Below, piece by piece: positions 1 to 64,000 of a stretch of 64,000 nucleotides of DNA. This DNA comes from Thiomicrorhabdus chilensis DSM 12352 (GTDB lineage: Bacteria; Pseudomonadota; Gammaproteobacteria; Thiomicrospirales; Thiomicrospiraceae): positions 1-64,000 of the forward strand of contig NZ_KI519609.1 of assembly GCF_000483485.1 (NCBI RefSeq), given 5' to 3'. The position numbers and the translations under genes are program-made. The notes under the pieces are model-generated. The model ran no database searches. It was not told where the DNA came from and saw only the letters and a list, made by a program, of their open reading frames with translations. How positions within the stretch are numbered: position 1 is the first letter of the stretch; each line of letters begins with the position of its first letter.

Positions 1-1131
1 GTCTGTTGTGCTCACCGTGAAGTCTGCACTTGAGACACCTGCCGCTGTACCTGTAAGGGTCAGGGTGTCTCCATCCAGACTCACATAATCCGTACCTTCG
101 GTCGCCGCCAAGGTTAGTCCTTCGCTGTTCGTCGATAGGTCAACCGTGTAGCTTTGACCTTCTGTCAGTGTCACTGGGTTGTTGTCTTTGTCCACCAAGC
201 TGACGGTGTAAGTCGCTTGCTCGCCTTCAACCACACTTTCGGCTCCCGTCAGGACTGCATACACAGTATCTTCTTCTCCTGGAGGGTTGTTTGGCGTGGT
301 GTCGTCTGTGATCGTCGTGATGACAGGCGTATCATCCACAGAAATGTCTACAAATTGTTCCGCACCGGCAGTAATGCTATTGATGGCAATAGAAAAATCT
401 TCAGGAGCTTCTGCCAGGGCGTCATCAACCGTATTGACTTCAAAAGCAAAAGAACTTGATCCTGCAGGAACCGTGACTGACAAAGTTTCTACAATATCTT
501 CACCTTCTGCAGTGATATAGCTATAAGTGAAGTCAACGGTAAGGTCTTGTGAGACGACAACCGGATTACCATTTTCATCATTTAGGCTGACTATATAACC
601 CGCAGCCGCTCCTTCTTGGACCGAAGTATCTCCACTTAAGCTCACTATAACTGGAACGACAATATCTCCCACAAACTCTCTCGTAGTAATGTCATTCGCG
701 GAACGTGTTCCTGTATCAAAACCACTGGTCACTTCACCTTCTGATCCAAGGCGCTCCACCACATTTAGACCACCCGAGTTTGCACTTGAAGCATCCCCTT
801 CACCGGCCGCCGTGGCTTCTAGGTCTTCGGGGTCAATGATGCCATCAAGTAAGGCCTGCTGTAACGCCTCTACATCAACCGCACCTTCAGTAGCCGAATC
901 GGCAGCCAATCCCACCACATCATCGTCCAATACCATTTCGGTATTACGTCCTAGCGTCAACAGGTCTCCGTTATTCAAATCAACGGTTACGCCACCCGTT
1001 ACCGAGGTTATAATTACCTCGTCGGCAAAAACCTGATCGCCAACAACAAGCAACCTCACTTCTCCCGTGTTTGGGTTCACAGCTTGAACAGTTCCAGTAA
1101 CAGCAGTAATTTTTCCGGCAACGATTGACAT
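1..1131 (-). CDS. LapA-like giant surface adhesin, N-terminal part (truncated by window edge)
   Basis: The frame is open for 377 codons from ATG 1131 to base 1, so only the N-terminus is in view. Residues 1 to about 75 start MSIVAGKITAVTGTV and match the retention module that opens LapA-type adhesins; in that family it anchors the protein in the outer membrane during type I secretion. After a Gly/Ser/Glu-rich linker (about 75-185), two beta-sandwich repeats begin (about 190-290 and 290 onward), rich in Val, Thr and acidic residues with phrases such as VQEGAAAGY and VVEGEQATY, like Calx-beta or bacterial Ig-like extender repeats. GGAG lies 5 nt before the ATG. The expected role is biofilm attachment, with release by a LapG-type protease. 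No secretion genes are visible here. The family call is solid; the total length is unknown. Confidence 0.85.
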   Translation of the reverse strand, partial: MSIVAGKITAVTGTVQAVNPNTGEVRLLVVGDQVFADEVIITSVTGGVTVDLNNGDLLTLGRNTEMVLDDDVVGLAADSATEGAVDVEALQQALLDGIIDPEDLEATAAGEGDASSANSGGLNVVERLGSEGEVTSGFDTGTRSANDITTREFVGDIVVPVIVSLSGDTSVQEGAAAGYIVSLNDENGNPVVVSQDLTVDFTYSYITAEGEDIVETLSVTVPAGSSSFAFEVNTVDDALAEAPEDFSIAINSITAGAEQFVDISVDDTPVITTITDDTTPNNPPGEEDTVYAVLTGAESVVEGEQATYTVSLVDKDNNPVTLTEGQSYTVDLSTNSEGLTLAATEGTDYVSLDGDTLTLTGTAAGVSSADFTVSTTD

Positions 1132-1380
1132 GACATTTCTCCAATGTGATGAGTGGTCTGGATAGGATTATCCATTTATGGCTTCTATATTACTCTTAAA
1201 TCCATAAGGTACTATTGTCCTAAAGTACTACAGAGCCAAAAAATATTTAAATCATAGAATCACCCCTCACCTGTTGCTTAAAAAAGAACGAAAAAACAAA
1301 GCCCTAGCTAAATTTCATCTGATAGGTTTATAATGGCATTTCTACCATCACTGATAGAAACGTCTATAGAGGTGAAGACA

Positions 1381-1740
1381 ATGAGTACAATCAATCCGGT
1401 TCTATCCTCAGCCGCGTTAAGCGCGCAAAGCCCCATGAGCAATCCTGTGCCAAACGAAGAGTTGAGACTCAATGAACAAAGCACAACGACCTCAACCCAA
1501 GCAGGCAACAGCTCGGTCACACTTTCTGAACAGGCCTCCAGAATGGATCCCAATGCACAAAACCTGAATGCCAGTCAAACGGTGCAAGATGCGGCCGCAC
1601 CAGAAAACCGAACCGCAGAAAGCCAACAGCAAGACAGTGGCTTAACCTACGCGGCAAGCCTACAAAATCAAGCCAATTATTTACAGTTGAACGAGACTGC
1701 TATGCCATCTGAAGAAGAGAGCTCTCAAGCCAAGTCTTAA
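1381..1740 (+). CDS. Small unrecognised Ser/Gln/Asn-rich protein
   Basis: This 119-residue protein starts at MSTINPVLSS, behind AGAGGTGAAG, which is why ATG 1381 is preferred over the in-frame ATG 48 nt upstream. It is rich in Ser, Gln, Asn, Ala and Glu, has no Cys, no membrane segment and no signal peptide, and looks intrinsically disordered. I recognise no family. It is divergent from the LapA-like adhesin gene, with about 250 bp between them, and is followed by a hairpin at 1752-1775. Its composition resembles small secreted or surface-regulator proteins, but that is only an impression. The clear ribosome binding site and downstream hairpin argue that it is a real gene. Confidence 0.6.
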   Translation: MSTINPVLSSAALSAQSPMSNPVPNEELRLNEQSTTTSTQAGNSSVTLSEQASRMDPNAQNLNASQTVQDAAAPENRTAESQQQDSGLTYAASLQNQANYLQLNETAMPSEEESSQAKS

Positions 1741-1751
1741 ACAAATCTTTA

Positions 1752-1775
1752 TTGTGGCTGTATTACCAGCCACAA
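1752..1775 (+). terminator. Hairpin after the small ORF
   Basis: TTGTGGCTG (1752-1760) pairs perfectly with CAGCCACAA (1767-1775) across a six-base loop, 12 bp after the stop codon at 1740. There is no U-tract directly after it, so it is a stable 3' hairpin or a weak terminator. Confidence 0.5.
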
Positions 1776-1936
1776 GGTGGCAATAAAATAGAAAATGCTG
1801 CTTGAATGCAATAGGTGACTCAAGCTCGATAAGTCATTAATATTCAATAATTATAAAAAAAACTAATCTATACATAAAAATTAATACTTTCTCAATGATT
1901 CTTCAAGTATTTGAGATTGATTATCAAATGCCTCGG

Positions 1937-2089
1937 GAGTAAACTTTACTCAACTTAAATAAATTACCTTTATTCAAGTTGGACTTAAAATTCCCTTTTA
2001 AGTCAATTTAAGCGGCTACATTGTCAAACCGCTTAAATGCTCCTCAGACTTAAAGCACGATATGGCCAATATCGTGCTTTTTTTTTATC
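1937..2089 (+). ncRNA. Candidate structured small RNA: five successive hairpins ending in an intrinsic terminator
   Basis: The gene-free stretch 1741-2157 holds consecutive inverted repeats. They are GAGTAAA/TTTACTC (1937-1951), CAACTT...AAGTTG with inner AATAAA/TTTATT (1951-1981), GACTTAAAA/TTTTAAGTC (1982-2004), ATTTAAGCGG/CCGCTTAAAT (2006-2038) and AGCACGATAT/ATATCGTGCT (2054-2078) followed by nine T. The last is a textbook Rho-independent terminator with no protein-coding gene directly before it. Dense pairing over 150 nt plus a terminator fits a small RNA or a processed leader. I see no clear promoter and recognise no Rfam family. Confidence 0.5.
2054..2086 (+). terminator. Strong Rho-independent terminator
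   Basis: A 10-bp stem AGCACGATAT/ATATCGTGCT with a five-base loop is followed by T9. It ends the candidate RNA and isolates the gene at 2158. Confidence 0.85.
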
Positions 2090-2157
2090 CGACAAACCTA
2101 TTAGAATACTCTCAATACCGTTTCTTTCTCTGAAGAGATTATATCCAAGGAGCCAAT

Positions 2158-2613
2158 ATGTCAGACCACCCGCACCGCGCCTACAAACATGGCCATGGCA
2201 GTGATGCCCAACACAAACAGGATCAAGCACTGTTCAGCAAACTTCTGGAATGTCACGACCAACTCAAACGAGAAACCGTGAAACTGGAAAACGGTATTTG
2301 CAGCACGACGACCGCCAATACCGCAGAGCTTGCAAGAATCATTCAGGAACATGTTACAGGCATGGAAAAACGCTTTGGAATGGGGCGTGCGATTCGCTCT
2401 TGGGATCCTTTGTTTGCGGCACTGTTTGAATATAAAGATCAAATCACCATGCGCTATCGCAATGTCGAAAACGGCGTGGAAGCGACCTTAACCAGTGACG
2501 ATCCTAAAATCATCGAACTGATTCATGCGCATGATGACACCTTACATGGTTTTGTAGACCGCGGTTTCGAGGCCGGGCGCGAAGAAAGCCCTAAACCCAG
2601 CTGGCTTGAATAA
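2158..2613 (+). CDS. Unrecognised soluble protein with an internal duplication
   Basis: This is a 151-residue protein whose start is fixed by AAGGAG 7 nt upstream. The N-terminus is His-rich (HPHRAYKHGHG). Two similar segments are visible: about 39-81, with KLENGICSTTTAN, IIQEH and GMGR, and about 95-143, with RNVENGVEATLTSDD, LIHAHDD and EAGR. They share the order ENG / TT-like / II..H / GR. There is no signal peptide or membrane helix. The conserved His residues in each repeat could bind metal, but this is inference and no family is recognised. It precedes trxC by 74 bp on the same strand and may be co-transcribed with it. Confidence 0.6.
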   Translation: MSDHPHRAYKHGHGSDAQHKQDQALFSKLLECHDQLKRETVKLENGICSTTTANTAELARIIQEHVTGMEKRFGMGRAIRSWDPLFAALFEYKDQITMRYRNVENGVEATLTSDDPKIIELIHAHDDTLHGFVDRGFEAGREESPKPSWLE

Positions 2614-2687
2614 GGTGCTGACTCCCTTGAATTCGCAACTCACAGCCGCTATAAAAAGAATCAAATCAACAGTTATGGAGCAAGCCC

Positions 2688-3110
2688 ATGATCATTATGT
2701 GTCCTAAATGTGCCGGTTTGAATCGCGTCGCAGACGATAAACTGGAAAGCCAACCCACCTGCGGAAAGTGCAAAAGCCCACTATTCAACGCCAAACCCGT
2801 TGAAATGAATTCAGAACAATTCCTACGCGCTTATCAAAAAACCGATCAGCCGCTAGTCGTGGACTTCTGGGCTCCCTGGTGTGGCCCGTGCAAAAGTTTT
2901 GCGCCCACCTTCAGCCAAGCGGCTGCCCAGTTTGAGCCGAAAGCACGCTTTATTAAAATCAACACAGAAAGCGAACAGCAGCTGGGCGCTCAATTCGGCA
3001 TCCGCTCGATTCCGACTTTAGCTATTTTCAAAGGCGGACAGGAAGTTACTCGCTTATCCGGCGCTTTACCGCCTGCAGAATTCAGTCGCTGGCTGCAGCA
3101 GTACCTGTAA
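2688..3110 (+). CDS. trxC: Thioredoxin 2 (TrxC) with N-terminal zinc ribbon
   Basis: This is a 140-residue cytoplasmic thioredoxin. Cys5, Cys8, Cys25 and Cys28 form the zinc-binding N-terminal domain that distinguishes TrxC from TrxA. The thioredoxin fold follows with the active site WCGPCK at about residues 64-69 and the cis-Pro in SIPTL. Length and architecture equal the E. coli TrxC type. It reduces protein disulfides with electrons from thioredoxin reductase. In other gammaproteobacteria trxC responds to oxidative stress; no OxyR site is recognisable here. An in-frame ATG three codons later is possible, but GGAG upstream suits 2688. Confidence 0.92.
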   Translation: MIIMCPKCAGLNRVADDKLESQPTCGKCKSPLFNAKPVEMNSEQFLRAYQKTDQPLVVDFWAPWCGPCKSFAPTFSQAAAQFEPKARFIKINTESEQQLGAQFGIRSIPTLAIFKGGQEVTRLSGALPPAEFSRWLQQYL

Positions 3111-3192
3111 GCACTTAAAAGTGCCTGTTTTTCATTCAGATGAAGTAAGATGGCAGGCACTACATTCTTCATTAAAGACTCAAGGATACCTT

Positions 3193-3447
3193 ATGGAACT
3201 GGGCTCAGCCGAACACAAACACAAGCTCATCAACGGCATTCTCAAGGTCGCACTAAAGACTGCATCACTGGGGTTGATCCTAGGTGTACTGCTGATGATT
3301 CCAAGCCTGCTGCGCGACAATACCTTTGCCAACGGCCTAGCCTATGCCGGAAGTGCCGTCGTGATCGGCTCACTGATTTGGGCGGGGTGGATTGCCTTTC
3401 GCAAATATCAACGCATCATCAAGCCGTTTGACGAAACCTTCAACTAA
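3193..3447 (+). CDS. Small inner-membrane protein, unknown function
   Basis: This is an 84-residue protein starting MELGSAEHKHK, with AAGGAT just upstream; the longer reading from 3121 lacks a ribosome binding site. Two hydrophobic helices are visible, at about residues 20-38 (ASLGLILGVLLMI) and 47-66 (GLAYAGSAVVIGSLIWAGW), with a basic cytoplasmic tail FRKYQRIIK. I recognise no family. It lies 82 bp after trxC and converges on the first Bat operon. Confidence 0.55.
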   Translation: MELGSAEHKHKLINGILKVALKTASLGLILGVLLMIPSLLRDNTFANGLAYAGSAVVIGSLIWAGWIAFRKYQRIIKPFDETFN

Positions 3448-3466
3448 ATGCCACCGGGCGGTGACT

Positions 3467-5074
3467 CTAAACCCGGGTTATTTTTAAAGCCTTTGAAACA
3501 GGGCGAATAAATTTCTTCAACAGATTCAAAACCTGACTTTTGCCAATCAATGGAATCTGTCGAGCCCAGCTTTGAGCGTGCGTTTGTAACTCAGACATGG
3601 ATGAAACAGACGCTTCACCCACTTGGGAATAAAGGGACACATTAAGCTTAAACACCAAGGCCTGCAGCGCAATAGAGGCTCCAAATCGTCTTTGATACCC
3701 TGCCAAGAACTGGCCAAGTGAGTGATTTTTCAAACCCGAGTCAATAACCGAACCTGAATCCATTGCCTTAGAGACGTCCCCAGACCAGGCCTGCTGGTTT
3801 TGCCAAACAAACATCGCCTCAAGCAATTGCGGAAGGCTTTGAGCCTGAGCGATGGCACGACGCAATTTCCAATTCAACCAGGCCTGCTTAAACAGCCATA
3901 AACCGCTGAATACTACAAACAGGCTCACCAGCAAAGCAATCCACTGGGCGAACCACGATAACCAGGCCGGTATCGCCAAGCCCCAGTCAGATGCAACCGC
4001 CTGGATTTTCAGTTTACCGCTTGAGGGATCAAAATAGCGCACTTGCAAAGCCGGCAAATTAAACACCCCCGACTCCAATACTCGATAAGGCACACGCACT
4101 TGCAAACGGCTCATCAAGCCACTCTCGTTCATGGATTGCTGCGCTTGGTAACTTTCGGTGAGCCACTCGATTTTCGGATCATGACCAATCTGGGCAATCA
4201 ACTGGTAAGCTAGGCTCTGCAAATCCTCCGAACTCACCCCTTGGGCTTGAAACGTCCAGATCCAGTGGCGTAAATCGCCGGACTCATGCAACCAACCGGC
4301 ACCTTCAGAGACAAATGCAACCTCTCCGACAACCTGCGTCACCGGAAGAAAACTCGGTAAAGGGTTTAAGGTCAAACCGGCCGGCTTGTCGTAAAACTGC
4401 CAACGTTGGTTGCTGGTATTTTTCACCACCACTGCCGGCGATTCAACCAAAAACTCAGTGCCAATGGCATCTGGCTTGAGTCGGTAATTCGAAGCCAGCC
4501 AAACCCGTTTGCCCTGATTGCCCTGCTCCTGCGCAAACACTTCTTCACGCACTGGCTGTTGCGGAACAACAACATTCCAATCAGCGGAGTCACGGCCCTC
4601 AAAACTAGCTAGATTAGCGGCATCCAAAAGGCTTACCTGCGCTGTCCAACTGACATTTTGCGCCGCATAGATCGATCCTGACGGAGCCGACCACTCAATT
4701 CGTACTTGCGGATTCGGCCTGACCTCGACATGCATCTCAGGCACTCTGACACGCCCAAACTTCTGGGCGGGGATGTCGATTAAGCCCTCCGTCAAAGGAT
4801 ACAAGCGCAAACGGATCCGCTCTGAAGAGGCATCGACCTCACCGATTGCAAACTGCTGTTTCAAGTCGCGCAAATCCCACTTCTCAAAGTCCTCTACGGC
4901 GACACGCCCCTTAAAAACCAGGGTTACGCGCTCGCCCAACATGACGTTGTCCGGATAGATCCTGACGAACTCATCCGCTGCACTGGCAGTTGAAAACGCC
5001 AACAACCAGGCAATGGGCAACAGCGTCCAACGAACCCTCTTAACCAGGCGGCTAAAAAACGTCAAACTCACCAT
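3467..5074 (-). CDS. batD: BatD-like protein, operon copy 1
   Basis: This is a 535-residue protein with a signal peptide (about 14-33, ending STASAADEF), a long beta-rich periplasmic region and one C-terminal membrane helix (about 374-396, IALLVSLFVVFSGLWLFK), then a cytoplasmic tail. This is the BatD (aerotolerance operon) layout. It is the last gene of the operon MoxR-DUF58-DUF4381-BatA-BatB/C-BatD, and its start overlaps the stop of the preceding gene. The family's molecular role is not established; it is thought to present or stabilise substrates for the membrane VWA proteins and MoxR. A homologue of the same type ends the second operon at 58694-60412. Confidence 0.8.
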   Translation of the reverse strand: MVSLTFFSRLVKRVRWTLLPIAWLLAFSTASAADEFVRIYPDNVMLGERVTLVFKGRVAVEDFEKWDLRDLKQQFAIGEVDASSERIRLRLYPLTEGLIDIPAQKFGRVRVPEMHVEVRPNPQVRIEWSAPSGSIYAAQNVSWTAQVSLLDAANLASFEGRDSADWNVVVPQQPVREEVFAQEQGNQGKRVWLASNYRLKPDAIGTEFLVESPAVVVKNTSNQRWQFYDKPAGLTLNPLPSFLPVTQVVGEVAFVSEGAGWLHESGDLRHWIWTFQAQGVSSEDLQSLAYQLIAQIGHDPKIEWLTESYQAQQSMNESGLMSRLQVRVPYRVLESGVFNLPALQVRYFDPSSGKLKIQAVASDWGLAIPAWLSWFAQWIALLVSLFVVFSGLWLFKQAWLNWKLRRAIAQAQSLPQLLEAMFVWQNQQAWSGDVSKAMDSGSVIDSGLKNHSLGQFLAGYQRRFGASIALQALVFKLNVSLYSQVGEASVSSMSELQTHAQSWARQIPLIGKSQVLNLLKKFIRPVSKALKITRV

Positions 5075-7125
5075 GGCTGCACTCCCGGAATCGGATGCGC
5101 CTGTTCCTGTGCCGCCTGAAACCCTTCTTCGCGTTCAAAAATCCGTCTCAAGAGCACGTCCTGTTGGTCGTCTATTTGCTGCAATTGCTTTTCGAACACT
5201 TGTGCCCTTTGTTGTTGTCGTTGAAGCTGCAAAATGGCCGCTCCCGTTGCGTTCTGCGCGCGCTGCTCGGTGCTTAGCAAAGTATCCGCTCCCTGGGAGT
5301 CAATACGGTAATCGGTAATCTCGCCGGTTTGCGGCAAAATCACTTTGTCTTCCCCACTGGAACCTTCGATGTCATCCGCACCAAACCCCGGGTTTTCAGA
5401 CGACATATTCGGTTTTTGTCCGCCATAAAAGGCCCCGTCGGAATCACGCCCTTTACCGCTGCCATCGTCCTCCTCTTCTGCTTTGGCACTCTGACCGGCG
5501 TCCTCAAACTGTTTGCGCTGCAAGGCCAAAGCCAGGTTTTGCTCAGCCTTATCGTACTGAGGCCAGTAGAGCAAAGCCTGCCGATAGGCTTCAATCGTTT
5601 GCGGAAGTAGGTTCGCCAAATAATAACTGTTGCCTAGATTGAACAACGCCTTTGCTCTTGAAACGTCATCCTCCGCGGTCAGTGCCGCCTGCCTGAAATA
5701 GAGCACCGCGGATTCCAGATCGCCGGCTTTATAGGCCGAGCTGCCGGCGCCTAAATAACCGTCATACTCGGCTACTTCATCATATAAAGAGGTCGCCAAA
5801 TCATACTGCTGGGCTTGAAAAGCCTCATAAGCTTTTTGCTTAATAGACTGTGTCGACTCGCTCGCTTGAATCTCCGGTGAGGACAGCAGAGTGGAGAAAA
5901 ACACCGCAAAACCAAGCGAAAACATCGGCACCACAGTCTTCAAGCTCGATTTAGAAGGTTTTTGGGTAGAAGCCAACACCAGAGTCAGTGGATAAAAAGC
6001 CAGCAATAAACTCACCAGTCCCACCACCATAAACGGTTGGGAAAAATCACGCCAGACTTGCTGATTGGCTGGCAGACTTCGACTTTGCGCAGGCAAGGTC
6101 ACCTCTTTCAATAGGCGTCCCATAAAGGCTTGATCCGCCGAGGCCTGCAAATAAACGCCTTGCAGGGTTTGCGCCCATTTTTTGAGCACCGCCTCTTCCA
6201 AACGGCTCTGCACCAACAGTCCGTTTACATGCAAACGACCGGTTTTGTCACTTACGTCTGGCAGGGGGCTAGGGGTCGGCTTGCCGACTCCTAGCCAAAT
6301 GGTTTTGACATCGGTTGTGCCGTTGCGCAAAGCTTGAGTCACCGGAAGTTTCTGTAGCGCTTCCGGCAGACTCTGAGGTTTCCAGAACGCCGGAGCGCCA
6401 TTGCTCAAAACCACCATCACCTTGGCGTTGCCGGCTGTTTGCTGCAAATGATTTAATCCAAAAATCGTTGCCAACTCCAACCAGCTTCCTTGGGTCGGCA
6501 ACATATCCGGCTCCAATAAATTCAAACCATGCTGAAACAAACCTCGGTCAAAGCTCAGCGGACTCACCAAATGCGGTTGTCCGGCAAAGCCCATCAAAGC
6601 CACTCGGTCGTTCGGCTGCAATCCCTTGACCATGGTTTCGACCAGCGATTTAGCCTGTAAAAAGCGATTCGGATAGACGTCCTCAGCAGTCATGGAGTGG
6701 GAGAGATCCATCATCACCAATACATCCACCCCCGCTCGGCTGACCTGATCTGGACTCGGCAATAGACTTCGTGGTCCAGCCAATGCAATAATCAAACACA
6801 GCCACCCCAGAGTAAGCAGGCGGCTCGGCGAAACCCATTTTTTGAGCTGATGATAAAACCCCATCACCCGACTCATTAACCCAGTTTGAGAATGGACAGG
6901 CCTGTTCAAACTTGAATATTGGCCTTTGCTTGCAGAAACGGAAGCACTGGCGTCAATCCAAGGCCACAAGTTAGAATCCGCATAACGCTGCTTTTGAGCC
7001 TTGAGCCACCACAACTTAAGTAGCCACAATAGCGGCGGCAGAAACACAGCCCACAACCACATAGGGGCACGCCATTGCAGACCGCCGCTCAATAACACCG
7101 ACCAAAATTCCAACATCATGTCCAT
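5068..7125 (-). CDS. BatB/BatC fusion: membrane VWA domain plus TPR, copy 1
   Basis: This is a 685-residue protein. N-terminal helices (about 22-38 and 100-116) precede a von Willebrand factor A domain (about 132-310) with an intact metal site DLSHS. A further membrane helix (about 368-390) leads to tetratricopeptide repeats (about 435-545) and then a Gln/Arg-rich, probably coiled C-terminus. BatB and BatC are separate genes in Bacteroides but are fused here. Its ATG overlaps the BatA stop as TAATG. VWA and TPR parts suggest protein-protein assembly at the inner membrane driven by the MoxR ATPase; that is inferred from the family. The CAGGCCTG repeat at 6897-6904 lies inside the gene and encodes part of NRPVHS. 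Confidence 0.82.
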   Translation of the reverse strand: MDMMLEFWSVLLSGGLQWRAPMWLWAVFLPPLLWLLKLWWLKAQKQRYADSNLWPWIDASASVSASKGQYSSLNRPVHSQTGLMSRVMGFYHQLKKWVSPSRLLTLGWLCLIIALAGPRSLLPSPDQVSRAGVDVLVMMDLSHSMTAEDVYPNRFLQAKSLVETMVKGLQPNDRVALMGFAGQPHLVSPLSFDRGLFQHGLNLLEPDMLPTQGSWLELATIFGLNHLQQTAGNAKVMVVLSNGAPAFWKPQSLPEALQKLPVTQALRNGTTDVKTIWLGVGKPTPSPLPDVSDKTGRLHVNGLLVQSRLEEAVLKKWAQTLQGVYLQASADQAFMGRLLKEVTLPAQSRSLPANQQVWRDFSQPFMVVGLVSLLLAFYPLTLVLASTQKPSKSSLKTVVPMFSLGFAVFFSTLLSSPEIQASESTQSIKQKAYEAFQAQQYDLATSLYDEVAEYDGYLGAGSSAYKAGDLESAVLYFRQAALTAEDDVSRAKALFNLGNSYYLANLLPQTIEAYRQALLYWPQYDKAEQNLALALQRKQFEDAGQSAKAEEEDDGSGKGRDSDGAFYGGQKPNMSSENPGFGADDIEGSSGEDKVILPQTGEITDYRIDSQGADTLLSTEQRAQNATGAAILQLQRQQQRAQVFEKQLQQIDDQQDVLLRRIFEREEGFQAAQEQAHPIPGVQPW

Positions 7126-8276
7126 TAATGCCCTCCTTGTGTGGCGGCTTCAGTCTGTTTGGACAAGCGTGACGCCAAAGAAAGACTTAACAACAGGTAT
7201 AACAACAAAGCGGCCACACCAAACAACAATGGCCACTGATACAGCGGAACTTTACGGGGCGGACTCGGTGGTGCCAGATAGGGCACACCTTCTGTTTGAT
7301 CGATCTGACGCAACACCTTCTGCAGATCATCCCCGCTGCCGATCTGATAATAGTGTCCATTGGTTTCAGCGGCAATCTGTTTCAAAGAAGCCGACTCCAG
7401 CGGCTGGTAAAGCAGACCGGAATAAAGACGTGTATCGGCCTTATCGCTACTGGCCCCCACTCCGACCGTATAGATCGGCACATTCATCATCTGCGCATAG
7501 TTAATCGCTTCCTCTACGGCCACTCGGCTAGGCTGCGACTGGCCATCACTAATTAACACCACCACTCGTCTCAACGTCTCTTCATCGCCTTTCTGCATAC
7601 CCTTTTCGGCCTGCTTCAATGCCAATCCCAGGGCTTCGCCCAGCGCCTCATCGGTGCGACCGGCCAAATAAGGTTTCAAACGTTTCAAGTTCAGTCTGGC
7701 GGCGGTCTGATCGGAGCTCAACGGCATTAAGGTATAGGCCTGCTGTGCATAGATGGTCAAACCGAAACGATTGCCGGCCAGGCCGCCAATAAACTGATCC
7801 AATACCGACTTCACCACGTTCATGCGTGTATCGGCTTGACCGTTCACCTGATAGTCGGGCAACAAAAAGGAGGCCGAACTCTCAATCACAAACACCACAT
7901 CACGCACGGTTTTTTCTTGTGGCAAAGGTTCAGATAGCTGCACCTTTTGCGGCTGAGCCAAAGCCAGTGCAACACTGACAATCACCAAGCCACGCAAAAG
8001 CTGTAACCCCATTCTCAACCATGAAAAGGCAGAAGGACGTGTAGAATCCACCGCGCCCCGAGTCTGCAGATGAATCAGCGGATGCCGGAACACAAACTGA
8101 CGTTGCGCCTGTAGCTGTGCCAAATCATCCTCCCCTGCCTGAACCGGCCCCAGAGAAATAGTTTGCAACATCCACAGCAGCGGCCAAGCAAACATCAACC
8201 ACAGCCAAACAGGTGATGCAAAACGATCCACGTCAAACGATAAAACATCCAGCCATGACAATACCAAGGATTCCAT
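7125..8276 (-). CDS. batA: BatA-like membrane VWA protein with altered metal site, copy 1
   Basis: This is a 383-residue protein with N-terminal helices near 25-42 and 85-105, a VWA domain (about 127-305) and a C-terminal helix (about 350-370). The first metal-site motif, normally DxSxS, reads ESSAS; the later Thr (GRTDEALG) and Asp (ISDGQS) elements are kept. The paralogue at 55740-56756 has the canonical DLSGS, so this copy may bind metal differently or have lost metal-dependent ligand binding. Its stop codon overlaps the next start (TAATG), showing translational coupling. Confidence 0.8.
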   Translation of the reverse strand: MESLVLSWLDVLSFDVDRFASPVWLWLMFAWPLLWMLQTISLGPVQAGEDDLAQLQAQRQFVFRHPLIHLQTRGAVDSTRPSAFSWLRMGLQLLRGLVIVSVALALAQPQKVQLSEPLPQEKTVRDVVFVIESSASFLLPDYQVNGQADTRMNVVKSVLDQFIGGLAGNRFGLTIYAQQAYTLMPLSSDQTAARLNLKRLKPYLAGRTDEALGEALGLALKQAEKGMQKGDEETLRRVVVLISDGQSQPSRVAVEEAINYAQMMNVPIYTVGVGASSDKADTRLYSGLLYQPLESASLKQIAAETNGHYYQIGSGDDLQKVLRQIDQTEGVPYLAPPSPPRKVPLYQWPLLFGVAALLLYLLLSLSLASRLSKQTEAATQGGH

Positions 8277-8280
8277 CTAC

Positions 8281-8787
8281 TCAATCATCCTTGTTCAACA
8301 GGCCTAAATGGACAGGCCTGGTCAAGTTCAAAACCGAATGCGACTTCAACAGGATTCGTGCCTGCTGAATCAGTTCATTGTAAGTTTCACGTGAAACCTC
8401 CGCTTGCGAGAACCCCAAACGGCTCAACTTCTCCATAAAAGCGGTCATCTCAGCGGTTTCGGCTTCGGATGGATGCAAGCGACTTTGCAACTGCTTGGCC
8501 CAGCCATATAAGCTCCACAACTGAGATTTATCGATCACGAACCTGTCAGCGGAAGACTTGAGTGCCGCATTTTGAAAACTTTGCAGTTGCCTGGACAAGC
8601 GTATCGGCACGTAATAAGATCGCCCCACCCACAGCAAAAACACAACAAGCAGCACCCCGATAAGGCTCCAACCCAACAGAGCCAACCAAAAATCCCAGTC
8701 AACACCGGGCGGCATCGGCACTTCAATATCCTGCAAAGACAAACCTTCAAAAGGAACAGGAGTCGAATTGACTGCGGAATCAGCCAT
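8281..8787 (-). CDS. DUF4381 membrane protein, operon copy 1
   Basis: This is a 168-residue protein with one N-terminal membrane helix (about 33-54, LALLGWSLIGVLLVVFLLWV) and a helical cytoplasmic domain. Size, topology and position between the DUF58 and BatA genes match DUF4381, a family found almost only in such operons. Its start overlaps the DUF58 stop by 8 bp. The gene carries a perfect GTTTCACGTGAAAC palindrome at 8384-8397 and a CAGGCCTG repeat at 8313-8320. Its biochemical role is unknown. Confidence 0.75.
   Translation of the reverse strand: MADSAVNSTPVPFEGLSLQDIEVPMPPGVDWDFWLALLGWSLIGVLLVVFLLWVGRSYYVPIRLSRQLQSFQNAALKSSADRFVIDKSQLWSLYGWAKQLQSRLHPSEAETAEMTAFMEKLSRLGFSQAEVSRETYNELIQQARILLKSHSVLNLTRPVHLGLLNKDD
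8384..8397. other. parS-like palindrome inside DUF4381 gene
   Basis: GTTTCACGTGAAAC, identical to the site at 54347-54360; 14 of 16 positions match the extended parS consensus. Confidence 0.6.
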
Positions 8788-9769
8788 CGGCGACCTCCCC
8801 TCGCTGCGCCAGCTTGCTTAAAGAGTCATGCGTCAGCAATCTGGTGACCAAGGCCCCGGATTGCTTTAAACGTTTCTGCAAGGTCTGAAAATAATTCTCC
8901 GCCCAAAGATGATATTGCTGCACCTGCTGAATGCCGTGAAGCCTGAATACTTCAGAGGTGGCCACTGACTGCAGTTGCATGCCTTCCGCCATCGGTAAAT
9001 CACGCTCAGCGGCATCTTCAATGAGCACGGCTTTCACTTGGGTTGTCTGCTGTAGGGCAGTCAGTATCGTCGTGGTCTGAGCATCGGCATCGTGAAAATC
9101 GCTGATCAGAATCACTCTCGACCCGGGCTGGATCCGCTGAGTCAATTCCAGCAGCACATCATTCAAGCGGGGCTCTTGACGACTCAAGGCCTGCGGAGGA
9201 CAAGGTTGCGAGAAAATCTCCATCAGATGCTCAAAAGTGCCGCGTCCCTCAAAGGTCGGGGTGGGCTGCAAATCCTCGGCCAAACGCGCCCCTTCCACCG
9301 GAATCGACGATTGCTGCGCCATCCACAGGTAATAACCAGCCACGCGCAATGCCTGCTCGGCTTTCAGGCGGGTTTGAGTCCCAAAGCGCATGCTTTGGCG
9401 CTGATCGACCAATATGAACCAGTTTTCCTGGCGCTCTTCCTGAAACAGTTTGGTGTAAGCCTGTCCGGTGCGTGCCATCAGACGCCAGTTGATACGCCGA
9501 ATCTCATCTCCAAGCTGATAAGGACGACTCTCCTCATACTCCAGACCTGCCCCCATAAAACGGCTAGTCTGCTCGCCTTGCCGTAATGCCTCGCTTGGCC
9601 GAAGATTCCTCGGCAGGGAACCGGCCAAGTGAGAAACCTCTTCTGCAAGGTCACCGATTTGCTGGGCCGACAACAGGGGCTGCTGCAAGCGTTTGGAGCT
9701 TTCCATAGACGGCTCCATCTGCTTTAACAAGCCCTGCATTCCCGATTTTATTAAGCGTAATAGCGACAT
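8780..9769 (-). CDS. DUF58 protein, operon copy 1
   Basis: This is a 329-residue soluble protein. The DUF58 signature GDEIRRINWRLMARTG lies near residue 90, followed by a VWA-like region including the strand VILISDFHDAD. DUF58 proteins are encoded next to MoxR ATPases and are thought to act as their partners. ATG 9769 (MSLLRLIKS) is chosen; a TTG six codons upstream (9787) is an alternative, since the AGGGG before 9769 is closer than usual. It lies 35 bp after moxR. Confidence 0.8.
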   Translation of the reverse strand: MSLLRLIKSGMQGLLKQMEPSMESSKRLQQPLLSAQQIGDLAEEVSHLAGSLPRNLRPSEALRQGEQTSRFMGAGLEYEESRPYQLGDEIRRINWRLMARTGQAYTKLFQEERQENWFILVDQRQSMRFGTQTRLKAEQALRVAGYYLWMAQQSSIPVEGARLAEDLQPTPTFEGRGTFEHLMEIFSQPCPPQALSRQEPRLNDVLLELTQRIQPGSRVILISDFHDADAQTTTILTALQQTTQVKAVLIEDAAERDLPMAEGMQLQSVATSEVFRLHGIQQVQQYHLWAENYFQTLQKRLKQSGALVTRLLTHDSLSKLAQRGEVADG

Positions 9770-9804
9770 ATCCCCTCGCGATTCCAATCGTCAACCCAGC
9801 TTCA

Positions 9805-10785
9805 TCAAGCGCTAGCTTCGGTTAAAGGCACCGGCACCAAATCGATGATTTTCTTGATGACCGAATCCGCATCCCACTGTTGTGCACGTCCACTGAAGCT
9901 CACAATCAAACGGTGACGCAATACGTCGGGCAGTAAGCTGATCACATCATCGGGTGTGACAAAGTCACGTCCCTGCAGCCAGGCATAAGCACTGGCGGCG
10001 TGCAATAAGGCAATCGACGCTCGCGGCGACGCCCCCACCTCAAGCACACCTGCCAAATTCGCATCCAGTTCACCCAGTTTGCGGGTGGCGCTGATCAATG
10101 CCACCATGTACTTTTCAACCGGTTCGGACACATACTGTTCTGAAATCGCATGACGCGCATGCAATACATTTTCAGGGGTTAAAAATGCGCTCGGCTGCTC
10201 CTTGTCTTCGCCAAAATGATGAGCGCGGTCGCGGCGCAGAATCTCCAACTCTTCGACCTCATCCGGGTAATCCAGCACCACGTGGAGCATAAAACGATCC
10301 AGCTGAGCTTCCGGCAACGGATAGGTGCCGCTCTGCTCTAACGGGTTCTGAGTCGCCATCACCAGAAACATTTCCGGCAAGGTACGTGTCTGTCCACCGG
10401 CGGTCACTTGCTTTTCGGCCATCGCCTCCAACAAGGCCGACTGCACCTTGGGCGGCGCACGGTTAATCTCATCGGCCAACACAATTTCATTAAAAATCGG
10501 CCCCTTCACAAAGCTCAACTGACCGGTGTTGACGTCCAACACCTCGGACCCCATCACATCGCCCGGCATTAAATCCGGCGTAAACTGAATGCGCTGAAAG
10601 CTGGCGTGTACACCCATCGACAAAGCTTTGACCGCTGTCGTTTTCGCCAGGCCCGGCGGACCTTCCAACAGAATATGTCCGCCCGTCAATAAGCCGATGA
10701 TCATTTTATCCAACAAGGCTTCCTGACCAACAATGACGTTTTGCAAATGCTGTTTCAGGGCATGAAATTCTGTTTGTGTAGACAT
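9805..10785 (-). CDS. MoxR-family AAA+ ATPase, copy 1
   Basis: This is a 326-residue cytoplasmic AAA+ ATPase. Walker A is GPPGLAKTT (about 40-48), Walker B LADEINRAPPK (about 103-113) and sensor 1 ATQNPLEQSGTYPLPEAQLD, the MoxR hallmark. It is the first gene of a six-gene operon. MoxR ATPases act with VWA proteins as chaperones that insert metals into or activate enzymes (MoxR for methanol dehydrogenase, CoxD for CO dehydrogenase) or remodel envelope proteins. The client here is unknown. The copy at 53229-54200 is clearly paralogous. Confidence 0.9.
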   Translation of the reverse strand: MSTQTEFHALKQHLQNVIVGQEALLDKMIIGLLTGGHILLEGPPGLAKTTAVKALSMGVHASFQRIQFTPDLMPGDVMGSEVLDVNTGQLSFVKGPIFNEIVLADEINRAPPKVQSALLEAMAEKQVTAGGQTRTLPEMFLVMATQNPLEQSGTYPLPEAQLDRFMLHVVLDYPDEVEELEILRRDRAHHFGEDKEQPSAFLTPENVLHARHAISEQYVSEPVEKYMVALISATRKLGELDANLAGVLEVGASPRASIALLHAASAYAWLQGRDFVTPDDVISLLPDVLRHRLIVSFSGRAQQWDADSVIKKIIDLVPVPLTEASA

Positions 10786-10864
10786 AAACTTATTCCTAAA
10801 TAAAGGGGGGTTCTTATCACCATATTATGGCATATTCACTTCAATTCTTCTGCAAGACAAACAT

Positions 10865-13543
10865 TCACATTGATGGCCTCCTCTGCCATTTGGTTCTTTG
10901 CCGCGCTTTATACCACTCATGATTCAACACCAGTAAAATCGGAAACGGAACCAACAACCACAGATTTTCTAACGGCACCGTAGCGGTATTAAATACCGTC
11001 TGTACCGGTGGGACATACAACACCGCCAAGATAAACAGGGCCTCAGTCGCCACCCCAAACCAGATCATCTTGTTGATACTGGTGAGTTGCCAGATTGCAC
11101 CTTCCCAAGAGCGCAAGGTAAACACGTTCGCCATCTGGCAGGTGATGGCCCCCAACAAGGTCATGGTCATCGCCTGACGATGAAATTCCGAATCAATCGA
11201 CAGGTCGCCGTACTGCCAGCCGTTCAGGAACAAGAACCCCAGAAAAGCAAACATCGCCGCCAAGCCCTCAAACACACCGTTCATAAAGTAACCGCGTTTG
11301 AAAACTTCCCAGTCGAGAATTTTCTCGTCCTTGCTCATCGGTGGCCGTTGCATAATATGTTTTTCCGGCTTTTCCGACCCCAACCCTAAGCCGGGCAACT
11401 GATCCGATCCCAAATCAATCAACAGGATTTGAATCACCGACAGCGGCATCGGTATCTTCAAAAAGAACTGCAACACATAGGGCACAATTTCCGGCACATT
11501 CGAACTGAGTATGTAGGTGGTCAGTTTCTTGATATTGAAATAAACCGTACGCCCTTCCTCAACCGCCGCCACAATCGACTTGAAATTATCGTCCAGCAAG
11601 ATCATGTCGGCCGCCTCTTTGGCGACATCCGTACCGGAGCCCATGGCAATGCCGATATCCGCCTGCTTCAGCGCCGGTGAATCATTGACACCGTCACCGG
11701 TCATGGCCACCACTTCGCCGTTGGCCTGTAACAGTCGGGCAATGCGCAGTTTCTGAGCCGATGCCATGCGGGCAAATAATAAGTGGTGATGCTTCAACTT
11801 GGCTTGTAACGCGGTGTTCGACAAACCATCCAATTCATGCCCGGTCAGCACTTCGTCCACCCGCAAACCGATATGTTCGGCGATGGCCTTGGCCGTCACC
11901 GGATTGTCGCCGGTAATCATCGTCACCTTGATATGCGCCGAATAACATTCGGCAACGGCCTGCTTGATATCTTTTCTGGGCGGGTCGATCATGCCAATCA
12001 AACCCAAAAACGTCAGCTGATCTTTACCATCACCGGATTTTTTAGCCACGGCCAAAACCCGATAGGCCTTCTCAGCCAGCTTTCGGTTCTGCTCTTCAAT
12101 CTGCTGCCGAGACTCTTGAGTCAAAGACTCTATCGACTCGGCCTGAACCTCATCGCATAAAGGCAACACGCTTTCCAGCGCGCCTTTGACAAACAACAAG
12201 CTTTCATCGCCTTGTTTAACCAGCGTCGACATCAGTTTTCGTTCGGTCGAAAAGGCATACTCTTTAAGTTTTTCAAGCTCAGGAACTTCGATGCACTTCC
12301 TGGCTGCGGCCACCAAAGCAGCCTCGGTAGGATCACCAATGACTTTTTTCTCGACCGCATCCAAGGAGACATTCGTATTCAACGCGGCAACCGTCAAAAA
12401 TTCATGAAGACGATGTTCACTCTGCGACGATGTCTGTTTTTTAAACTGACATTCTCCTGACCCGAAATAACCATTTCCGGTAATCTCCACCTCACTGCCG
12501 TCCGCCAAATGAATCACTCTGGCAGTGATCTCGTTCTGGGTCAAAGTGCCGGTTTTATCGGTACAAATCACCGTGGCCGACCCCAAGGTCTGCACCGAAT
12601 TCAGGTTTTTGATCAACGCTTGCCGTCTCGCCATACGCTGCGAAGCCAAAGACAACGACAGCGTAATCGTCGGCAACTGGCCTTCCGGGACATTCGCCAC
12701 AATCAACGAAAGAGCAAAAATCGCCGAAATCAGCAGGCCTCTATCTGAAAACCAGCCCAGAAAAAAGAACACCAGTCCCACCCCCAAGGCCAACAGGGTC
12801 AAGACGGTGGTCATATGACGAATTTCTTTCTCAATCGGCGTCTGAGTGGTGACCACTTCCGCCGTCATTCTCGCAATCTTGCCGAACTCGGTGGCATCGC
12901 CAGTGGTCGTGACCACCGAATGGCCATTACCGTTGGTGATTGACGAACCGGCAAACACCATGTTTTTGGCATCCAGTTCACGTTTCGCTTCGCCGGCTTC
13001 CATCTGCCGGGCAGAAGGCGTGGATTCGCCGTTTAACACCGACAAATTCAGATAAATGTCATGGGCACTGAGCAGAATCGCATCCGCCGCAACCTTATCC
13101 CCTTCTTCCAGTTGCAGGATGTCACCCGGCACAATCTGACTGGCCTCTACCGTCTGTACTTGCCCTTCGCGAATGACTTTGGCTTCCGATTTGACCAGTT
13201 TCAGCAGGGCTTCCATCGCCTTATCGGCTTTGAATTTCTGCCAGAATGTAAAGTTGGCATTCAAAAACACCGCGCCAAACACCGCATAGGCCAAAATATC
13301 GTTACCCTGACCGGGTTGATAATGATCGGCCACCAACGCCAGAATCGCCGCCACTTCCAACAAAATCGGGAAAAAGGAGAGGTACTCTTTTAGGTACTCG
13401 ATTCGATAATCTTTTTTGTCTTTCTGTCGAATCTGGTTTGGGCCAAAGGCCTCCAGACGCCGAACGACTTCTGCATGCGACAGCCCGGTTTCGCTGCTTT
13501 TCAGCGACCGCAATACCTGCTCAGGAGCCTGTTTAAACAGCAT
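10865..13543 (-). CDS. P-type cation-transporting ATPase (P2-like)
   Basis: This is an 892-residue inner-membrane ATPase. The phosphorylation loop is CTDKTGTLT, the helix-4 motif VPEGQL resembles P2 (Ca2+ or Na+/K+) pumps, and the hinge motif is TGDGVNDSPALK. The actuator motif, normally TGES, reads NGES (SVLNGESTP), which is unusual because that Thr-Gly-Glu loop drives dephosphorylation. There are no N-terminal heavy-metal domains. ATG 13543 is preferred over the TTG at 13549 because GGAAGG sits 7 nt before it. It starts 2 bp after the Usp-like gene, so the two are co-transcribed. The ion is not predictable from sequence; Ca2+, Na+ or H+ are possible. Confidence 0.82.
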   Translation of the reverse strand: MLFKQAPEQVLRSLKSSETGLSHAEVVRRLEAFGPNQIRQKDKKDYRIEYLKEYLSFFPILLEVAAILALVADHYQPGQGNDILAYAVFGAVFLNANFTFWQKFKADKAMEALLKLVKSEAKVIREGQVQTVEASQIVPGDILQLEEGDKVAADAILLSAHDIYLNLSVLNGESTPSARQMEAGEAKRELDAKNMVFAGSSITNGNGHSVVTTTGDATEFGKIARMTAEVVTTQTPIEKEIRHMTTVLTLLALGVGLVFFFLGWFSDRGLLISAIFALSLIVANVPEGQLPTITLSLSLASQRMARRQALIKNLNSVQTLGSATVICTDKTGTLTQNEITARVIHLADGSEVEITGNGYFGSGECQFKKQTSSQSEHRLHEFLTVAALNTNVSLDAVEKKVIGDPTEAALVAAARKCIEVPELEKLKEYAFSTERKLMSTLVKQGDESLLFVKGALESVLPLCDEVQAESIESLTQESRQQIEEQNRKLAEKAYRVLAVAKKSGDGKDQLTFLGLIGMIDPPRKDIKQAVAECYSAHIKVTMITGDNPVTAKAIAEHIGLRVDEVLTGHELDGLSNTALQAKLKHHHLLFARMASAQKLRIARLLQANGEVVAMTGDGVNDSPALKQADIGIAMGSGTDVAKEAADMILLDDNFKSIVAAVEEGRTVYFNIKKLTTYILSSNVPEIVPYVLQFFLKIPMPLSVIQILLIDLGSDQLPGLGLGSEKPEKHIMQRPPMSKDEKILDWEVFKRGYFMNGVFEGLAAMFAFLGFLFLNGWQYGDLSIDSEFHRQAMTMTLLGAITCQMANVFTLRSWEGAIWQLTSINKMIWFGVATEALFILAVLYVPPVQTVFNTATVPLENLWLLVPFPILLVLNHEWYKARQRTKWQRRPSM

Positions 13544-13545
13544 GG

Positions 13546-14307
13546 TCAAACCTTCCAGGGATGGAAAATAATGCTGTTGACCGAAGACTCGTCAGTGATG
13601 CGATTCAACATCTTTTGTGAATAGGCATTCGCGTCGTAAATCGCCAAATCCAAGTTATTGGCAATCAGGTAAGCGTTTATTTCCTCGGGATCGACCGGCT
13701 GCATGCTGTTCACCACCTCAACACTCTGGTTCAGCATCTTAGCAATCTGCACAAATGGCGCGGCCTCATATTTCAATCCCGACTTGGTCGAGGCTTTGGA
13801 GGCCGAGCGGCTATTCTGCAAATAGAGTTTTCCCAGGGAATGCTCATCAGCAAGCAAACCCAACCAAAGCAGATAGGCATGCGGGTTAACGGCCTTGCCA
13901 GCCGCCAACATGACCCGGTGGTAAGAACGCACCTGCGGCAAGTTCTTGATCTTCACAACCGCAATCGCGGTTTCCAAGCCGGCACGCACAATTTTTTCAC
14001 TGAATGAATGGCTTTGGGAAAGCTTGCGGGTTGCACAAAATAGGGTATCGATCGCATAAAGCTGTTCAAAGTGCTTCAGCTGCGTCAGCATATCGCCTTG
14101 CAAGATGACGGTTTCGACCTCGACCTCTTGTGCGTCCGCCAATTCTTTCAACGAAGCGACCGAAAGGTGTAATTTCTCGACCGATTCCTCACCATTATCA
14201 ATAAACAATAACGTCAAGGGCAACTGCACCGAACGTGCATAATTGATTGCATATAAACTCGCCGCTTCCGACAGTAGCGAACCATTCACCAAAGACACGA
14301 CACGCAT
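13546..14307 (-). CDS. UspA-like protein
   Basis: This is a 253-residue soluble protein, about the size of two Usp domains. The N-terminal half has the Usp layout (MRVVSLVNGSLLSEAASLYA, LLFIDNG, then a helix), and the second half, from about residue 130 (HRVMLAAGK), is more divergent. The nucleotide-binding GxGxxG motif is not obvious. GGGAG precedes the ATG. It is translationally coupled to the P-type ATPase, which suggests a regulatory or stress-sensing partner for the pump. The universal stress protein assignment rests on fold-like features and is moderate. Confidence 0.55.
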   Translation of the reverse strand: MRVVSLVNGSLLSEAASLYAINYARSVQLPLTLLFIDNGEESVEKLHLSVASLKELADAQEVEVETVILQGDMLTQLKHFEQLYAIDTLFCATRKLSQSHSFSEKIVRAGLETAIAVVKIKNLPQVRSYHRVMLAAGKAVNPHAYLLWLGLLADEHSLGKLYLQNSRSASKASTKSGLKYEAAPFVQIAKMLNQSVEVVNSMQPVDPEEINAYLIANNLDLAIYDANAYSQKMLNRITDESSVNSIIFHPWKV

Positions 14308-14434
14308 ACCGTTCTCCCGTTTTGAAAACTCGTTTTAGTAAGCTGAAGTTATTGCATAAAATCCAATAATGACAATAACATAGCCAACATTAATGCAAAA
14401 CCCATTTTCACTCAAAACCTTATCAAAAATCGGG

Positions 14435-15676
14435 CTATTTTTGCGGTACGGTTTTTGGTACCACCCACTGCACCCAAAATCCAGACAGTAGCATGGCGGC
14501 ACCTACCAACCAAAACGCCACTTCAAGCGAATCCAGCCACTGTGCCATCACCCCCATTAGCAACGCGCCTATCGCATAACCCAAATCGCGCCAGAATCGA
14601 TAAATTCCTATCAAACTGGCCTGATGTTTAACGCTGCTGAAGTCGGCAACTGAAGCCCCTAGGTTAGGATAGAGCATTGCCATTCCAAGGCCGATAAATG
14701 CGGCTTCCACACTCCAAAACACACTACCTTGGGTCAATGGAATGGCCAAAACCCCTAAACCGCAAAATCCCATTCCCCAAACAATCAAGCCCTTTCGGCC
14801 AATCTTGTCCGACAAAGGGCCGGTCACCAGCTGAGAAGCACCCCAAACCAAGGCATAAATCATAATGATGGCGCTGCCCTCAACCAAAGACAGATTCTGA
14901 GATAAAAAAAACACCGGCAGAAAAATCCAGATCAACGCATCGGTAAACTTTTCCACCAGGCCTGCCTGATTTAAAGCGAACAGATTACGATCTTGCCAAC
15001 TGGCAGTTTTAAACAATTGCCCGAGTGTTTGATGGTCCGCAGGGTCAGCAGATTGGTGATGCAGTTCCGCCCACATCATCGTGTCTTTAATAAAAAACAT
15101 CGCCACCAACAAACCTAGTAGAATCACCAAACTGCTGAAAATAAACAGGCCTTCGCGCGCACCATATAAATTCACAAAATAAGCGGTCACCACCCCGGCA
15201 ATGCCCACTGCGGCATAACCGGAAAACTCATTCAACCCGTTGACCAACCCCTTCTGCGTCGATCTGGCCAAATCCAATTTACTGTTCAACGCCATTGACC
15301 ACGCCAAACCTTGATTCAATCCCAGCAAAAAGGTCGCGGCTATCACCCAATTCCAGCTCGGGGCATAGAGCAACATAAACGGAATCGGCAATGCGACCAG
15401 CCAACCAAGAATCAAAACCTTTTTGCGTCCGTAATAATCCGCCAGCTTGCCAGCCAAAAGGTTCATCACCGCCTTGACCAGACCGAACACCACCACAAAT
15501 GAAGCCAACAGAAAGAACTGTTTTTCAGCCAGCCCAAATTCGGTTTCAGCCAGCCCCGGAATCACGGTACGGGTCATTCCAATAGTCAGCCCCACCAGAA
15601 AAACTTGAAGCAACTGCAATAGAAACTGACTTTTATTGGCACGAATACCGTGTTCAGGCGAGGGGTGAGTTGTCAT
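14435..15676 (-). CDS. Major facilitator superfamily transporter
   Basis: This is a 413-residue protein with about 12 hydrophobic segments in two halves. Motif A appears in both: GKLADYYGRKKVLI after helix 2 and GPLSDKIGRKGLIV in the second half. ATG 15676 is chosen; the frame extends to a TTG two codons upstream. The substrate is unknown. It is divergent from an ArsR-rhodanese regulator 143 bp away, with a perfect 28-bp palindrome (15760-15787) between them, so regulation by that protein is likely. The pairing suggests export or uptake of a sulfur species or toxic anion, which is inference. Confidence 0.82.
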   Translation of the reverse strand: MTTHPSPEHGIRANKSQFLLQLLQVFLVGLTIGMTRTVIPGLAETEFGLAEKQFFLLASFVVVFGLVKAVMNLLAGKLADYYGRKKVLILGWLVALPIPFMLLYAPSWNWVIAATFLLGLNQGLAWSMALNSKLDLARSTQKGLVNGLNEFSGYAAVGIAGVVTAYFVNLYGAREGLFIFSSLVILLGLLVAMFFIKDTMMWAELHHQSADPADHQTLGQLFKTASWQDRNLFALNQAGLVEKFTDALIWIFLPVFFLSQNLSLVEGSAIIMIYALVWGASQLVTGPLSDKIGRKGLIVWGMGFCGLGVLAIPLTQGSVFWSVEAAFIGLGMAMLYPNLGASVADFSSVKHQASLIGIYRFWRDLGYAIGALLMGVMAQWLDSLEVAFWLVGAAMLLSGFWVQWVVPKTVPQK

Positions 15677-15759
15677 TTTCAAAACTTAATGTATGTTATT
15701 CATGCTTAAATAAACGGGAATGTCCTATCTGTTGCAGTGCATTCTAATCAATCACACAT

Positions 15760-15787
15760 AACTATTCAATTAATCAATTGAATAGTT
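15760..15787. promoter_or_regulatory. Perfect 12-bp inverted repeat, probable ArsR-type operator
   Basis: AACTATTCAATT (15760-15771) and AATTGAATAGTT (15776-15787) are exact reverse complements separated by AATC. The site lies between the divergent MFS gene and the ArsR-rhodanese gene, 33 bp before the latter's ATG. ArsR-family dimers bind such AT-rich dyads with ATTC/GAAT arms. Autoregulation and control of the transporter are inferred. Confidence 0.65.
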
Positions 15788-15819
15788 TAAAAATTCGATT
15801 CAAACGGGTTTATATTGTC

Positions 15820-16485
15820 ATGTCCTCAGTTAAGAAACAGTTATTCGAACAATTGGCGAACATCGCACAGGCTATCTCCTCCCCTCAACGGCTCGAATTG
15901 CTGGATTATCTGGCACAGGCTGAGCGCAGCGTCGAAGAACTCAGCCAGCTCACTGGCTTAAGTCTGGCCAATACCTCAAGGCACTTGCAGGTACTGAAAC
16001 AAAATGCTTTGGTAGAAGTCAGAAAAGACGGCAATAAACGCCTATATTTATTGGCAGGTAATGACGTTGTCAACCTGATTACCAGTCTCAGGAAAACCGC
16101 AGAAACTCATCTGGCTCAGGTTGAGTTTTTGCTGGACAGCTACCTGACCCAAAAAGACAAGCTCGACCCCATCAGTGCAGACCAACTCATGGAAATGAGC
16201 CAAAACGGCGAAGTCATCGTTGTGGACGTCCGACCCGAAAAGGAGTACCGGCAAGGTCACATTCCCCATGCCATCAACATCCCACCGGAAGACCTTGACC
16301 GGCGACTGAATGAACTCGATAACAGTAAAACCATTGTCGCTTACTGCCGCGGACCTTACTGCCTGTTTTCTTATGATGCGGTTGAAGCCCTCCAGAAAAA
16401 AGGCGTCACGGCGCACCGTTTGGTTGACGGTTTCCCTGAATGGAAAGCCGCCGGACGACCAACCACGGAAAAAAGTCAAAGCTGA
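15820..16485 (+). CDS. ArsR-family regulator fused to a rhodanese domain
   Basis: This is a 221-residue protein. Residues about 8-90 form an ArsR winged helix (SSPQRLELLDYL, then GLSLANTSRHLQVLKQNALV as recognition helix). Residues about 110-215 form a rhodanese domain (VVDVRPEKEYRQGHIPHAINIP) with active loop YCRGPYC. The fusion suggests a repressor that senses sulfane sulfur or another thiol-reactive ligand through the rhodanese Cys. ATG 15820 gives the normal ArsR N-terminus; the longer frame from 15778 would overlap the palindrome. No classical ArsR metal-binding CxC motif is seen. Confidence 0.85.
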   Translation: MSSVKKQLFEQLANIAQAISSPQRLELLDYLAQAERSVEELSQLTGLSLANTSRHLQVLKQNALVEVRKDGNKRLYLLAGNDVVNLITSLRKTAETHLAQVEFLLDSYLTQKDKLDPISADQLMEMSQNGEVIVVDVRPEKEYRQGHIPHAINIPPEDLDRRLNELDNSKTIVAYCRGPYCLFSYDAVEALQKKGVTAHRLVDGFPEWKAAGRPTTEKSQS

Positions 16486-16493
16486 CTGGCATA

Positions 16494-16510
16494 GACTCTA
16501 GTGTAGAGTC
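16494..16510 (+). terminator. Short perfect hairpin after the regulator gene
   Basis: GACTCTA (16494-16500) and TAGAGTC (16504-16510) form a 7-bp stem nine bases after the stop codon. There is no T-run, so termination strength is uncertain. Confidence 0.35.
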
Positions 16511-16643
16511 CTAAACTGTATCGTTTAGCCATCAAAGCAATTTATTAAGTGCGCTGAAATTCTGTTGGGAGAAGCGATTTGGCTCTGCTAATATAGCAAA
16601 TCGGCTCAATTAGCCGTTGCCTTTCACTTTTGAGGAAACAACA

Positions 16644-17546
16644 ATGAAAACAAAAACAAGATTCTCGATATTCACCCTGTTCTGGCTGCTGGCCTTTTCA
16701 GCCTTCAGCGCCTCTGCCGAAGAGGTCAAGGAGAACTTCAAAAACTTGACCGTTAACGCCAATCTGGTGATGGCGGAAGGTAAAACTTTGGCGGATGATG
16801 TGGTGCTACTGACCCACGGAACCACCACCCACAACGGTCGCGAAACCTACCGCAGCATCCAGAAGTTGCTGGCCGAGCAAGGCATCAGCTCTTTAGCACC
16901 GAACCTGAGCCTGAACGTCAACGACCGTCACGGCGAGGTGAATTGCGCACTGCCACAAACCCACAAACATGAAGACGCGTTGGAAGAGATGGGCTTCTGG
17001 CTGGATTGGTTGAAAGCCAAAGGCGCAACCTCAGTGACCCTAATGGGGCACTCGCGTGGCGGAAACCAAACAGCCTGGTTCAGCGTGGAACGTGACGAGC
17101 CGGTTATCAAAAAAGTGATTCTGATTGCCCCCCAAACCTGGAGCAAGGAAGCCGAACACAAAGACTATGCCAAAAAATACGACTTACCGTTGCAACCGAT
17201 TCTGAATTCGGCTGAAAAACTGGTCAAGGAAGGCAAAGGCGACACAATGCTCAAGGGCATCAACTTCATTTACTGCAAAGACACTTCAGCCACGGCCGAA
17301 GCCTTTGTGAGTTACTATAAAGACGAACCACGTATGGACACGCCGACCTTGTTGAAAAAAGCCCTCAAGCCCACTTTGGTGATCATGGGCTCCGCCGACA
17401 AGGTGGTGGCCGATTTGCCGAAGAAGATGGAAAACGTTGATAACGACTTGGTTCAGACCTACAGCATCGAAGATTCCGACCACTTCTTCCTGGACCTGTT
17501 CAGCGAAGAGCTGGTGGAAACCGCGGTGGAATTCATTCAGGAGTAA
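16644..17546 (+). CDS. Exported alpha/beta hydrolase
   Basis: This is a 300-residue protein with a signal peptide (about 1-26, LLAFSAFSASAEE). The nucleophile elbow is GHSRGG (Ser about 138), the oxyanion region LLTHGTT, and likely acid and base are Asp in MGSADKVV and His in DSDHFF, a complete catalytic triad order. The start is set by GAGG before ATG 16644. The substrate is unknown; periplasmic esterase or acyl-transfer activity is plausible. It stands alone and is followed by a strong terminator. Confidence 0.75.
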   Translation: MKTKTRFSIFTLFWLLAFSAFSASAEEVKENFKNLTVNANLVMAEGKTLADDVVLLTHGTTTHNGRETYRSIQKLLAEQGISSLAPNLSLNVNDRHGEVNCALPQTHKHEDALEEMGFWLDWLKAKGATSVTLMGHSRGGNQTAWFSVERDEPVIKKVILIAPQTWSKEAEHKDYAKKYDLPLQPILNSAEKLVKEGKGDTMLKGINFIYCKDTSATAEAFVSYYKDEPRMDTPTLLKKALKPTLVIMGSADKVVADLPKKMENVDNDLVQTYSIEDSDHFFLDLFSEELVETAVEFIQE

Positions 17547-17574
17547 TCTCCGACCAAGGATAACGCCTTAAACC

Positions 17575-17617
17575 AAAAAGCCCGGTTAAACACTTTTGTT
17601 AACCGGGCTTTTTTTAT
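17575..17617 (+). terminator. Rho-independent terminator
   Basis: AAAAAGCCCGGTTAA pairs with TTAACCGGGCTTTTT across a nine-base loop, ending in T7. The A-tract on the other side makes it bidirectional in principle. Confidence 0.9.
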
Positions 17618-17656
17618 TGGCTTTTAACACTCACACGGGTCAAAAGCCATCTAACC

Positions 17657-17684
17657 TGAAAATGAACAGGCCTGTTCATTTTCA
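17657..17684. repeat. Perfect 28-bp palindrome, longest form of the CAGGCCTG repeat
   Basis: The left half TGAAAATGAACAGG is the exact reverse complement of the right half. The core CAGGCCTG is at 17667-17674. It lies between two convergent genes, 40 bp after a terminator. Many other copies in the window match one or both halves, so this copy looks like the ideal consensus. Confidence 0.85.
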
Positions 17685-17706
17685 AAGACAAATCCGCAAA
17701 AATCGA

Positions 17707-18423
17707 TTACAGCTCCACGTCGTAATAGACCTTTTGCACGTCGTCCAAATCTTCCAAACTGTCCAAGAACTTCTCGAACATTTCCAGATCCTCACCCTCA
17801 ATCTGCTTGAACATTTGCGGAATAAACTGGATTTCGTCCACTTCAAACTCGATGCCGGGAAAGGCTTCGGTCAAAGCTTGACGGGTTTTAGCGTATTCGG
17901 TATTGGGAGCAAACACACTGACTTTTCCATCCTCGCACTCAATATCCGTGACATCCACATCGGCCATCATCAGGGCTTCCAGCACGGCTTCCTCGTCTTC
18001 ACCCGGAAACACAAAAATTGCACTGTGGTCGAACATATGCGCCACACTGCCTTGGGTTCCGATTTTGCACTTGGCTTTGGTGAAGCAGTGGCGCACGTCA
18101 CCGAAAGTACGGTTCGGGTTGTCAGTCAAACATTCCACCATCACCATCGAGTTGCCCGGGCCGTAACCTTCATAACGCGCCATGGCAAAGTCTTCGCCGC
18201 CGCCGCCCTTGGCCTTTTCAATCGCTTTGTCGATGACGTGAGCCGGAACCTGATCCTTTTTGGCGCGTTCAATCAAGCCCGACAAGGCCAGATTACTCTC
18301 CACCTCAACCCCGCCATTTTTGGCGCACACATAGATTTCACGGCTGTATTTACTGTAAACCTTTGCCTTTTGATCGGAAGTTTTAGCCATCGACTCTTTA
18401 CGGTTTTGATAGGCTCTACCCAT
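17707..18423 (-). CDS. YebC/PmpR-family regulator
   Basis: This is a 238-residue protein with the family features: [15 protein letters not shown] start, [12 protein letters not shown], an acidic helix-hairpin core and YEGYGPGN. The N-terminus, lacking the classical WANIKH segment, resembles the YeeN branch. Members are cytoplasmic DNA-binding or ribosome-associated proteins (bacterial relatives of the translational activator TACO1). GGAG precedes the ATG. It stands alone, convergent with the hydrolase. Confidence 0.88.
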
Positions 18424-18590
18424 TTCGCACTGCTCCGTTGAAATATCAATATAAAACCTAAATTTTACACCATTCGTTTTTGATTAGGGATTTAAACGGT
18501 TCCGAAATCCTGCAGACGGTGCTTAAAATGGTTGGAACATGGCATAAAAACCGTCAACGTCTCACAAAAAACTGGTTTTCTTTGCAAAAT

Positions 18591-18607
18591 AAACAGGCCT
18601 GTTCAAT
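18591..18607. repeat. CAGGCCTG repeat upstream of the RND operon
   Basis: AAACAGGCCTGTTCAAT with core 18594-18601. It sits in the 307-bp gene-free stretch 18424-18730 between the divergent YebC-like gene and the RND adaptor. Besides this repeat I see only AT-rich sequence with no clear -35/-10 pair; a TATACA at 18682 could be a -10 element. Confidence 0.7.
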
Positions 18608-18730
18608 TACTCAATCCTACAATTTTACCCCTCAAAACCCGCAAAAAAACAGGCTTTTAAAGTGCTTGCTTTCCACCCGTTTATACATAGAATGAATGTT
18701 CTACTTTCTAAGCAAAAGAGTTTCACTCAC

Positions 18731-19822
18731 ATGCGAAAAAATTGGATTCTCCCTTTTGTCTTGGTTGCCGCCTATTTACAGGCCAATCCAGCCTTTGCCA
18801 AGCCACCCGTTCAGGTGATTGCCTATGAGGCTTCCTTGACCTCTCAACCGCAAATGATTAAAGCGCTGGGACAGCTTCAGGCAAAAGAGTCCATCGACAT
18901 TTCCGCAAACGTCACCGACACCATCCACGCCATTCACTTCAGCGCCGGGCAAACCGTGCGCAAAAGCCAACTGTTACTGGAACTGAACAGTGCTGAAGAA
19001 CTGGCGGCGCTTGAGGAAGCCAAAGCCCTGGCAGAAGAGGCGAACCTGCAGTATCGACGTGTCAAGGAAGTGGTCGGGCGCAGTTCGGTCACACAATCGA
19101 TGGTCGATCAAAAATACCGCGAATGGCAGACCGCCATCGCCAAACGCAAGGTGATTGAAGCCCAAGTGGCCGACCGCCGAATCTACGCCCCCTTTGCCGG
19201 GCAGTTGGGTGTCTCGCCGTTCTCGGTGGGCGCCTTGGTGACTCCCGGCACCAAAATCGTCAGTCTGGACAACACCCAAGAGATGAAGCTCGATTTACTG
19301 ATTTCCACCCAACACCTGCGCTACCTGAAGATCGGACAAAACGTCACCTTAAGCACCCCGGCGTTTCCGAACAAAACCTTTGTCGGCACCATCAACGCCA
19401 TCTCGCCACGCTTGGAGCAGAATGTGCGCATGGCTCAGGTGCAAGCTCTGATTGGCAATCCGGCAGGCCTGCTCAAAGCCAACATGATGGTCGAAGCGCA
19501 AATCGACCTGCCAAACAAAACCCAGTTAAGTGTGCCCAATACCGCGGTATTGATGCTCGGGGACAAGGAGTTTGTTTACCGTTTGCATGCCAGCCAAGAT
19601 GGGAATCACCAAGCGGAAAAGGTTGAAATCCAAGGCGGTAAAATCGGCCCTTCCATGACTGAAATCCTGTCCGGTTTACAGGCTGGTGACCTGGTCGTCA
19701 GCCAAGGCGTCATGCGTGTCAACAGCAAAGTTCCAGTTGCCATCAAAGCGATGCAGAATCAGGCCTCGCAGGAGACACTGTTGCGCCCCGTTAAGCAATC
19801 GAATTCACAGCAGGCGCCTTAA
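18731..19822 (+). CDS. RND efflux periplasmic adaptor
   Basis: This is a 363-residue membrane-fusion protein. A signal peptide (about 1-23, ending ANPAFA) precedes a lipoyl half-motif (ESIDISANVTDTIHAIHFSAGQTV), a helical hairpin (about 85-130), the second lipoyl half (APFAGQLGVSPFSVGALVTPG) and a beta-barrel. There is no lipobox Cys. It bridges the inner-membrane pump to an outer-membrane channel; no TolC-like gene is nearby, so that part must be shared. ATG 18731 gives a normal signal peptide; earlier in-frame ATGs lack one. The gene ends 2 bp before the pump gene. Confidence 0.87.
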   Translation: MRKNWILPFVLVAAYLQANPAFAKPPVQVIAYEASLTSQPQMIKALGQLQAKESIDISANVTDTIHAIHFSAGQTVRKSQLLLELNSAEELAALEEAKALAEEANLQYRRVKEVVGRSSVTQSMVDQKYREWQTAIAKRKVIEAQVADRRIYAPFAGQLGVSPFSVGALVTPGTKIVSLDNTQEMKLDLLISTQHLRYLKIGQNVTLSTPAFPNKTFVGTINAISPRLEQNVRMAQVQALIGNPAGLLKANMMVEAQIDLPNKTQLSVPNTAVLMLGDKEFVYRLHASQDGNHQAEKVEIQGGKIGPSMTEILSGLQAGDLVVSQGVMRVNSKVPVAIKAMQNQASQETLLRPVKQSNSQQAP

Positions 19823-19824
19823 TC

Positions 19825-22800
19825 ATGTGGCTTTCAGACACTTCGGTTAAACGTCCGATCCTGGCGACTGTCGCCTCCTTGCTGTTACTTGCGTTTGGCT
19901 TGATGGCCTTTGACCGCATGAGCCTGCGCGAATACCCGAATGTGGACGCCCCCATTGTCACCATCGACACCGAATACCTAGGCGCTTCGGCCGCCGTGGT
20001 CGAATCACGTATCACCAAACTGATCGAAAACCGTATTTCCGGCATTGCGGGCATCCTCTATATCGAATCGACCTCCAGCGACGGCCGTTCACGCATTTCG
20101 GTGGAATTTTCCATTGAACGGGACATTGACGCCGCCGCCAACGACATCCGCGACCGCGTCTCGCGCGTGGCCGACAACCTGCCGGAACAGGCCACGCCAC
20201 CGGAAGTGGAGAAAGTGGACGGCGACGACAGCCCAATCATGTGGTTCAACCTCAACAGCGACCAGATGAGTGTCACCGAGCTGACCGACTACGCGGAACG
20301 CTATCTGGTAGACCGCTTTTCCACCATTGACGGTGTGGCGCGGGTACGCATCGGAGGCGGCCAGTCGTATGCCTTACGTATCTGGCTCAATCCGAGCCAA
20401 ATGGCGCTCCACGGCATCAGCGCTCAGGACATTGAACGCCAACTGCGTGCCTCCAATATCGAACTGCCAGTCGGCTCGGTACAGGGTGAACACATTCTTT
20501 TCAGCATGCAGGCCGACAAACCCCTGCAGAGCGTCGCCGACTTTGAAAACCTGGTGATCAAGCAAGGGGACCAGATTGGTCAGGTGACACTTGGCGAGGT
20601 GGCGGAGGTACGTCTGGGCGCGATTGAACGCCGCCGCTCTTTCCGCGGTAACGGCCAACCGATGGTGGGCATCGGCATCGTCAAGCAGTCCAACGCCAAT
20701 ACGCTAAGCGTGGCCAACCTGGCGCGCGAACGCCGCGAACAGGTCAACAAGACCTTGCCCGAAGGCCTCTATCTGGCTGAGAGTTACGACTCCTCGGTGT
20801 TTGTGGAGCAAGCGGTCAATGAAGTCTATAAAACCTTGTTCATCGCTTTGTCCCTGGTAGGCCTGGTGATGCTGGCTTTCCTCAAAAACTGGCGTGCCGC
20901 GCTGGTGCCGATCGTCACCTTACCGGTCTCGCTCATCGCCACCTTTGGTGTTCTCTGGGCCTTGGGCTTTTCCATTAACCTGCTCACTTTGTTAGCACTG
21001 GTGCTGGCCATCGGTCTGGTGGTGGACGATGCGATTGTGGTGCTGGAAAACACCCAGCGCCACCTTGATATGGGGTACGCCCCCAACGCCTCCGCGTATC
21101 TGGGCACGCGTCAGGTCGGCTTTGCGGTCATCGCCACCACCATGACCCTGATTGCGGTGTTTCTCCCCATCGCCTTTCTGGAGGGTCAGATCGGCCGGCT
21201 GTTTTCCGAATTTGCGATCACCCTTGCCGTGGCGGTCATTTTCTCCAGCTGGGTGGCGCTGACGCTCTCGCCGGCTTTGGCCTCCAAAATCCTCAAGCCG
21301 GTTCGCGCGCCGCGTCTTCGTGCCTCCAAATCCACTGAAACCGACCCTGACGATTCAGCCAAAGCTCGCCAGGCACCCAACCACCGCTTTAAAAAACTGC
21401 TGGTCAAAAATCTGCGCCACCCGTGGCTGATTGGTCTGACGTTTATTGGCATTGTCGGTGCCGCCGTACACTACGCCCAACAAGTCCCGCAGGAATATGT
21501 GCCCAAGGAAGACCGCGGCGCCTTTTTTGTGATGATCAAAGGGCCCGAAGGCGCCACCTTTGAATACATGCAGAGCTATATGGACGAGATTGAAACTCGC
21601 CTGATGCCACTGGTGGAAAACGGCGAAGCCAAACGCCTGCTGATCCGCACGCCGCGATCATTCGGCAACAGTGAAATCTTCAACAGCGGTTTTGTCATCG
21701 TAGTGCTCGAAGACTGGTCGCAACGCCGCAACGCTTATGCCATCATGGACGAGGTACGCAAACAACTCTCCGATCTCACTGGCGTCAAAGCCGTGCCGGT
21801 AATGCGCAACCCGATAGGCGGCCGCATTCAGAAACCGGTGCAGTTCGTGATCGGTGGGCCAAGCTATGAACAGCTTGAGACATGGCAGGCGCAGATGGAC
21901 AAGGCGATCAACGAAAACAATCCCGGCCTGACCGGACTGGACTGGGATTACGAGCCGAACAAACCACAGCTGAGTCTGACGGTGGACTACGCCAAAGCCA
22001 AGGCCCTTGGGGTATCACACGAAAACCTGACCGAAACCCTGCAGATCCTGCTCGGCAGTAAACGCGTCACCACCTATGAATACGAAGGTGAAGAGTATGA
22101 TGTGATGATTAAGGCCGATCACAAGTGGTTCCGTTCACCCCAGGATTTGGAACACATTTATTTGCGCTCCGAAACCAGCGGACAAATGATTCCTCTGGCG
22201 GACATCACCGAGGTGACGACTTCTGGCGTCGCCTCCAGTCTCAACCGTTACAACCGGGTACGCTCCATGACGCTGTCGGCACAGCTCGACGATACCCTAT
22301 CGCTGGGTGAGGCACTGAATTATCTTAACCAGCTGACCCGCAGCACTCTGCCAGCGGAGGCGGTCATTGACTATAAAGGCCAATCGCGCGACTTCCAAAA
22401 CGCCTCCAGTTCCTTTATTTTTGTGTTTCTGTTTGGTGTGGTGGTGATCTTTCTGGTTCTGGGCGCACAGTTCGAGAGTTTTGTGCATCCGCTGGTGATT
22501 CTGTTCACCGTGCCTCTGGCGCTGGCAGGTGGTCTTTTTTCACTGCTGGCCTATAATATGTCGCTCAATATCTACAGCCAGATTGCACTGGTATTGCTGC
22601 TCGGCCTGGCCACCAAAAACGGCATACTGATTGTGGAGTTCACTAACCAACTTCGCGACCGCGGACTGCCGCTTTACCGCGCTCTCGTCAGCGCGACCCA
22701 GCTTCGCCTGCGACCGATTGTGATGACGGCGGTCACCACCATTGCCGGAACCATTCCGCTGATTTTCTCCAGCGGTGCCGGGGCGGAAACACGTTATATT

Positions 22801-22959
22801 CTCGGCGTGATACTCTTTTGGGGCGTGGCGTTTTCAACGCTGTTGAGCCTGTTTGTGATTCCGGCCGTCTATGCTCTGCTGGCCAAACACACCGGCTCAC
22901 CTTTGACGGACACACGCAAATTGGAAGCCGCTCTTAAACAGCCTCCCACCAAATCGTAA
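19825..22959 (+). CDS. RND multidrug-type efflux pump (HAE1-like)
   Basis: This is a 1044-residue inner-membrane transporter of AcrB/MdtB size and layout: a first helix (about 10-28), a large periplasmic loop, helices 2-6, a second helix set and a second loop from about 555. The proton-relay Asp pair is in helix 4 (GLVVDDAIVVLEN), and the second-half motif GLATKNGILIVEF carries the conserved Lys. Pumps of this branch export drugs, detergents or dyes; the substrate cannot be read. It is an operon with the adaptor. Confidence 0.9.
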   Translation: MWLSDTSVKRPILATVASLLLLAFGLMAFDRMSLREYPNVDAPIVTIDTEYLGASAAVVESRITKLIENRISGIAGILYIESTSSDGRSRISVEFSIERDIDAAANDIRDRVSRVADNLPEQATPPEVEKVDGDDSPIMWFNLNSDQMSVTELTDYAERYLVDRFSTIDGVARVRIGGGQSYALRIWLNPSQMALHGISAQDIERQLRASNIELPVGSVQGEHILFSMQADKPLQSVADFENLVIKQGDQIGQVTLGEVAEVRLGAIERRRSFRGNGQPMVGIGIVKQSNANTLSVANLARERREQVNKTLPEGLYLAESYDSSVFVEQAVNEVYKTLFIALSLVGLVMLAFLKNWRAALVPIVTLPVSLIATFGVLWALGFSINLLTLLALVLAIGLVVDDAIVVLENTQRHLDMGYAPNASAYLGTRQVGFAVIATTMTLIAVFLPIAFLEGQIGRLFSEFAITLAVAVIFSSWVALTLSPALASKILKPVRAPRLRASKSTETDPDDSAKARQAPNHRFKKLLVKNLRHPWLIGLTFIGIVGAAVHYAQQVPQEYVPKEDRGAFFVMIKGPEGATFEYMQSYMDEIETRLMPLVENGEAKRLLIRTPRSFGNSEIFNSGFVIVVLEDWSQRRNAYAIMDEVRKQLSDLTGVKAVPVMRNPIGGRIQKPVQFVIGGPSYEQLETWQAQMDKAINENNPGLTGLDWDYEPNKPQLSLTVDYAKAKALGVSHENLTETLQILLGSKRVTTYEYEGEEYDVMIKADHKWFRSPQDLEHIYLRSETSGQMIPLADITEVTTSGVASSLNRYNRVRSMTLSAQLDDTLSLGEALNYLNQLTRSTLPAEAVIDYKGQSRDFQNASSSFIFVFLFGVVVIFLVLGAQFESFVHPLVILFTVPLALAGGLFSLLAYNMSLNIYSQIALVLLLGLATKNGILIVEFTNQLRDRGLPLYRALVSATQLRLRPIVMTAVTTIAGTIPLIFSSGAGAETRYILGVILFWGVAFSTLLSLFVIPAVYALLAKHTGSPLTDTRKLEAALKQPPTKS

Positions 22960-23118
22960 CGGCTTGGCATACGCGCAAGACTCACCAAACGAGTCCATTG
23001 AACATTTACATTGACCCGTCCAGCCACTATGATGCTAAGCATGGTGGCAACATCCAAATGCAGTCAGCAAACGAGCCTCGGCAGACAAAATCAAAATAAA
23101 TAACCGCCACCTCAAAAC

Positions 23119-25527
23119 ATGGACAGCAAACACATGATCACAGTACTCGGTGCTTCCGGCAGCCTGGATAAAAACAAGGAGTGTATCTCCTTTCTAGTCA
23201 ATCAAACCATTCTGATTGATGCCGGCAACGTGATGCGAGCACTTGGCCAGGACAGCCTGAAGATTGAACATGTTTTTTTGACCCATGCCCATTTTGATCA
23301 TATAACCGACCTGCCTTTTCTGATTGAAACCCATTTCGAAAAACGCCAAAAAACCCTTAAAATCTATGGCCTGAAAGCCACCTTGGAAGTGCTCGAAGCA
23401 CACTTGTTCAACGGTGTCATCTGGCCCCGTTTTCAAGAGATCGACCACCCAAAGCTAGGGCACCCTATGCTGGAATTTGTGGAAATCGAATGCGGTCACA
23501 CTCTGCAAATCGATGATATTGAAATCACGCCGATCAGCGCCAACCACAGCATTGAAGCCTGCGGTTTCATCGTCAAACAAGACAACCAGGGAGTCTTGAT
23601 TTCGGGCGATACCTTCGACAACCCGCAATTGATCGATCACCTCAATCAGGATTCCGAAATTCAAACCCTATTGATCGACGTCTCCTTTCCGTCCTCCATG
23701 GACAAGTTGGCGCAACAGAGCAAACACTTAACGCCGACCCGTTTGATGGGCATGCTTGAGCAACTGAAACACCCGGTCAGAGTCTACCCCTATCACCTTA
23801 AACCGGCTTATGAAACCGAGATTCTGGCGGAGCTGTCTGGATCGGATTTTGCACCCTGGATCAGCAAAGTACTTGAGGCCGGGGAGCAACTGGGCGCACA
23901 AACCTCGGTTCTGTCCATGGAACAAATGACTTCGGCGCCGGACTATTCCAGTGAAGAAAAACTGGCTTCTTTGCTCAAAATCGCCCAAGCCTTGTCGGCG
24001 GAAACCCATCTTGAAAATCTGCTGGAAATGATACTGGAACAAGCTATGGATTTTTCCAATGCGGATGCCGGCACACTCTATCAGCTTTCGCCGAATCGCC
24101 AGGAACTGACCTTTACGGTGGTGCAGAACAGAAGCCTGAACATCAAGATGGGAGGCACCCAAACACCCATTCTTTGGGACAACCTTCCTCTCTACCTGGA
24201 GAATGGCGAACCCAATCTGAAAATGGTCGCCGCCCTTTGTGCACTCGACAAACAGGTCATCAACATCCCGGATGTCTATGCGGCCGATGCGTTCGACTTT
24301 TCAGGTACACGCAAATTTGATGAAAAAACCGGCTATCGCTCGGTTTCCATGCTGGTCATTCCGCTATTGGATCGTAATCAGGAATTGCTTGGTATCCTGC
24401 AACTCATCAATAAGCAGGACCCGGTGGGCCAGGCCATCGCTTTCAGCGCGCAAGACCAGCAAAGCGCTTTGGCGCTGGCCTCGCAGGCGGCGATTTCACT
24501 TAACAACGCCTTGTTGATCCAGCAACTGGAAGAGTTATTTGAATCGGTCCTCTCCACGATTTCCAAGGCGCTGGATGAAAAGTGTTCCTTTTCGGGCGCA
24601 CATGTACGCCAGGTGGCCGAGCTGTCAGAGTTGATTGCCAACGGCATTGACCAGGATCAGAGCGTTTATCAGGATGTCCACTACTCCGCGGAAGAACTGC
24701 ATACCATCAAGGTCGCGGCGCTTCTGCACGATGTTGGCAAGATCACCACGCCTGAATTCATCATGCAAAAGGCCACCAAGCTCGAACGCGTGACCGACCG
24801 GATTGAGACCATTGGAGAACGCATCGAGATACTCAAACGCGATGCCGAAATCCGCTTTTTGAAGGCTCAGCTGTCTGCCTCGAAAAGCGAAGGGGACACA
24901 TTTGAAGCCTTGCAAAAAACCTATCAGGATGAGATCGTCGCACTCGATGAAATCTATGACTTCCTCAAACAGAGTAATACCGGAAACGACTATTTGAGCG
25001 ACGCTGAAATCGCCGGAATTGAGGAATTGGCCAAGCGGACTTATCAAAAAAACGGTGAAACCGTACCCTTTTTAACGCCTGATGAAGTCCTTAACCTGTG
25101 TATTCGTGCAGGCACCCTTAACCAATCCGAACGCGCCAAAATCATGGATCATGCACGCGTATCCTTGGAAATATTGCAAAGCCTGCCGTTTCCGCGCAAG
25201 TACAATCGCATCGTCGACATCGCTGCCAACCATCACGAAAAGCTCGACGGTTCGGGCTATCCGCGCGGCCTTAAAGCCGATCAACTGGCCTTGGAAGACC
25301 GTATTTTGATTTTGGCGGATCTCTATGAGGCGCTCTCTTCACAGGACAGACCCTACAAAGAACCGCACCCGCTCTCCAAAATCACTCAAATCCTCTCTTC
25401 CATGGCGAATGACGGCTTGATCGATAAAACGCTGGTTAAATTCTTTTTTGAAAGCGGCCTGTATAAACAGTTCAATAAACGTTTAAAATCCAGCCAAATC
25501 GATGAAATCAAGCTCACCATCAATTGA
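23119..25527 (+). CDS. Metallo-beta-lactamase / GAF / HD-GYP fusion, putative dual cyclic-nucleotide phosphodiesterase
   Basis: This is an 802-residue soluble protein. Residues 1 to about 275 form a metallo-hydrolase with HAHFDH (56-61), a second-site His (SANHSIEACG) and SGDTFDNP, most like class II cAMP phosphodiesterases or RNase Z relatives. Residues about 285-470 form a GAF sensor. Residues about 480-800 form an HD-GYP domain with HD at about 536-537 (LLHDVGK) and HHEKLDGSGYP from about 704. HD and HHE are about 165 residues apart, longer than usual, owing to a charged helical insert. HD-GYP domains hydrolyse cyclic di-GMP. The combination suggests one protein acting on, or sensing, two nucleotide signals. 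The start has no good ribosome binding site. Confidence 0.82.
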   Translation: MDSKHMITVLGASGSLDKNKECISFLVNQTILIDAGNVMRALGQDSLKIEHVFLTHAHFDHITDLPFLIETHFEKRQKTLKIYGLKATLEVLEAHLFNGVIWPRFQEIDHPKLGHPMLEFVEIECGHTLQIDDIEITPISANHSIEACGFIVKQDNQGVLISGDTFDNPQLIDHLNQDSEIQTLLIDVSFPSSMDKLAQQSKHLTPTRLMGMLEQLKHPVRVYPYHLKPAYETEILAELSGSDFAPWISKVLEAGEQLGAQTSVLSMEQMTSAPDYSSEEKLASLLKIAQALSAETHLENLLEMILEQAMDFSNADAGTLYQLSPNRQELTFTVVQNRSLNIKMGGTQTPILWDNLPLYLENGEPNLKMVAALCALDKQVINIPDVYAADAFDFSGTRKFDEKTGYRSVSMLVIPLLDRNQELLGILQLINKQDPVGQAIAFSAQDQQSALALASQAAISLNNALLIQQLEELFESVLSTISKALDEKCSFSGAHVRQVAELSELIANGIDQDQSVYQDVHYSAEELHTIKVAALLHDVGKITTPEFIMQKATKLERVTDRIETIGERIEILKRDAEIRFLKAQLSASKSEGDTFEALQKTYQDEIVALDEIYDFLKQSNTGNDYLSDAEIAGIEELAKRTYQKNGETVPFLTPDEVLNLCIRAGTLNQSERAKIMDHARVSLEILQSLPFPRKYNRIVDIAANHHEKLDGSGYPRGLKADQLALEDRILILADLYEALSSQDRPYKEPHPLSKITQILSSMANDGLIDKTLVKFFFESGLYKQFNKRLKSSQIDEIKLTIN

Positions 25528-25529
25528 AA

Positions 25530-25544
25530 CATGCCGTCGGCATG
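25530..25544. repeat. 15-bp palindrome after the HD-GYP gene
   Basis: CATGCCG T CGGCATG begins 2 bp after the stop codon. It could be a weak hairpin terminator or an operator for the copper genes that follow. Confidence 0.3.
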
Positions 25545-25554
25545 GACAATTCAA

Positions 25555-25584
25555 TTGACAAGCCACTCTCAAAATCGCTATGCT
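25555..25584 (+). promoter_or_regulatory. Sigma-70 promoter candidate for the copper genes
   Basis: TTGACA (25555-25560) and TATGCT (25579-25584) are separated by 18 bp, about 45 bp upstream of the first copper-region ATG. No CueR-type dyad is evident in the spacer. Confidence 0.5.
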
Positions 25585-25626
25585 GGAAGCTCATCGTAAT
25601 AACAGACGGTTGTGTGTGGACGTTCA

Positions 25627-26061
25627 ATGAACTTATACAAACGCGCTTTACTCATATTTCTAGCATTATCGCTCATTATTCGGCCCGTCTTTGCCGAAGG
25701 TCTGATGCTGCACAGCGCGCCCAACATGCAGACCGATTCGTTGCCGCACACTTCCAACCATAGCCAAATAAGCAGCAGCCAGGTTATGGACGTCAGTCTG
25801 GCCATGCAACACGCTCTGCACCATCCCGACAAGACGGCACCCATGAACATGGATATGGATATGGATTGTTGTGACCACCAAACCGGTAGCTGCTCTGATT
25901 GCAGCGATGGCAGTTGTGTGGTCATTTCGGCCGCACCTCTGATCGCCAACGCACAATCCACCACCTTGATTGTTAACCCCATTTCACACATCCAAGCCAG
26001 CGCGGTCGTAGCCGTGTTCAAACGTGCCATTCCGCCCGAATTGCGTCCCCCCTCCGCTTAA
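25627..26061 (+). CDS. Small exported Met/His/Cys-rich protein, probably copper-related
   Basis: This is a 144-residue protein with a signal peptide (about 1-23, LLIFLALSLIIRPVFA). The mature part has a metal-ligand cluster (PMNMDMDMDCCDHQTG followed by CSDCSDGSC) typical of periplasmic copper-binding proteins. It is directly upstream of copA on the same strand, and copper binding or delivery is inferred from composition and context. I recognise no exact family; a DUF2946-like relationship is possible. A hairpin follows the gene. Confidence 0.6.
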   Translation: MNLYKRALLIFLALSLIIRPVFAEGLMLHSAPNMQTDSLPHTSNHSQISSSQVMDVSLAMQHALHHPDKTAPMNMDMDMDCCDHQTGSCSDCSDGSCVVISAAPLIANAQSTTLIVNPISHIQASAVVAVFKRAIPPELRPPSA

Positions 26062-26089
26062 CTCTTAGTTTCTGATACAGATCCCACAT

Positions 26090-26122
26090 GCACCGCCCTG
26101 AATGCGGTGCCTGATTGTTTTT
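26090..26122 (+). terminator. Hairpin between the small copper protein and copA
   Basis: GCACCGC (26090-26096) pairs with GCGGTGC (26104-26110), followed by TGATTGTTTTT. It could act as a partial terminator or attenuator that lowers copA transcription relative to the first gene. Confidence 0.5.
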
Positions 26123-26141
26123 AGAATTTAGGAGTTTCACA

Positions 26142-28094
26142 ATGAAAACTTTAACACCCTCTGTCAACGCGCCTGCGCGTGTGACCCGTCGTCGCTTTAT
26201 CGAAGGCGCTGTCATCGGCTCGGCTATGGTCGGAGTCGGCTTCAAGCCATCTGAATTGCTGGCAAGCACTGCGCAAACCGTCAAACCGATGGCGCATCCC
26301 AACATCCTTACCGGCACCGAATTCCACCTGGAAATCGGCCGTGCGGTCGTCAACTTCACCGGCACACCGCAAATTGCCACCACGGTAAACGGCATGCTTC
26401 CGAGCCCGACGCTTGTGTGGCGCGAAGGCGACACGGTCACCCTGCATGTCACCAACACCTTGGATGAGGACAGCTCAATCCACTGGCACGGGATTATTCT
26501 CCCCTTTGAAATGGACGGCGTCCCCGGGCTCACCTTTGACGGCATCCAACCCGGTGAAACCTTTACCTACACCTTCACCGTCCAACAGCATGGCACCTAC
26601 TGGTATCACAGCCATTCCGGCTTTCAGGAACAGACAGGCCTGTATGGCGCGATTGTGATTGTGCCCAAAGAAGCCGACCCTTACGACACCCAGCGGGACT
26701 ATGTGATTCAGCTCTCCGACTGGACCGATGAAGACCCGAACGAGGTCTTTGCCAACCTCAAGAAAATGCCGGATTACTACAATTTCAAACAGCGTACCCT
26801 GGGCGACTTTTTCAGTGAAGTACAGGAAAAAGGCTTTAAACAGGCGTTTAATGACCGCAAGATGTGGAACGAAATGTCGATGATGGATCGCGATCTGTCA
26901 GACGTCACCGGCCATACCTACACCTTTTTGATGAACGGCTCCAATCCCGCAACCCATTGGCGTGGCCTGTTCAAAAAAGGCGAACGCGTACGCCTGCGTT
27001 TCATCAACAGTTCGGCCATGACCTTTTTCGACGTGCGCATACCCGGTTTAAAAATGACGGTAATCGCCTCGGACGGCAATTTGGTGCAATCGGTGGAAGT
27101 CGACGAGTTCCGCATCGGTGTTGCCGAAACCTATGATGTATTGGTAGAGCCCGAGGATGAACCGGCCTACTGCGTGTTTGCACAGGCACTGGATCGTTCC
27201 GGCTTTGCGGTAGGCAGCCTGACCACCGATGCCAAGCTCACCGCCGAGGTGCCTGAAATGGATCCACTGCCGATTCTAACCCACACCGATATGGCGATGG
27301 GTGGGCATCACAGCGGGCATGATATGTCGGGCATGGAGCATACACAGCACACCATGCCCGAATCCTCCGGGGAAATGGATCACAGCATGCATCAAAACAT
27401 GGACCATTCACGCCATGCCATGCCCCAGAGCAATACAGAACCGCTTCACCAAATGGAAGCGGACATGGATCACTCCAAACATGCCATGCATCAGGAGATG
27501 AACCACGAGCAACCGCAATCGCACTCAAAACACGCTATGGAAGCTTTTTTCGACGCCAATCAGGTCGTCGCTGACTGGCCGGTTGAGCAAGCCGAGATTC
27601 AATGGGGACCTCAGACCAATATGCGTGCCGAAAATGCGCAGTACCGTCTCAGTGATCCCGGGGTGGGGCTCCGCAATAACGGACGCAAAGTGTTGACCTA
27701 TGCCGACTTGCGCAATCTCCACTCAACCCGACACGATCCGCAACCGGATCGCGAAATCATCCTTAACCTCACCGGCAACATGGAGCGCTACCTATGGTCG
27801 ATCGACGGCGTTCCTTATTCCAAAGCCGATCCGCTGCATTTTAAATACGGCGAACGCATCCGCATTACCTTCGTCAACCACACCATGATGAACCACCCCA
27901 TGCATCTGCATGGTCTGTGGAGCGATCTGGAAACCGGCGACATGAATCACCTGCCGCGCAAGCACACTGTGATCGTACAGCCCGGTGCACGCATCAGTTA
28001 CCGGGTCACGGTCGATGCCAAAGGCGTATGGGCGTATCACTGCCACATGCTGTTCCATATGGCCGGCATGTTCCGCAAAGTGATTGTGGCGTAA
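26142..28094 (+). CDS. copA: Copper resistance multicopper oxidase CopA
   Basis: This is a 650-residue protein starting behind TTTAGGAG. A twin-arginine signal (TRRRFIEGAVIG, about 10-21) sends it folded to the periplasm. Copper motifs are SIHWHGI, WYHSHSG, HPMHLHGLW and the type 1 site HCHMLFHMAGM. Between about residues 386 and 466 is a Met/His-rich insert with repeated MDHS and MH units that binds Cu(I) in this family. It oxidises or sequesters periplasmic copper. It forms an operon with copB (20-bp gap). Length fits the plasmid-type CopA/PcoA family. Confidence 0.93.
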   Translation: MKTLTPSVNAPARVTRRRFIEGAVIGSAMVGVGFKPSELLASTAQTVKPMAHPNILTGTEFHLEIGRAVVNFTGTPQIATTVNGMLPSPTLVWREGDTVTLHVTNTLDEDSSIHWHGIILPFEMDGVPGLTFDGIQPGETFTYTFTVQQHGTYWYHSHSGFQEQTGLYGAIVIVPKEADPYDTQRDYVIQLSDWTDEDPNEVFANLKKMPDYYNFKQRTLGDFFSEVQEKGFKQAFNDRKMWNEMSMMDRDLSDVTGHTYTFLMNGSNPATHWRGLFKKGERVRLRFINSSAMTFFDVRIPGLKMTVIASDGNLVQSVEVDEFRIGVAETYDVLVEPEDEPAYCVFAQALDRSGFAVGSLTTDAKLTAEVPEMDPLPILTHTDMAMGGHHSGHDMSGMEHTQHTMPESSGEMDHSMHQNMDHSRHAMPQSNTEPLHQMEADMDHSKHAMHQEMNHEQPQSHSKHAMEAFFDANQVVADWPVEQAEIQWGPQTNMRAENAQYRLSDPGVGLRNNGRKVLTYADLRNLHSTRHDPQPDREIILNLTGNMERYLWSIDGVPYSKADPLHFKYGERIRITFVNHTMMNHPMHLHGLWSDLETGDMNHLPRKHTVIVQPGARISYRVTVDAKGVWAYHCHMLFHMAGMFRKVIVA

Positions 28095-28114
28095 TTCAAG
28101 GTAAGGAGAACACA

Positions 28115-28834
28115 ATGAAAACACAAATATTATCCGTTTCAAAACGAGCAGGCCTGTCCATTTTGACCGCCATGTCGACTCTGACTTTATGCGTCCCAAG
28201 TGTGCAAGCGGGCATGATGGATGATCCGGTCATCAGCAAGTTCACCATGGACAAACTCGAAGTCAGCGACCAGGAAGACAACCCCGTTATCTGGGAGACC
28301 GACTTCTGGATCATGAAAGGGCTGCAGCGTCTGGTCATCAAATCGGAAGGCGAATCGGTCAACGGCGAAAGCGAAAGCCACAACCTGCTGCTTTACGGCC
28401 AGGGAATCGCCCCCTATTGGGATCTGCAATTGGGATTGGGCTACGACACCCATGAAGAGGATTCACACAACTGGGGCGTCATCGGACTGTCGGGCATGGC
28501 GCCCTACTTCTTTGAAACCGATGCCTATGCTCTGGTGGACGGCGATGGCACCCTGGGATTGCGCTTAAGCACGGAATACGAGGCGCTGATTACGCAACGA
28601 TTGATTCTGTCTCCGGAAGCCGAACTCAAAGCCTATTCGGGGGAGATTCCAGAACTTAAGATCGGTTCCGGACTCTCGTCTTTAGGGATTGGCCTACGTC
28701 TGCGCTATGAATTCACGCGCAAATTCGCCCCCTATGTCGGAATCGAATGGCACCAAACCTTCGGCGATACTGCCGATTACCATGAAGAGGACCAAGAAAC
28801 CTCCCTGGTGGCGGGTCTGCGTTTCTGGTTTTAA
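28115..28834 (+). CDS. copB: Outer-membrane copper resistance protein CopB
   Basis: This is a 239-residue protein with a signal peptide (about 1-31). The mature part is a beta-barrel with alternating aromatic strands: DFWIMKGLQRLVIKSEGE, YDTHEEDSHNWG, GIGLRLRYEF, and a C-terminal Phe (GLRFWF) typical of outer-membrane proteins. This is the CopB/PcoB layout, though without the long Met-rich N-terminus of the Pseudomonas protein. ATG 28115 follows AAGGAG. A CAGGCCTG repeat (28149-28156) lies within the signal peptide codons. Confidence 0.88.
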   Translation: MKTQILSVSKRAGLSILTAMSTLTLCVPSVQAGMMDDPVISKFTMDKLEVSDQEDNPVIWETDFWIMKGLQRLVIKSEGESVNGESESHNLLLYGQGIAPYWDLQLGLGYDTHEEDSHNWGVIGLSGMAPYFFETDAYALVDGDGTLGLRLSTEYEALITQRLILSPEAELKAYSGEIPELKIGSGLSSLGIGLRLRYEFTRKFAPYVGIEWHQTFGDTADYHEEDQETSLVAGLRFWF

Positions 28835-28841
28835 TCCAGCC

Positions 28842-28907
28842 GGCTTTTCGGCTTCCTAAGGAACCTCTGATTGAATCAAATTGAGATTCTTAGGGGGCTG
28901 AAAAGCC
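28842..28907. terminator. Imperfect long hairpin between convergent genes
   Basis: GGCTTTTC (28842-28849) pairs with GAAAAGCC (28900-28907), with further partial pairing inside (CCTAAG/CTTAG). It lies between copB and the convergent chemoreceptor gene and may terminate both. Confidence 0.4.
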
Positions 28908-28919
28908 AAGACCACAAGA

Positions 28920-31697
28920 CTAAAATTCAGACCAGGATTCGTCATCACCCGAAGCGTTTTGAAGACTTGCGCCTTGAGTCCGTTCGCTGTGTTGCGACTT
29001 CACGCTGGATTCTGTCTTTTCAGCAGGACGCGAATTCTCGGCTTTTTGCTCTGTTTTTGCTGGCATGCCAGCCGATTCGATCGCCAAAGGGGTCTTAGAC
29101 TGCAAGCGCGGATTGGATTCCGCCAAGGTCGCTTCCAAATCATCAATATAAGCCACCACTTCACGACTCAAACGCTCCAGCTCATCCAGACTCGCTGTCG
29201 CACTTTCCGTATCACCCAATTCCTTAAGCTGCAAAATCTTGCCGATATGGGCATGCATCGCCTGATGGGCCATTTCCAGCTTCTGATAACTCGGACTATC
29301 CGCATACTGCTTACCGGAGCCATAAATCCATTTGCCCAGTTCACAGGCGGTTGGATCTTGAGCTTGCTGAGGATCGATCCCCACCTCAAAGCCGTGAATG
29401 TACGCTCTGGCCTTGGCACGCCATTGGCGATGCGCCATACGGATGCGCACAAAATTGGCATCGGCTTCCAAAGCACTGGCATGGCCTTTTGGCTTAATTT
29501 TGAAGGTCTGCGCGTTTTGAGTCATGGCATGGGTCAAGCCTTCCAGCTGCTGAGCCATCTGGCTGGTCTGTTCGGCCGTGGCGGCGTTCTGTTGCACCGA
29601 TGAATCGATCGAGGCAATCGCCAGATTCACCTGGCCGATGCCCTGACTTTGCTCCAGGCTGGAAGTGGAAATTTCATCGATAATGGACTGCACATTCTGG
29701 ATGGACTGCTGAATCTCCTGAAGCGCCTCACCGGAGCTGTTGACGTAATCGGAACCCTGCTTAACCCGATTCAAGGTATCTTCAATCAAGCCACGAATCT
29801 CCTTGGCGGCTTCAGCCGATTTACCGGCCAAATTGCGCACCTCTCCGGCTACCACTGCAAAACCACGTCCATGATCACCGGCTCGTGCCGCTTCAACCGC
29901 CGCATTCAAAGCCAGCAAATTAGTCTGGAACGCAATCGAATCAATCAAACCGATGATGTCGCCGATCTTCTGGCTGGCCTCACTGATGGAATCCATCGAT
30001 TCGATCGCCTGCTGCATCACAAGCACCCCATTTTCCGCTTTGCAAGCCGCATCATGCGTCTGTTGGGCGGCCTGCTGAGCATTTTCGGCACTGCTTTCAA
30101 CCGCACTGGTCATCTGTTCCATGGAGGCCGACGTCTGCTCAATCGAGGCCGCCTGACTTTGAGAACTCTGACTCAGCCCGATGCTGGCACGACGCACCTC
30201 CTGGCTGTCTTCGTCTATGTACTGAGACACCTCCTGAACCCCGGCCAAAATATCGGAAATATTCTCCATACTGACATTCAATGCCTCTTTCACCACACCG
30301 AAATATCCGGGACAGGCCTGTTCAATATTGTGCTGAAAATCCCCCATCGACATCGCAATGGCCACTTCGGTGGACATATCCAGTGAACGCACAATCGCAT
30401 CCAGAGTGATATTCAGCGCTTCCGCCACCGGACGCACCGTTTCATCGGCTTTTTCCAGGTCGATACGATAACTTAAATCGCCATTCAGCACACCCTGATG
30501 AACCGTTCTGACCTCATTCAACAATTGCGACTCCAGCGTCTTGTCGGTCCACTCCACGACCGTGCCGACGCGCACCCCGGCTCGGTTGCTGACCGGCACC
30601 AACTTCAAACCGAACACCAAGCCGCCCAATTCAATCTCCTTGAACTCGGTGGAGGTCAATTGTGCTACGGCTTGCTGTAAAGCCTCTGCCGCATCCTTTT
30701 GAGCTTGAAACTGGCTGATGGATTGGCCAACCACTTTTTCGACCTCAAATTCCGAAATATCCTGCTGAATCTTTACTTGACGTTTATTCAAAAACGCCTT
30801 CAGCTGGCGATTCACAAACGACACCTGATGATTGGCATCCAGCAACATCATATTGACCCACGCCTGATCGACCGCAAGCTTCAATCGCTTGGCCCGATCC
30901 TGAGCACTTTCCAAATCAGACTGGTAGGCTCCAACCGCCAAAGCGCTGGACTGAATAGCACCGTTAAGACGGCCAATACAATTAGGACGAACCCTCAAGT
31001 CCAATCGCTGCTTGCCGCCTGCAAACATACGCAAATAATGAATCGATTGATCGATACTCTTTTGTAAAAATCCGCCCATCATCCACGCGACCGCCACCAT
31101 CAACACAGCCAACAACCCCAAAACTTCGCGCGACACTTGGAATACGGTATGGGTCAGCAACAGCGGCATCACGCCGACCACAAACATTAAAATCAGCATC
31201 TGTCCACGAGGGGTCAATTTGGACCAAAGGTTCCAGTCATGCCAGCATACACCCTGATAAATGTCGCCGTACTTGATCGAGGCTCTGCCCGAATTCAGGT
31301 CTTTATATGCCTGTTCAGCAGCCTTTTTCTCAGCAGAAGTCACCGCCTCACGAACCGATAGATAGCCGGTGTTCTGACCATTCTGATCGTAAACCGGCGT
31401 CACATTGGCGCGCACCCAATAAAAACTGCCGTCTTTGCGGCGGTTTTTAACGATCTGTGACCACGGCATGCCCTGTTGCAAAGTCATCCACATATCTTTG
31501 AAGACAGCTGAGGGCACATCCGGGTGCCGAACCAGATTATGCGGTTCACCTATCAACTCATCACGAGAAAACCCGCTGGCAATCTCAAAACTGTCGTTAC
31601 ACTCTAGAATTGTACCGTTCAGATCGGTTTTGGAAACCAGGGTCAATCCCTTTGGAATCTCGTATTCTTCAATGGTCACCGGGTGATTTTCGCGCAT
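28920..31697 (-). CDS. Chemoreceptor: PAS - membrane - MCP signalling - CZB
   Basis: This is a 925-residue methyl-accepting chemotaxis protein. An Aer-like PAS domain (about 15-125, DLNGTILECNDSFEIASGFS and RRKDGSFYWVRANVTP) precedes two membrane helices (about 165-210), a second PAS-like segment and a HAMP-like linker. The signalling hairpin contains [18 protein letters not shown]. The C-terminus has a CZB zinc-binding domain (about 755-825, HRQWRAKARAYIHG, CELGKW, HQAMHAHIG). It likely senses redox or energy state (PAS) and zinc or hypochlorous acid (CZB). GAGAG precedes the ATG; it is monocistronic. Confidence 0.9.
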   Translation of the reverse strand: MRENHPVTIEEYEIPKGLTLVSKTDLNGTILECNDSFEIASGFSRDELIGEPHNLVRHPDVPSAVFKDMWMTLQQGMPWSQIVKNRRKDGSFYWVRANVTPVYDQNGQNTGYLSVREAVTSAEKKAAEQAYKDLNSGRASIKYGDIYQGVCWHDWNLWSKLTPRGQMLILMFVVGVMPLLLTHTVFQVSREVLGLLAVLMVAVAWMMGGFLQKSIDQSIHYLRMFAGGKQRLDLRVRPNCIGRLNGAIQSSALAVGAYQSDLESAQDRAKRLKLAVDQAWVNMMLLDANHQVSFVNRQLKAFLNKRQVKIQQDISEFEVEKVVGQSISQFQAQKDAAEALQQAVAQLTSTEFKEIELGGLVFGLKLVPVSNRAGVRVGTVVEWTDKTLESQLLNEVRTVHQGVLNGDLSYRIDLEKADETVRPVAEALNITLDAIVRSLDMSTEVAIAMSMGDFQHNIEQACPGYFGVVKEALNVSMENISDILAGVQEVSQYIDEDSQEVRRASIGLSQSSQSQAASIEQTSASMEQMTSAVESSAENAQQAAQQTHDAACKAENGVLVMQQAIESMDSISEASQKIGDIIGLIDSIAFQTNLLALNAAVEAARAGDHGRGFAVVAGEVRNLAGKSAEAAKEIRGLIEDTLNRVKQGSDYVNSSGEALQEIQQSIQNVQSIIDEISTSSLEQSQGIGQVNLAIASIDSSVQQNAATAEQTSQMAQQLEGLTHAMTQNAQTFKIKPKGHASALEADANFVRIRMAHRQWRAKARAYIHGFEVGIDPQQAQDPTACELGKWIYGSGKQYADSPSYQKLEMAHQAMHAHIGKILQLKELGDTESATASLDELERLSREVVAYIDDLEATLAESNPRLQSKTPLAIESAGMPAKTEQKAENSRPAEKTESSVKSQHSERTQGASLQNASGDDESWSEF

Positions 31698-31738
31698 GGA
31701 ACTCTCTCAAATTGATCTATTTTCAGGGTAAAAAACCC

Positions 31739-31765
31739 TTTGCATTTTAACGGTTAAAATGCAAA
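31739..31765. promoter_or_regulatory. 27-bp near-perfect palindrome upstream of the chemoreceptor
   Basis: TTTGCATTTTAAC (31739-31751) and GTTAAAATGCAAA (31753-31765) are exact reverse complements around a single G, about 40 bp upstream of the chemoreceptor start. It could be an operator or a 3' hairpin of the RraA-like transcript; there is no clean T-run on the minus strand. Confidence 0.45.
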
Positions 31766-31892
31766 CAAAAAAGCACCGGAGTAATTTATTTCAGGAAACC
31801 GTGTAAGGGTAGATGAGACTTCCCAAAAAAGGAAATAACCACTCTGATCGAGGGTCGGCCGAGAGGCCATTGAAAAGCAAGAACGGGACGTT

Positions 31893-32405
31893 TTAGTAAC
31901 TAAAACTCACATTGAAATCGTAATGAAATTCGGGAAACGCACGCGGAGAAAGCAGAACGCCGTCTTCATCGGCATAAACTTGCATGCCCGGTTCAATGGT
32001 CAAACCGTCAAAAGACAACACAACATCGGACTGTGCCTCATTTTTTTCAGTGCCTTTCATTGGACAAGAACCCAATGCGTAAACCACCAACGGCAAAGAT
32101 TTAATGTGTGCCGAATGCCGGATGTAACCGTTCACAATAATGCCACGCCAATCATTTCTGACCGCTGCAATCGCCATCTCATGATCCAACACTGCATACT
32201 GATCTGCGCCGGCATCCACACATAAAACCCGACCTTTACCCGGCTGCTTCAGCGTTTCGGAAAAAGCCGAGTCATTGCATTTAATCTTAAGCGTTTCAAC
32301 ACGCGCACCGACCGAACTGCATCCACCATAGGACTTGAAAACCGGGCTGACAACCTGGATGACATCCTGATATCGGTCGCAAATATCTGCTGTACCTAGC
32401 CTCAT
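31893..32405 (-). CDS. RraA-family protein
   Basis: This is a 170-residue protein with the RraA/HMG-aldolase fold signature: VLCVDAGADQYAVLDHEMAI, GIIVNGYIRHSA and the D/E-rich SFDGLTIEPGMQVYADEDGV. Family members either inhibit RNase E (RraA) or are divalent-metal aldolases and decarboxylases (4-hydroxy-4-methyl-2-oxoglutarate aldolase type). In the GxxRD element that catalytic members use, the Arg is present (NGYIRHS) but Asp is replaced by His. It lies 86 bp after the cyanase gene on the same strand, so it is probably part of the same sigma-54 transcript. Its role in cyanate metabolism is unknown. Confidence 0.78.
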   Translation of the reverse strand: MRLGTADICDRYQDVIQVVSPVFKSYGGCSSVGARVETLKIKCNDSAFSETLKQPGKGRVLCVDAGADQYAVLDHEMAIAAVRNDWRGIIVNGYIRHSAHIKSLPLVVYALGSCPMKGTEKNEAQSDVVLSFDGLTIEPGMQVYADEDGVLLSPRAFPEFHYDFNVSFSY

Positions 32406-32491
32406 CGAATTCTCCTTTGCTAAAATTCAATCTGTTAAGAAAGTCCAAATCGCCAGCAGAAAACTGGCGAAATCTCAGAAAAGTAACCCTA

Positions 32492-32935
32492 TTACCAAGC
32501 TTTGTAAGGCAAGAACTTACCATTCAAAGTAACCACCACTCTGTCACCGGCTGGATTTTCTTCTTTTTCGATATCCATGGAGAAATCAATGGCGCTCATA
32601 ATCCCATCTCCAAACTTTTCATGGATAAGCTCTTTCATGGTCGGTCCGTAAACACCGACAATTTCATACAAACGATAAATCAGCGGATCGGTTGGCACCG
32701 CTTTTTCCCAAGACTTGTGCGGAAACGCCATCAAAGCCTCTTCCACTTCGGAACCCAGACCCAAAAATTCACACAACTTGGAAGCCGGGCCAGCATCCAG
32801 GTGATTCATTCCCATGCAGGCAGAGGTCGTATACACCTCACTCAATCCAGCAGCGCTGGCGATATCACACCAACCCACTTTCTTAGCCTGTTTTGCCAAT
32901 ACAATTACTTCAGTCATCTCAGTTTTCGTCATCAT
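32492..32935 (-). CDS. cynS: Cyanate hydratase (cyanase)
   Basis: This is a 147-residue cytoplasmic enzyme converting cyanate and bicarbonate to ammonia and CO2 via carbamate. Catalytic residues of the family are present: Arg88 and Glu91 in YRLYE and Ser114 in GIMSAIDF, plus the N-terminal helical domain (residues 1-80) and conserved VYGPTMKELIHEKFGDGI. The start is ATG 32935 or the adjacent ATG 32932, behind GGAGAA; a longer frame from 32986 reads through the promoter. A sigma-54 type promoter lies at 32976-32989. Cyanase can supply nitrogen and CO2 to an autotroph and detoxify cyanate. Confidence 0.96.
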   Translation of the reverse strand: MMTKTEMTEVIVLAKQAKKVGWCDIASAAGLSEVYTTSACMGMNHLDAGPASKLCEFLGLGSEVEEALMAFPHKSWEKAVPTDPLIYRLYEIVGVYGPTMKELIHEKFGDGIMSAIDFSMDIEKEENPAGDRVVVTLNGKFLPYKAW

Positions 32936-32973
32936 GGTTTTTCTCCAAATATAGTTAACATTCAACCGAGATA

Positions 32974-32991
32974 TAGCATGCTCCATGCCAT
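32974..32991 (-). promoter_or_regulatory. Sigma-54 (-24/-12) promoter candidate for cynS
   Basis: On the minus strand the sequence TGGCATGGAGCATGCT has GG at 32989-32988, ten bases, then GC at 32977-32976, matching the sigma-54 rule. The predicted start of transcription, near 32964, leaves a leader of about 30 nt before ATG 32935. Confidence 0.7.
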
Positions 32992-33047
32992 ATATTTAAC
33001 ACATTGATTTTAAACGATTTACATAAAATAACAGCCCGAAAAGAACG

Positions 33048-33080
33048 ACTTTGTCTCACATTGTTTATCAATGTTAACAA
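33048..33080. promoter_or_regulatory. Possible activator sites in the cynS/osmC intergenic region
   Basis: The 315-bp AT-rich region 32936-33250 contains ACTTTGTCT (33048-33056), the inverted repeat ACATTG-TTTAT-CAATGT (33058-33074) and ATGTTAACAA (33071-33080). ACTTTGTCT recurs at 41693-41701 upstream of the porin, and ATGTTAACAA is one base from the TTGTNNACAA sites there. They sit about 100 bp upstream of the OsmC promoter, a normal place for enhancer-binding proteins. The rest of the region is AT-rich with no other visible signal. Confidence 0.4.
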
Positions 33081-33176
33081 TAATCTACATTTGTATTGAT
33101 ATATAGAGCAATCTATTAAGATAATAAATTAATAAAATTAATTAACATGTTGATTAATAATGAATTAATAATTTAG

Positions 33177-33192
33177 TGGCATGCTTCAAGCT
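33177..33192 (+). promoter_or_regulatory. Sigma-54 (-24/-12) promoter candidate for the OsmC operon
   Basis: TGGCATGCTTCAAGCT has GG at 33178-33179 and GC at 33190-33191 separated by ten bases. It shares TGGCATG with the cynS promoter. Predicted transcription starts near 33203, about 48 nt before ATG 33251. Confidence 0.7.
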
Positions 33193-33250
33193 AATGTTAG
33201 ATCAGGTTTCGAATGTCGAAATTTTATTTTTTAAATTTAAGGAGAATCCC

Positions 33251-33793
33251 ATGGCTGAAGCAGCTCACATTCCATCTTGTTTACGTCCCATTGATATGGA
33301 CGGACTGAATAAACTTGGCGAAGCCGGAAAGGCCAACCCAAACGCGATTAAAACACTTAAATCCAAAACCGTATTGGAAGGTCAGTTTAAAAACTTCAAC
33401 TACATCCGCGACCTTGACCCGATCGTGGTTGACGAGCCGCCAGGACTATTGGGGGAAGACACCGCTCCGAACCCATCTGAGATGGCACTTCTCTCTTTAG
33501 GATCCTGCCTGTCGGTAGGCGTTCAAGCGAACGCAACGGCTCGTGGCATTACTTTGACAAAGCTGGAAGTCAGCCTGGAAGGCGACATCAACATCACCGC
33601 CGTATGGGGAACGGGCGATATTGACCCGAACAAACCGCTGGGTGTGACCGATGTTCGCGCTTATTTTGAGATTGAAGCGCCTGGAACCTCTCAGGAAGAC
33701 ATTCAAGCGTTGGTTGACCATGCAATGAAATGGTCTCCTGTTGCCAACACTTACATGAATAAAGTCAACATGTCCGGTGAGTTGGTCGGCTAA
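33251..33793 (+). CDS. OsmC-family protein with one active-site Cys
   Basis: This is a 180-residue soluble protein starting behind AAGGAG. The OsmC core is visible, with the peroxidatic Cys in LSLGSCLSVGVQANA and the second motif region WSPVANTYMNKV. In classical OsmC/Ohr enzymes the second position is Cys; here it is Ser (KWSPVANT), as in several OsmC subfamilies of unknown function. An extra N-terminal segment of about 50 residues precedes the core. It is the first gene of a three-gene operon with a flavoprotein and a rubredoxin reductase, so a role in disposing of peroxide or a reactive thiol intermediate is inferred. Confidence 0.8.
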   Translation: MAEAAHIPSCLRPIDMDGLNKLGEAGKANPNAIKTLKSKTVLEGQFKNFNYIRDLDPIVVDEPPGLLGEDTAPNPSEMALLSLGSCLSVGVQANATARGITLTKLEVSLEGDINITAVWGTGDIDPNKPLGVTDVRAYFEIEAPGTSQEDIQALVDHAMKWSPVANTYMNKVNMSGELVG

Positions 33794-33799
33794 CCCAAA

Positions 33800-33822
33800 C
33801 CAACAGGCCTGGTTATAAAACC
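33800..33822. repeat. CAGGCCTG repeat between OsmC-like and flavoprotein genes
   Basis: The core is at 33804-33811, in AACAGGCCTGGTTATAAAA. It falls in the 59-bp gap of an otherwise tight operon. Confidence 0.6.
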
Positions 33823-33852
33823 AGGCATTTTCTTCTCAAAGGAGATGTTCTA

Positions 33853-34935
33853 ATGATTAAGCAAATTGTAGAAAAAGACCTGAAACCCATGACGGTCGCC
33901 ATCGATCACGGCACCTACACCACCGAGATTCTGGGTAAATTAGGCCAGGCCGGAGCCTTTCGTCACCACATTGCTTCGCAAAACAACGGTGAACTCAACC
34001 TGTTCGGAACCATCGCCGATATGGCCACGGTATCGGAAGAGTGCATGTCCACCGGTTTTATGATGTGGGCACAATCGGTCTGCACCTGGTATATCGAAAA
34101 TTCAGAAAACCAGTGGTTAAAAACTGAGATCTTGCCCGATATGGTCGAAGGCAAGCTGTTTGGTGCTACCGCATTGTCCAACCCAATGAAGTATTTTGCC
34201 GGAATCGAAGAGCTGAAGCTCTCGGCGGTAGAGGTCGAAGACGGCTATATCATCAATGGAACCTTACCTTGGGTATCCAATTTATTAGAAAACTCTAGTA
34301 AGCATTTCTTTAGTTCCATTTTTACCATTCATAACAAAGAAGGCAAAGCGGATCGTGATGTCATGGCGCTGATTCCTTGTGATCTGGAAGGGCTCACCAT
34401 GAAGCAAATGGTCGAATTTGTCGGCATGGAAGGCACCGGTACCTACGCGCTCATCTTTGACAATGCATTTCTACCAAAGAAATACCTATTAGCGGATCCG
34501 GTTGGGCCCTACCTGCAAAGAATCAAAGCCGGCTTCATCTTACTGCAAACAGGCATGGCCGCAGGTGTCATTCAAGGTTCAATCAATGAAATGAACAAAG
34601 CCAACCTGACCTTGTCTGACATCAATGAATTTCTGGATGACTCTCCTGAAGAGTTAGAGGAAGAATTGGAAGACGCCATTGAATTGATTCAAGCACTGTG
34701 CGAAGAACCCTATACGCAAGGTGCAGAGTACATAAAATCAGTTTTGGAGGCTCGCTTATTGGGCGCTGAAATCTGCAAACGTGCCGCAGATTCGGTGATG
34801 CAGCATTCCGGTGCAAAAGGTTACATCTTAGACGCGGTAGCACACAGAAAACAGCGTGAAGCCTATTTTGTGATTATCGTCACCCCTTCAATCAAACATT
34901 TACGAAAAGAGATAGACCGACTCGAAGCGGCCTAG
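33853..34935 (+). CDS. Divergent acyl-CoA-dehydrogenase-fold flavoprotein
   Basis: This is a 360-residue protein with the size and segment order of the acyl-CoA dehydrogenase superfamily: helical N-domain, central beta region with GATALSNPMKYFAG and KLSAVEVEDGYIINGTLPWVSN, and helical C-domain with AGVIQGSINEM and QHSGAKGYILDAVAHRKQREAYF. Usual CoA-dehydrogenase signatures are weak, so CoA may not be the substrate. The superfamily also includes flavin monooxygenases and oxidases acting on sulfur and nitrogen compounds (DszC/SfnB types, nitroalkane oxidase). Adjacent rubredoxin reductase and cyanase genes fit an oxygenase role, which is inference. AAGGAG fixes the start. Confidence 0.7.
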   Translation: MIKQIVEKDLKPMTVAIDHGTYTTEILGKLGQAGAFRHHIASQNNGELNLFGTIADMATVSEECMSTGFMMWAQSVCTWYIENSENQWLKTEILPDMVEGKLFGATALSNPMKYFAGIEELKLSAVEVEDGYIINGTLPWVSNLLENSSKHFFSSIFTIHNKEGKADRDVMALIPCDLEGLTMKQMVEFVGMEGTGTYALIFDNAFLPKKYLLADPVGPYLQRIKAGFILLQTGMAAGVIQGSINEMNKANLTLSDINEFLDDSPEELEEELEDAIELIQALCEEPYTQGAEYIKSVLEARLLGAEICKRAADSVMQHSGAKGYILDAVAHRKQREAYFVIIVTPSIKHLRKEIDRLEAA

Positions 34936-34944
34936 GAGAGTATC

Positions 34945-36309
34945 ATGAGTCAGCCATTTAAAAAATATATCTGCAAAACCTGCGGCTTAATCTATGACGA
35001 AGCACTGGGCGACGAAGATTCTGGTTTAGCACCCGGAACGCGCTTTGAAGATATCCCGGACGACTGGTATTGCCCGCTGTGCTTGGTCAGTAAATCCGAT
35101 TTTGTATTGATCGACGAGACCAAAAAATCCGCTGGCGCAGAGCAGCCTAAACGCAAGGCGAGCACTCAGGCTGACATCTTGATCATTGGTTCAGGCTACG
35201 CCGGATGGCAAGCCGCGGAGGAAATACGCAAGGTTAATTCGGAAGCGGTCATCACCCTTTTGACCGCCGATGATGGTGCAGTCTATCCCAAGCCGGCCCT
35301 GTCCATGGCACTAAGCCAAAACCGCACACCCGATGACCTGCTGGAGGCCTCAGCCGCCGAAAAAGCGGCTGAATTGGACGTAGGTGTCAAAACCAAAACC
35401 AAAGTCATGTCCATCAACACCAAACGCAACAAGGTCATGACCACAACAGGCAGCTTCAGTTATAAAAACCTGATTTTGGCCACCGGCGCAAAAGCCATGA
35501 CCCTCAAACCGGATGGCAATGCGGCGCATGAAATCATCACCATCAATGACCTGAACGCTTACAAAAAGTTCTATAAGCGTCTTCAAGACGTCAAGAAAGT
35601 CACCTTGATCGGCGGCGGTCTAATCGCCACAGAACTGGCGGAAGACCTGAGCAGTTTTGGCGTAGAGGTGGAGATGGTGATCAGAGGATCAAAGCTGATG
35701 AGTCAGATCATGCCCGAAGCGATTTCGCATAAGCTGACCGATAAACTGCATGACAAAAACATCAATCTTATCTTTAATTCTGAAATCACCAGCATGGACA
35801 CTTCGGAAACGGGTTATGTCCTGAAAACCGATCAGGGAGAAACCCTGGAAACCGAATTAGTGGTGGCCGCCATAGGCATCTCGCCCAACCTGGAATTGGC
35901 CAAAAAGGCCAAGCTGGAAACCAATTTGGGCATCTGCATTAACGAGCACTGCCAAACCTCGGAACCCGGCATTTTTGCCATTGGAGACTGCGCCGAATGT
36001 GATGGTGTGATACAGGCTTATCTGGAACCTATCAGACGTCAGGCCAAGGCGCTTGCGTCTGCTCTCTATTCGGATTCTGCAAGCCTGTTTGAAGTGGTGC
36101 CTACCCTGATTAAAACCAAAACTCCGAGTCTACCAATCATGTTGAGCCCGCCATTGCATGCCACCCACGGTCAATGGGAAATCAGCACCAACGTCGGCGA
36201 AAATCAAAAACTGCTTTATATGGAAAACGACAAGGCCTCCGGGTTCGCTCTCAGCGGCGAACTGGTCAAGTCTGCCAATGACCTCTATAAAGAGATGTAT
36301 GCCAGTTGA
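34945..36309 (+). CDS. Rubredoxin fused to NAD(P)H:rubredoxin reductase
   Basis: This is a 454-residue protein. Residues 1-53 form a rubredoxin whose iron ligands are Cys10, Cys13, Cys43 and Cys46 (CKTCG and CPLC). From about residue 77 a two-dinucleotide flavoprotein follows, with FAD motif IIGSGYAGW, a central NAD motif [13 protein letters not shown] and the late FAD motif [10 protein letters not shown]. It passes electrons from NAD(P)H via FAD to its own iron centre. In this operon the natural acceptor is the neighbouring flavoprotein or a diiron enzyme. It begins 9 bp after the flavoprotein gene and ends before a strong terminator. Confidence 0.9.
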
Positions 36310-36339
36310 GCATTCAATTCTGCATCAAATATAAATATA

Positions 36340-36365
36340 AAAACGGGGCCTAAGCCCCGTTTTTA
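36340..36365 (+). terminator. Rho-independent terminator
   Basis: ACGGGGC (36343-36349) pairs with GCCCCGT (36354-36360) in an AAAA...TTTTT context, 31 bp after the rubredoxin-reductase stop codon. Confidence 0.88.
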
Positions 36366-36489
36366 TTGAATGTTTTCTTTAATAAATCGACACGAACAGG
36401 CCGGTTATCTAACAATTCAATTCAAACCACAGGCCTAAATAAAAACCGATTGGTAAAGGCTTCCAACGACTTTAGAGACTTCAGAGACT

Positions 36490-38169
36490 TCAATCTATTT
36501 CCAACTTCTTTAATCGATAGCTAAACTGCCTTGGCGTCATGTTGAGCATCAACGCGGCCTGAGTCTTATTGCCGCGGGCTTGTTGAAGCGCCTGCAATAA
36601 ACGACCGCTTTCATCCTCCGAAACACGCCAATAGGTTCGTTTATGTGATTCCGCCTGTCTGGGCAAATCATGCCATGACCCATTGCTGCCATCACCTTTA
36701 TAACCAGACTCTATGGCTCCGCTAAAGGCACCTGAAACCGAACTGCCGTCTTTCCAGACCGCTCTCTCCTCAGTGGGCTGCACACTCTGAGTATGCGTGT
36801 TAATAATACCGCTTTCTTCCTGAATGATCTTTTGCATCAAGCCATAGGTGATGAAACGGCTCTCGTCGGCCATCAGCACCGCCCTTTTCACGACATTTTC
36901 CAATTGACGTATGTTTCCAGGCCAGTCATAAGACTCTAAAAAATTCATGGCGTCACGGTCAAAAATCGCACTGGTATGGTATTCCTGATTAGCTAAATTC
37001 AGGAAATGCCTTGCCAGCAGGCGAATATCTCCTCCTCGCTCCCTAAGTGGGGGCAATTCAATGGGAAAGACATTCAAACGGTAGAACAAATCCAAGCGGA
37101 ATTTGCTGTTATTGACCGCCTCATGCAGATCCTTATGAGAAGCCACCACAATACGCGTATCGATAGGAATAGGCTTGGTGGCCCCAACCCGGGTAATGGA
37201 ATTTTCTTCCAAAACCCGCAGTAGCTTGGCCTGCAAACCAAAATCCAGATCCCCAATCTCATCCAAGAACAAGGTGCCTTGATGAGCCAGTTCGATCTTG
37301 CCCTTTTTAACCTGAGTTGCGCCGGTAAAGGCCCCTTTCTCATGGCCGAATAACTCCGATTCCAGAAGCTCACTGGGAATCGCAGCGCAGTTGATTGCCA
37401 CAAAAGGCCCGTCCTGACGTTTTGAAGACAGGTGCAACATCCTTGAAAATCGCTCTTTACCGGTTCCCGACTCACCTTTAAGGAGGACCGTGACCGTTGC
37501 ATTGGCCGCTTTTGTCAGTTTATTCAAGGCAGCCATCAAGGCTTTACTTTCGCCAATGATACCGTACTGGCTTCCTTGAGAAAGCGCCAGGGATTTAAGC
37601 TGCTCATTCTCCTCCTTAAGAATCTGGGTCTGGGTCTCCAATAAAGTATTCACCGCTAATATTTCACTGATGAAGACCGAAATAAGCTTCAACACACTGA
37701 GATCCCTATCTAAAGACCGGGAGCGGTTGCTGAGTCGGTTCACGGCAAACACGCCAATCGGCACACCGCTTCTGAAAATAGGCGTGGCAATGAATGCAAC
37801 CGGTTCTTGAGGCAAGGTGGAGCGATCCACCGTGCGACAGAGGTAATCGTCTTCACTGTCAATGTCTGGAATAATCACCGGCGTAGCCGCTTTCATGACC
37901 TTACCGGTGATGCCTTCGTTAATGGCAAATCGGCTTCTGGAAATCTCATCGGGTGTCAAACCGTAAGCATAAGCGGTATACAAAAATCCCGAGGCTTTTT
38001 CCTGCAAAAGCACGCGTCCCCTGTTCAACCCCATCTGCCTTGAAATCAAACTTAAAATGGCATGAATTGCTTTTTGCGGCTCAATGGCATTTTCAATCTG
38101 CGAGGCGGCTTCTTTGATTACCACATATTCAGAATGATTGGCGATGTCGATTTTTTCTTTCTTTGCCAT
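36490..38169 (-). CDS. NifA-like sigma-54-dependent activator (GAF-AAA-HTH)
   Basis: This is a 559-residue enhancer-binding protein. A GAF sensor spans about 20-170 and a coiled linker about 172-198. The AAA+ domain has Walker A GESGTGKE (232-239), the sigma-54 contact loop GAFTGA (279-284) and Walker B FLDEIGD (301-307). A Fis-type HTH forms the end (NKTQAALMLNMTPRQFSYR); the MTPRQ..YR pattern is typical of NifA relatives. An unusual Ser/Gly-rich linker (about 460-510) joins AAA and HTH. It most likely activates the sigma-54 promoters at 32976, 33178 and 41803. The GAF ligand is unknown. It is convergent with the rubredoxin-reductase operon. Confidence 0.92.
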   Translation of the reverse strand: MAKKEKIDIANHSEYVVIKEAASQIENAIEPQKAIHAILSLISRQMGLNRGRVLLQEKASGFLYTAYAYGLTPDEISRSRFAINEGITGKVMKAATPVIIPDIDSEDDYLCRTVDRSTLPQEPVAFIATPIFRSGVPIGVFAVNRLSNRSRSLDRDLSVLKLISVFISEILAVNTLLETQTQILKEENEQLKSLALSQGSQYGIIGESKALMAALNKLTKAANATVTVLLKGESGTGKERFSRMLHLSSKRQDGPFVAINCAAIPSELLESELFGHEKGAFTGATQVKKGKIELAHQGTLFLDEIGDLDFGLQAKLLRVLEENSITRVGATKPIPIDTRIVVASHKDLHEAVNNSKFRLDLFYRLNVFPIELPPLRERGGDIRLLARHFLNLANQEYHTSAIFDRDAMNFLESYDWPGNIRQLENVVKRAVLMADESRFITYGLMQKIIQEESGIINTHTQSVQPTEERAVWKDGSSVSGAFSGAIESGYKGDGSNGSWHDLPRQAESHKRTYWRVSEDESGRLLQALQQARGNKTQAALMLNMTPRQFSYRLKKLEID

Positions 38170-38242
38170 AAGATTTCCTTAAAATGAGACCAAAGACGGT
38201 TTAAATGTAAACGTTTATGTCCAATGAATGGGAAGTAAAATC

Positions 38243-38467
38243 ATGTCAATCTCATGCGCCCTGTATGATCAACTTGAAATTGCGGCCATGCGTAAACAAA
38301 AGGTACGCATCGTACTGGAAGGGAGCAATGCAGAAAGCACCGTCTATACGGGCCATATAAAAGACCTGTGTTGTGTCGATGGACAAGAATTTTTTGTTTC
38401 TTCAAAAAATGAAAAATGGCCATTGGAGACCATAGTTTCAATCGAAAACATTGAGTCACCCGATTAA
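38243..38467 (+). CDS. Rof/YaeO-like small protein (Rho-binding antiterminator family)
   Basis: This is a 74-residue protein starting MSISCALYDQLEIAAM behind GGAAG; a longer start at 38228 is less likely. The opening ISC..YD.LE.A and a small beta-barrel pattern (VRIVLEGS, then EFFVSS) match E. coli Rof, which binds Rho and inhibits termination. It sits between the divergent sigma-54 activator and the convergent transporter genes, an unexpected place for a Rof-like gene. It could be a local antiterminator, but the similarity is short. Confidence 0.65.
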   Translation: MSISCALYDQLEIAAMRKQKVRIVLEGSNAESTVYTGHIKDLCCVDGQEFFVSSKNEKWPLETIVSIENIESPD

Positions 38468-38488
38468 AAGGTGACTCAACTGGGTTAA

Positions 38489-39319
38489 TCACTCCATTTT
38501 CCAAGAGTAATACTTGATTAGTTTAGCGGCGATGGTGTCCAGCATATATCCGATCGCGCCAATGACCACTACGATCGCGGCAAGGGTATCGTAATCCAAG
38601 GTGTCTCTGGCATCATTGATGGCGTAACCTAATCCGGAGGTCACCCCCAAATATTCTGCAGGCACCAATACCACCCAGGCTACACCGACAGCCAATCGAA
38701 TCCCGGCAAACACATCTTGTGCGATGGCCGGCATAATGACACGACGCAACATCTGGTAACCGTCCGCACCCAGATTGCGAGCAACCTGAAACCAGTTAGG
38801 GTCAATACGTTGCACACCGTGCGCCGTACCGAACACAATCGGCCAAACCGTTGCCATCACCAGCAGGAAGATAATCGCACCGTCCCAGGTTTCAAAAGCC
38901 AAAACGGCTATCGGCATCCAGGCAAGCGGACTGATCATACGCAGGAACTGGAACGGCATATTAGCCACCTGACGCACGAACACAAAATAACCGACCAGCA
39001 CCCCAACCGGCACACCAATCACAATCCCCCAAAACAGACCATAAAGAATACGCTCAAGACTGGAGAGGATCGTATCCCATAAAAACGGGGTGCCAATCAA
39101 CTCCCACAAGGCTGTTAACGCCGGCCCCGGTGCGAATGCCGCAAAAGCCTCAGTATCGGGGTTAGATTCAATAAGAATCCCCCCTACCCACCAGAAAAAC
39201 AACAAAATACTCATACCCAAGGTGGCATTGGTAAATCCCTGCAACCAATCGGGCATCTTATTGTAAGTCGTTGCTAGCTGACCTAAATTAAATTTAGCGT
39301 TTGTCGTAACGGTACTCAC
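38489..39319 (-). CDS. ABC transporter permease (NitT/TauT type)
   Basis: This is a 276-residue inner-membrane permease with about six helices and the cytoplasmic coupling loop ARNLGADGYQMLRRVIMPA (EAA-like) typical of SsuC/NrtB/TauC permeases. It starts with GTG overlapping the stop of the binding-protein gene (GTGA), so the two are translationally coupled. It forms an importer with the genes at 39316-40569 and 40618-41403. Relatives carry nitrate, cyanate, taurine, sulfonates or bicarbonate; cyanate or a related N-compound is favoured by the cyanase context. Confidence 0.88.
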   Translation of the reverse strand: MSTVTTNAKFNLGQLATTYNKMPDWLQGFTNATLGMSILLFFWWVGGILIESNPDTEAFAAFAPGPALTALWELIGTPFLWDTILSSLERILYGLFWGIVIGVPVGVLVGYFVFVRQVANMPFQFLRMISPLAWMPIAVLAFETWDGAIIFLLVMATVWPIVFGTAHGVQRIDPNWFQVARNLGADGYQMLRRVIMPAIAQDVFAGIRLAVGVAWVVLVPAEYLGVTSGLGYAINDARDTLDYDTLAAIVVVIGAIGYMLDTIAAKLIKYYSWKME

Positions 39320-40569
39320 AATTTAAACACCTCTTCACGAATTGTAGGATTGCTTGGATCAACGCCTCTAAGCTTTTCCCACGCTCCGTATTTATCCATT
39401 GCGTTTTTAACATAGTCGTAGTTCACCAGGTCTTTGGTCACAAAATCCGTATCCAAATTCTGCAAAAACGTCGTATCTCCAGTCACAAGGGTATCCTTCA
39501 ACTGGTCCACAATAAACTTTGTGGCAGAAGGATAAGGGTAAGGGTTAAAGTCAATACGACCCACATCCCAATCATCGTGTTTAATCGCATCCGGACTCGC
39601 ATAATTTGCGCTGTCGTAATCGGTCATGGCCTTAAGTACTACCTTTGCCTTCATCGGCAAATAACGCTTACCTTCACGAGAAAGCATCTTGGCGACTTCT
39701 TCTTTATTTTCCTGGGCATACATCGCACCACGTACAACCGCATTCATCACTTTTTGTGACCATTCAGAGCGGTTATCCACATCGTCATCATGCATACACA
39801 CCACACAACATGGATGGTTTTTCCAGATATCCCCGGTGAAACGCAACATTTTCCCGCCCGCCAATACTTCACCGGCGGCATTAAACGGTTCGGCAACAAT
39901 GTAGGCATCAATCTTTTTAGCGGCCAAGGCTGGCGGCATATCCGGCGGCGGCATAATCTGCAAGTTCACCTGGTTTGGCTTCAATGGCTCCATCTGATCT
40001 TGAATAACCGGCTCCAAACCGGCATTTTTCAAGGCCATTTGCAGCACGATATTGTGCATAGAATACCAGTATGGAACCGCAATCTGCTTGCCACCCAGTT
40101 CTTCAAAACTCTCAACTCCGGTATGCTTGCCAACGACTAAACCAGAGCCGTTGGTATGAGCCCAGCCGGTAATCTTGACAGGGAAGTTATTGTTGTATCG
40201 CATCCACACTGGAATCGGTTTCAAGAAATGCACCAAATTAAATTTATGTGCTGCAAAGCCTTCAATCAAAGGCGACCAGCCGCGAATCAAAGTAGGCTTT
40301 TCGGCGGTCAAACCTTCTTCCTCGAAAAAGCCCATGCCATGCGCTACCAATAGGGCGCTGGCATCGGTAATTGGCAAATAACCGATTCTCACCACCTCAT
40401 CTGCCGGTGGCTTCATATTCGCAAACGCCTGCGAAGGCATGCTCATCGCCGCCGCCAAACCACCGGTTGCAGCTAAGCTGTCCAAAATAAACTCTCTACG
40501 GCCTTTTTGCGGATTAAACTTGTAATCCAGTCGGGCCATCTCATCATCACAATTACAATACTGACACAT
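39316..40569 (-). CDS. NrtA/CynA-like substrate-binding protein with Cys-rich N-terminus and Tat-like signal
   Basis: This is a 417-residue binding protein. The first residues, MCQYCNCDDEM, contain three Cys and precede a twin-arginine-like signal (GRREFILDSLAATGGLAAA, about 28-46). The mature domain opens VRIGYLPITDASALLVAHG, the NrtA/CmpA/SsuA pattern, and is large like nitrate, cyanate and bicarbonate binders. GGAG 8 nt before the first ATG supports this start, so the Cys cluster is probably translated; a later start at MARLDYKF has no clear ribosome binding site. The ligand is not predictable; cyanate or an organic nitrogen compound fits the neighbours. Confidence 0.85.
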   Translation of the reverse strand: MCQYCNCDDEMARLDYKFNPQKGRREFILDSLAATGGLAAAMSMPSQAFANMKPPADEVVRIGYLPITDASALLVAHGMGFFEEEGLTAEKPTLIRGWSPLIEGFAAHKFNLVHFLKPIPVWMRYNNNFPVKITGWAHTNGSGLVVGKHTGVESFEELGGKQIAVPYWYSMHNIVLQMALKNAGLEPVIQDQMEPLKPNQVNLQIMPPPDMPPALAAKKIDAYIVAEPFNAAGEVLAGGKMLRFTGDIWKNHPCCVVCMHDDDVDNRSEWSQKVMNAVVRGAMYAQENKEEVAKMLSREGKRYLPMKAKVVLKAMTDYDSANYASPDAIKHDDWDVGRIDFNPYPYPSATKFIVDQLKDTLVTGDTTFLQNLDTDFVTKDLVNYDYVKNAMDKYGAWEKLRGVDPSNPTIREEVFKL

Positions 40570-40617
40570 AATCTTTCTCCAATAAGGGTAAGGAAAACTT
40601 AAAAACTAAACTCTGCA

Positions 40618-41403
40618 TTAAGAAGCCATCTGTTCCAACTCAGACTCTTTCGCCTGATCAATCTTTTCAAACTCCGAGAACAAATACTCTTTCAGCTCAA
40701 TAAACGGCGCTTCGTTGCGATCTCGCGGATAAGGTAAATTAACATCCATGGAACCCACGATTCTGCCCGGGTTATGATTCATAATCACCACCTTGTCGGC
40801 CATGGCGACCGCCTCATCGATATCATGTGTCACCAACACCATGGTAATGCCATAATCGTGACAAATCTGTGCCACTTCGGTCTGTAACGCGGCTCTGGTA
40901 AAGGCATCCAGCGCCGAAAAGGGCTCATCCAACAGCAACACATCCGGCTCCGTTGCCAAAGAACGCGCTAACGCCACCCTTTGTTGTTGTCCGCCCGATA
41001 ATTGCTGCACGTTCTTATCTTTGTGGTCTTTCAACCCCACCATATCCAGCAACTCTTCCACACGGTCTTTCTTATCTTTGTAGGTGCCAGAAAAAACCAA
41101 GCCTAAGGCGGCGTTTTCACGCACCGTCATCCACGGATAAAGCGAAGGTTTTTGAAACATCATGTTCCACTTTGCACTGGGTTTGGTGACCGTGTGTGCG
41201 TTGATGCGAACCGATCCCTCAGAGGGCATCAACAACCCGGCAATCATTTGCAAAAGTGTCGATTTACCACAGCCGCTTCGGCCAATCAGAGCCGTTAACT
41301 GCCCTTGTGGAATGGTTAAGTTAATGTTCTCCAAGGTTGGAGAGACCTGTTTTTTATTGTAAAAATGGAATAAATCCGTAATCCAAATGTTAGCTGATCC
41401 CAT
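40618..41403 (-). CDS. ABC transporter ATPase (NitT/TauT type)
   Basis: This is a 261-residue ATPase with Walker A GRSGCGKST, Q-loop FQKPSLYPW, signature LSGGQQQRVALARS, Walker B LLLDEPFSALD and H-loop VLVTHD. It powers the permease at 38489-39319. The start at 41403 is preferred: AGGAGC lies 6 nt upstream, while the in-frame ATG at 41424 has none. It is the first gene of the importer operon (ATPase, binding protein, permease). A GG-N10-GC match just before the start is possible but would leave almost no leader. Confidence 0.93.
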   Translation of the reverse strand: MGSANIWITDLFHFYNKKQVSPTLENINLTIPQGQLTALIGRSGCGKSTLLQMIAGLLMPSEGSVRINAHTVTKPSAKWNMMFQKPSLYPWMTVRENAALGLVFSGTYKDKKDRVEELLDMVGLKDHKDKNVQQLSGGQQQRVALARSLATEPDVLLLDEPFSALDAFTRAALQTEVAQICHDYGITMVLVTHDIDEAVAMADKVVIMNHNPGRIVGSMDVNLPYPRDRNEAPFIELKEYLFSEFEKIDQAKESELEQMAS

Positions 41404-41567
41404 GATAGCTCCTAAAAATTGCATTCAGAATACCCATAACTCATATCAGGCCAATAAAACAAAAAACATAAATATCAATGGGTTAACTAAAAACAATGGC
41501 GCACACTTACACTTATGGCACCATAAAGCTACATTTATGCACTACTAATGGCGCGGTTTGGCAGTAT

Positions 41568-41587
41568 TTGTTTACAATTGTCAACAA
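41568..41587. promoter_or_regulatory. Tandem TTGTNNACAA sites between importer and porin
   Basis: TTGTTTACAA (41568-41577) and TTGTCAACAA (41578-41587) are directly adjacent; a third copy is at 41696-41705. They lie in the 446-bp gene-free region 41404-41849. Spacing and position suit an enhancer-binding activator serving both directions. Confidence 0.45.
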
Positions 41588-41692
41588 ACTACGACAGCAC
41601 CACTTTTCGTGCCCGATCCACAACCCCGTTTTTTCGGCACAATCCCGGAAAAGAGCCCACCAACATAAATTCATTTCCAGCCAATTGCAGAC

Positions 41693-41708
41693 ACTTTGTC
41701 TACAAAGT
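41693..41708. promoter_or_regulatory. Inverted repeat ACTTTG-TCTA-CAAAGT, third TTGTNNACAA site
   Basis: This is a 16-bp dyad upstream of the porin promoter. ACTTTGTCT also occurs at 33048-33056 upstream of the OsmC operon, linking the two regulatory regions. Confidence 0.45.
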
Positions 41709-41801
41709 CCGACACAAATAATGCAAAGTTAATAATGAAAACTAATTAAATACATGCAATTAACTAAGTAAGTTGTTGTTTATTTGGTAATTGTAGATAT
41801 T

Positions 41802-41818
41802 AGGCATCAGTCATGCCT
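41802..41818 (+). promoter_or_regulatory. Sigma-54 promoter candidate for the porin
   Basis: GG at 41803-41804 and GC at 41815-41816 are ten bases apart in AGGCATCAGTCATGCCT. The same bases form a dyad (TAGGCAT/ATGCCTA), so an operator is the alternative reading. Transcription would start near 41828. Confidence 0.5.
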
Positions 41819-41849
41819 AGTAATAATGGTATTTATTTAGGAGATGACC

Positions 41850-43070
41850 ATGAGAAAACGTGTATTAACAAAAAGTATTGAAACCATTCTATTTGCCTCT
41901 ACCTTAGGTCTGGGGCTGACAGGCGTGAGCAACAGCGCATCTGCCAATGAGTTTACAGACGCACTGACCGGTGGAAAACCCACTGTCGATGTTAGAGTAC
42001 GCTATGAAGGCGTCGACCAAGACACCAAAGAAGACGCCTCTGCCTTTACTGTCAGAACTCGAATTGGCTATTTAACCGGAGACTATAAAGGGTTCAACGG
42101 GTTCGTTGAAATGTCCGATACATCGTCAATTGGCGACAGACAGGACTTTTACGTTCCCAAAGGGCCTGATGCGGGTGGTGACAGTGCTAAAGCCGTTGTG
42201 CTTGACCCATCCCTTACCACACTAAATCAGGCGTGGATTGGCTACAAGTATGGAGAAACTTCACTGAAAGCCGGTAGAATGCGCGTCATCATGGACAACC
42301 GTTTTCTAGGAAACGTGGGCTGGAGACAGAAAGAGCAAATTTACAGTGGTGCAAACGTAAACACCAAAGCCATTCCCAATACCGAACTGAGCTATGCCTA
42401 CATCACCAACGTCAACAACCCAATCGGAGTTGATATTGAAATGGATAGCCATGCCGCACAAGCCGTTTTTAAAGGCATCCCGGGCGGAAAATTAACCGGT
42501 TACGGCTATTTCCTTGATTATGAAACCGGAACAGACAGCCAAACGATTGGGGTTAGATATGCCGGTAAAGCCAAGGTAAGCGACGCTTTTAACCTTATTT
42601 ACCACCTTGAATACGCCTCTCAAGACGACTATGCCGACAGCGACAACATCGGCGGCGACTACACTCGTGGAGAACTCGGAGTGCAAGTAGGTAAAGCCAC
42701 AGTATTAGTCGGTCAGGAAAAACTTGGAGGCAACGGCAGCCACGCTTTCCAAACGCCTCTGGGAACCGTTCACCTATTTAACGGTTGGGCAGACATGTTC
42801 ATAGGCCCTGTTGGTGGAACACCTGCAAACGGACTGGTAGACAACTACATCAAAGCTTCCGGCAAAGCCTTTGGCATGAAACTCGCCGCTGCCTATCACG
42901 ACTTCAGTTCAGACGTAGCCAACCAAAACTACGGAACGGAATATGATTTATTAGCGGCTAAAAAGTTCAATAAAACCTACACTGCAGGCATCAAATACGC
43001 CGCCTACACAGCAGACGACTACGCCAAAGATACCAGCAAACTGTGGATTTGGGGCGAAATGAAGTTCTAA
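41850..43070 (+). CDS. Outer-membrane porin
   Basis: This is a 406-residue protein with a signal peptide (about 1-33, ending NSASANEF) and a beta-barrel of alternating strands such as VDVRVRYEG, FTVRTRIGYL, ELSYAYITNV and IGVRYAGKAKV, ending in Phe (WIWGEMKF). It resembles alginate-export/major-porin type 16-18-strand channels. ATG 41850 is used because AGGAG abuts the earlier ATG at 41844. It is divergent from the ABC importer and shares its regulatory region; it probably supplies the outer-membrane entry for the importer's substrate (inference). Confidence 0.8.
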   Translation: MRKRVLTKSIETILFASTLGLGLTGVSNSASANEFTDALTGGKPTVDVRVRYEGVDQDTKEDASAFTVRTRIGYLTGDYKGFNGFVEMSDTSSIGDRQDFYVPKGPDAGGDSAKAVVLDPSLTTLNQAWIGYKYGETSLKAGRMRVIMDNRFLGNVGWRQKEQIYSGANVNTKAIPNTELSYAYITNVNNPIGVDIEMDSHAAQAVFKGIPGGKLTGYGYFLDYETGTDSQTIGVRYAGKAKVSDAFNLIYHLEYASQDDYADSDNIGGDYTRGELGVQVGKATVLVGQEKLGGNGSHAFQTPLGTVHLFNGWADMFIGPVGGTPANGLVDNYIKASGKAFGMKLAAAYHDFSSDVANQNYGTEYDLLAAKKFNKTYTAGIKYAAYTADDYAKDTSKLWIWGEMKF

Positions 43071-43099
43071 TCCAATCCAGCAACAATCCAAAAGCTCAG

Positions 43100-43122
43100 G
43101 CCCGTTTTTACGGGCTTTTTTT
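43100..43122 (+). terminator. Rho-independent terminator after the porin
   Basis: GCCCGT/ACGGGC stem with TTTT loop followed by T7. Confidence 0.88.
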
Positions 43123-43310
43123 ATTGATAACCATAACTCTCTACTAAACATACGTTCCAGAAAAAAACTACCCATAGAAAAAAACAAGATACGTTCACAA
43201 TCCTTTATTACCATTTAAACCTTAAAAATAGAGAACCTTCCCTACCTGCTATTCATCCATGTTCTCAGGTATAGTATTGAATTTATCGCTTTTTAATCCA
43301 AGGCTTTTGC

Positions 43311-44534
43311 ATGACCCAACCCGATAGCATTTCTATGATACTGCTGACCTTCGGCGGACTGTTTTTAATAGGTTTGGTAGCGGATCTTTTGGGCCGACAC
43401 ACCCCTTTGCCACGGGTCACCTTGCTGATTTTCACCGGTTTTTTGATTGGCCCATCGGTACTGAATTGGTTGCCCGACTTTACTCAGGATTGGTTTCCGG
43501 TATTGACCGATATTGCCTTGGCGATGATTGGCTTCATGCTGGGTCAAAATCTGACAAAGGCCAAACTGAAAACCATGGGACGGCCAATCCTAGGGATTTC
43601 AATCGGGGTGATGATCATGACGGCCAGTTTGATGTTCGTCGGCTTGATTTTGCTGGGCGCGCCCATTGAACTGGCATTAATTCTGGCGGGCATCGCACCG
43701 GCGACGGCACCGGCTCCAGTGGTGGATGTGGTTAAGGAAAGCCAGGCATCGGGGCATTTTACCGATACCTTGCTGGGAATTGTGGCGGTGGATGATGCTT
43801 GGGGCTTGTTGCTGTTCAGTTTTCTGCTGGTCGCGGCCTCGATTCTGGCCGGCAACCATGGCGCCATACACACCTTGGAAAGCGGCCTTTGGGAAATTAC
43901 CGGGGCGGTGTTGCTGGGGCTGTTTTTAGGTTTTCCGATGGCCTACATCACCAGCCACCTTTACCCAGGAAAGTCGTCACAAGCCGAGGTACTCGGACTG
44001 GTTCTGCTGTGCGCAGGGTTGGCCGAATGGCTTGAGGTTTCCTATATCGTGTCGGCCATGACCATGGGAACCGTTGTCGCCAATTTTACCCGCCATCACC
44101 GTCATCGCCCATTTGATGAACTCGAAACGCTAGAGTGGCCTATGCTGATTCTGTTCTTTTTGCTGGCGGGGGCAACCTTGCAGTTGGATGCGCTTTATCA
44201 GGTTGGTTTTATCGGCTTGGGTTATATCGCCTTTCGCATTCTTGGCCGCATCAGCGGTTCCTATCTAGGCGCACTCTGGGCAGGACAAAAAAGCGGGGAA
44301 TATCGTTGGATGGGCTTGGCGATGCTGCCCCATGCGGGGATTCCCATCGGCATGGCGCTGCTGGCCACTCAAAGCTTTCCGGAACTTCAAAACACCATTT
44401 TGGCGGTGATTCTGGGGTCCACCATTGTGTTTGAACTCTTAGGCCCACCACTGACCCGAATTTTGCTGATTCGCAGCGGGGAGGCCAAACCGCGTCATAA
44501 AAGACACGAAAACCAGACAGAATTCAGCGATTGA
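43311..44534 (+). CDS. Cation:proton antiporter (CPA family)
   Basis: This is a 407-residue membrane protein with 11-13 helices, opening with DLLGRHTPLPRVTLLIFTGFLIGPSVL, the CPA Na+/H+ exchanger pattern. A helix with GIAPATAPAPVVDVV and another with GIVAVDDAWGLLLFS carry acidic residues suited to ion exchange. There is no C-terminal TrkA-N or cNMP domain. It is monocistronic, between the porin terminator and the convergent monooxygenase gene. Ion specificity (Na+ or K+) is not readable. Confidence 0.83.
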   Translation: MTQPDSISMILLTFGGLFLIGLVADLLGRHTPLPRVTLLIFTGFLIGPSVLNWLPDFTQDWFPVLTDIALAMIGFMLGQNLTKAKLKTMGRPILGISIGVMIMTASLMFVGLILLGAPIELALILAGIAPATAPAPVVDVVKESQASGHFTDTLLGIVAVDDAWGLLLFSFLLVAASILAGNHGAIHTLESGLWEITGAVLLGLFLGFPMAYITSHLYPGKSSQAEVLGLVLLCAGLAEWLEVSYIVSAMTMGTVVANFTRHHRHRPFDELETLEWPMLILFFLLAGATLQLDALYQVGFIGLGYIAFRILGRISGSYLGALWAGQKSGEYRWMGLAMLPHAGIPIGMALLATQSFPELQNTILAVILGSTIVFELLGPPLTRILLIRSGEAKPRHKRHENQTEFSD

Positions 44535-44569
44535 TTCTTACATAGGGTACCTAATAGACCCAACGCAAA

Positions 44570-44917
44570 TCACAGCTCTGGAGCATCATAATGCTCGGGC
44601 TCGTCGGTGTACACGCACACATTCCAGTCCGCCGCCAGGCCGTCTTCCGCAAGACAATAACGGTTGAAGAAATCCACAATCTCCTGACGCTGACAATGGG
44701 CTTCAAACGCCGCCATATTGGCCCAGATCTCATTGAACACAATCGGAAAGCTGCTGCCTTCGGCAAACGGACTGGCGATGTGCCGAGTGACCCGATATTG
44801 CAAACAGCCGTCTTCACGCAGGGTATTCGGTTCCAAAGACTGCAAGACCTTGAAAAGTTCGGTTTCTTTGCCCGCTTTGGGCAAAAACTGCGCCAGGCAG
44901 TAGACTTTTGATGACAT
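44570..44917 (-). CDS. Antibiotic biosynthesis monooxygenase-domain protein (YgiN-like)
   Basis: This is a 115-residue ferredoxin-like protein with the ABM pattern: AQFLPKAGKETELFKVLQSLEPNTLREDGCLQY, FNEIWANMAAFEAHCQ. Such proteins are dimeric quinol monooxygenases or haem-degrading relatives acting in redox stress. ATG 44917 follows GGAG. It is divergent from cmoM, with a 17-bp palindrome (44980-44996) between them. Confidence 0.78.
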   Translation of the reverse strand: MSSKVYCLAQFLPKAGKETELFKVLQSLEPNTLREDGCLQYRVTRHIASPFAEGSSFPIVFNEIWANMAAFEAHCQRQEIVDFFNRYCLAEDGLAADWNVCVYTDEPEHYDAPEL

Positions 44918-44979
44918 CGGCTTCTCCGCTTGATTCAATTGAATGCATTGGCCGTTAAGATAACCAAAGCGCAACGGAT

Positions 44980-44996
44980 AAGCAAACCGTTTGCTT
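44980..44996. repeat. 17-bp palindrome between divergent genes
   Basis: AAGCAAAC C GTTTGCTT, between the YgiN-like gene and cmoM. It is an operator candidate with no other support. Confidence 0.3.
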
Positions 44997-45054
44997 GTGT
45001 CTTATATGTTTTAAAAAAATCACGCAAGGTTCGGCATGAAGATAAAATACCCCC

Positions 45055-45876
45055 ATGACAAAACACAACTCAACATCCCATAGTAATACCGTCACCCAGG
45101 ATCGAAACTTCGACAAGTTGGTCGATAAATTCGAGGCCAAGATATATCACACCGTCAAAGGCGAATGGCGCTTGAAACTGCTCAAAGAAGACTTGCTGGA
45201 TTTTCGCCCAGAAAAACCGGCAGGCCTGGTATCGGAAACCGCGCCTTTGCAGATTTGGGATGCGGGCTGTGGTTTTGCACAAATCAGCCAATGGCTCGCC
45301 GAGGCCGGCCATGAACTCACTTTGTGCGACCTGTCGCACCAGATGCTATTACGCTCCCAACAGAATTTTGAACAGGCGGGCTTAAACGCGACCTTCATCA
45401 ATGCCGCGGCTCAAGAACTTGCCCCAAGCCTACCTGTGTTTGATTTGGTCTTGTTTCACGCCGTGCTGGAATGGCTCGGCGAACCCAAACAGACGTTGCA
45501 GGCCGTAGCCGATAAGGTCAAACCCGGCGGTCACCTGTCACTGCTGTTTTACAACCGCAATTCGGTGGTCATCCGCAACACCCTGCGCGGCGCTTGGCGT
45601 TTGCCTTATATTCTCAACGACGAATACATCGGCAAAGGCAAGAAACTCACTCCGCCCAACCCGCAAATTCCCGAAGAGGTCATGCAATGGCTTGAGGACT
45701 GGGGCTTTGAAATCGAAATTCATACCGGCATACGCTTATTCCACGATTACATGACGCAAGAGGTGCTTCAACAAAGCGATCTGGACGACCTGCTGGCTCT
45801 GGAATACCGTTTTTGCCGCCAACCCACCTACCGAAATATGGCGCGTTACATCCATCTTCTCGCGAAACGTAAATAA
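45055..45876 (+). CDS. cmoM: tRNA (cmo5U34) carboxyl methyltransferase CmoM
   Basis: This is a 273-residue SAM-dependent methyltransferase. Features shared with E. coli CmoM: RNFDKLVDKFEAKIY at the start, SAM loop IWDAGCGFAQI, CDLSHQML, LILFHAVLEWL-like strand (LVLFHAVLEWLGEP), LLFYNRN and the C-terminal YRFCRQPTYRNMARYIHL. It methylates the carboxyl of 5-carboxymethoxyuridine at wobble position 34 to give mcmo5U. The genes for the two preceding steps (cmoA, cmoB) lie 2.5-5.2 kb downstream. The stop codon is followed at once by a CAGGCCTG repeat. Confidence 0.9.
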   Translation: MTKHNSTSHSNTVTQDRNFDKLVDKFEAKIYHTVKGEWRLKLLKEDLLDFRPEKPAGLVSETAPLQIWDAGCGFAQISQWLAEAGHELTLCDLSHQMLLRSQQNFEQAGLNATFINAAAQELAPSLPVFDLVLFHAVLEWLGEPKQTLQAVADKVKPGGHLSLLFYNRNSVVIRNTLRGAWRLPYILNDEYIGKGKKLTPPNPQIPEEVMQWLEDWGFEIEIHTGIRLFHDYMTQEVLQQSDLDDLLALEYRFCRQPTYRNMARYIHLLAKRK

Positions 45877-45877
45877 G

Positions 45878-45898
45878 CAGGCCTGCTGGTTTTTCAAA
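45878..45898. repeat. CAGGCCTG repeat immediately after cmoM
   Basis: The core, 45878-45885, starts 2 bp after the stop codon, followed by CTGGTTTTTC. Confidence 0.6.
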
Positions 45899-45946
45899 CA
45901 CGTATAAGCGACTATAATTGCTGCTTTTAACAAGGTGCCAACCACC

Positions 45947-46822
45947 ATGACCACAAGACAACTGGGCAGGCTGATACGCCCGCTGATGAGATTGATTACC
46001 CAACACCCCAAGACCCTGCTGGTTATTTTTCTGGCCGGCGGCCTCTGGTACGGTTACGAAGTCGGCGTGGCACGCCCCGCCATGAGTTATATGGGGCTTC
46101 CGCAGGCGGTTTCGGCACCGGCGGCCAACAGTTGGAGTCATACTTTGCGCAATCAGGCGTTTATGCTCGGTTACTCGGAAAAACTCGCCAACCCGCTGTG
46201 GGTCACTTATCAGGTCACTGCCAAGCGTTTTGACAGCGGCAAGCGCCCGAGCCGATTCTCGGCCGACTGGCGTAGCCCATCCTATGTCGATCATAATGAT
46301 TACACCCGTTCTGGATTTGACCGCGGTCACATGGCACCCAACTATGTCATTGCCAGCCGTTATGGGCGATCGGCCCAGCTTGATAGCTTTTTGATGACCA
46401 ACATCACACCGCAAAAACCCAGCCTGAACCAGAAAAGTTGGCAACGTCTGGAGGAGATCATCGCCAATGACTTTTCCGACTGGTTTGGGGACTTCTGGGT
46501 GGTGACCGGGCCGGTCTTCGCAACCGAACCCAAAACCCTTAAAAACAGCCGCGTCGCGATTCCCGATGCCTTCTACAAGATTCTCATCAAACCCGGTAGC
46601 GCCGAGCAGCCCGCCAAAGCGCTGGCGTTTGTGTTTCCGCAAAGCGCTAAACCCAACGCCAGTCTAATGCAGTTTGTGACCACCATTGATGAAGTGGAAG
46701 AGCGAACCGGACTGGATTTTTTCCACCAGCTAGAAGACGATTTTGAGAACCGCCTGGAATCTAGCTTGACCCCGCAAGCCTGGAAACTCGAAGCGGTTGC
46801 CAACCGACCTTCGCGCTATTAA
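45947..46822 (+). CDS. Membrane-anchored DNA/RNA non-specific endonuclease (NUC1 type)
   Basis: This is a 291-residue protein with an N-terminal membrane anchor (about 22-40, LLVIFLAGGLWYGYEVGV) and a nuclease domain with the DRGH catalytic motif (GFDRGHMAPNY, about 125), followed by MTNITPQKPSLNQKSWQRLEE, whose Asn binds Mg2+ in the family. It degrades single- and double-stranded nucleic acids, here on the periplasmic side. ATG 45947 follows AAGGTG; a GTG at 45935 is an alternative. Family members are used for nutrient scavenging or, in pneumococcus EndA, for DNA uptake. Confidence 0.88.
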   Translation: MTTRQLGRLIRPLMRLITQHPKTLLVIFLAGGLWYGYEVGVARPAMSYMGLPQAVSAPAANSWSHTLRNQAFMLGYSEKLANPLWVTYQVTAKRFDSGKRPSRFSADWRSPSYVDHNDYTRSGFDRGHMAPNYVIASRYGRSAQLDSFLMTNITPQKPSLNQKSWQRLEEIIANDFSDWFGDFWVVTGPVFATEPKTLKNSRVAIPDAFYKILIKPGSAEQPAKALAFVFPQSAKPNASLMQFVTTIDEVEERTGLDFFHQLEDDFENRLESSLTPQAWKLEAVANRPSRY

Positions 46823-46851
46823 CATAGTGTTATTATGTCTTTAGAAAAAGT

Positions 46852-46959
46852 TGTCATGCTGAGCACCCCAAGAGTACTTGCTTCGCGGCGCGTAGCCGAA
46901 GCATCTGGTGCCAATAATGCAGGCCCTTAAAAAATCCCTCCACTTCGATTGGGATGACA
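46852..46959. repeat. 108-bp dispersed-repeat-like element with TGTCAT/ATGACA ends
   Basis: The 208-bp gap between the nuclease and mltC contains a unit bounded by TGTCAT (46852-46857) and ATGACA (46954-46959), with GCTGAGC..., CGAAGCATCTGG and CCACTTCGATTGGGATGAC inside. This TGTCATGCTGAG...CGAAGCATC...GGGATGACA pattern is seen as an intergenic repeat in many bacteria. No coding capacity. Confidence 0.6.
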
Positions 46960-47030
46960 GCCCAAATCATTAACTTAATGATACTGTGCTCTGAGCGATT
47001 TTATCTTTTCACTTAACCTGGAGTTTGGCT

Positions 47031-48257
47031 TTGACCTCTTTTCCTGAACCCCAGTCAGACCAACCACACCCCGATCAAAGGTCGCGCCGCCAGCTTCTTA
47101 AACAGCTGGGCCGTCAAGTTGCCGTCTTAGGCACCGCGGCAACCGCTATCGGCTTGAGCGGCTGCACGGTCACCGAGGTACGCCGTAGCCTAAACACCGG
47201 TCAGTCGCTCTACAAAGGCCAGGTAAAAGAAGCCATCCGCGCCGAAGTCAGTCAGCAAATCCCATTGACCGGAGTGCCTGCAATGGATGGGCTGGTCAAG
47301 AAACAACTGGCCGCCTTCATGGACGAACTCTTTAAACAGTGGGGTGAAAAGCACATCGCCTCACCTAAAGAGTACGTGAAATACACCGACCAATACCGCA
47401 GCCGTGCCTTGATCGACTTCAATAGCGGTAAAATCCGCGTGGAAACCCTGGAAGCCAAACACAGCAAAACCGCGCTCAAAAACGCGATTGTCAGCACCTT
47501 GCTGACCCCGGAAGACCCCAGCCAGGTCGATCTCTTCAGCGCTAAACCGATTGCCGCCGGCAAAACCCCGTTTCTGCATGATCTGGTTCACGACCAAGAC
47601 GGCAAGGCGGTACGTTATGTGTGGCGTGCAAAGCGCTTTGCCGACTATCTGATTCGCACCCGCTATCGCACCTATGAGCAAAAAGGCCACACGCGCCATG
47701 CGGTGGACTTTGCCATGACGCAAAACCATCAGATCACCCAACAACAGCGTTACCACAGCTCGGTGGTGCGCCAGGCGCGGCGTTTTAAAATTGAACCGGC
47801 TTTGATTTACGGCATTATCGAAACCGAAAGCGCTTTTAATCCCTATGCGGTCAGTTCCGCGCCGGCTTATGGATTGATGCAGATCGTGCCCAAAACCGCC
47901 GGTCGGGACGTGCATCGCCTGCTTTATAAACGTGACGGCATGCCCAGCAAACAGACGCTGTTTCAAGCCGAACGCAATATCGAATACGGCACTGCCTACC
48001 TCTCCATTTTATTCAACCGCTATCTGGTCGGCATACACAACGCCCGCTCTAGAGAGTACTGCGTGATTGCCGCCTACAACACTGGAGCAGGCAATGTACT
48101 TAAAGCCTTTGACACCAACCGCACACGCGCTCTGGAAAAGATCAATCGTCTAAATAGCCAGCAGGTTTACCAGCATTTGCGAACCCGCCTGACCTATGCC
48201 GAAGCACGCCGTTACCTGCTCAAGGTCACCACCAATAAACGCAATTATCTGACTTGA
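47031..48257 (+). CDS. mltC: Membrane-bound lytic murein transglycosylase MltC
   Basis: This is a 408-residue lipoprotein: the lipobox GLSGC at about residue 42 follows a long N-terminal segment containing RRQLLKQLGR. A DUF3393-type region spans about 50-230 and an SLT domain about 245-400, with the catalytic Glu in GIIETESAFNPYAVSSAPAYGLMQ and YNTGAGNV, as in E. coli MltC. It cleaves peptidoglycan with 1,6-anhydro product. No ATG start is available; TTG 47031 is chosen because GGAG lies 7 nt upstream. The N-terminus before the lipobox is longer than normal. Confidence 0.88.
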   Translation: MTSFPEPQSDQPHPDQRSRRQLLKQLGRQVAVLGTAATAIGLSGCTVTEVRRSLNTGQSLYKGQVKEAIRAEVSQQIPLTGVPAMDGLVKKQLAAFMDELFKQWGEKHIASPKEYVKYTDQYRSRALIDFNSGKIRVETLEAKHSKTALKNAIVSTLLTPEDPSQVDLFSAKPIAAGKTPFLHDLVHDQDGKAVRYVWRAKRFADYLIRTRYRTYEQKGHTRHAVDFAMTQNHQITQQQRYHSSVVRQARRFKIEPALIYGIIETESAFNPYAVSSAPAYGLMQIVPKTAGRDVHRLLYKRDGMPSKQTLFQAERNIEYGTAYLSILFNRYLVGIHNARSREYCVIAAYNTGAGNVLKAFDTNRTRALEKINRLNSQQVYQHLRTRLTYAEARRYLLKVTTNKRNYLT

Positions 48258-48274
48258 TCTTGAATGACCTCCAA

Positions 48275-48300
48275 AACAAGCAGGCCTGTCCATTTTCAAC
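48275..48300. repeat. CAGGCCTG repeat, long form, after mltC
   Basis: AAACAAGCAGGCCTGTCCAT continues into TTTCAA; the core is 48281-48288. It is almost identical over 26 bp to the copy at 49165-49190, differing by one base. Confidence 0.8.
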
Positions 48301-48390
48301 CATCGATCCTGTCTGCAGCGGATCGGATTCGAACCACTCGAATTTGCAGTACAATATCCTCATTCACCTGATTTGATTGCCGGAATTTTT

Positions 48391-49140
48391 ATGAAAGACT
48401 CTCTGCCCAGCCAAAAAGACACCCTTTACGCCCAAGCCCATGAAGCGGTCGGCGCTTTCCAGTTCGATGAATCCGTGGTGGCGGTGTTTCCGGACATGAT
48501 TCAGCGTTCGGTACCGGGCTATCAAACCATACTCACCGGTATCGGCGAGCTTACTGAGACCTACGCCCAACCTAACAGCCAGCTTTATGACCTGGGGTGC
48601 TCTTTGGGTGCGGCCACCCTGACCATGCGCCGCAAGCTCACCCAGCCCAACTGCAAGATCATCGCCGTGGACAACTCCGAAGCCATGGTGCAACGAGCCG
48701 GCGAATATCTGCACGCCTACCACTCCGACGTGGCGGTGGAATTACTGTGCGCCGACATCAACGCGGTGGCCATCGAGAACGCCTCGGTGGTGGTCATCAA
48801 TTTCACCTTGCAGTTCATTGATCCGGATGCGCGCGAAGCCCTGCTGAGCAAAATATTCCAAGGCTTGAAACCCGGGGGGATTCTGATTCTTTCGGAAAAA
48901 ATCCATTTCGAAGACGCCACCTTGCAGTCAGCCATCGAGCATCTGCATCTGCAATTCAAACGTGCCAACGGCTATTCGGAGCTGGAGATCAGCCAAAAGC
49001 GCAGTTCGCTGGAAAACGTACTCATCAGCGACACCGCCGATTTCCATATCAATCGCTTGAAAAACATCGGATTCGAATCCGCCGGAATCTGGTTTCAGGC
49101 CTATAATTTCGCCTCTTTAATCGCCATCAAAGCGAAATAA
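48391..49140 (+). CDS. cmoA: Carboxy-SAM synthase CmoA
   Basis: This is a 249-residue protein that converts S-adenosylmethionine and prephenate to carboxy-SAM, the donor for CmoB. Diagnostic stretches: AVFPDMIQRSVPGYQTIL, the SAM loop YDLGCSLGAAT, AVDNSEAMVQRA and VVINFTLQFIDP. Length equals the E. coli enzyme. ATG 48391 is preferred over the frame opening at 48373. It is followed 152 bp later by cmoB, with a repeat between them. Confidence 0.95.
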   Translation: MKDSLPSQKDTLYAQAHEAVGAFQFDESVVAVFPDMIQRSVPGYQTILTGIGELTETYAQPNSQLYDLGCSLGAATLTMRRKLTQPNCKIIAVDNSEAMVQRAGEYLHAYHSDVAVELLCADINAVAIENASVVVINFTLQFIDPDAREALLSKIFQGLKPGGILILSEKIHFEDATLQSAIEHLHLQFKRANGYSELEISQKRSSLENVLISDTADFHINRLKNIGFESAGIWFQAYNFASLIAIKAK

Positions 49141-49164
49141 CCAAACTAAAACGGCACGGACAAA

Positions 49165-49190
49165 AACAAGCAGGCCTGTCCATTCTCAAT
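49165..49190. repeat. CAGGCCTG repeat, long form, between cmoA and cmoB
   Basis: AAACAAGCAGGCCTGTCCAT continues into TCTCAA; the core is 49171-49178. Same orientation as the copy at 48275. Confidence 0.8.
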
Positions 49191-49284
49191 TCGGTTAGAT
49201 TACGAGCTTCTGTATGAGCTTCTGCAAGCCACACAAAAAGCCACTATAATAAGCGCCAATTCTTAACGGCGCGATTAACGGCAG

Positions 49285-49298
49285 GTTCCACGTGAAAC
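49285..49298. other. parS-like site overlapping the cmoB start
   Basis: GTTCCACGTGAAAC differs by one base from the perfect palindrome GTTTCACGTGAAAC found at 8384 and 54347. The GTG start codon of cmoB lies within it. Confidence 0.5.
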
Positions 49299-50281
49299 AG
49301 CATTACGACTTTTTTTGGGAAAAACTAAACGACCCTCGGTTTGACGAATGGAAACAGATTCTTCCCGGCCTGATCGACGAAGCGTTGCACCCGGAAGGCA
49401 ACGGTAACCTGCCGCGCTGGCTGGCGGCGATGGAAATTGTCCGCGACCTGCCCAGTAATCAGCCCTTCAACCTCAATCAATCGGCCATTACCGTTGGGCA
49501 AGACGACCTGGACAAAGGACATAAAATCCAGCTGGAAAGCGCCCTAAGAGTCATGATGCCCTGGCGCAAAGGTCCTTTCAACATTCACGGAATCGAGATC
49601 GATACCGAATGGCGTTCCGACTGGAAGTGGGATCGGGTCAAACCGCATCTCAGCCCTTTGGAAGATCGCAAGGTGCTCGATATCGGTTGCGGCAGCGGCT
49701 ATCACCTGTGGCGCATGATGGGAGACCGGGCCAAGCTGGCGGTCGGGGTCGATCCGAGCTTGCTGTTCATGAACCAGTTTCTGGCCTTAAAGCACTTTAT
49801 CGGAGAATCGGTTGACGCCTACTTTTTGCCATTGACGCTTGACCAGCTGCCGGTATCGCAGAAAGGCGGCGCCTTTGACACGGTTTTCTCGATGGGCGTG
49901 CTCTACCACCGCCGCTCGCCGATTGACCATATCTACGAACTCAAAAACCAACTCCGTCCCGGCGGTGAATTGGTGCTGGAAACGCTGGTGGTGCCCGAAA
50001 GCTTCGGCCAACTCTTAGTGCCCGAAGACCGCTATGCGCAAATGCGCAATGTCTGGTTTTTGCCCTCGGTTCCTGAGTTGCAACGCTGGTTAGAGCGTTG
50101 CGGACTGACCGATGTACGCTGTGTTGACCTCAACCAAACCTCAACCGAAGAACAGCGCTCAACCGACTGGATGCAATGGAACTCCCTGCAGGATTTCCTA
50201 AACCCGGAAGACCTCAACCAAACCGCGGAAGGCTACCCGGCGCCTTTGCGTGCCGTGTTGATCGCGCAAAAACCTGCTTAA
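49292..50281 (+). CDS. cmoB: tRNA U34 carboxymethyltransferase CmoB
   Basis: This is a 329-residue enzyme transferring the carboxymethyl group of carboxy-SAM to 5-hydroxyuridine at tRNA position 34, letting one tRNA read several third-base codons. Recognisable parts: RKGPFNIHGIEIDTEWRSDW, SAM loop LDIGCGSGYH, VGVDPSLLF and VFSMGVLYHRRSPIDH. It starts with GTG, the only start that gives the normal N-terminus (KQHYDFFWEKL). With cmoA and cmoM in the same 5 kb, all three late steps of mcmo5U synthesis are encoded together. Confidence 0.95.
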   Translation: MKQHYDFFWEKLNDPRFDEWKQILPGLIDEALHPEGNGNLPRWLAAMEIVRDLPSNQPFNLNQSAITVGQDDLDKGHKIQLESALRVMMPWRKGPFNIHGIEIDTEWRSDWKWDRVKPHLSPLEDRKVLDIGCGSGYHLWRMMGDRAKLAVGVDPSLLFMNQFLALKHFIGESVDAYFLPLTLDQLPVSQKGGAFDTVFSMGVLYHRRSPIDHIYELKNQLRPGGELVLETLVVPESFGQLLVPEDRYAQMRNVWFLPSVPELQRWLERCGLTDVRCVDLNQTSTEEQRSTDWMQWNSLQDFLNPEDLNQTAEGYPAPLRAVLIAQKPA

Positions 50282-50530
50282 TTTCGCTTATGGCCATTTG
50301 GCCTTTACGCCTGCATAATGCCCTTCAAAAAACGAGGTGACTCCCTTATTCCAAGCCATTTTTTGCTTTCAATATTAGCAACTGCTTAAATTTAAGTAAT
50401 TGATAGTATTAATTTATTTTAATAGTTCAACAATAAAATAAATTTGTTACCCTAATGGCGTGAATTCGGTATATGTTACTTAGGTAATGCATTTTTAGTT
50501 CTATACCCCTACATTTATTAAGGTTCGATT

Positions 50531-52975
50531 ATGTTCAAATCTCTCGGCTTGCAATCCAAATTCCTATTTATCAACGTACTGATTTCGATTGTTGTTCTAT
50601 TAGGGCTAGGGGTAATCGAATATCAGAAATACCAGCAGGAATATCAAAAAACTGCGTCTAACCTGGCGGAAGAGTTGCGCGGCGACATGGAGCGCAGCAT
50701 CAATACCAAACTCGCCATCGGAGTCACCAACGCAGTGAGTTTCGCCTCCAATGGCCAACTGGTCAGAGCGATCAGCCAGCAAGATCGCGCCAGCGCCCTA
50801 AAGGCATTGGAAACAGTCAATCAGACTTTTAGAAAAAACACCGATTTCAAAAACATCAAGATCCACATCCACACGCCGGATAATCGCTCTTTCTTACGCG
50901 CCTGGAAACCCGAAAAGAACGGGGACGACCTCTCTTCTTTCCGTTTTGGCGTGGCCAAAGTCATCAAGGAGCAAAAGGCGATTTCGGTTTTGGAGCTCGG
51001 GCGTGCCGGACTGGCCGTGCGCGGCATCACCCCTTTGTTTGACCAAGACACCTACATCGGCTCGCTGGAGTTCATTCAGGGGATGGGCAGTGTCGCTCGC
51101 GATTACCAAGCACGCGACATGCACTATCTATTACTGCTAAACGACTATGCCCTGAGCATCAGTACCAACGCCAAAAACAACACTAAAATCGCGCAATACG
51201 TGCTCGGTAGCGAAAAATCGTTCAGCCCGGAAGCGGTTCAAATGGCGCAAAAACTCAATTGGAATGAGCTCAAAAGTCAAGGCTGGAGCATTCAGGACAA
51301 TCTACTGATTACCCAGGCGATCGTCAAAGACATGCAAGGCCAGGAAGTGGGTGTGCAGGTGATAGGTGCGCCCACCACCAAACTCAACAACGCTATGGCC
51401 AAGATTGAAGCCGCCATTACCAAGGAGTTGATATTGTTGGTGGTGGTGGTCCTGCTGCTTGGCATCGCCACCCAGATTGCGGTTCGTAGAATGGTGCTAA
51501 ACCCGGTCACCGCACTGCAACGCACCATCGAAACCGTCACCCGTCAGGGTGACTTTTCTGCACGTGCACCAATCTCCGGCTCCCAGGATGAAGTGGCCTC
51601 CATGTCTGAGGATTTCAACAACTTGCTTGAGAACACCCAGCAGGTGATTAAAGAAACCTCACAAACCATGCAGGCCATCGGCCGCGGTGATTTGAAACAG
51701 CGCATTCAAATCCAAACCGTGGGTGAACTCGACCAACTCAAAACCCAGATCAACCAGGGTGCGGACACCCTTGAAGCCACCATGGCGAGCCTTGGGGAAA
51801 CCCTTAAGGCCTTGGGGGATGCCAACTTCGGCGCTCACATTAAAGCCAACAACCAAGCACAAGGTGCCTTCAAAGAAGCCTTGGACAATGCCCGATCGAC
51901 CATGGGCAATTTGAATGGCGCGGTATCCGAAATCAATCAAGTGGTCGCCGAGATGGCGGATTCGAACTTCTCCAACCCGATTCATATCGAGTTGAGCGGA
52001 GACCTGAACACCTTGAAGCAGAACATCAACCAGGCGCTTGGCAACTTGGAAAACGGTTTTGCCAGCTTTAATGGCAGTTTGACCAACCTAATTGACGGTG
52101 ATTTGACCGCCCATGTGGTCGGCGACTACAAGGGCGAATTGGCGAGACTGCAGGACACCATCAACACTGCCCTGAATAACATCGCCACCATCTTCATCGA
52201 CATCAAAACCACCTCGGAATCGGCGTTATCCAACATTCAACAGCTGACCAACGGTAACGACAACCTGAACGAGCGTACCCAAAACCAGGCGGCGTCCATT
52301 GAAGAGACGGCGGCTTCCATGGAGGAGATCACCTCCACCGTGCAGAATTCACTGTCCAATGCCAAAGAAGCCAATGACTTCGCCAAACAGGCCAAGGCCG
52401 ATGCCAACCAGGGTGAAGCCGTGATGCAGCAAGCGCAGGCCGCCATGCAAGGCATTCATGCCGCCAGCGCCAAAATTTCGGACATCACCACACTGATTGA
52501 TAGCATCGCATTCCAGACCAATCTCTTGGCACTGAACGCTGCAGTTGAGGCGGCCAGAGCCGGAGAACACGGTCGCGGGTTTGCGGTAGTGGCCGGTGAG
52601 GTTCGCACCCTCGCACAACGCACGGCCGAAGCCGCCAAGGAGATCAGTACGCTGGTGGCGGACACCACCAAGCAGATCAATCACGGCACCGAGTTGGCGG
52701 AGCAGTCGGGCGACATGCTGCAGCAGATCAACCAACGTGTCACCTCGGTATCGGAAATGGTGGATGAGATTAGCCGTGCTGCCGAAGAGCAGTCAATGGG
52801 CATCAGCCAGATCAATCAGGCGATCGGCTCCATGGACAGCGACACCCAACAGAATGCGGCTCTGGTTGACACGGTAGCGCAAGACACCGAGCATATGAGT
52901 CAGCAGATCGGTCGACTGGTTGAGCTGGTCAACGCCTTTAAAATCGATACCGGCAAACTTCTGCCTAAAAAATAA
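50531..52975 (+). CDS. Chemoreceptor with double-Cache-like sensor
   Basis: This is an 814-residue methyl-accepting chemotaxis protein. Helix 1 (about 10-30) and helix 2 (about 297-317) flank a periplasmic region of about 265 residues with a Cache-type pattern ([37 protein letters not shown]). HAMP-like repeats follow (about 320-540, three similar blocks with GDLN/GDLK and LDQLKTQIN), then the signalling tip [18 protein letters not shown]. The ligand is unknown. The 249-bp upstream region is AT-rich without a clear promoter. A terminator follows. Confidence 0.9.
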
Positions 52976-52998
52976 GCAGGGGTCAATCACTTCCCTTT

Positions 52999-53030
52999 AA
53001 ACGGCCTGCATAAATGCAGGCCGTTTTTAT
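52999..53030 (+). terminator. Rho-independent terminator
   Basis: AAACGGCCTGCAT (52999-53011) pairs with ATGCAGGCCGTTT (53014-53026), ending in T5. Confidence 0.88.
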
Positions 53031-53228
53031 TTGCGCCGCACAAACCGACTAAGCTGTTCTCTCAATAAGGAATCACTAGGGTAAATCTTATGCCGCTGCC
53101 CACGTTGATGAATCGCTCTCAGATATCCCTTAAAGGTTTGTATGCTCTGCGTATCGCAGTATAATGATTTTTTTGCATACTCTGCATAACCTGATTTCAA
53201 ACCCCATAACCCAAAGTGCAATGAGATT

Positions 53229-54200
53229 ATGATGGCCAATCCTTCCCTCGCCGCCCGTTTTCAAACCCTGCAAGCCCATATCAACGAACAGATCATCGGG
53301 CAACCGCATTTGACTCAACGCATGCTGATCGCCCTGCTTTCAGACGGTCATCTGCTGGTCGAAGGCCCGCCGGGACTCGCTAAAACCAAAGCCATCAAGG
53401 TGTTGGCCGAGTTGATCGAAGGCAGTTTCCATCGTATCCAATTCACCCCCGACCTGCTACCATCGGACATCACCGGTACCGAAATCTACCGCCCGGAAAC
53501 CGGGGTATTCGAATTTCAATCCGGGCCGATTTTCCACAACTTGATTCTAGCGGATGAGATTAACCGCGCACCGGCCAAAGTGCAATCCGCCCTGTTGGAA
53601 GCCATGGCCGAAGGCCAGATCAGTGTCGGCAAACACACCCTGCCGTTGGAAAAGCTCTTTATGGTCATGGCGACCCAAAATCCGCTTGAACAGGAAGGCA
53701 CCTACCCTTTACCGGAAGCGCAACTGGACCGCTTCATGCTGCATGTCAAAATAGACTACCCTTCGGCACAAAGCGAATACCAGATTCTGGAACTGGTGGA
53801 AAATGAAGCCCGCGACTTGTCACCCTCCCGACCCGAACACCTGAGTCAGAATGACCTGTTTGCGGCGCGAGAGGCGATTTTGAACCTGCATATGGCGGAT
53901 GCGGTCAAAACCTACCTGATTGAATTGGTGATGGCCACCCGTAATCCGCAAGCTTACAGCGCCGAACTGGCAAGTAAAATCGGCTATGGTGTCAGCCCAC
54001 GCGCCACTCTGGCACTATCGCGATGCGCTCGTGCCCACGCCTGGTTACAGGGTAAGGATTATGTCAGCCCGGATGATGTGCAGGCGGTTCTGCATGATGT
54101 CTTCCGCCACCGCCTGCTGCTCACTTTCGAGGCCGAAGCCGAAGGCTTGAATGCCGACGCCATCATCGACCAGATACTGGGTTACGTTCCGGTTGTGTAA
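53229..54200 (+). CDS. MoxR-family AAA+ ATPase, copy 2
   Basis: This is a 323-residue AAA+ ATPase with Walker A GPPGLAKTK, Walker B LADEINRAPAK and ATQNPLEQEGTYPLPEAQLD. It starts the second six-gene operon, in the same order as 10785-3467 on the other strand. The proteins are close paralogues in all main motifs but diverged throughout, so the duplication or acquisition is old. Role as for copy 1: ATP-driven chaperone acting with the VWA proteins encoded downstream. Confidence 0.9.
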   Translation: MMANPSLAARFQTLQAHINEQIIGQPHLTQRMLIALLSDGHLLVEGPPGLAKTKAIKVLAELIEGSFHRIQFTPDLLPSDITGTEIYRPETGVFEFQSGPIFHNLILADEINRAPAKVQSALLEAMAEGQISVGKHTLPLEKLFMVMATQNPLEQEGTYPLPEAQLDRFMLHVKIDYPSAQSEYQILELVENEARDLSPSRPEHLSQNDLFAAREAILNLHMADAVKTYLIELVMATRNPQAYSAELASKIGYGVSPRATLALSRCARAHAWLQGKDYVSPDDVQAVLHDVFRHRLLLTFEAEAEGLNADAIIDQILGYVPVV

Positions 54201-54230
54201 ACCCGGAAAAAAAATGGATACCATCGAATT

Positions 54231-55217
54231 ATGAGTGTCGCTCCCCGCCCCCTCTCCAAAGAATCAGCCGAGAATCCCAGTCAGACACACGCTGAAAACG
54301 ATGTGGGCGCTCTATACAGTTCTCTGGATGAATTGGTGGGATGGAGGTTTCACGTGAAACAACGCCGCCTCAACAGTCCGCAAAAAGTCATGGACCAGGT
54401 CAACGGCAGCCACCAAAGCCTGCGTAAAGGTAGCGGCATGATCTTCAGTGAAGTCAGACAGTATCAGCCCGGTGACGACATCCGCCACATCGACTGGCGG
54501 GTCAGCGCCCGTACCCAAAAAGTGCATACCAAACTGTTTACCGAAGAACACGAAAGACCCACGGTCATTGTCGCTGAACAGACTCCTGCGCTGTTTTTTG
54601 GCAGCCAGGTGCGTTTAAAGGCGGCTCAGGTGCTGAATATCGCCAGCATTTTGGGCTGGATTGCATTGCAACAGAACGACCAGATAGGCGGTTTGAGCTT
54701 TAACCAAAACCAGCAGGCCTGGGTATCCCCCAAACGCAGTAAGACCAGTCTGCTCAACTGGACCCAACAGAGCCTTAAGTTGCAACGCACCTTGACCCAA
54801 CCGGGATCGGCCAACCCAAAACTTTGGCAGTCTGCCAGTCATCAGCTGGTTAAACTCATCAAACCCGGCAGCAAGGTGTTTTTGATTGGCGACATGCTCA
54901 ATCTCGATTCAGCCAGCTTGAATCACCTGCACAGCTTGCGCCAACATAATGAAATCACCGCCATCCATGTGTTTGATCCGCTGGAAAAACGCTTGCCGAA
55001 ACTCGGCTGGTTGAGCCTGACCAGTGGTTGGCTCGGTGAACAGTTGTTGCCACTGAACAGTCGCCGATCGGAAACCCGAAAACGCTACCGGGAAAATTAT
55101 CAAAGCCGCTGGGAACAGACGCAAACGCAGTTACGTAAACTGCAAATCCCATTGGTGGAAATCGCCACCCATGAGGATCCTTTGGCGGCTCTGCTGAAAA
55201 AGCAGGTTATCCGCTAA
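54231..55217 (+). CDS. DUF58 protein, operon copy 2
   Basis: This is a 328-residue protein with DUF58 signature GDDIRHIDWRVSARTQ (about residue 83) and a VWA-like strand VFLIGDMLNLDSA. The start is ATG 54231, 30 bp after moxR. The gene contains a parS-like palindrome at 54347-54360 and a CAGGCCTG at 54714-54721 (coding NQQAW). It presumably works with the MoxR protein encoded before it. Confidence 0.8.
   Translation: MSVAPRPLSKESAENPSQTHAENDVGALYSSLDELVGWRFHVKQRRLNSPQKVMDQVNGSHQSLRKGSGMIFSEVRQYQPGDDIRHIDWRVSARTQKVHTKLFTEEHERPTVIVAEQTPALFFGSQVRLKAAQVLNIASILGWIALQQNDQIGGLSFNQNQQAWVSPKRSKTSLLNWTQQSLKLQRTLTQPGSANPKLWQSASHQLVKLIKPGSKVFLIGDMLNLDSASLNHLHSLRQHNEITAIHVFDPLEKRLPKLGWLSLTSGWLGEQLLPLNSRRSETRKRYRENYQSRWEQTQTQLRKLQIPLVEIATHEDPLAALLKKQVIR
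54347..54360. other. parS-like palindrome inside DUF58 gene
   Basis: GTTTCACGTGAAAC, a perfect 14-bp palindrome; with flanks it matches the general parS consensus TGTTTCACGTGAAACA at 15 of 16 positions. It encodes FHVK here, whereas the copy at 8384 is read in another frame (VSRET), so codon choice does not explain the sharing. Confidence 0.65.
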
Positions 55218-55230
55218 GGAAAGGAACGCA

Positions 55231-55740
55231 ATGGCGATGAACGATGCTGGCAACCAAATGGCAGAAACCCTGGCCCAATTGAAAGACATTCACCTGCCCG
55301 ATCCGGTGGGTTGGTGGCCGATGGCATTCAGCTGGTGGGTATTGCTGTTCAGTTTAAGCGCCCTGCTGTTTGCGCTGGTGTGGTTTCTGCTCGACCGTCA
55401 TAAACGCCAGGCCTATCGCCGCGAGGCTTTACAACGGTTCAACGAGCTTCAGAACAATAGGGAATTTACCCCTCAACAACAGATTCTGCAAATCAACGCC
55501 TTGCTCAAGCAGGTGGCCATTACCGCCTACGGTCGGCAAAGCGTGGCTTCCCTAAATGAACAGGCCTGGTTGAAATTTCTATACGACACCGCCAAATACA
55601 TACCTCAGCCGGATAATCTGGCACACATACTGGCCACCGGCTATCAGACAACCGATAAACTCGATCAACGCCAGGTCGAGCAACAGCTGGAACTTTGGCG
55701 CGGCTACGCAAAACAATGGATCAAGGGACACCACCTCTAA
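55231..55740 (+). CDS. DUF4381 membrane protein, operon copy 2
   Basis: This is a 169-residue protein with one membrane helix (about 30-53, FSWWVLLFSLSALLFALVWFLL) and a helical cytoplasmic domain; same layout as the copy at 8281-8787 (LPDPVGWWPM here, MPPGVDWDFW there). AAGGAA precedes the ATG. Its stop overlaps the next start as TAATG. CAGGCCTG at 55561-55568 encodes part of NEQAW. Confidence 0.75.
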   Translation: MAMNDAGNQMAETLAQLKDIHLPDPVGWWPMAFSWWVLLFSLSALLFALVWFLLDRHKRQAYRREALQRFNELQNNREFTPQQQILQINALLKQVAITAYGRQSVASLNEQAWLKFLYDTAKYIPQPDNLAHILATGYQTTDKLDQRQVEQQLELWRGYAKQWIKGHHL

Positions 55741-56756
55741 TGCACTGGTTCAACATCTGGCAAAATTTTGAATTCCTCTGGCCATGGATGGCAGCATTTT
55801 TGCCCCTGCCCTGGCTGGTGCGCCGTGTGCTCAAACCAGTTGCCCAGCAACAAACCCCACTGCTGGCGCCCCACATCGTGCAGCGCGTATCGGCCAGCTT
55901 TGCGGAGGAATCCTTGATTCAACCCAACAACCGACCCAAACGCATTCCCGGATTGTTTATCGCACTGTGGGTTTTGTTTCTGCTGGCGGCCATGCGCCCG
56001 GTCTGGTTCCTGACCCCCACCCCTTTCACCAGCAGCGGTAAGGACATGATACTGGCGGTGGACCTGTCCGGTTCCATGCAGAAAGCCGATATGTATTTGG
56101 GCGGTCAGGACGTCGACCGTCTCACGGCGGTAAAGTCGGTGGTTGCGGAGTTCATCGAACAGCGTCAGGGAGACCGCATGGGTTTGGTGGTGTTTGGTTC
56201 CCAGGCTTTCCTGCAAAGCCCACTGACTTACGACCTGCAAACCGTCAAAACCCTGCTCAATGAAGCCGAAATCGGCATGGCCGGTAACAACACCGCCATT
56301 GGCGACGCCATTGGCCTGACCTTGAAACACCGTATCAAAAACCGGCAGAATGAAGCGGTGCTGGTGTTATTGACCGACGGCTCCAATACCGCCGGCAATG
56401 TTGACCCGCTTGAAGCCGCCGAAAAGGCCGGTGAACTGGGATTGAAAATCTACACCATCGGGGTCGGTCAGGTAGAGCACCGCACCGGGCTGGATGCCTT
56501 CTTAAAAAGCAGCAAATCGGATATGGACCTGAAGAGTTTGAAGCAAATCGCCGAACTCACCCAAGGGCAGTTTTTCCTGGCGAATGATACTCAGCAACTT
56601 CAGGAGATCTACCAGGCCATCAACCGGCTCGAATCGGTTGAACACGAAGTCCACAGCTACCGGTTGCGCTCCGAACTCTATGTTTGGCCTTTGGGACTGG
56701 CATTTGCACTCAGCCTGTTGCTGGGCTGGCTCAAATTACGCAAGGCGGGGGGCTGA
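55740..56756 (+). CDS. batA: BatA-like membrane VWA protein, copy 2
   Basis: This is a 338-residue protein with helices near 10-28 and 70-85, a VWA domain (about 95-285) with a complete metal site (DLSGSM, NTAIGDA, LTDGSN) and a C-terminal helix (about 312-332). ATG 55740 overlaps the preceding stop codon; longer frames would overlap the DUF4381 gene. Unlike its paralogue at 7125-8276, the metal site is canonical, so this copy is likely the active type. Confidence 0.85.
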   Translation: MHWFNIWQNFEFLWPWMAAFLPLPWLVRRVLKPVAQQQTPLLAPHIVQRVSASFAEESLIQPNNRPKRIPGLFIALWVLFLLAAMRPVWFLTPTPFTSSGKDMILAVDLSGSMQKADMYLGGQDVDRLTAVKSVVAEFIEQRQGDRMGLVVFGSQAFLQSPLTYDLQTVKTLLNEAEIGMAGNNTAIGDAIGLTLKHRIKNRQNEAVLVLLTDGSNTAGNVDPLEAAEKAGELGLKIYTIGVGQVEHRTGLDAFLKSSKSDMDLKSLKQIAELTQGQFFLANDTQQLQEIYQAINRLESVEHEVHSYRLRSELYVWPLGLAFALSLLLGWLKLRKAGG

Positions 56757-58700
56757 ATGGAACTGCATTTCTTACGCCCTTGGTGGTTTCTAGGTCTGAT
56801 TCCTGTGGTTTGGCTGGTTTGGAAAGCCTGGCACATCAAAACCCAACAGGGGGCTTGGCAAAACGTCATCGAACCCAAATTCCGCACTCTGCTGCTGGGC
56901 GATCAGGCAAACGACCAACCTTTGAATTCCGCCAGGCTGGCGGTCATTGGTCTGGCCAGCTTATGGCTTATGGCTATTATCGCCTTGGCGGGCCCCAGCC
57001 TGAAATCGGTGGAACTGCCTGCGGAAAAAACTCATCAGGGTAACGTCATTATCCTCGACCTGTCGCTGTCCATGCTCGCCGATGACCTCAAACCCAACCG
57101 CGTGAGTCGAGCGCGGTTCAAATTGATCGATTTGTTGAAGGCCCATCCCGAGCAAGCTTTCGGCTTGGTGGGTTATGCCGGCAGTGCCCACACCATCGCC
57201 CCGATTTCTGAAGACAACCAAACCTTGCTGACCTTAATTCCATCATTGAATCCGCTGATTATGCCGCAATATGGTTCTGAGCCCTTATTGGCCATGCAAC
57301 AGGCCGAAGAGTTGCTCAAAGGTGCCAAGGTGACACAAGGGCATCTGATCTGGATTACCGATGACCTGGAAACCAGCCAAAGGGAAGCCATTGAAGCCTG
57401 GCTGGTCTCAACCGATTACAGCCTGAGCATTCTCGCCGTCGGAACTCCCGAAGGCGGCACCGTCACCCTTCCCAACTACGGTCTACTCAAGGACGATAAC
57501 GGCGCCATCGTGCTCCCAAAACTGCCCTATTCCGAACTTGAAACATTAAGTCAAAACACGGGCGCGGCCTTGACGCCGCTCACCATCAATGACAGTGATC
57601 TGCAACGCCTTCTGCCCTCCAATCTCGGTGCCATCGCACAGCAAAAAGCCCAGTCGGCGAATCAAAACGAAGAAAAACAGGTATTGCACCCTCTGGATGA
57701 CGGTACGGCCGTCATTCTGGCGATGTTACCGCTATTGGCACTGGCTTTCCGCCGTGGCTGGCTATTCAGTCTGGCCATGATCGGATTGCTGCCACTGGGC
57801 GGCCTCTATGCTCCGCCAAGTTATGCCGAAGCCAAATTCTCCGACTTTGCAGACGTCTTCCAGACCCCTGACCAGCAAGCCTATAAAGCCTGGGAAAAAC
57901 AGGATTATAATGCCGCCGAAGCCCTGTTTGAATCGCCGCAATGGAAAGGCAGCGCGCTCTATCGAAACGGCAAATACAAAGAAGCCGCACAACAATTCAA
58001 ACAGGATCAAACACCCCAGGGCTTCTATAACTTGGGCAATGCCCTGGCCAAACAAGGCCAGCTCGAAGAGGCCAAACAAGCCTATGAAGAAGCCCTGAAA
58101 AAACAACCCGACCTGGAGGATGCGCGCAACAACCTGCAACTGATCAACGACCTGCTGGATCGGCAACAGCAAAGTGCCGAAGAATCCATGCAATCGCAGT
58201 CAAAGAACCAAACGCCTTCAGAATCGGCTTCACAAGATCAGAAAAACGGACAAACCTCCGAATCGGAGTCGTCGGAAAAGTCTGAGCCATCAAATGCAGA
58301 TTCAGAAACCCGCCAAGCTGATCAAACCGAAACCGATGATTCGGAAAGCGACAAAGCCAGCAATGAGAACGCTAAAACCGAATCAGAAGCGGAACAGCAA
58401 GCGAATGGTGAAGAAGAACCTAAAACACCTCAATCCGAAGATTCCGATGACACTTCTGAGGCCGATTCCAAACAAACAGACTCCCTCGACGACCAAGATT
58501 CCAACGGTCAAAGCACCTATAGCGAGTCGGACACGCCCCCATCGGAGCAGGAACAGGCCACCAAAAACTGGCTCAAACAGATTCCGGATCAACCGGGATT
58601 GTTTTTAAAACGTAAATTCGAGTATCAATTCCAGAACCAGTCTCCGAGTTTGCCCCGTGCGGACTCGGAGACAGAACAGGCGACGAAAAAAATATGGTAA
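56757..58700 (+). CDS. BatB/BatC fusion: VWA plus TPR, copy 2
   Basis: This is a 647-residue protein. Helices near 8-22 and 60-80 precede a VWA domain (about 92-290) with DLSLS. Helices near 315-350 and TPRs (about 370-465, QAYKAWEKQDYNAAEALF, GFYNLGNALAKQGQLEEA) follow. From about 470 to 605 the sequence is a Ser/Glu/Gln/Asp-rich disordered acidic tract, much longer than in copy 1. It starts directly after BatA and overlaps the start of BatD by 7 bp. Confidence 0.82.
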   Translation: MELHFLRPWWFLGLIPVVWLVWKAWHIKTQQGAWQNVIEPKFRTLLLGDQANDQPLNSARLAVIGLASLWLMAIIALAGPSLKSVELPAEKTHQGNVIILDLSLSMLADDLKPNRVSRARFKLIDLLKAHPEQAFGLVGYAGSAHTIAPISEDNQTLLTLIPSLNPLIMPQYGSEPLLAMQQAEELLKGAKVTQGHLIWITDDLETSQREAIEAWLVSTDYSLSILAVGTPEGGTVTLPNYGLLKDDNGAIVLPKLPYSELETLSQNTGAALTPLTINDSDLQRLLPSNLGAIAQQKAQSANQNEEKQVLHPLDDGTAVILAMLPLLALAFRRGWLFSLAMIGLLPLGGLYAPPSYAEAKFSDFADVFQTPDQQAYKAWEKQDYNAAEALFESPQWKGSALYRNGKYKEAAQQFKQDQTPQGFYNLGNALAKQGQLEEAKQAYEEALKKQPDLEDARNNLQLINDLLDRQQQSAEESMQSQSKNQTPSESASQDQKNGQTSESESSEKSEPSNADSETRQADQTETDDSESDKASNENAKTESEAEQQANGEEEPKTPQSEDSDDTSEADSKQTDSLDDQDSNGQSTYSESDTPPSEQEQATKNWLKQIPDQPGLFLKRKFEYQFQNQSPSLPRADSETEQATKKIW

Positions 58701-60412
58701 AGCGCACCCTGACCCAAACACTTAATGCCTTCAAACTTCCCAGAAGAATCACAATGCTGGGAACCCTGTTTTTTGCCGTGCTGATGACCCTATCATGCAG
58801 CAGCTGGGCCAAGACCCTGAGTGTGGAAACCGAACGCCAAACCGTGGAGTTTGGGGACATCATCAACCTCTATGTGACGGCCGATTTCCAAAGCACGGCC
58901 TCCCAACTCAATCTGGACAAACTCAAAGATCAATTTGAAGTGCTGGGCTCGCAACGCAGTAATAACATCCAGATCGTCAACGGAGACTTTCAATCCAGTA
59001 CACGCTGGTTGATCCAACTGCTGCCCAAGCAGGTCGGTGAGTTGATGATACCGCCTTTCAATCTCGGTAATGTCAGCAGTGAGTCCTATAAAATAACGGT
59101 TTTGCCTTTACAGAAATCCCTGCAAAGCGGTGACTTGAAACCCTATTTCCTGGAAGCCACCGTCACGGAACCCGAGCCTTATGTGCAAGCTCAGGTCATC
59201 TACACCTTACGCTTTCTCTATCAGGGGCGATACATCTCCGGCAACATCCGTCCCCCCGAATTCGGCGACGCCCAGGTGGAACTGCTGAAAGACGGCGCGG
59301 TCTTCAATAAACAGCTTCAAGGCAAATCCTACACCGTGCATGAATGGGTCTATGCGCTTTACCCGCAAAGCAGCGGACAACTCAGCATCAGCAGCCCGGC
59401 TTTCAATGGCCGCATCCAGCTGAGCGGTCGTCTCAAACAGGTCACTGAAAAGGCCGAGAGTGTGACCCTGAATGTGCTGCCCGAGGCGGAAAGTTTTAAA
59501 CAGCAAGCGCATAACGCTTGGCTGCCGGCACAAAAAGTAACCCTTTCCCAAGAGTGGAACCTGCCGCAACAGACGGTGCATGTCGGTGACAGCTTGACGC
59601 AGACCGTGACGCTGAGCGTGGACGGCTTGATGGCCAATCAATTGCCCGATCTCGACCTGCCAGCGCAAGCGGATTTCAAGGTCTATGCCGATCAGCCGGT
59701 GAGCCAACAAAACAAACTGCAAAACGGCATCCAAAGTATCAAACAATTCAAACGCGCCATCATTCCCACCACAGCCGGCACGCTGACCATTCCACAACAG
59801 ACACTTTACTGGTGGGACACGCAGAGCAACCGCCTGCAAAGTAGCGTGATTGAAGGCAAAACCTTAAAGGTGCTGCCAGCTACACAAAGCCCATCCAGTG
59901 AACAGGCCGATCAGGCTCCACTGCAAGCCCACGATTTAAAGGCCGTCACACCCTCCATAATGCCTAACACGGGTCAAGGCACGCCAAGCAGTCTTTGGAT
60001 GTTTTTAAGTGGCTTCCTGGCGGTTTTATGGCTATTCACTTCGGTGTTGTGGTATCGAGCACAAAGGCAACTCAAGACACTGAAACTTCAAAACACCCGC
60101 CAAGTCGACACAACCCAACCGCAAAATGAACAGGCCTGGTCGGATTTGGAAAATCTTTGCGCCCTACCGGCCGGCCAACTCTATCCGGGAATCCTGGCCT
60201 GGTTGAAACAGGCTCACCAAATTGAACACCTCGCCGATCTGCCCGACGGCGATCTGAAAAACGGGATTCAACAGCTTGAAGCCAGCCTGTTCCACGAGGG
60301 CGAATTTACCGATACACAACGGCAAACCTTGTGTGCCCAGCTCAAATCCTTCTCACATACTGACAGGCCTGCTGAAAACGTTTCCAAGTTGCAAAACCTA
60401 TACCCAGCATAA
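58694..60412 (+). CDS. batD: BatD-like protein, operon copy 2
   Basis: This is a 572-residue protein with an N-terminal signal segment (about 20-36), a beta-rich periplasmic part opening SVETERQTVEFGDIINLYV, a membrane helix at about 433-455 (SLWMFLSGFLAVLWLFTSVLW) and a cytoplasmic tail. It is the last gene of the second operon. CAGGCCTG repeats at 60131 and 60364 lie in the tail; the first encodes NEQAW again. Confidence 0.8.
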   Translation: MVKRTLTQTLNAFKLPRRITMLGTLFFAVLMTLSCSSWAKTLSVETERQTVEFGDIINLYVTADFQSTASQLNLDKLKDQFEVLGSQRSNNIQIVNGDFQSSTRWLIQLLPKQVGELMIPPFNLGNVSSESYKITVLPLQKSLQSGDLKPYFLEATVTEPEPYVQAQVIYTLRFLYQGRYISGNIRPPEFGDAQVELLKDGAVFNKQLQGKSYTVHEWVYALYPQSSGQLSISSPAFNGRIQLSGRLKQVTEKAESVTLNVLPEAESFKQQAHNAWLPAQKVTLSQEWNLPQQTVHVGDSLTQTVTLSVDGLMANQLPDLDLPAQADFKVYADQPVSQQNKLQNGIQSIKQFKRAIIPTTAGTLTIPQQTLYWWDTQSNRLQSSVIEGKTLKVLPATQSPSSEQADQAPLQAHDLKAVTPSIMPNTGQGTPSSLWMFLSGFLAVLWLFTSVLWYRAQRQLKTLKLQNTRQVDTTQPQNEQAWSDLENLCALPAGQLYPGILAWLKQAHQIEHLADLPDGDLKNGIQQLEASLFHEGEFTDTQRQTLCAQLKSFSHTDRPAENVSKLQNLYPA

Positions 60413-60510
60413 ACAAAATAACGTGAGCAAGATTTCTATTCCCTTGACCTTGATGCGTAATTTTATGTATTATCCTAGATGGAAATTAAATAACACTATC
60501 TGAGGTTTTT

Positions 60511-61362
60511 ATGCATCAATCTACATTCAAAATGACACTTGCTACCGTTTTAACCGTTAGCCTGAATGCTTGTGGAGGAGGGGGTGGGTCAGGCTCATCT
60601 GAAAGCGCCATCAGCTATGACGGAGTGACCTCCGCAGCCACACTCTCCTCTACCGACCAAGCGAATGATTACGTCAATACCTATGACGATTTCAGCGATA
60701 CATTAACCGAAAGCAGTGTGAGCCAGACACGCAGTACCACAACCCGCAGCAGCCTTAAAACCGTGCACAGCCTTAACGAGAGTGAATCGGGACAATGCGG
60801 CGGTTCGATAAAGTTATCAGGTACCTATGATGACGTCCGCGAATACATCGACATCGATTACATTGCCGACCAGTATTGCAATTATGATAGCGTGATTGAC
60901 GGAACCATGAGCATGGTGGGAACTGATAATGATTTTACGCTGGTGTTTAACCGACTTCACGTCGACTACCCTGATGCGAACCTTAACGCCTTAATTCACG
61001 GCGATATTGATTACCTTGAAGGTTCAGCTTCAACTACCGCCAGAACCAATATCATCTTGAAAGACTACACTCAAAATAAAAGTTTCAAACTGGAAAACTG
61101 GGTTGAAAACATCAATACCACTACTTACCCACAAGAGTTATCAATTTCAGGAAAGCTCTATAACCCAACTCATGGCTATGTAACGGTAAGTACTCTGCAA
61201 CCGATTATTCAAGGGAGCAGCCACCCAGAATCCGGTGAGATAAAACTGATCGGAAACAACTCAACTGCCTATGTGACATTTTACAGTGCCAGTTATGAAG
61301 TAGAGTTAGACGCGGACAATAATGCATCAATTGACGATTCACAAGTTTACTACTACAACTGA
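60511..61362 (+). CDS. Unrecognised lipoprotein
   Basis: This is a 283-residue protein with a lipoprotein signal ending SLNACGGGGGSGS (lipid-bearing Cys at about residue 21). The mature part is Ser/Thr/Asp/Asn-rich and beta-rich, with two further Cys (QCGG and YCNYD) that may form a disulfide. Lower GC and more Asn/Asp/Tyr than its neighbours suggest a fast-evolving or acquired surface protein. No family recognised. A bidirectional terminator follows. Confidence 0.65.
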   Translation: MHQSTFKMTLATVLTVSLNACGGGGGSGSSESAISYDGVTSAATLSSTDQANDYVNTYDDFSDTLTESSVSQTRSTTTRSSLKTVHSLNESESGQCGGSIKLSGTYDDVREYIDIDYIADQYCNYDSVIDGTMSMVGTDNDFTLVFNRLHVDYPDANLNALIHGDIDYLEGSASTTARTNIILKDYTQNKSFKLENWVENINTTTYPQELSISGKLYNPTHGYVTVSTLQPIIQGSSHPESGEIKLIGNNSTAYVTFYSASYEVELDADNNASIDDSQVYYYN

Positions 61363-61386
61363 TTTCGTTTTATTCCACTCTCAAAA

Positions 61387-61418
61387 AAAACCGCAATTTA
61401 AAACACTGCGGTTTTTTT
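61387..61418. terminator. Bidirectional Rho-independent terminator
   Basis: AAACCGCA pairs with TGCGGTTT, with A8 before and T7 after. It serves the lipoprotein gene and possibly the convergent aas. Confidence 0.82.
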
Positions 61419-61439
61419 ATGCAAAGCCATCGCCAGGCT

Positions 61440-63605
61440 TCAGGAGCTGAAATGACGCTCGGCGATTTTCTGCACTTCCGGATAGTTAGTTTTTCCGGTT
61501 CCCAACACCGGCACGGCTTCCACCAGAATCACGGTTTTGGGCACCATCAAATCCGAGACCTGCTGGGCTTTAGCGGCTTCGGTGACGGTACTTCGGCTTA
61601 AGTTCTGATCATCGGTCACCAGTACCAATTGCTCTCCTTTTCGAGGATCGGGCACCGCCACCACAACATGATGCCCTTCCGGACTGGCCTGGTTGATGTA
61701 GTTCTCAACCGCAGTCAAAGAGACCATCTCACCACCTATTTTGGCAAAACGTTTGGCGCGACCCTTGATCCACACGAAATCATCCTCATCCACTTCGACT
61801 ATATCACCAGTGTCATGCCAACCATCTTGCGGGGGCAACAGTACGCCTGGGTTGTCCGGCATCAGATAACCCAACATGATATTAGGGCCCCTGACATGCA
61901 AACGTCCGCCTTGGTCGATTCCGGACACCGGCTCAATGCGGTATTCAACCGCCGGAACCAACTGCCCGACGGAACCGTTCTTGAACGAGGTGGGGATGTT
62001 GACTGATAACACCGGCGTGGTTTCGGTCACGCCATAGCCTTCGAAAATCGGAGTATGGAATTTTTCGGCGTACAACTGGCGGGTTTCCGGACGCAGTCGC
62101 TCCGCACCGGCCACCATCGCCTTGATGCTGTAAAAATCGTAAGGGTTGGCTTTGCGGGCGTAACCGCTGAAAAAAGTATCGGTTCCGAAAATCAGACGCG
62201 CATTGGTCTGGTAAACCATCTCCGGAACAATCGCATAGTGCAACGGCGAAGGGTACAGAAACACTCGGGCCCCTTTCAGAATCGGCCATAAAAGCCCGGC
62301 GGTCAGACCAAAGCTGTGAAAGGTCGGCAAGGCGTTGAATAGGCGCTCACCCGGCAAAAGCGTCAACATGGCGCTGATCTGTTCGATGTTGCTGACCACG
62401 TTCTGATGCGACAGAACCACCCCTTTAGGCACCCCTTCCGAACCGGAGGTGAATAACACCACCGCTTCACTGTGCGGATCCTGACGATAACCCGGCAAAG
62501 CGCTTTTGGATTTGAGCAGGCCTGCCAGTTTTTGCGGCAAGCCGATTCGGGTACGGATTTCCTCCAAAAAGAGGAAACGCAGCCCATGATCCTGCAGCTC
62601 CTCAATGACGTTGTGCAAGTCGAATGCGTCAACAAACTTCTGCGAGGTGATAATCGTCTTCAGTTCGGCGGTGCGACAAGCCGATTTCATTGCGTTCAAG
62701 CCAGCGGTGAAGTTGATCATCGCCGGCACATGACCATAAGCCTGCAAAGCAAAAAAGGTCGCAGACAAACCGGCCACATTAGGCAACATCAGCCCAACAC
62801 GCTTTTCATCTTGTAAAAGTGCATGCAGCGGCTTTCCAAGGATGGCCGAAGCGGCCACCAGTTTTTTAAGCGACAAGCTCTGGTCATTGATGTCTTCCAC
62901 GCACACTGCTTTGGGGTGGTAAGTCTGTTTTGCTTTGACCAAAGCCTGAAACAGGCTCTTTTCCTCAATAGAGCCGTGGTAAGCCATGTCGCGCATCAGG
63001 GTGAAAATCTGGTGTTTCAAGGAGTGGTGTTTGGCATGGCCTTTCAACCCGGGCGGCGGCGTCATGTTTTTGGCCGGCAGAATGGTCAGGGTAATTTTAG
63101 GAAACCAGAACTGCTTGATGTAGGCGAAAAACTGACCGTTCAGGTAAGACAGGGTACTGCGTTCTGCTCCCTTGATGAAAACGGGGAGAATCGCGGCATG
63201 GGTTTTGTCGGCGACCATCGCGGTGCCTTCGTACACTTTCATCAGGCCGCCGGTGGTGCTGATGCGCCCTTCCGGAAAAATCATGCACTGTTTACCTCGC
63301 TTGAGCTCGGAAATCATGTGCTTGGCGGCGTAAGGGCTATGAAGGTCGACCGTAAAGAATTTGCCAAAATAGAGCACAAACTTGCCATACCACTTCTTGG
63401 CGTGATTCATGCCGACCATAAAGGTGGTTTCACCGGGTACGAACAGGTCGATTAAGGGCCCGTCTAACAAAGAGACATGGTTGGCGACAATCAATAGCGG
63501 TTGTTTGGATTGGTCAACGGCATGGTAATGCTCCAACCCCTTGACTTCGACCCGATAGAAAACCCGAAACAACAACCTGACAAACGCTTTAACCAACCAC
63601 TTCAT
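61440..63605 (-). CDS. aas: Bifunctional acyltransferase / acyl-ACP synthetase Aas
   Basis: This is a 721-residue protein, as in E. coli Aas (719). Residues 1 to about 190 form a PlsC-type acyltransferase with NHVSLLD (His43, Asp48) and FPEGRIS. Residues about 230-720 form an AMP-binding acyl-activating enzyme with LFTSGSEGVPKG (about 381-392), YGVTETTPV and the hinge/Lys region near the end (GTGKTNYPE). It re-acylates lysophosphatidylethanolamine and activates fatty acids to acyl-ACP at the inner membrane. AAGGAG precedes the ATG, but a 263-bp MITE-like insertion ends 13 bp upstream of the start codon. Confidence 0.92.
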   Translation of the reverse strand: MKWLVKAFVRLLFRVFYRVEVKGLEHYHAVDQSKQPLLIVANHVSLLDGPLIDLFVPGETTFMVGMNHAKKWYGKFVLYFGKFFTVDLHSPYAAKHMISELKRGKQCMIFPEGRISTTGGLMKVYEGTAMVADKTHAAILPVFIKGAERSTLSYLNGQFFAYIKQFWFPKITLTILPAKNMTPPPGLKGHAKHHSLKHQIFTLMRDMAYHGSIEEKSLFQALVKAKQTYHPKAVCVEDINDQSLSLKKLVAASAILGKPLHALLQDEKRVGLMLPNVAGLSATFFALQAYGHVPAMINFTAGLNAMKSACRTAELKTIITSQKFVDAFDLHNVIEELQDHGLRFLFLEEIRTRIGLPQKLAGLLKSKSALPGYRQDPHSEAVVLFTSGSEGVPKGVVLSHQNVVSNIEQISAMLTLLPGERLFNALPTFHSFGLTAGLLWPILKGARVFLYPSPLHYAIVPEMVYQTNARLIFGTDTFFSGYARKANPYDFYSIKAMVAGAERLRPETRQLYAEKFHTPIFEGYGVTETTPVLSVNIPTSFKNGSVGQLVPAVEYRIEPVSGIDQGGRLHVRGPNIMLGYLMPDNPGVLLPPQDGWHDTGDIVEVDEDDFVWIKGRAKRFAKIGGEMVSLTAVENYINQASPEGHHVVVAVPDPRKGEQLVLVTDDQNLSRSTVTEAAKAQQVSDLMVPKTVILVEAVPVLGTGKTNYPEVQKIAERHFSS

Positions 63606-63618
63606 TGCGACTCCTTAT

Positions 63619-63881
63619 GGGCACCTCGAATAACCCCAGCTGTCTTCTGGCAACGCCAAATTATTCAGATCAAGGCGTGAAGTTGCAGGAATGTCTAGAC
63701 CTTGCAAAACTTCACAACGCAGAGCTGGATAATTTGGCTAAGCCCCTTCGGGCGGGGCTTAAAGCAGCCTTCTTCGTTGTTGCGACTCTTGGCCTTAGAA
63801 TGACTAAGACCGGCGAGCCGCGCCTAGAATAAGGCTGCTTTAAGTCCCGCAGAAGTCAACCTGGGGTTATTCGAGGTGCCC
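63619..63881. mobile_element. 263-bp MITE-like element inserted at the aas 5' leader
   Basis: Terminal inverted repeats are 21 bp and perfect: the left end starts GGGCACCTCGAATAACC at 63619 and the right end is its complement, ending at 63881. Both ends are flanked by TTAT (63615-63618 and 63882-63885), a 4-bp target duplication. A second nested inverted repeat (GGGGCTTAAAGCAGCC near 63757, GGCTGCTTTAAGTCCC near 63833) lies inside. No transposase is encoded. The IS family providing transposition is not identified; 4-bp duplications fit IS5-like elements. Confidence 0.85.
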
Positions 63882-63885
63882 TTAT

Positions 63886-64000
63886 TTTAACTCAACCCAC
63901 TCTTTACGGGTGCACTGACTGCCTCTACCGGGAATTATAGCCTAATTCAATCGACTGGCTATTCATGCTCAGGCCTTTTCAGGTAAAACCAGATCGCCAC
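63886..64000. other. Terminal gene-free segment
   Basis: The last 115 bp show no coding frame of note. They probably contain the original upstream region of aas, now separated from it by the insertion; no clear promoter is seen. Confidence 0.3.

Follow-up and report, generated by a model that had tools for sequence, protein, structure and literature searches.

A predicted cyclic-nucleotide phosphodiesterase fused to GAF and HD-GYP domains in one genus, and its pairing with a class III cyclase or a DUF3095 protein

The window, by which we mean the whole stretch of 64,000 nucleotides that was analyzed, carries a gene in which an MBL-fold domain of the PDEase_II type is joined to a GAF domain and an HD-GYP domain. 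The ligands of both catalytic domains are intact by alignment, the fusion was found in one genus only, and within that genus it is linked to genes for a CHASE2 class III cyclase or for a DUF3095 protein. We propose, as a reading that we find rather likely, that the fusion is a cAMP-gated and self-limiting c-di-GMP phosphodiesterase that removes its own activator. A nucleotidyl cyclase, of the CHASE2 class III kind in some relatives and probably DUF3095 in the window's genome, would make cAMP or another cyclic mononucleotide. This would bind the GAF domain and switch on the HD-GYP domain, and the activated HD-GYP domain would hydrolyze c-di-GMP. The N-terminal class II phosphodiesterase domain, in the same chain, would hydrolyze the mononucleotide and would thereby set the threshold and end the response. 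If so, one polypeptide would turn a transient cAMP pulse into a fall of c-di-GMP and then erase the pulse, acting as a compact one-protein converter.

The first-pass annotation had described a cAMP-phosphodiesterase-like metallo-hydrolase fused to GAF and HD-GYP domains, and this description stands: one open reading frame encodes 802 residues, with five Pfam domain matches that each exceed the curated cut-off. The features are as follows.

23119..25527, + strand: whole gene, PDEase_II-type MBL, GAF and HD-GYP, 802 aa in one ORF (Pfam)
23119..23853, + strand: predicted MBL-fold cyclic-nucleotide phosphodiesterase domain, residues 1-245 (PDEase_II, Lactamase_B_2, AF2 model)
Residues 30-226, + strand: Lactamase_B_2 match (PF12706), 63.5 bits against a cut-off of 27
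Residues 35-144, + strand: PDEase_II match (PF02112), 44.7 bits against a cut-off of 23.7
23284..23301, + strand: HAHFDH metal motif, residues 56-61
23545 (H143), 23608 (D164) and 23794 (H226), + strand: other MBL ligands, by alignment
23725, + strand: conserved H203 of the MBL domain, by alignment
23959..24528, + strand: GAF domain, residues 281-470 (Pfam, PDB matches)
Residues 298-461, + strand: GAF match, 46.8 bits
24409..24459, + strand: NKFDE-like motif N431 K432 F442 D446 Q447, final E replaced by Q
24529..25524, + strand: HD-GYP domain, residues 471-802 (Pfam, alignment to PmGH)
Residues 494-554 (best stretch), + strand: HD match, 62.2 bits
24727..24732, + strand: HD dyad H537-D538, by alignment
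24784..25101, + strand: insertion in the HD-GYP domain with the place and about the size of HdiD, about residues 556-661
Residues 653-772 (best stretch), + strand: HD_5 match, 111.9 bits
25231..25272, + strand: HHEKLDGSGYPRGL motif, residues 705-718

The fusion is a real gene and not a chance event, since 11 genomes of the genus hold 12 single-ORF copies of it. The window copy can be aligned over its full length with eight other intact fusions, which are 50-62% identical to it. Across these nine proteins H56, H58, D60, H61, H143, D164, H203 and H226 of the MBL domain are invariant, as are H495, H537, D538, H678, H705, H706 and D734 of the HD-GYP domain. Both catalytic centers had been called intact from the letters, and alignment agrees (HAHFDH at 56-61, HD at 537-538, HHEKLDGSGYP at 705-715). 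A check for missing metal ligands finds the seven MBL ligands, H203 and the seven HD-GYP residues all present, with a Phe only at the position of a PmGH Glu. Of nine relatives aligned with it, five start precisely at residue 6 in the numbering of the window ORF, and for this reason the true start may be 23134. Upstream lies a sigma-70-like site at 23005-23033, in a scan that gave 3 sites in total against 3.1 in shuffles, i.e., no excess.

What does the N-terminal domain do? Its motif, THAHFDH, fits the [T/S]HXHXDH motif of atypical class II phosphodiesterases, and H143, D164 and H226 are also present; the typical motif HXHLDH is absent from the domain, which has F in place of L (HAHFDH). Both motifs are defined in the accessible part of PMC9293780, and the available text of that paper and of PMC9117128 describes YhfI and Rv1339 as cyclic-nucleotide phosphodiesterases. 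Every one of the 10 fusions and 5 unfused MBL relatives aligned retains the ligand residues. Among PDB sequences the best match of the region is yeast PDE1 (E 3.9e-7), followed by RNase Z (1.5e-5). An AlphaFold (AF2) model of residues 1-260, built from four sequences (the window's, L046, L047 and L048), reached a pLDDT of 81.8 and a pTM of 0.85. The closest solved chain to this model is a Bacillus ELAC homologue (Z 26.0, rmsd 2.5, 235 aligned), with YhfI (Z 25.9, rmsd 2.4, 232 aligned), the RNase Z of E. coli, ZipD (Z 25.5, rmsd 2.9, 239 aligned), and yeast PDE1 (Z 24.8, rmsd 2.9, 252 aligned) close behind. This structural match of a model is about tied and fails to separate cNMP phosphodiesterases from RNase Z. 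We considered an RNase Z function and set it aside: although the fold is nearly tied with class II, the TIGR02651 profile (NCBIfam) scores 57.5 bits against a cut-off of 292.95 and covers residues 7-156 only. The domain resembles yeast PDE1 (typical), YhfI and Rv1339 (atypical) and Apyc1 in fold and metal motif, and differs from these class II enzymes in being fused to GAF-HD-GYP. Judging from its motifs and matches, it probably destroys cAMP.

The GAF domain also points to cyclic nucleotides. Sixteen of its 17 PDB matches are CyaB2 or cyclic-nucleotide phosphodiesterases, including one PDE5-PDE6 chimera, and the remaining one is PmGH. In the accessible text of the sources, CyaB2 is a cAMP-binding cyclase with a GAF domain, and NKFDE marks most characterized cNMP-binding GAFs (PMC4411481, PMC11977230). 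The window GAF has the N, K, F and D of this motif, with Q for the E. The K is kept in 11 of 12 fused copies (R in one) versus 2 of 21 unfused GAFs; among the fused copies the D is kept in 11 of 12 (E in one) and the final E is present in 2 of 12. Of five cAMP contacts given in the part of the CyaB2 description available, our reading of the alignment finds two identical (T293 = T319, D356 = D401), one conservatively replaced (I308 by V334) and two changed (R291 to A317, N359 to T404). We infer from this that the GAF domain probably senses cAMP; its effect on the HD-GYP domain would be activating, by likeness to the precedents discussed below.

The HD-GYP domain has the HD dyad, the HHExxDGxGYP motif and the distal Asp (H495, H537, D538, H678, H705, H706, D734), and these core residues are kept in 12 of 12 fusions aligned. 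The Glu that we take, from our assumed numbering, to be the third-metal ligand of PmGH aligns with Phe491; in the same alignment V-cGAP3 (5z7c) has Y at this place. PmGH (4mcw), a GAF-HD-GYP protein of known structure, shares the order of the two domains with the fusion (E 3.1e-30) and differs in the third-metal Glu and in lacking the N-terminal enzyme and the insert of 100 aa. On these residues the domain probably degrades c-di-GMP. A defense role was set aside, as in a PADLOC search the fusion matched Cas3 models by its HD part only, at 29 bits at best.

The insert of about 100 residues between HD and HHE had been singled out as unusual. It is real, about 106 aa relative to PmGH (about residues 556-661), but it is not unusual: a stretch of 93-108 aa occupies this place in every one of the 33 GAF-HD-GYP proteins aligned (12 fused, 21 unfused). 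We dropped it as a novelty, given its presence in all 21 unfused relatives aligned and its fit to HdiD. The latter received its name in January 2026 in a paper on LIC_11189 of Leptospira, where it spans 121 aa (K416-D536) and where the authors propose that it acts near the c-di-GMP site (PMC12943098). The match to HdiD is one of place, size and the GAF in front. As described there, LIC_11189 (REC-GAF-HD-GYP, with HdiD) resembles the fusion in these three respects and differs at the N terminus, where it has REC and the window protein a phosphodiesterase.

A search for the same architecture found the fusion recognizable in 14 of 32 genomes of the genus. Three of the 14 have it split or decayed (frameshifted in G019, split in G042, and reduced in G021 to a remnant interrupted by four stops), so some lineages manage without it. 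The single-frame copies are those of G000, G003, G004, G005, G008, G009, G015, G020, G022, G040 (twice) and G044; the TGA in G022 does not interrupt the fusion, which has an open frame of 793 aa. In a class sample of 369 genomes, with two candidates scored per genome, full-length matches occurred only in the genus members G000 and G044 among the matches listed, and the full fusion was found in none of the 367 genomes from outside the genus, again among the matches listed. In the same sample GAF-HD-GYP without the MBL (covering about residues 263-795 of the model) was common, as was the MBL by itself (about 4-258). One match over 4-434 (G353) proved to be two adjacent genes. Besides its fusion, G008 carries an unfused MBL gene (260 aa) and, next to it in divergent orientation, an unfused GAF-HD-GYP gene (526 aa); because they lie on a 6.9-kb contig in an assembly rated 8% contaminated, this pair may be foreign to that organism. 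The simplest reading is that the fusion is a genus-level join of two widespread proteins. A plasmid origin was also considered and discarded: 432 plasmid records matched, and none covers 80% of the query.

The enzyme kinds, the sensor and the insert are already known; a cAMP-type phosphodiesterase fused to them is not named in the titles and abstract beginnings of the literature searched. By the description available, Tlr0485 of Thermosynechococcus is a cAMP-activated GAF-HD-GYP c-di-GMP phosphodiesterase, like the fusion in having a GAF linked to HD-GYP, cAMP input and c-di-GMP output; in contrast to the fusion, no cAMP-degrading domain is mentioned for it in the accessible text (PMC8846402). 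Bd1971 of Bdellovibrio (a cNMP-binding domain and EAL) and Lcd1 of Leptospira (GAF-GGDEF) are further cases of cAMP control over c-di-GMP enzymes, with cAMP sensing and c-di-GMP turnover in one protein. They have other catalytic domains, and Bd1971 another sensor domain too, and in the parts of the sources available neither is described as destroying its own ligand (PMC6717892, PMC8846402).

The new part is the link to partner genes (gene borders at these loci are set at the first possible start codon). A gene of 730 aa encoding a CHASE2-Guanylate_cyc protein lies upstream of the fusion on the same strand in G009 (gap of 44 nt) and G022 (33 nt); the two cyclases are 67% identical, and Pfam confirms the domains of the former. 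The G040 genome has both arrangements: 39 nt upstream of one fusion copy is a cyclase 68% identical to that of G009, and the other copy overlaps a DUF3095 gene. That three relatives have a class III cyclase beside the fusion agrees with cAMP as the messenger. A DUF3095 gene (385-394 aa) lies downstream on the same strand in G003, G004, G020, G044 and G040, with an overlap of 4 nt in G004 and G040. DUF3095 is present in 11 of the 32 genomes, all of them among the 14 with the fusion (which is split or broken in two of these 11), and in none of the 18 genomes of the genus without it. Ignoring shared ancestry, the Fisher test gives p = 2.8e-6 for the 32 genomes and p = 1.2e-4 when restricted to the 14 and 11 genomes with a completeness of 90% or more. 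Three fusion genomes lack DUF3095: G009 and G022 have their own CHASE2 cyclase, and G021 has only the remnant. G019 pairs its frameshifted fusion with a broken DUF3095, and G042 its split fusion with an intact one. The second gene after the fusion encodes a GGDEF-EAL protein in G009, G015, G022 and G042.

In the window's genome (G000), DUF3095, a protein of 384 aa, is encoded far from the fusion (C1:1564413-1565525, minus strand), between chemoreceptor and P-type ATPase genes. Matches to PF00211 (class III) occur in 6 of the 25 genomes of the genus searched, out of 32, and PF12633 (class I) gave no match over the cut-off in 11 fusion genomes and a single sub-threshold one, in G004. The window's genome matches neither profile, in a search that covered cyclase classes I and III, so that cAMP itself is unproven there. 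Its 46 GGDEF matches indicate that c-di-GMP signaling is present, and it encodes 6 cNMP-binding domains. Among unfused loci, a CHASE2 cyclase lies within about 10 kb of GAF-HD-GYP in 4 of 21 and an adjacent MBL gene in 1 of 21 (G008:C27), and a class III cyclase accompanies PDEase-type MBL genes in 2 of 10. On an Archangiaceae contig (L047), among the matches listed, a separate MBL gene is accompanied by a class III cyclase and a cNMP-binding gene. The suggestion that a single protein could link two nucleotide second messengers is partly supported, by the class II-type phosphodiesterase domain, the cNMP-type GAF, the HD-GYP core and, in three relatives, the cyclase next door, all as read from sequence; the insert adds nothing to it as an oddity.

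The trees suggest how the pairing arose. The five fusions that neighbor DUF3095 make up a single clade (support 99/99), and the window copy falls with G008, G015 and the three copies next to a CHASE2 cyclase (90/93), with G005 apart. The DUF3095 proteins of the genus form one clade (100/100), in which the five fusion-adjacent ones group together (81/90) with the same internal order as the fusions. In the simplest history, the fusion had DUF3095 as its partner from early on, and G009 and G022 later exchanged DUF3095 for a CHASE2 cyclase. Such a replacement would be expected if DUF3095 supplied the same product.

Other accounts of the fusion can be weighed against these data. The MBL domain could cleave, and the GAF sense, another cyclic mononucleotide such as cGMP, cCMP, cUMP or a new product of DUF3095, giving the same circuit with a messenger other than cAMP. 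The window's genome, with DUF3095 and without a class III or class I cyclase found, would agree with this, as would the loss of the CyaB2 contacts R291 and N359 and the varied base preference of class II relatives (Apyc1 is broad and YhfI prefers cAMP/cGMP, in the accessible text of PMC9117128). Nevertheless, close relatives of the window copy (G009, G022 and the G040 copy labeled G040b) pair with CHASE2 class III cyclases. The commonest product of class III cyclases is cAMP, and we regard another messenger as unlikely.

We give less credence still to a role without cAMP, in which the N-terminal domain would convert pGpG, or some other short linear molecule released by the HD-GYP domain, to GMP by hydrolysis and the fusion would be a complete c-di-GMP degrader. 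MBL-fold phosphodiesterases and RNases do have this site and fold in common, and fusion of successive enzymes is a common arrangement; yet the domain passes PDEase_II and falls far below the RNase Z cut-off, class III cyclases are the partner genes at three loci, and the separate MBL relative of L047 sits with cyclase and cNMP-binding genes. Finally, the splitting or decay of the fusion in G019, G021 and G042 might suggest that the N-terminal domain has degenerated or serves only as structure, in what would be an ordinary GAF-HD-GYP protein with no signaling link. The MBL ligands are, however, invariant in the window copy and eight fusions at 50-62% identity, which is unexpected for a dead domain, and we consider this account very improbable. 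The cAMP-gated, self-limiting phosphodiesterase is the reading that we retain.

Could DUF3095 be the missing cyclase? We suggest that it is an unrecognized family of nucleotidyl cyclases making the cyclic mononucleotide that the fusion senses and destroys, with the cyclase of a two-protein circuit exchanged between lineages (DUF3095 or CHASE2 class III). As a whole this proposal is tentative, and we would put it slightly short of even; that DUF3095 is the cyclase in the window's genome is probable, as a serious lead rather than a result. As the maker of the ligand, DUF3095 would bring synthesis, sensing, removal and c-di-GMP output into one two-protein circuit. The link to the fusion brings a test of DUF3095 function within reach, and this is the part most worth testing.

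DUF3095 is an uncharacterized family. It occurs in 53 of the 398 genomes sampled across a phylum, and the literature searched holds no mention of it by name. The Asp of ADVxxST and the Asp of FGGDGA are invariant in the 49 members aligned. By regular expression their spacing is 43 in 37 of 49, the rest being mostly missed by the expression, and it is 44 in 32 of 50 class III domains. The criterion for the metal Asp residues (one within D[IV]xxST and another, about 44 residues further along, within GD) was chosen after seeing both families. So was a stricter two-Asp pattern, found in 26 of 50 class III domains, 17 of the 49 listed DUF3095 members and 22 of 4,430 other frames; by eye, all 22 are further DUF3095 copies, which leaves 0 of 4,408. 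With hhalign, DUF3095 aligns to class III with P values of 0.0072 and 0.02, at probabilities of only 5.4% and 2.3%; both Asp residues and the following strand are in register at P 0.02, versus 0.07-0.46 for five other families. An earlier hhalign comparison with shallow alignments had given a probability of 0.1% and a different, meaningless register. A PDB profile search with DUF3095 found no homology to class III cyclases, Pfam on 11 members was significant for DUF3095 only and never for PF00211, and a class III HMM (HMMER) gave DUF3095 scores that did not exceed those of shuffled controls. Profile comparisons thus do not prove that DUF3095 is homologous to class III cyclases, and the PDB, Pfam and HMMER searches speak against it. 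The same Pfam search gave scattered weak families in one or two of the 11 members (best E 0.0066).

Outside the genus, the neighbors of DUF3095 speak against a general rule linking it to cyclases or c-di-GMP. At 27 such loci (L110-L116 and L228-L247, labeled with home-made profiles and in several cases cut by contig ends), a class III cyclase also occurs in 2 (L234, L237), a GGDEF/EAL or HD-type gene in 5, and none of these in 20. A phage origin was considered and discarded, as the 16 viral stretches that matched a DUF3095 pattern encode no relative, and PADLOC gave no defense match for DUF3095. There is no annotated cyclase around DUF3095 in Sinorhizobium mexicanum, and the 17-kb surroundings of the Rhizobium phaseoli gene include three annotated cyclases.

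The surroundings of the fusion gene in the window comprise the following features:

Window 15778-28834: fusion gene neighbourhood, with an RND pump on one side and multicopper oxidase and CopB genes on the other
Window 17596-18441: open frame of 281 aa
Window 17707-18423, strand opposite to that of the 281-aa frame: frame of 238 aa

Given these neighbours, the window copy of the fusion looks as though it lies within a metal-resistance block, with no cyclase adjoining it. An ArsR-rhodanese gene stands farther upstream of the pump genes, and the fusion of another member of the genus (G005) is likewise flanked by homologues of the pump genes, the oxidase and CopB. The 281-aa frame had no match in a Pfam search at E 1.

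Other fusion copies have a conserved gene of 295-298 aa beside them, with a GGDEF-EAL gene on its other side:

L024:8905-9801, conserved gene
L025:12412-13299, conserved gene
L027:7606-8502, conserved gene

In L122 (genome G042), a gene of 293 aa occupies the same position. For the L024 copy, a Pfam search gave no match over the cut-off, and PADLOC returned a single weak match (mad2, 18 bits).

The fusion is no longer whole in three genomes of the genus, G019, G042 and G021; the loci concerned, for the fusion and DUF3095 together, are L126:9310-10466, L032:8533-11006, L122:8039-10448 and L033. G042 has it as one frame of 514 aa and another of 301 aa that overlap, and only a remnant with stops is found in G021; in G019, the fusion is broken and so is DUF3095. 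Outside the genus, in two genomes of one family (f219; L234 and L237), DUF3095 has two notable neighbours at distances of up to about 6 kb: a class III cyclase, and a Lactamase_B_2 gene for which there is no PDEase_II match.

A different, larger HD-GYP protein (open frames of 795-1078 aa) was found in G003, G005, G011, G018, G021 and G024; it occurs in genus members both with and without the fusion. Aligned with the window protein's C-terminal part, it shows 39-46% identity.

Finally, a separate MBL phosphodiesterase gene is followed by a GAF-MshEN-T2SSE ATPase gene in two loci (L046:9995-13222, gap of 24 nt; L166:8918-12094, gap of 21 nt). Since the MshEN domain binds c-di-GMP, the MBL phosphodiesterase family here again meets GAF and c-di-GMP, in another arrangement.
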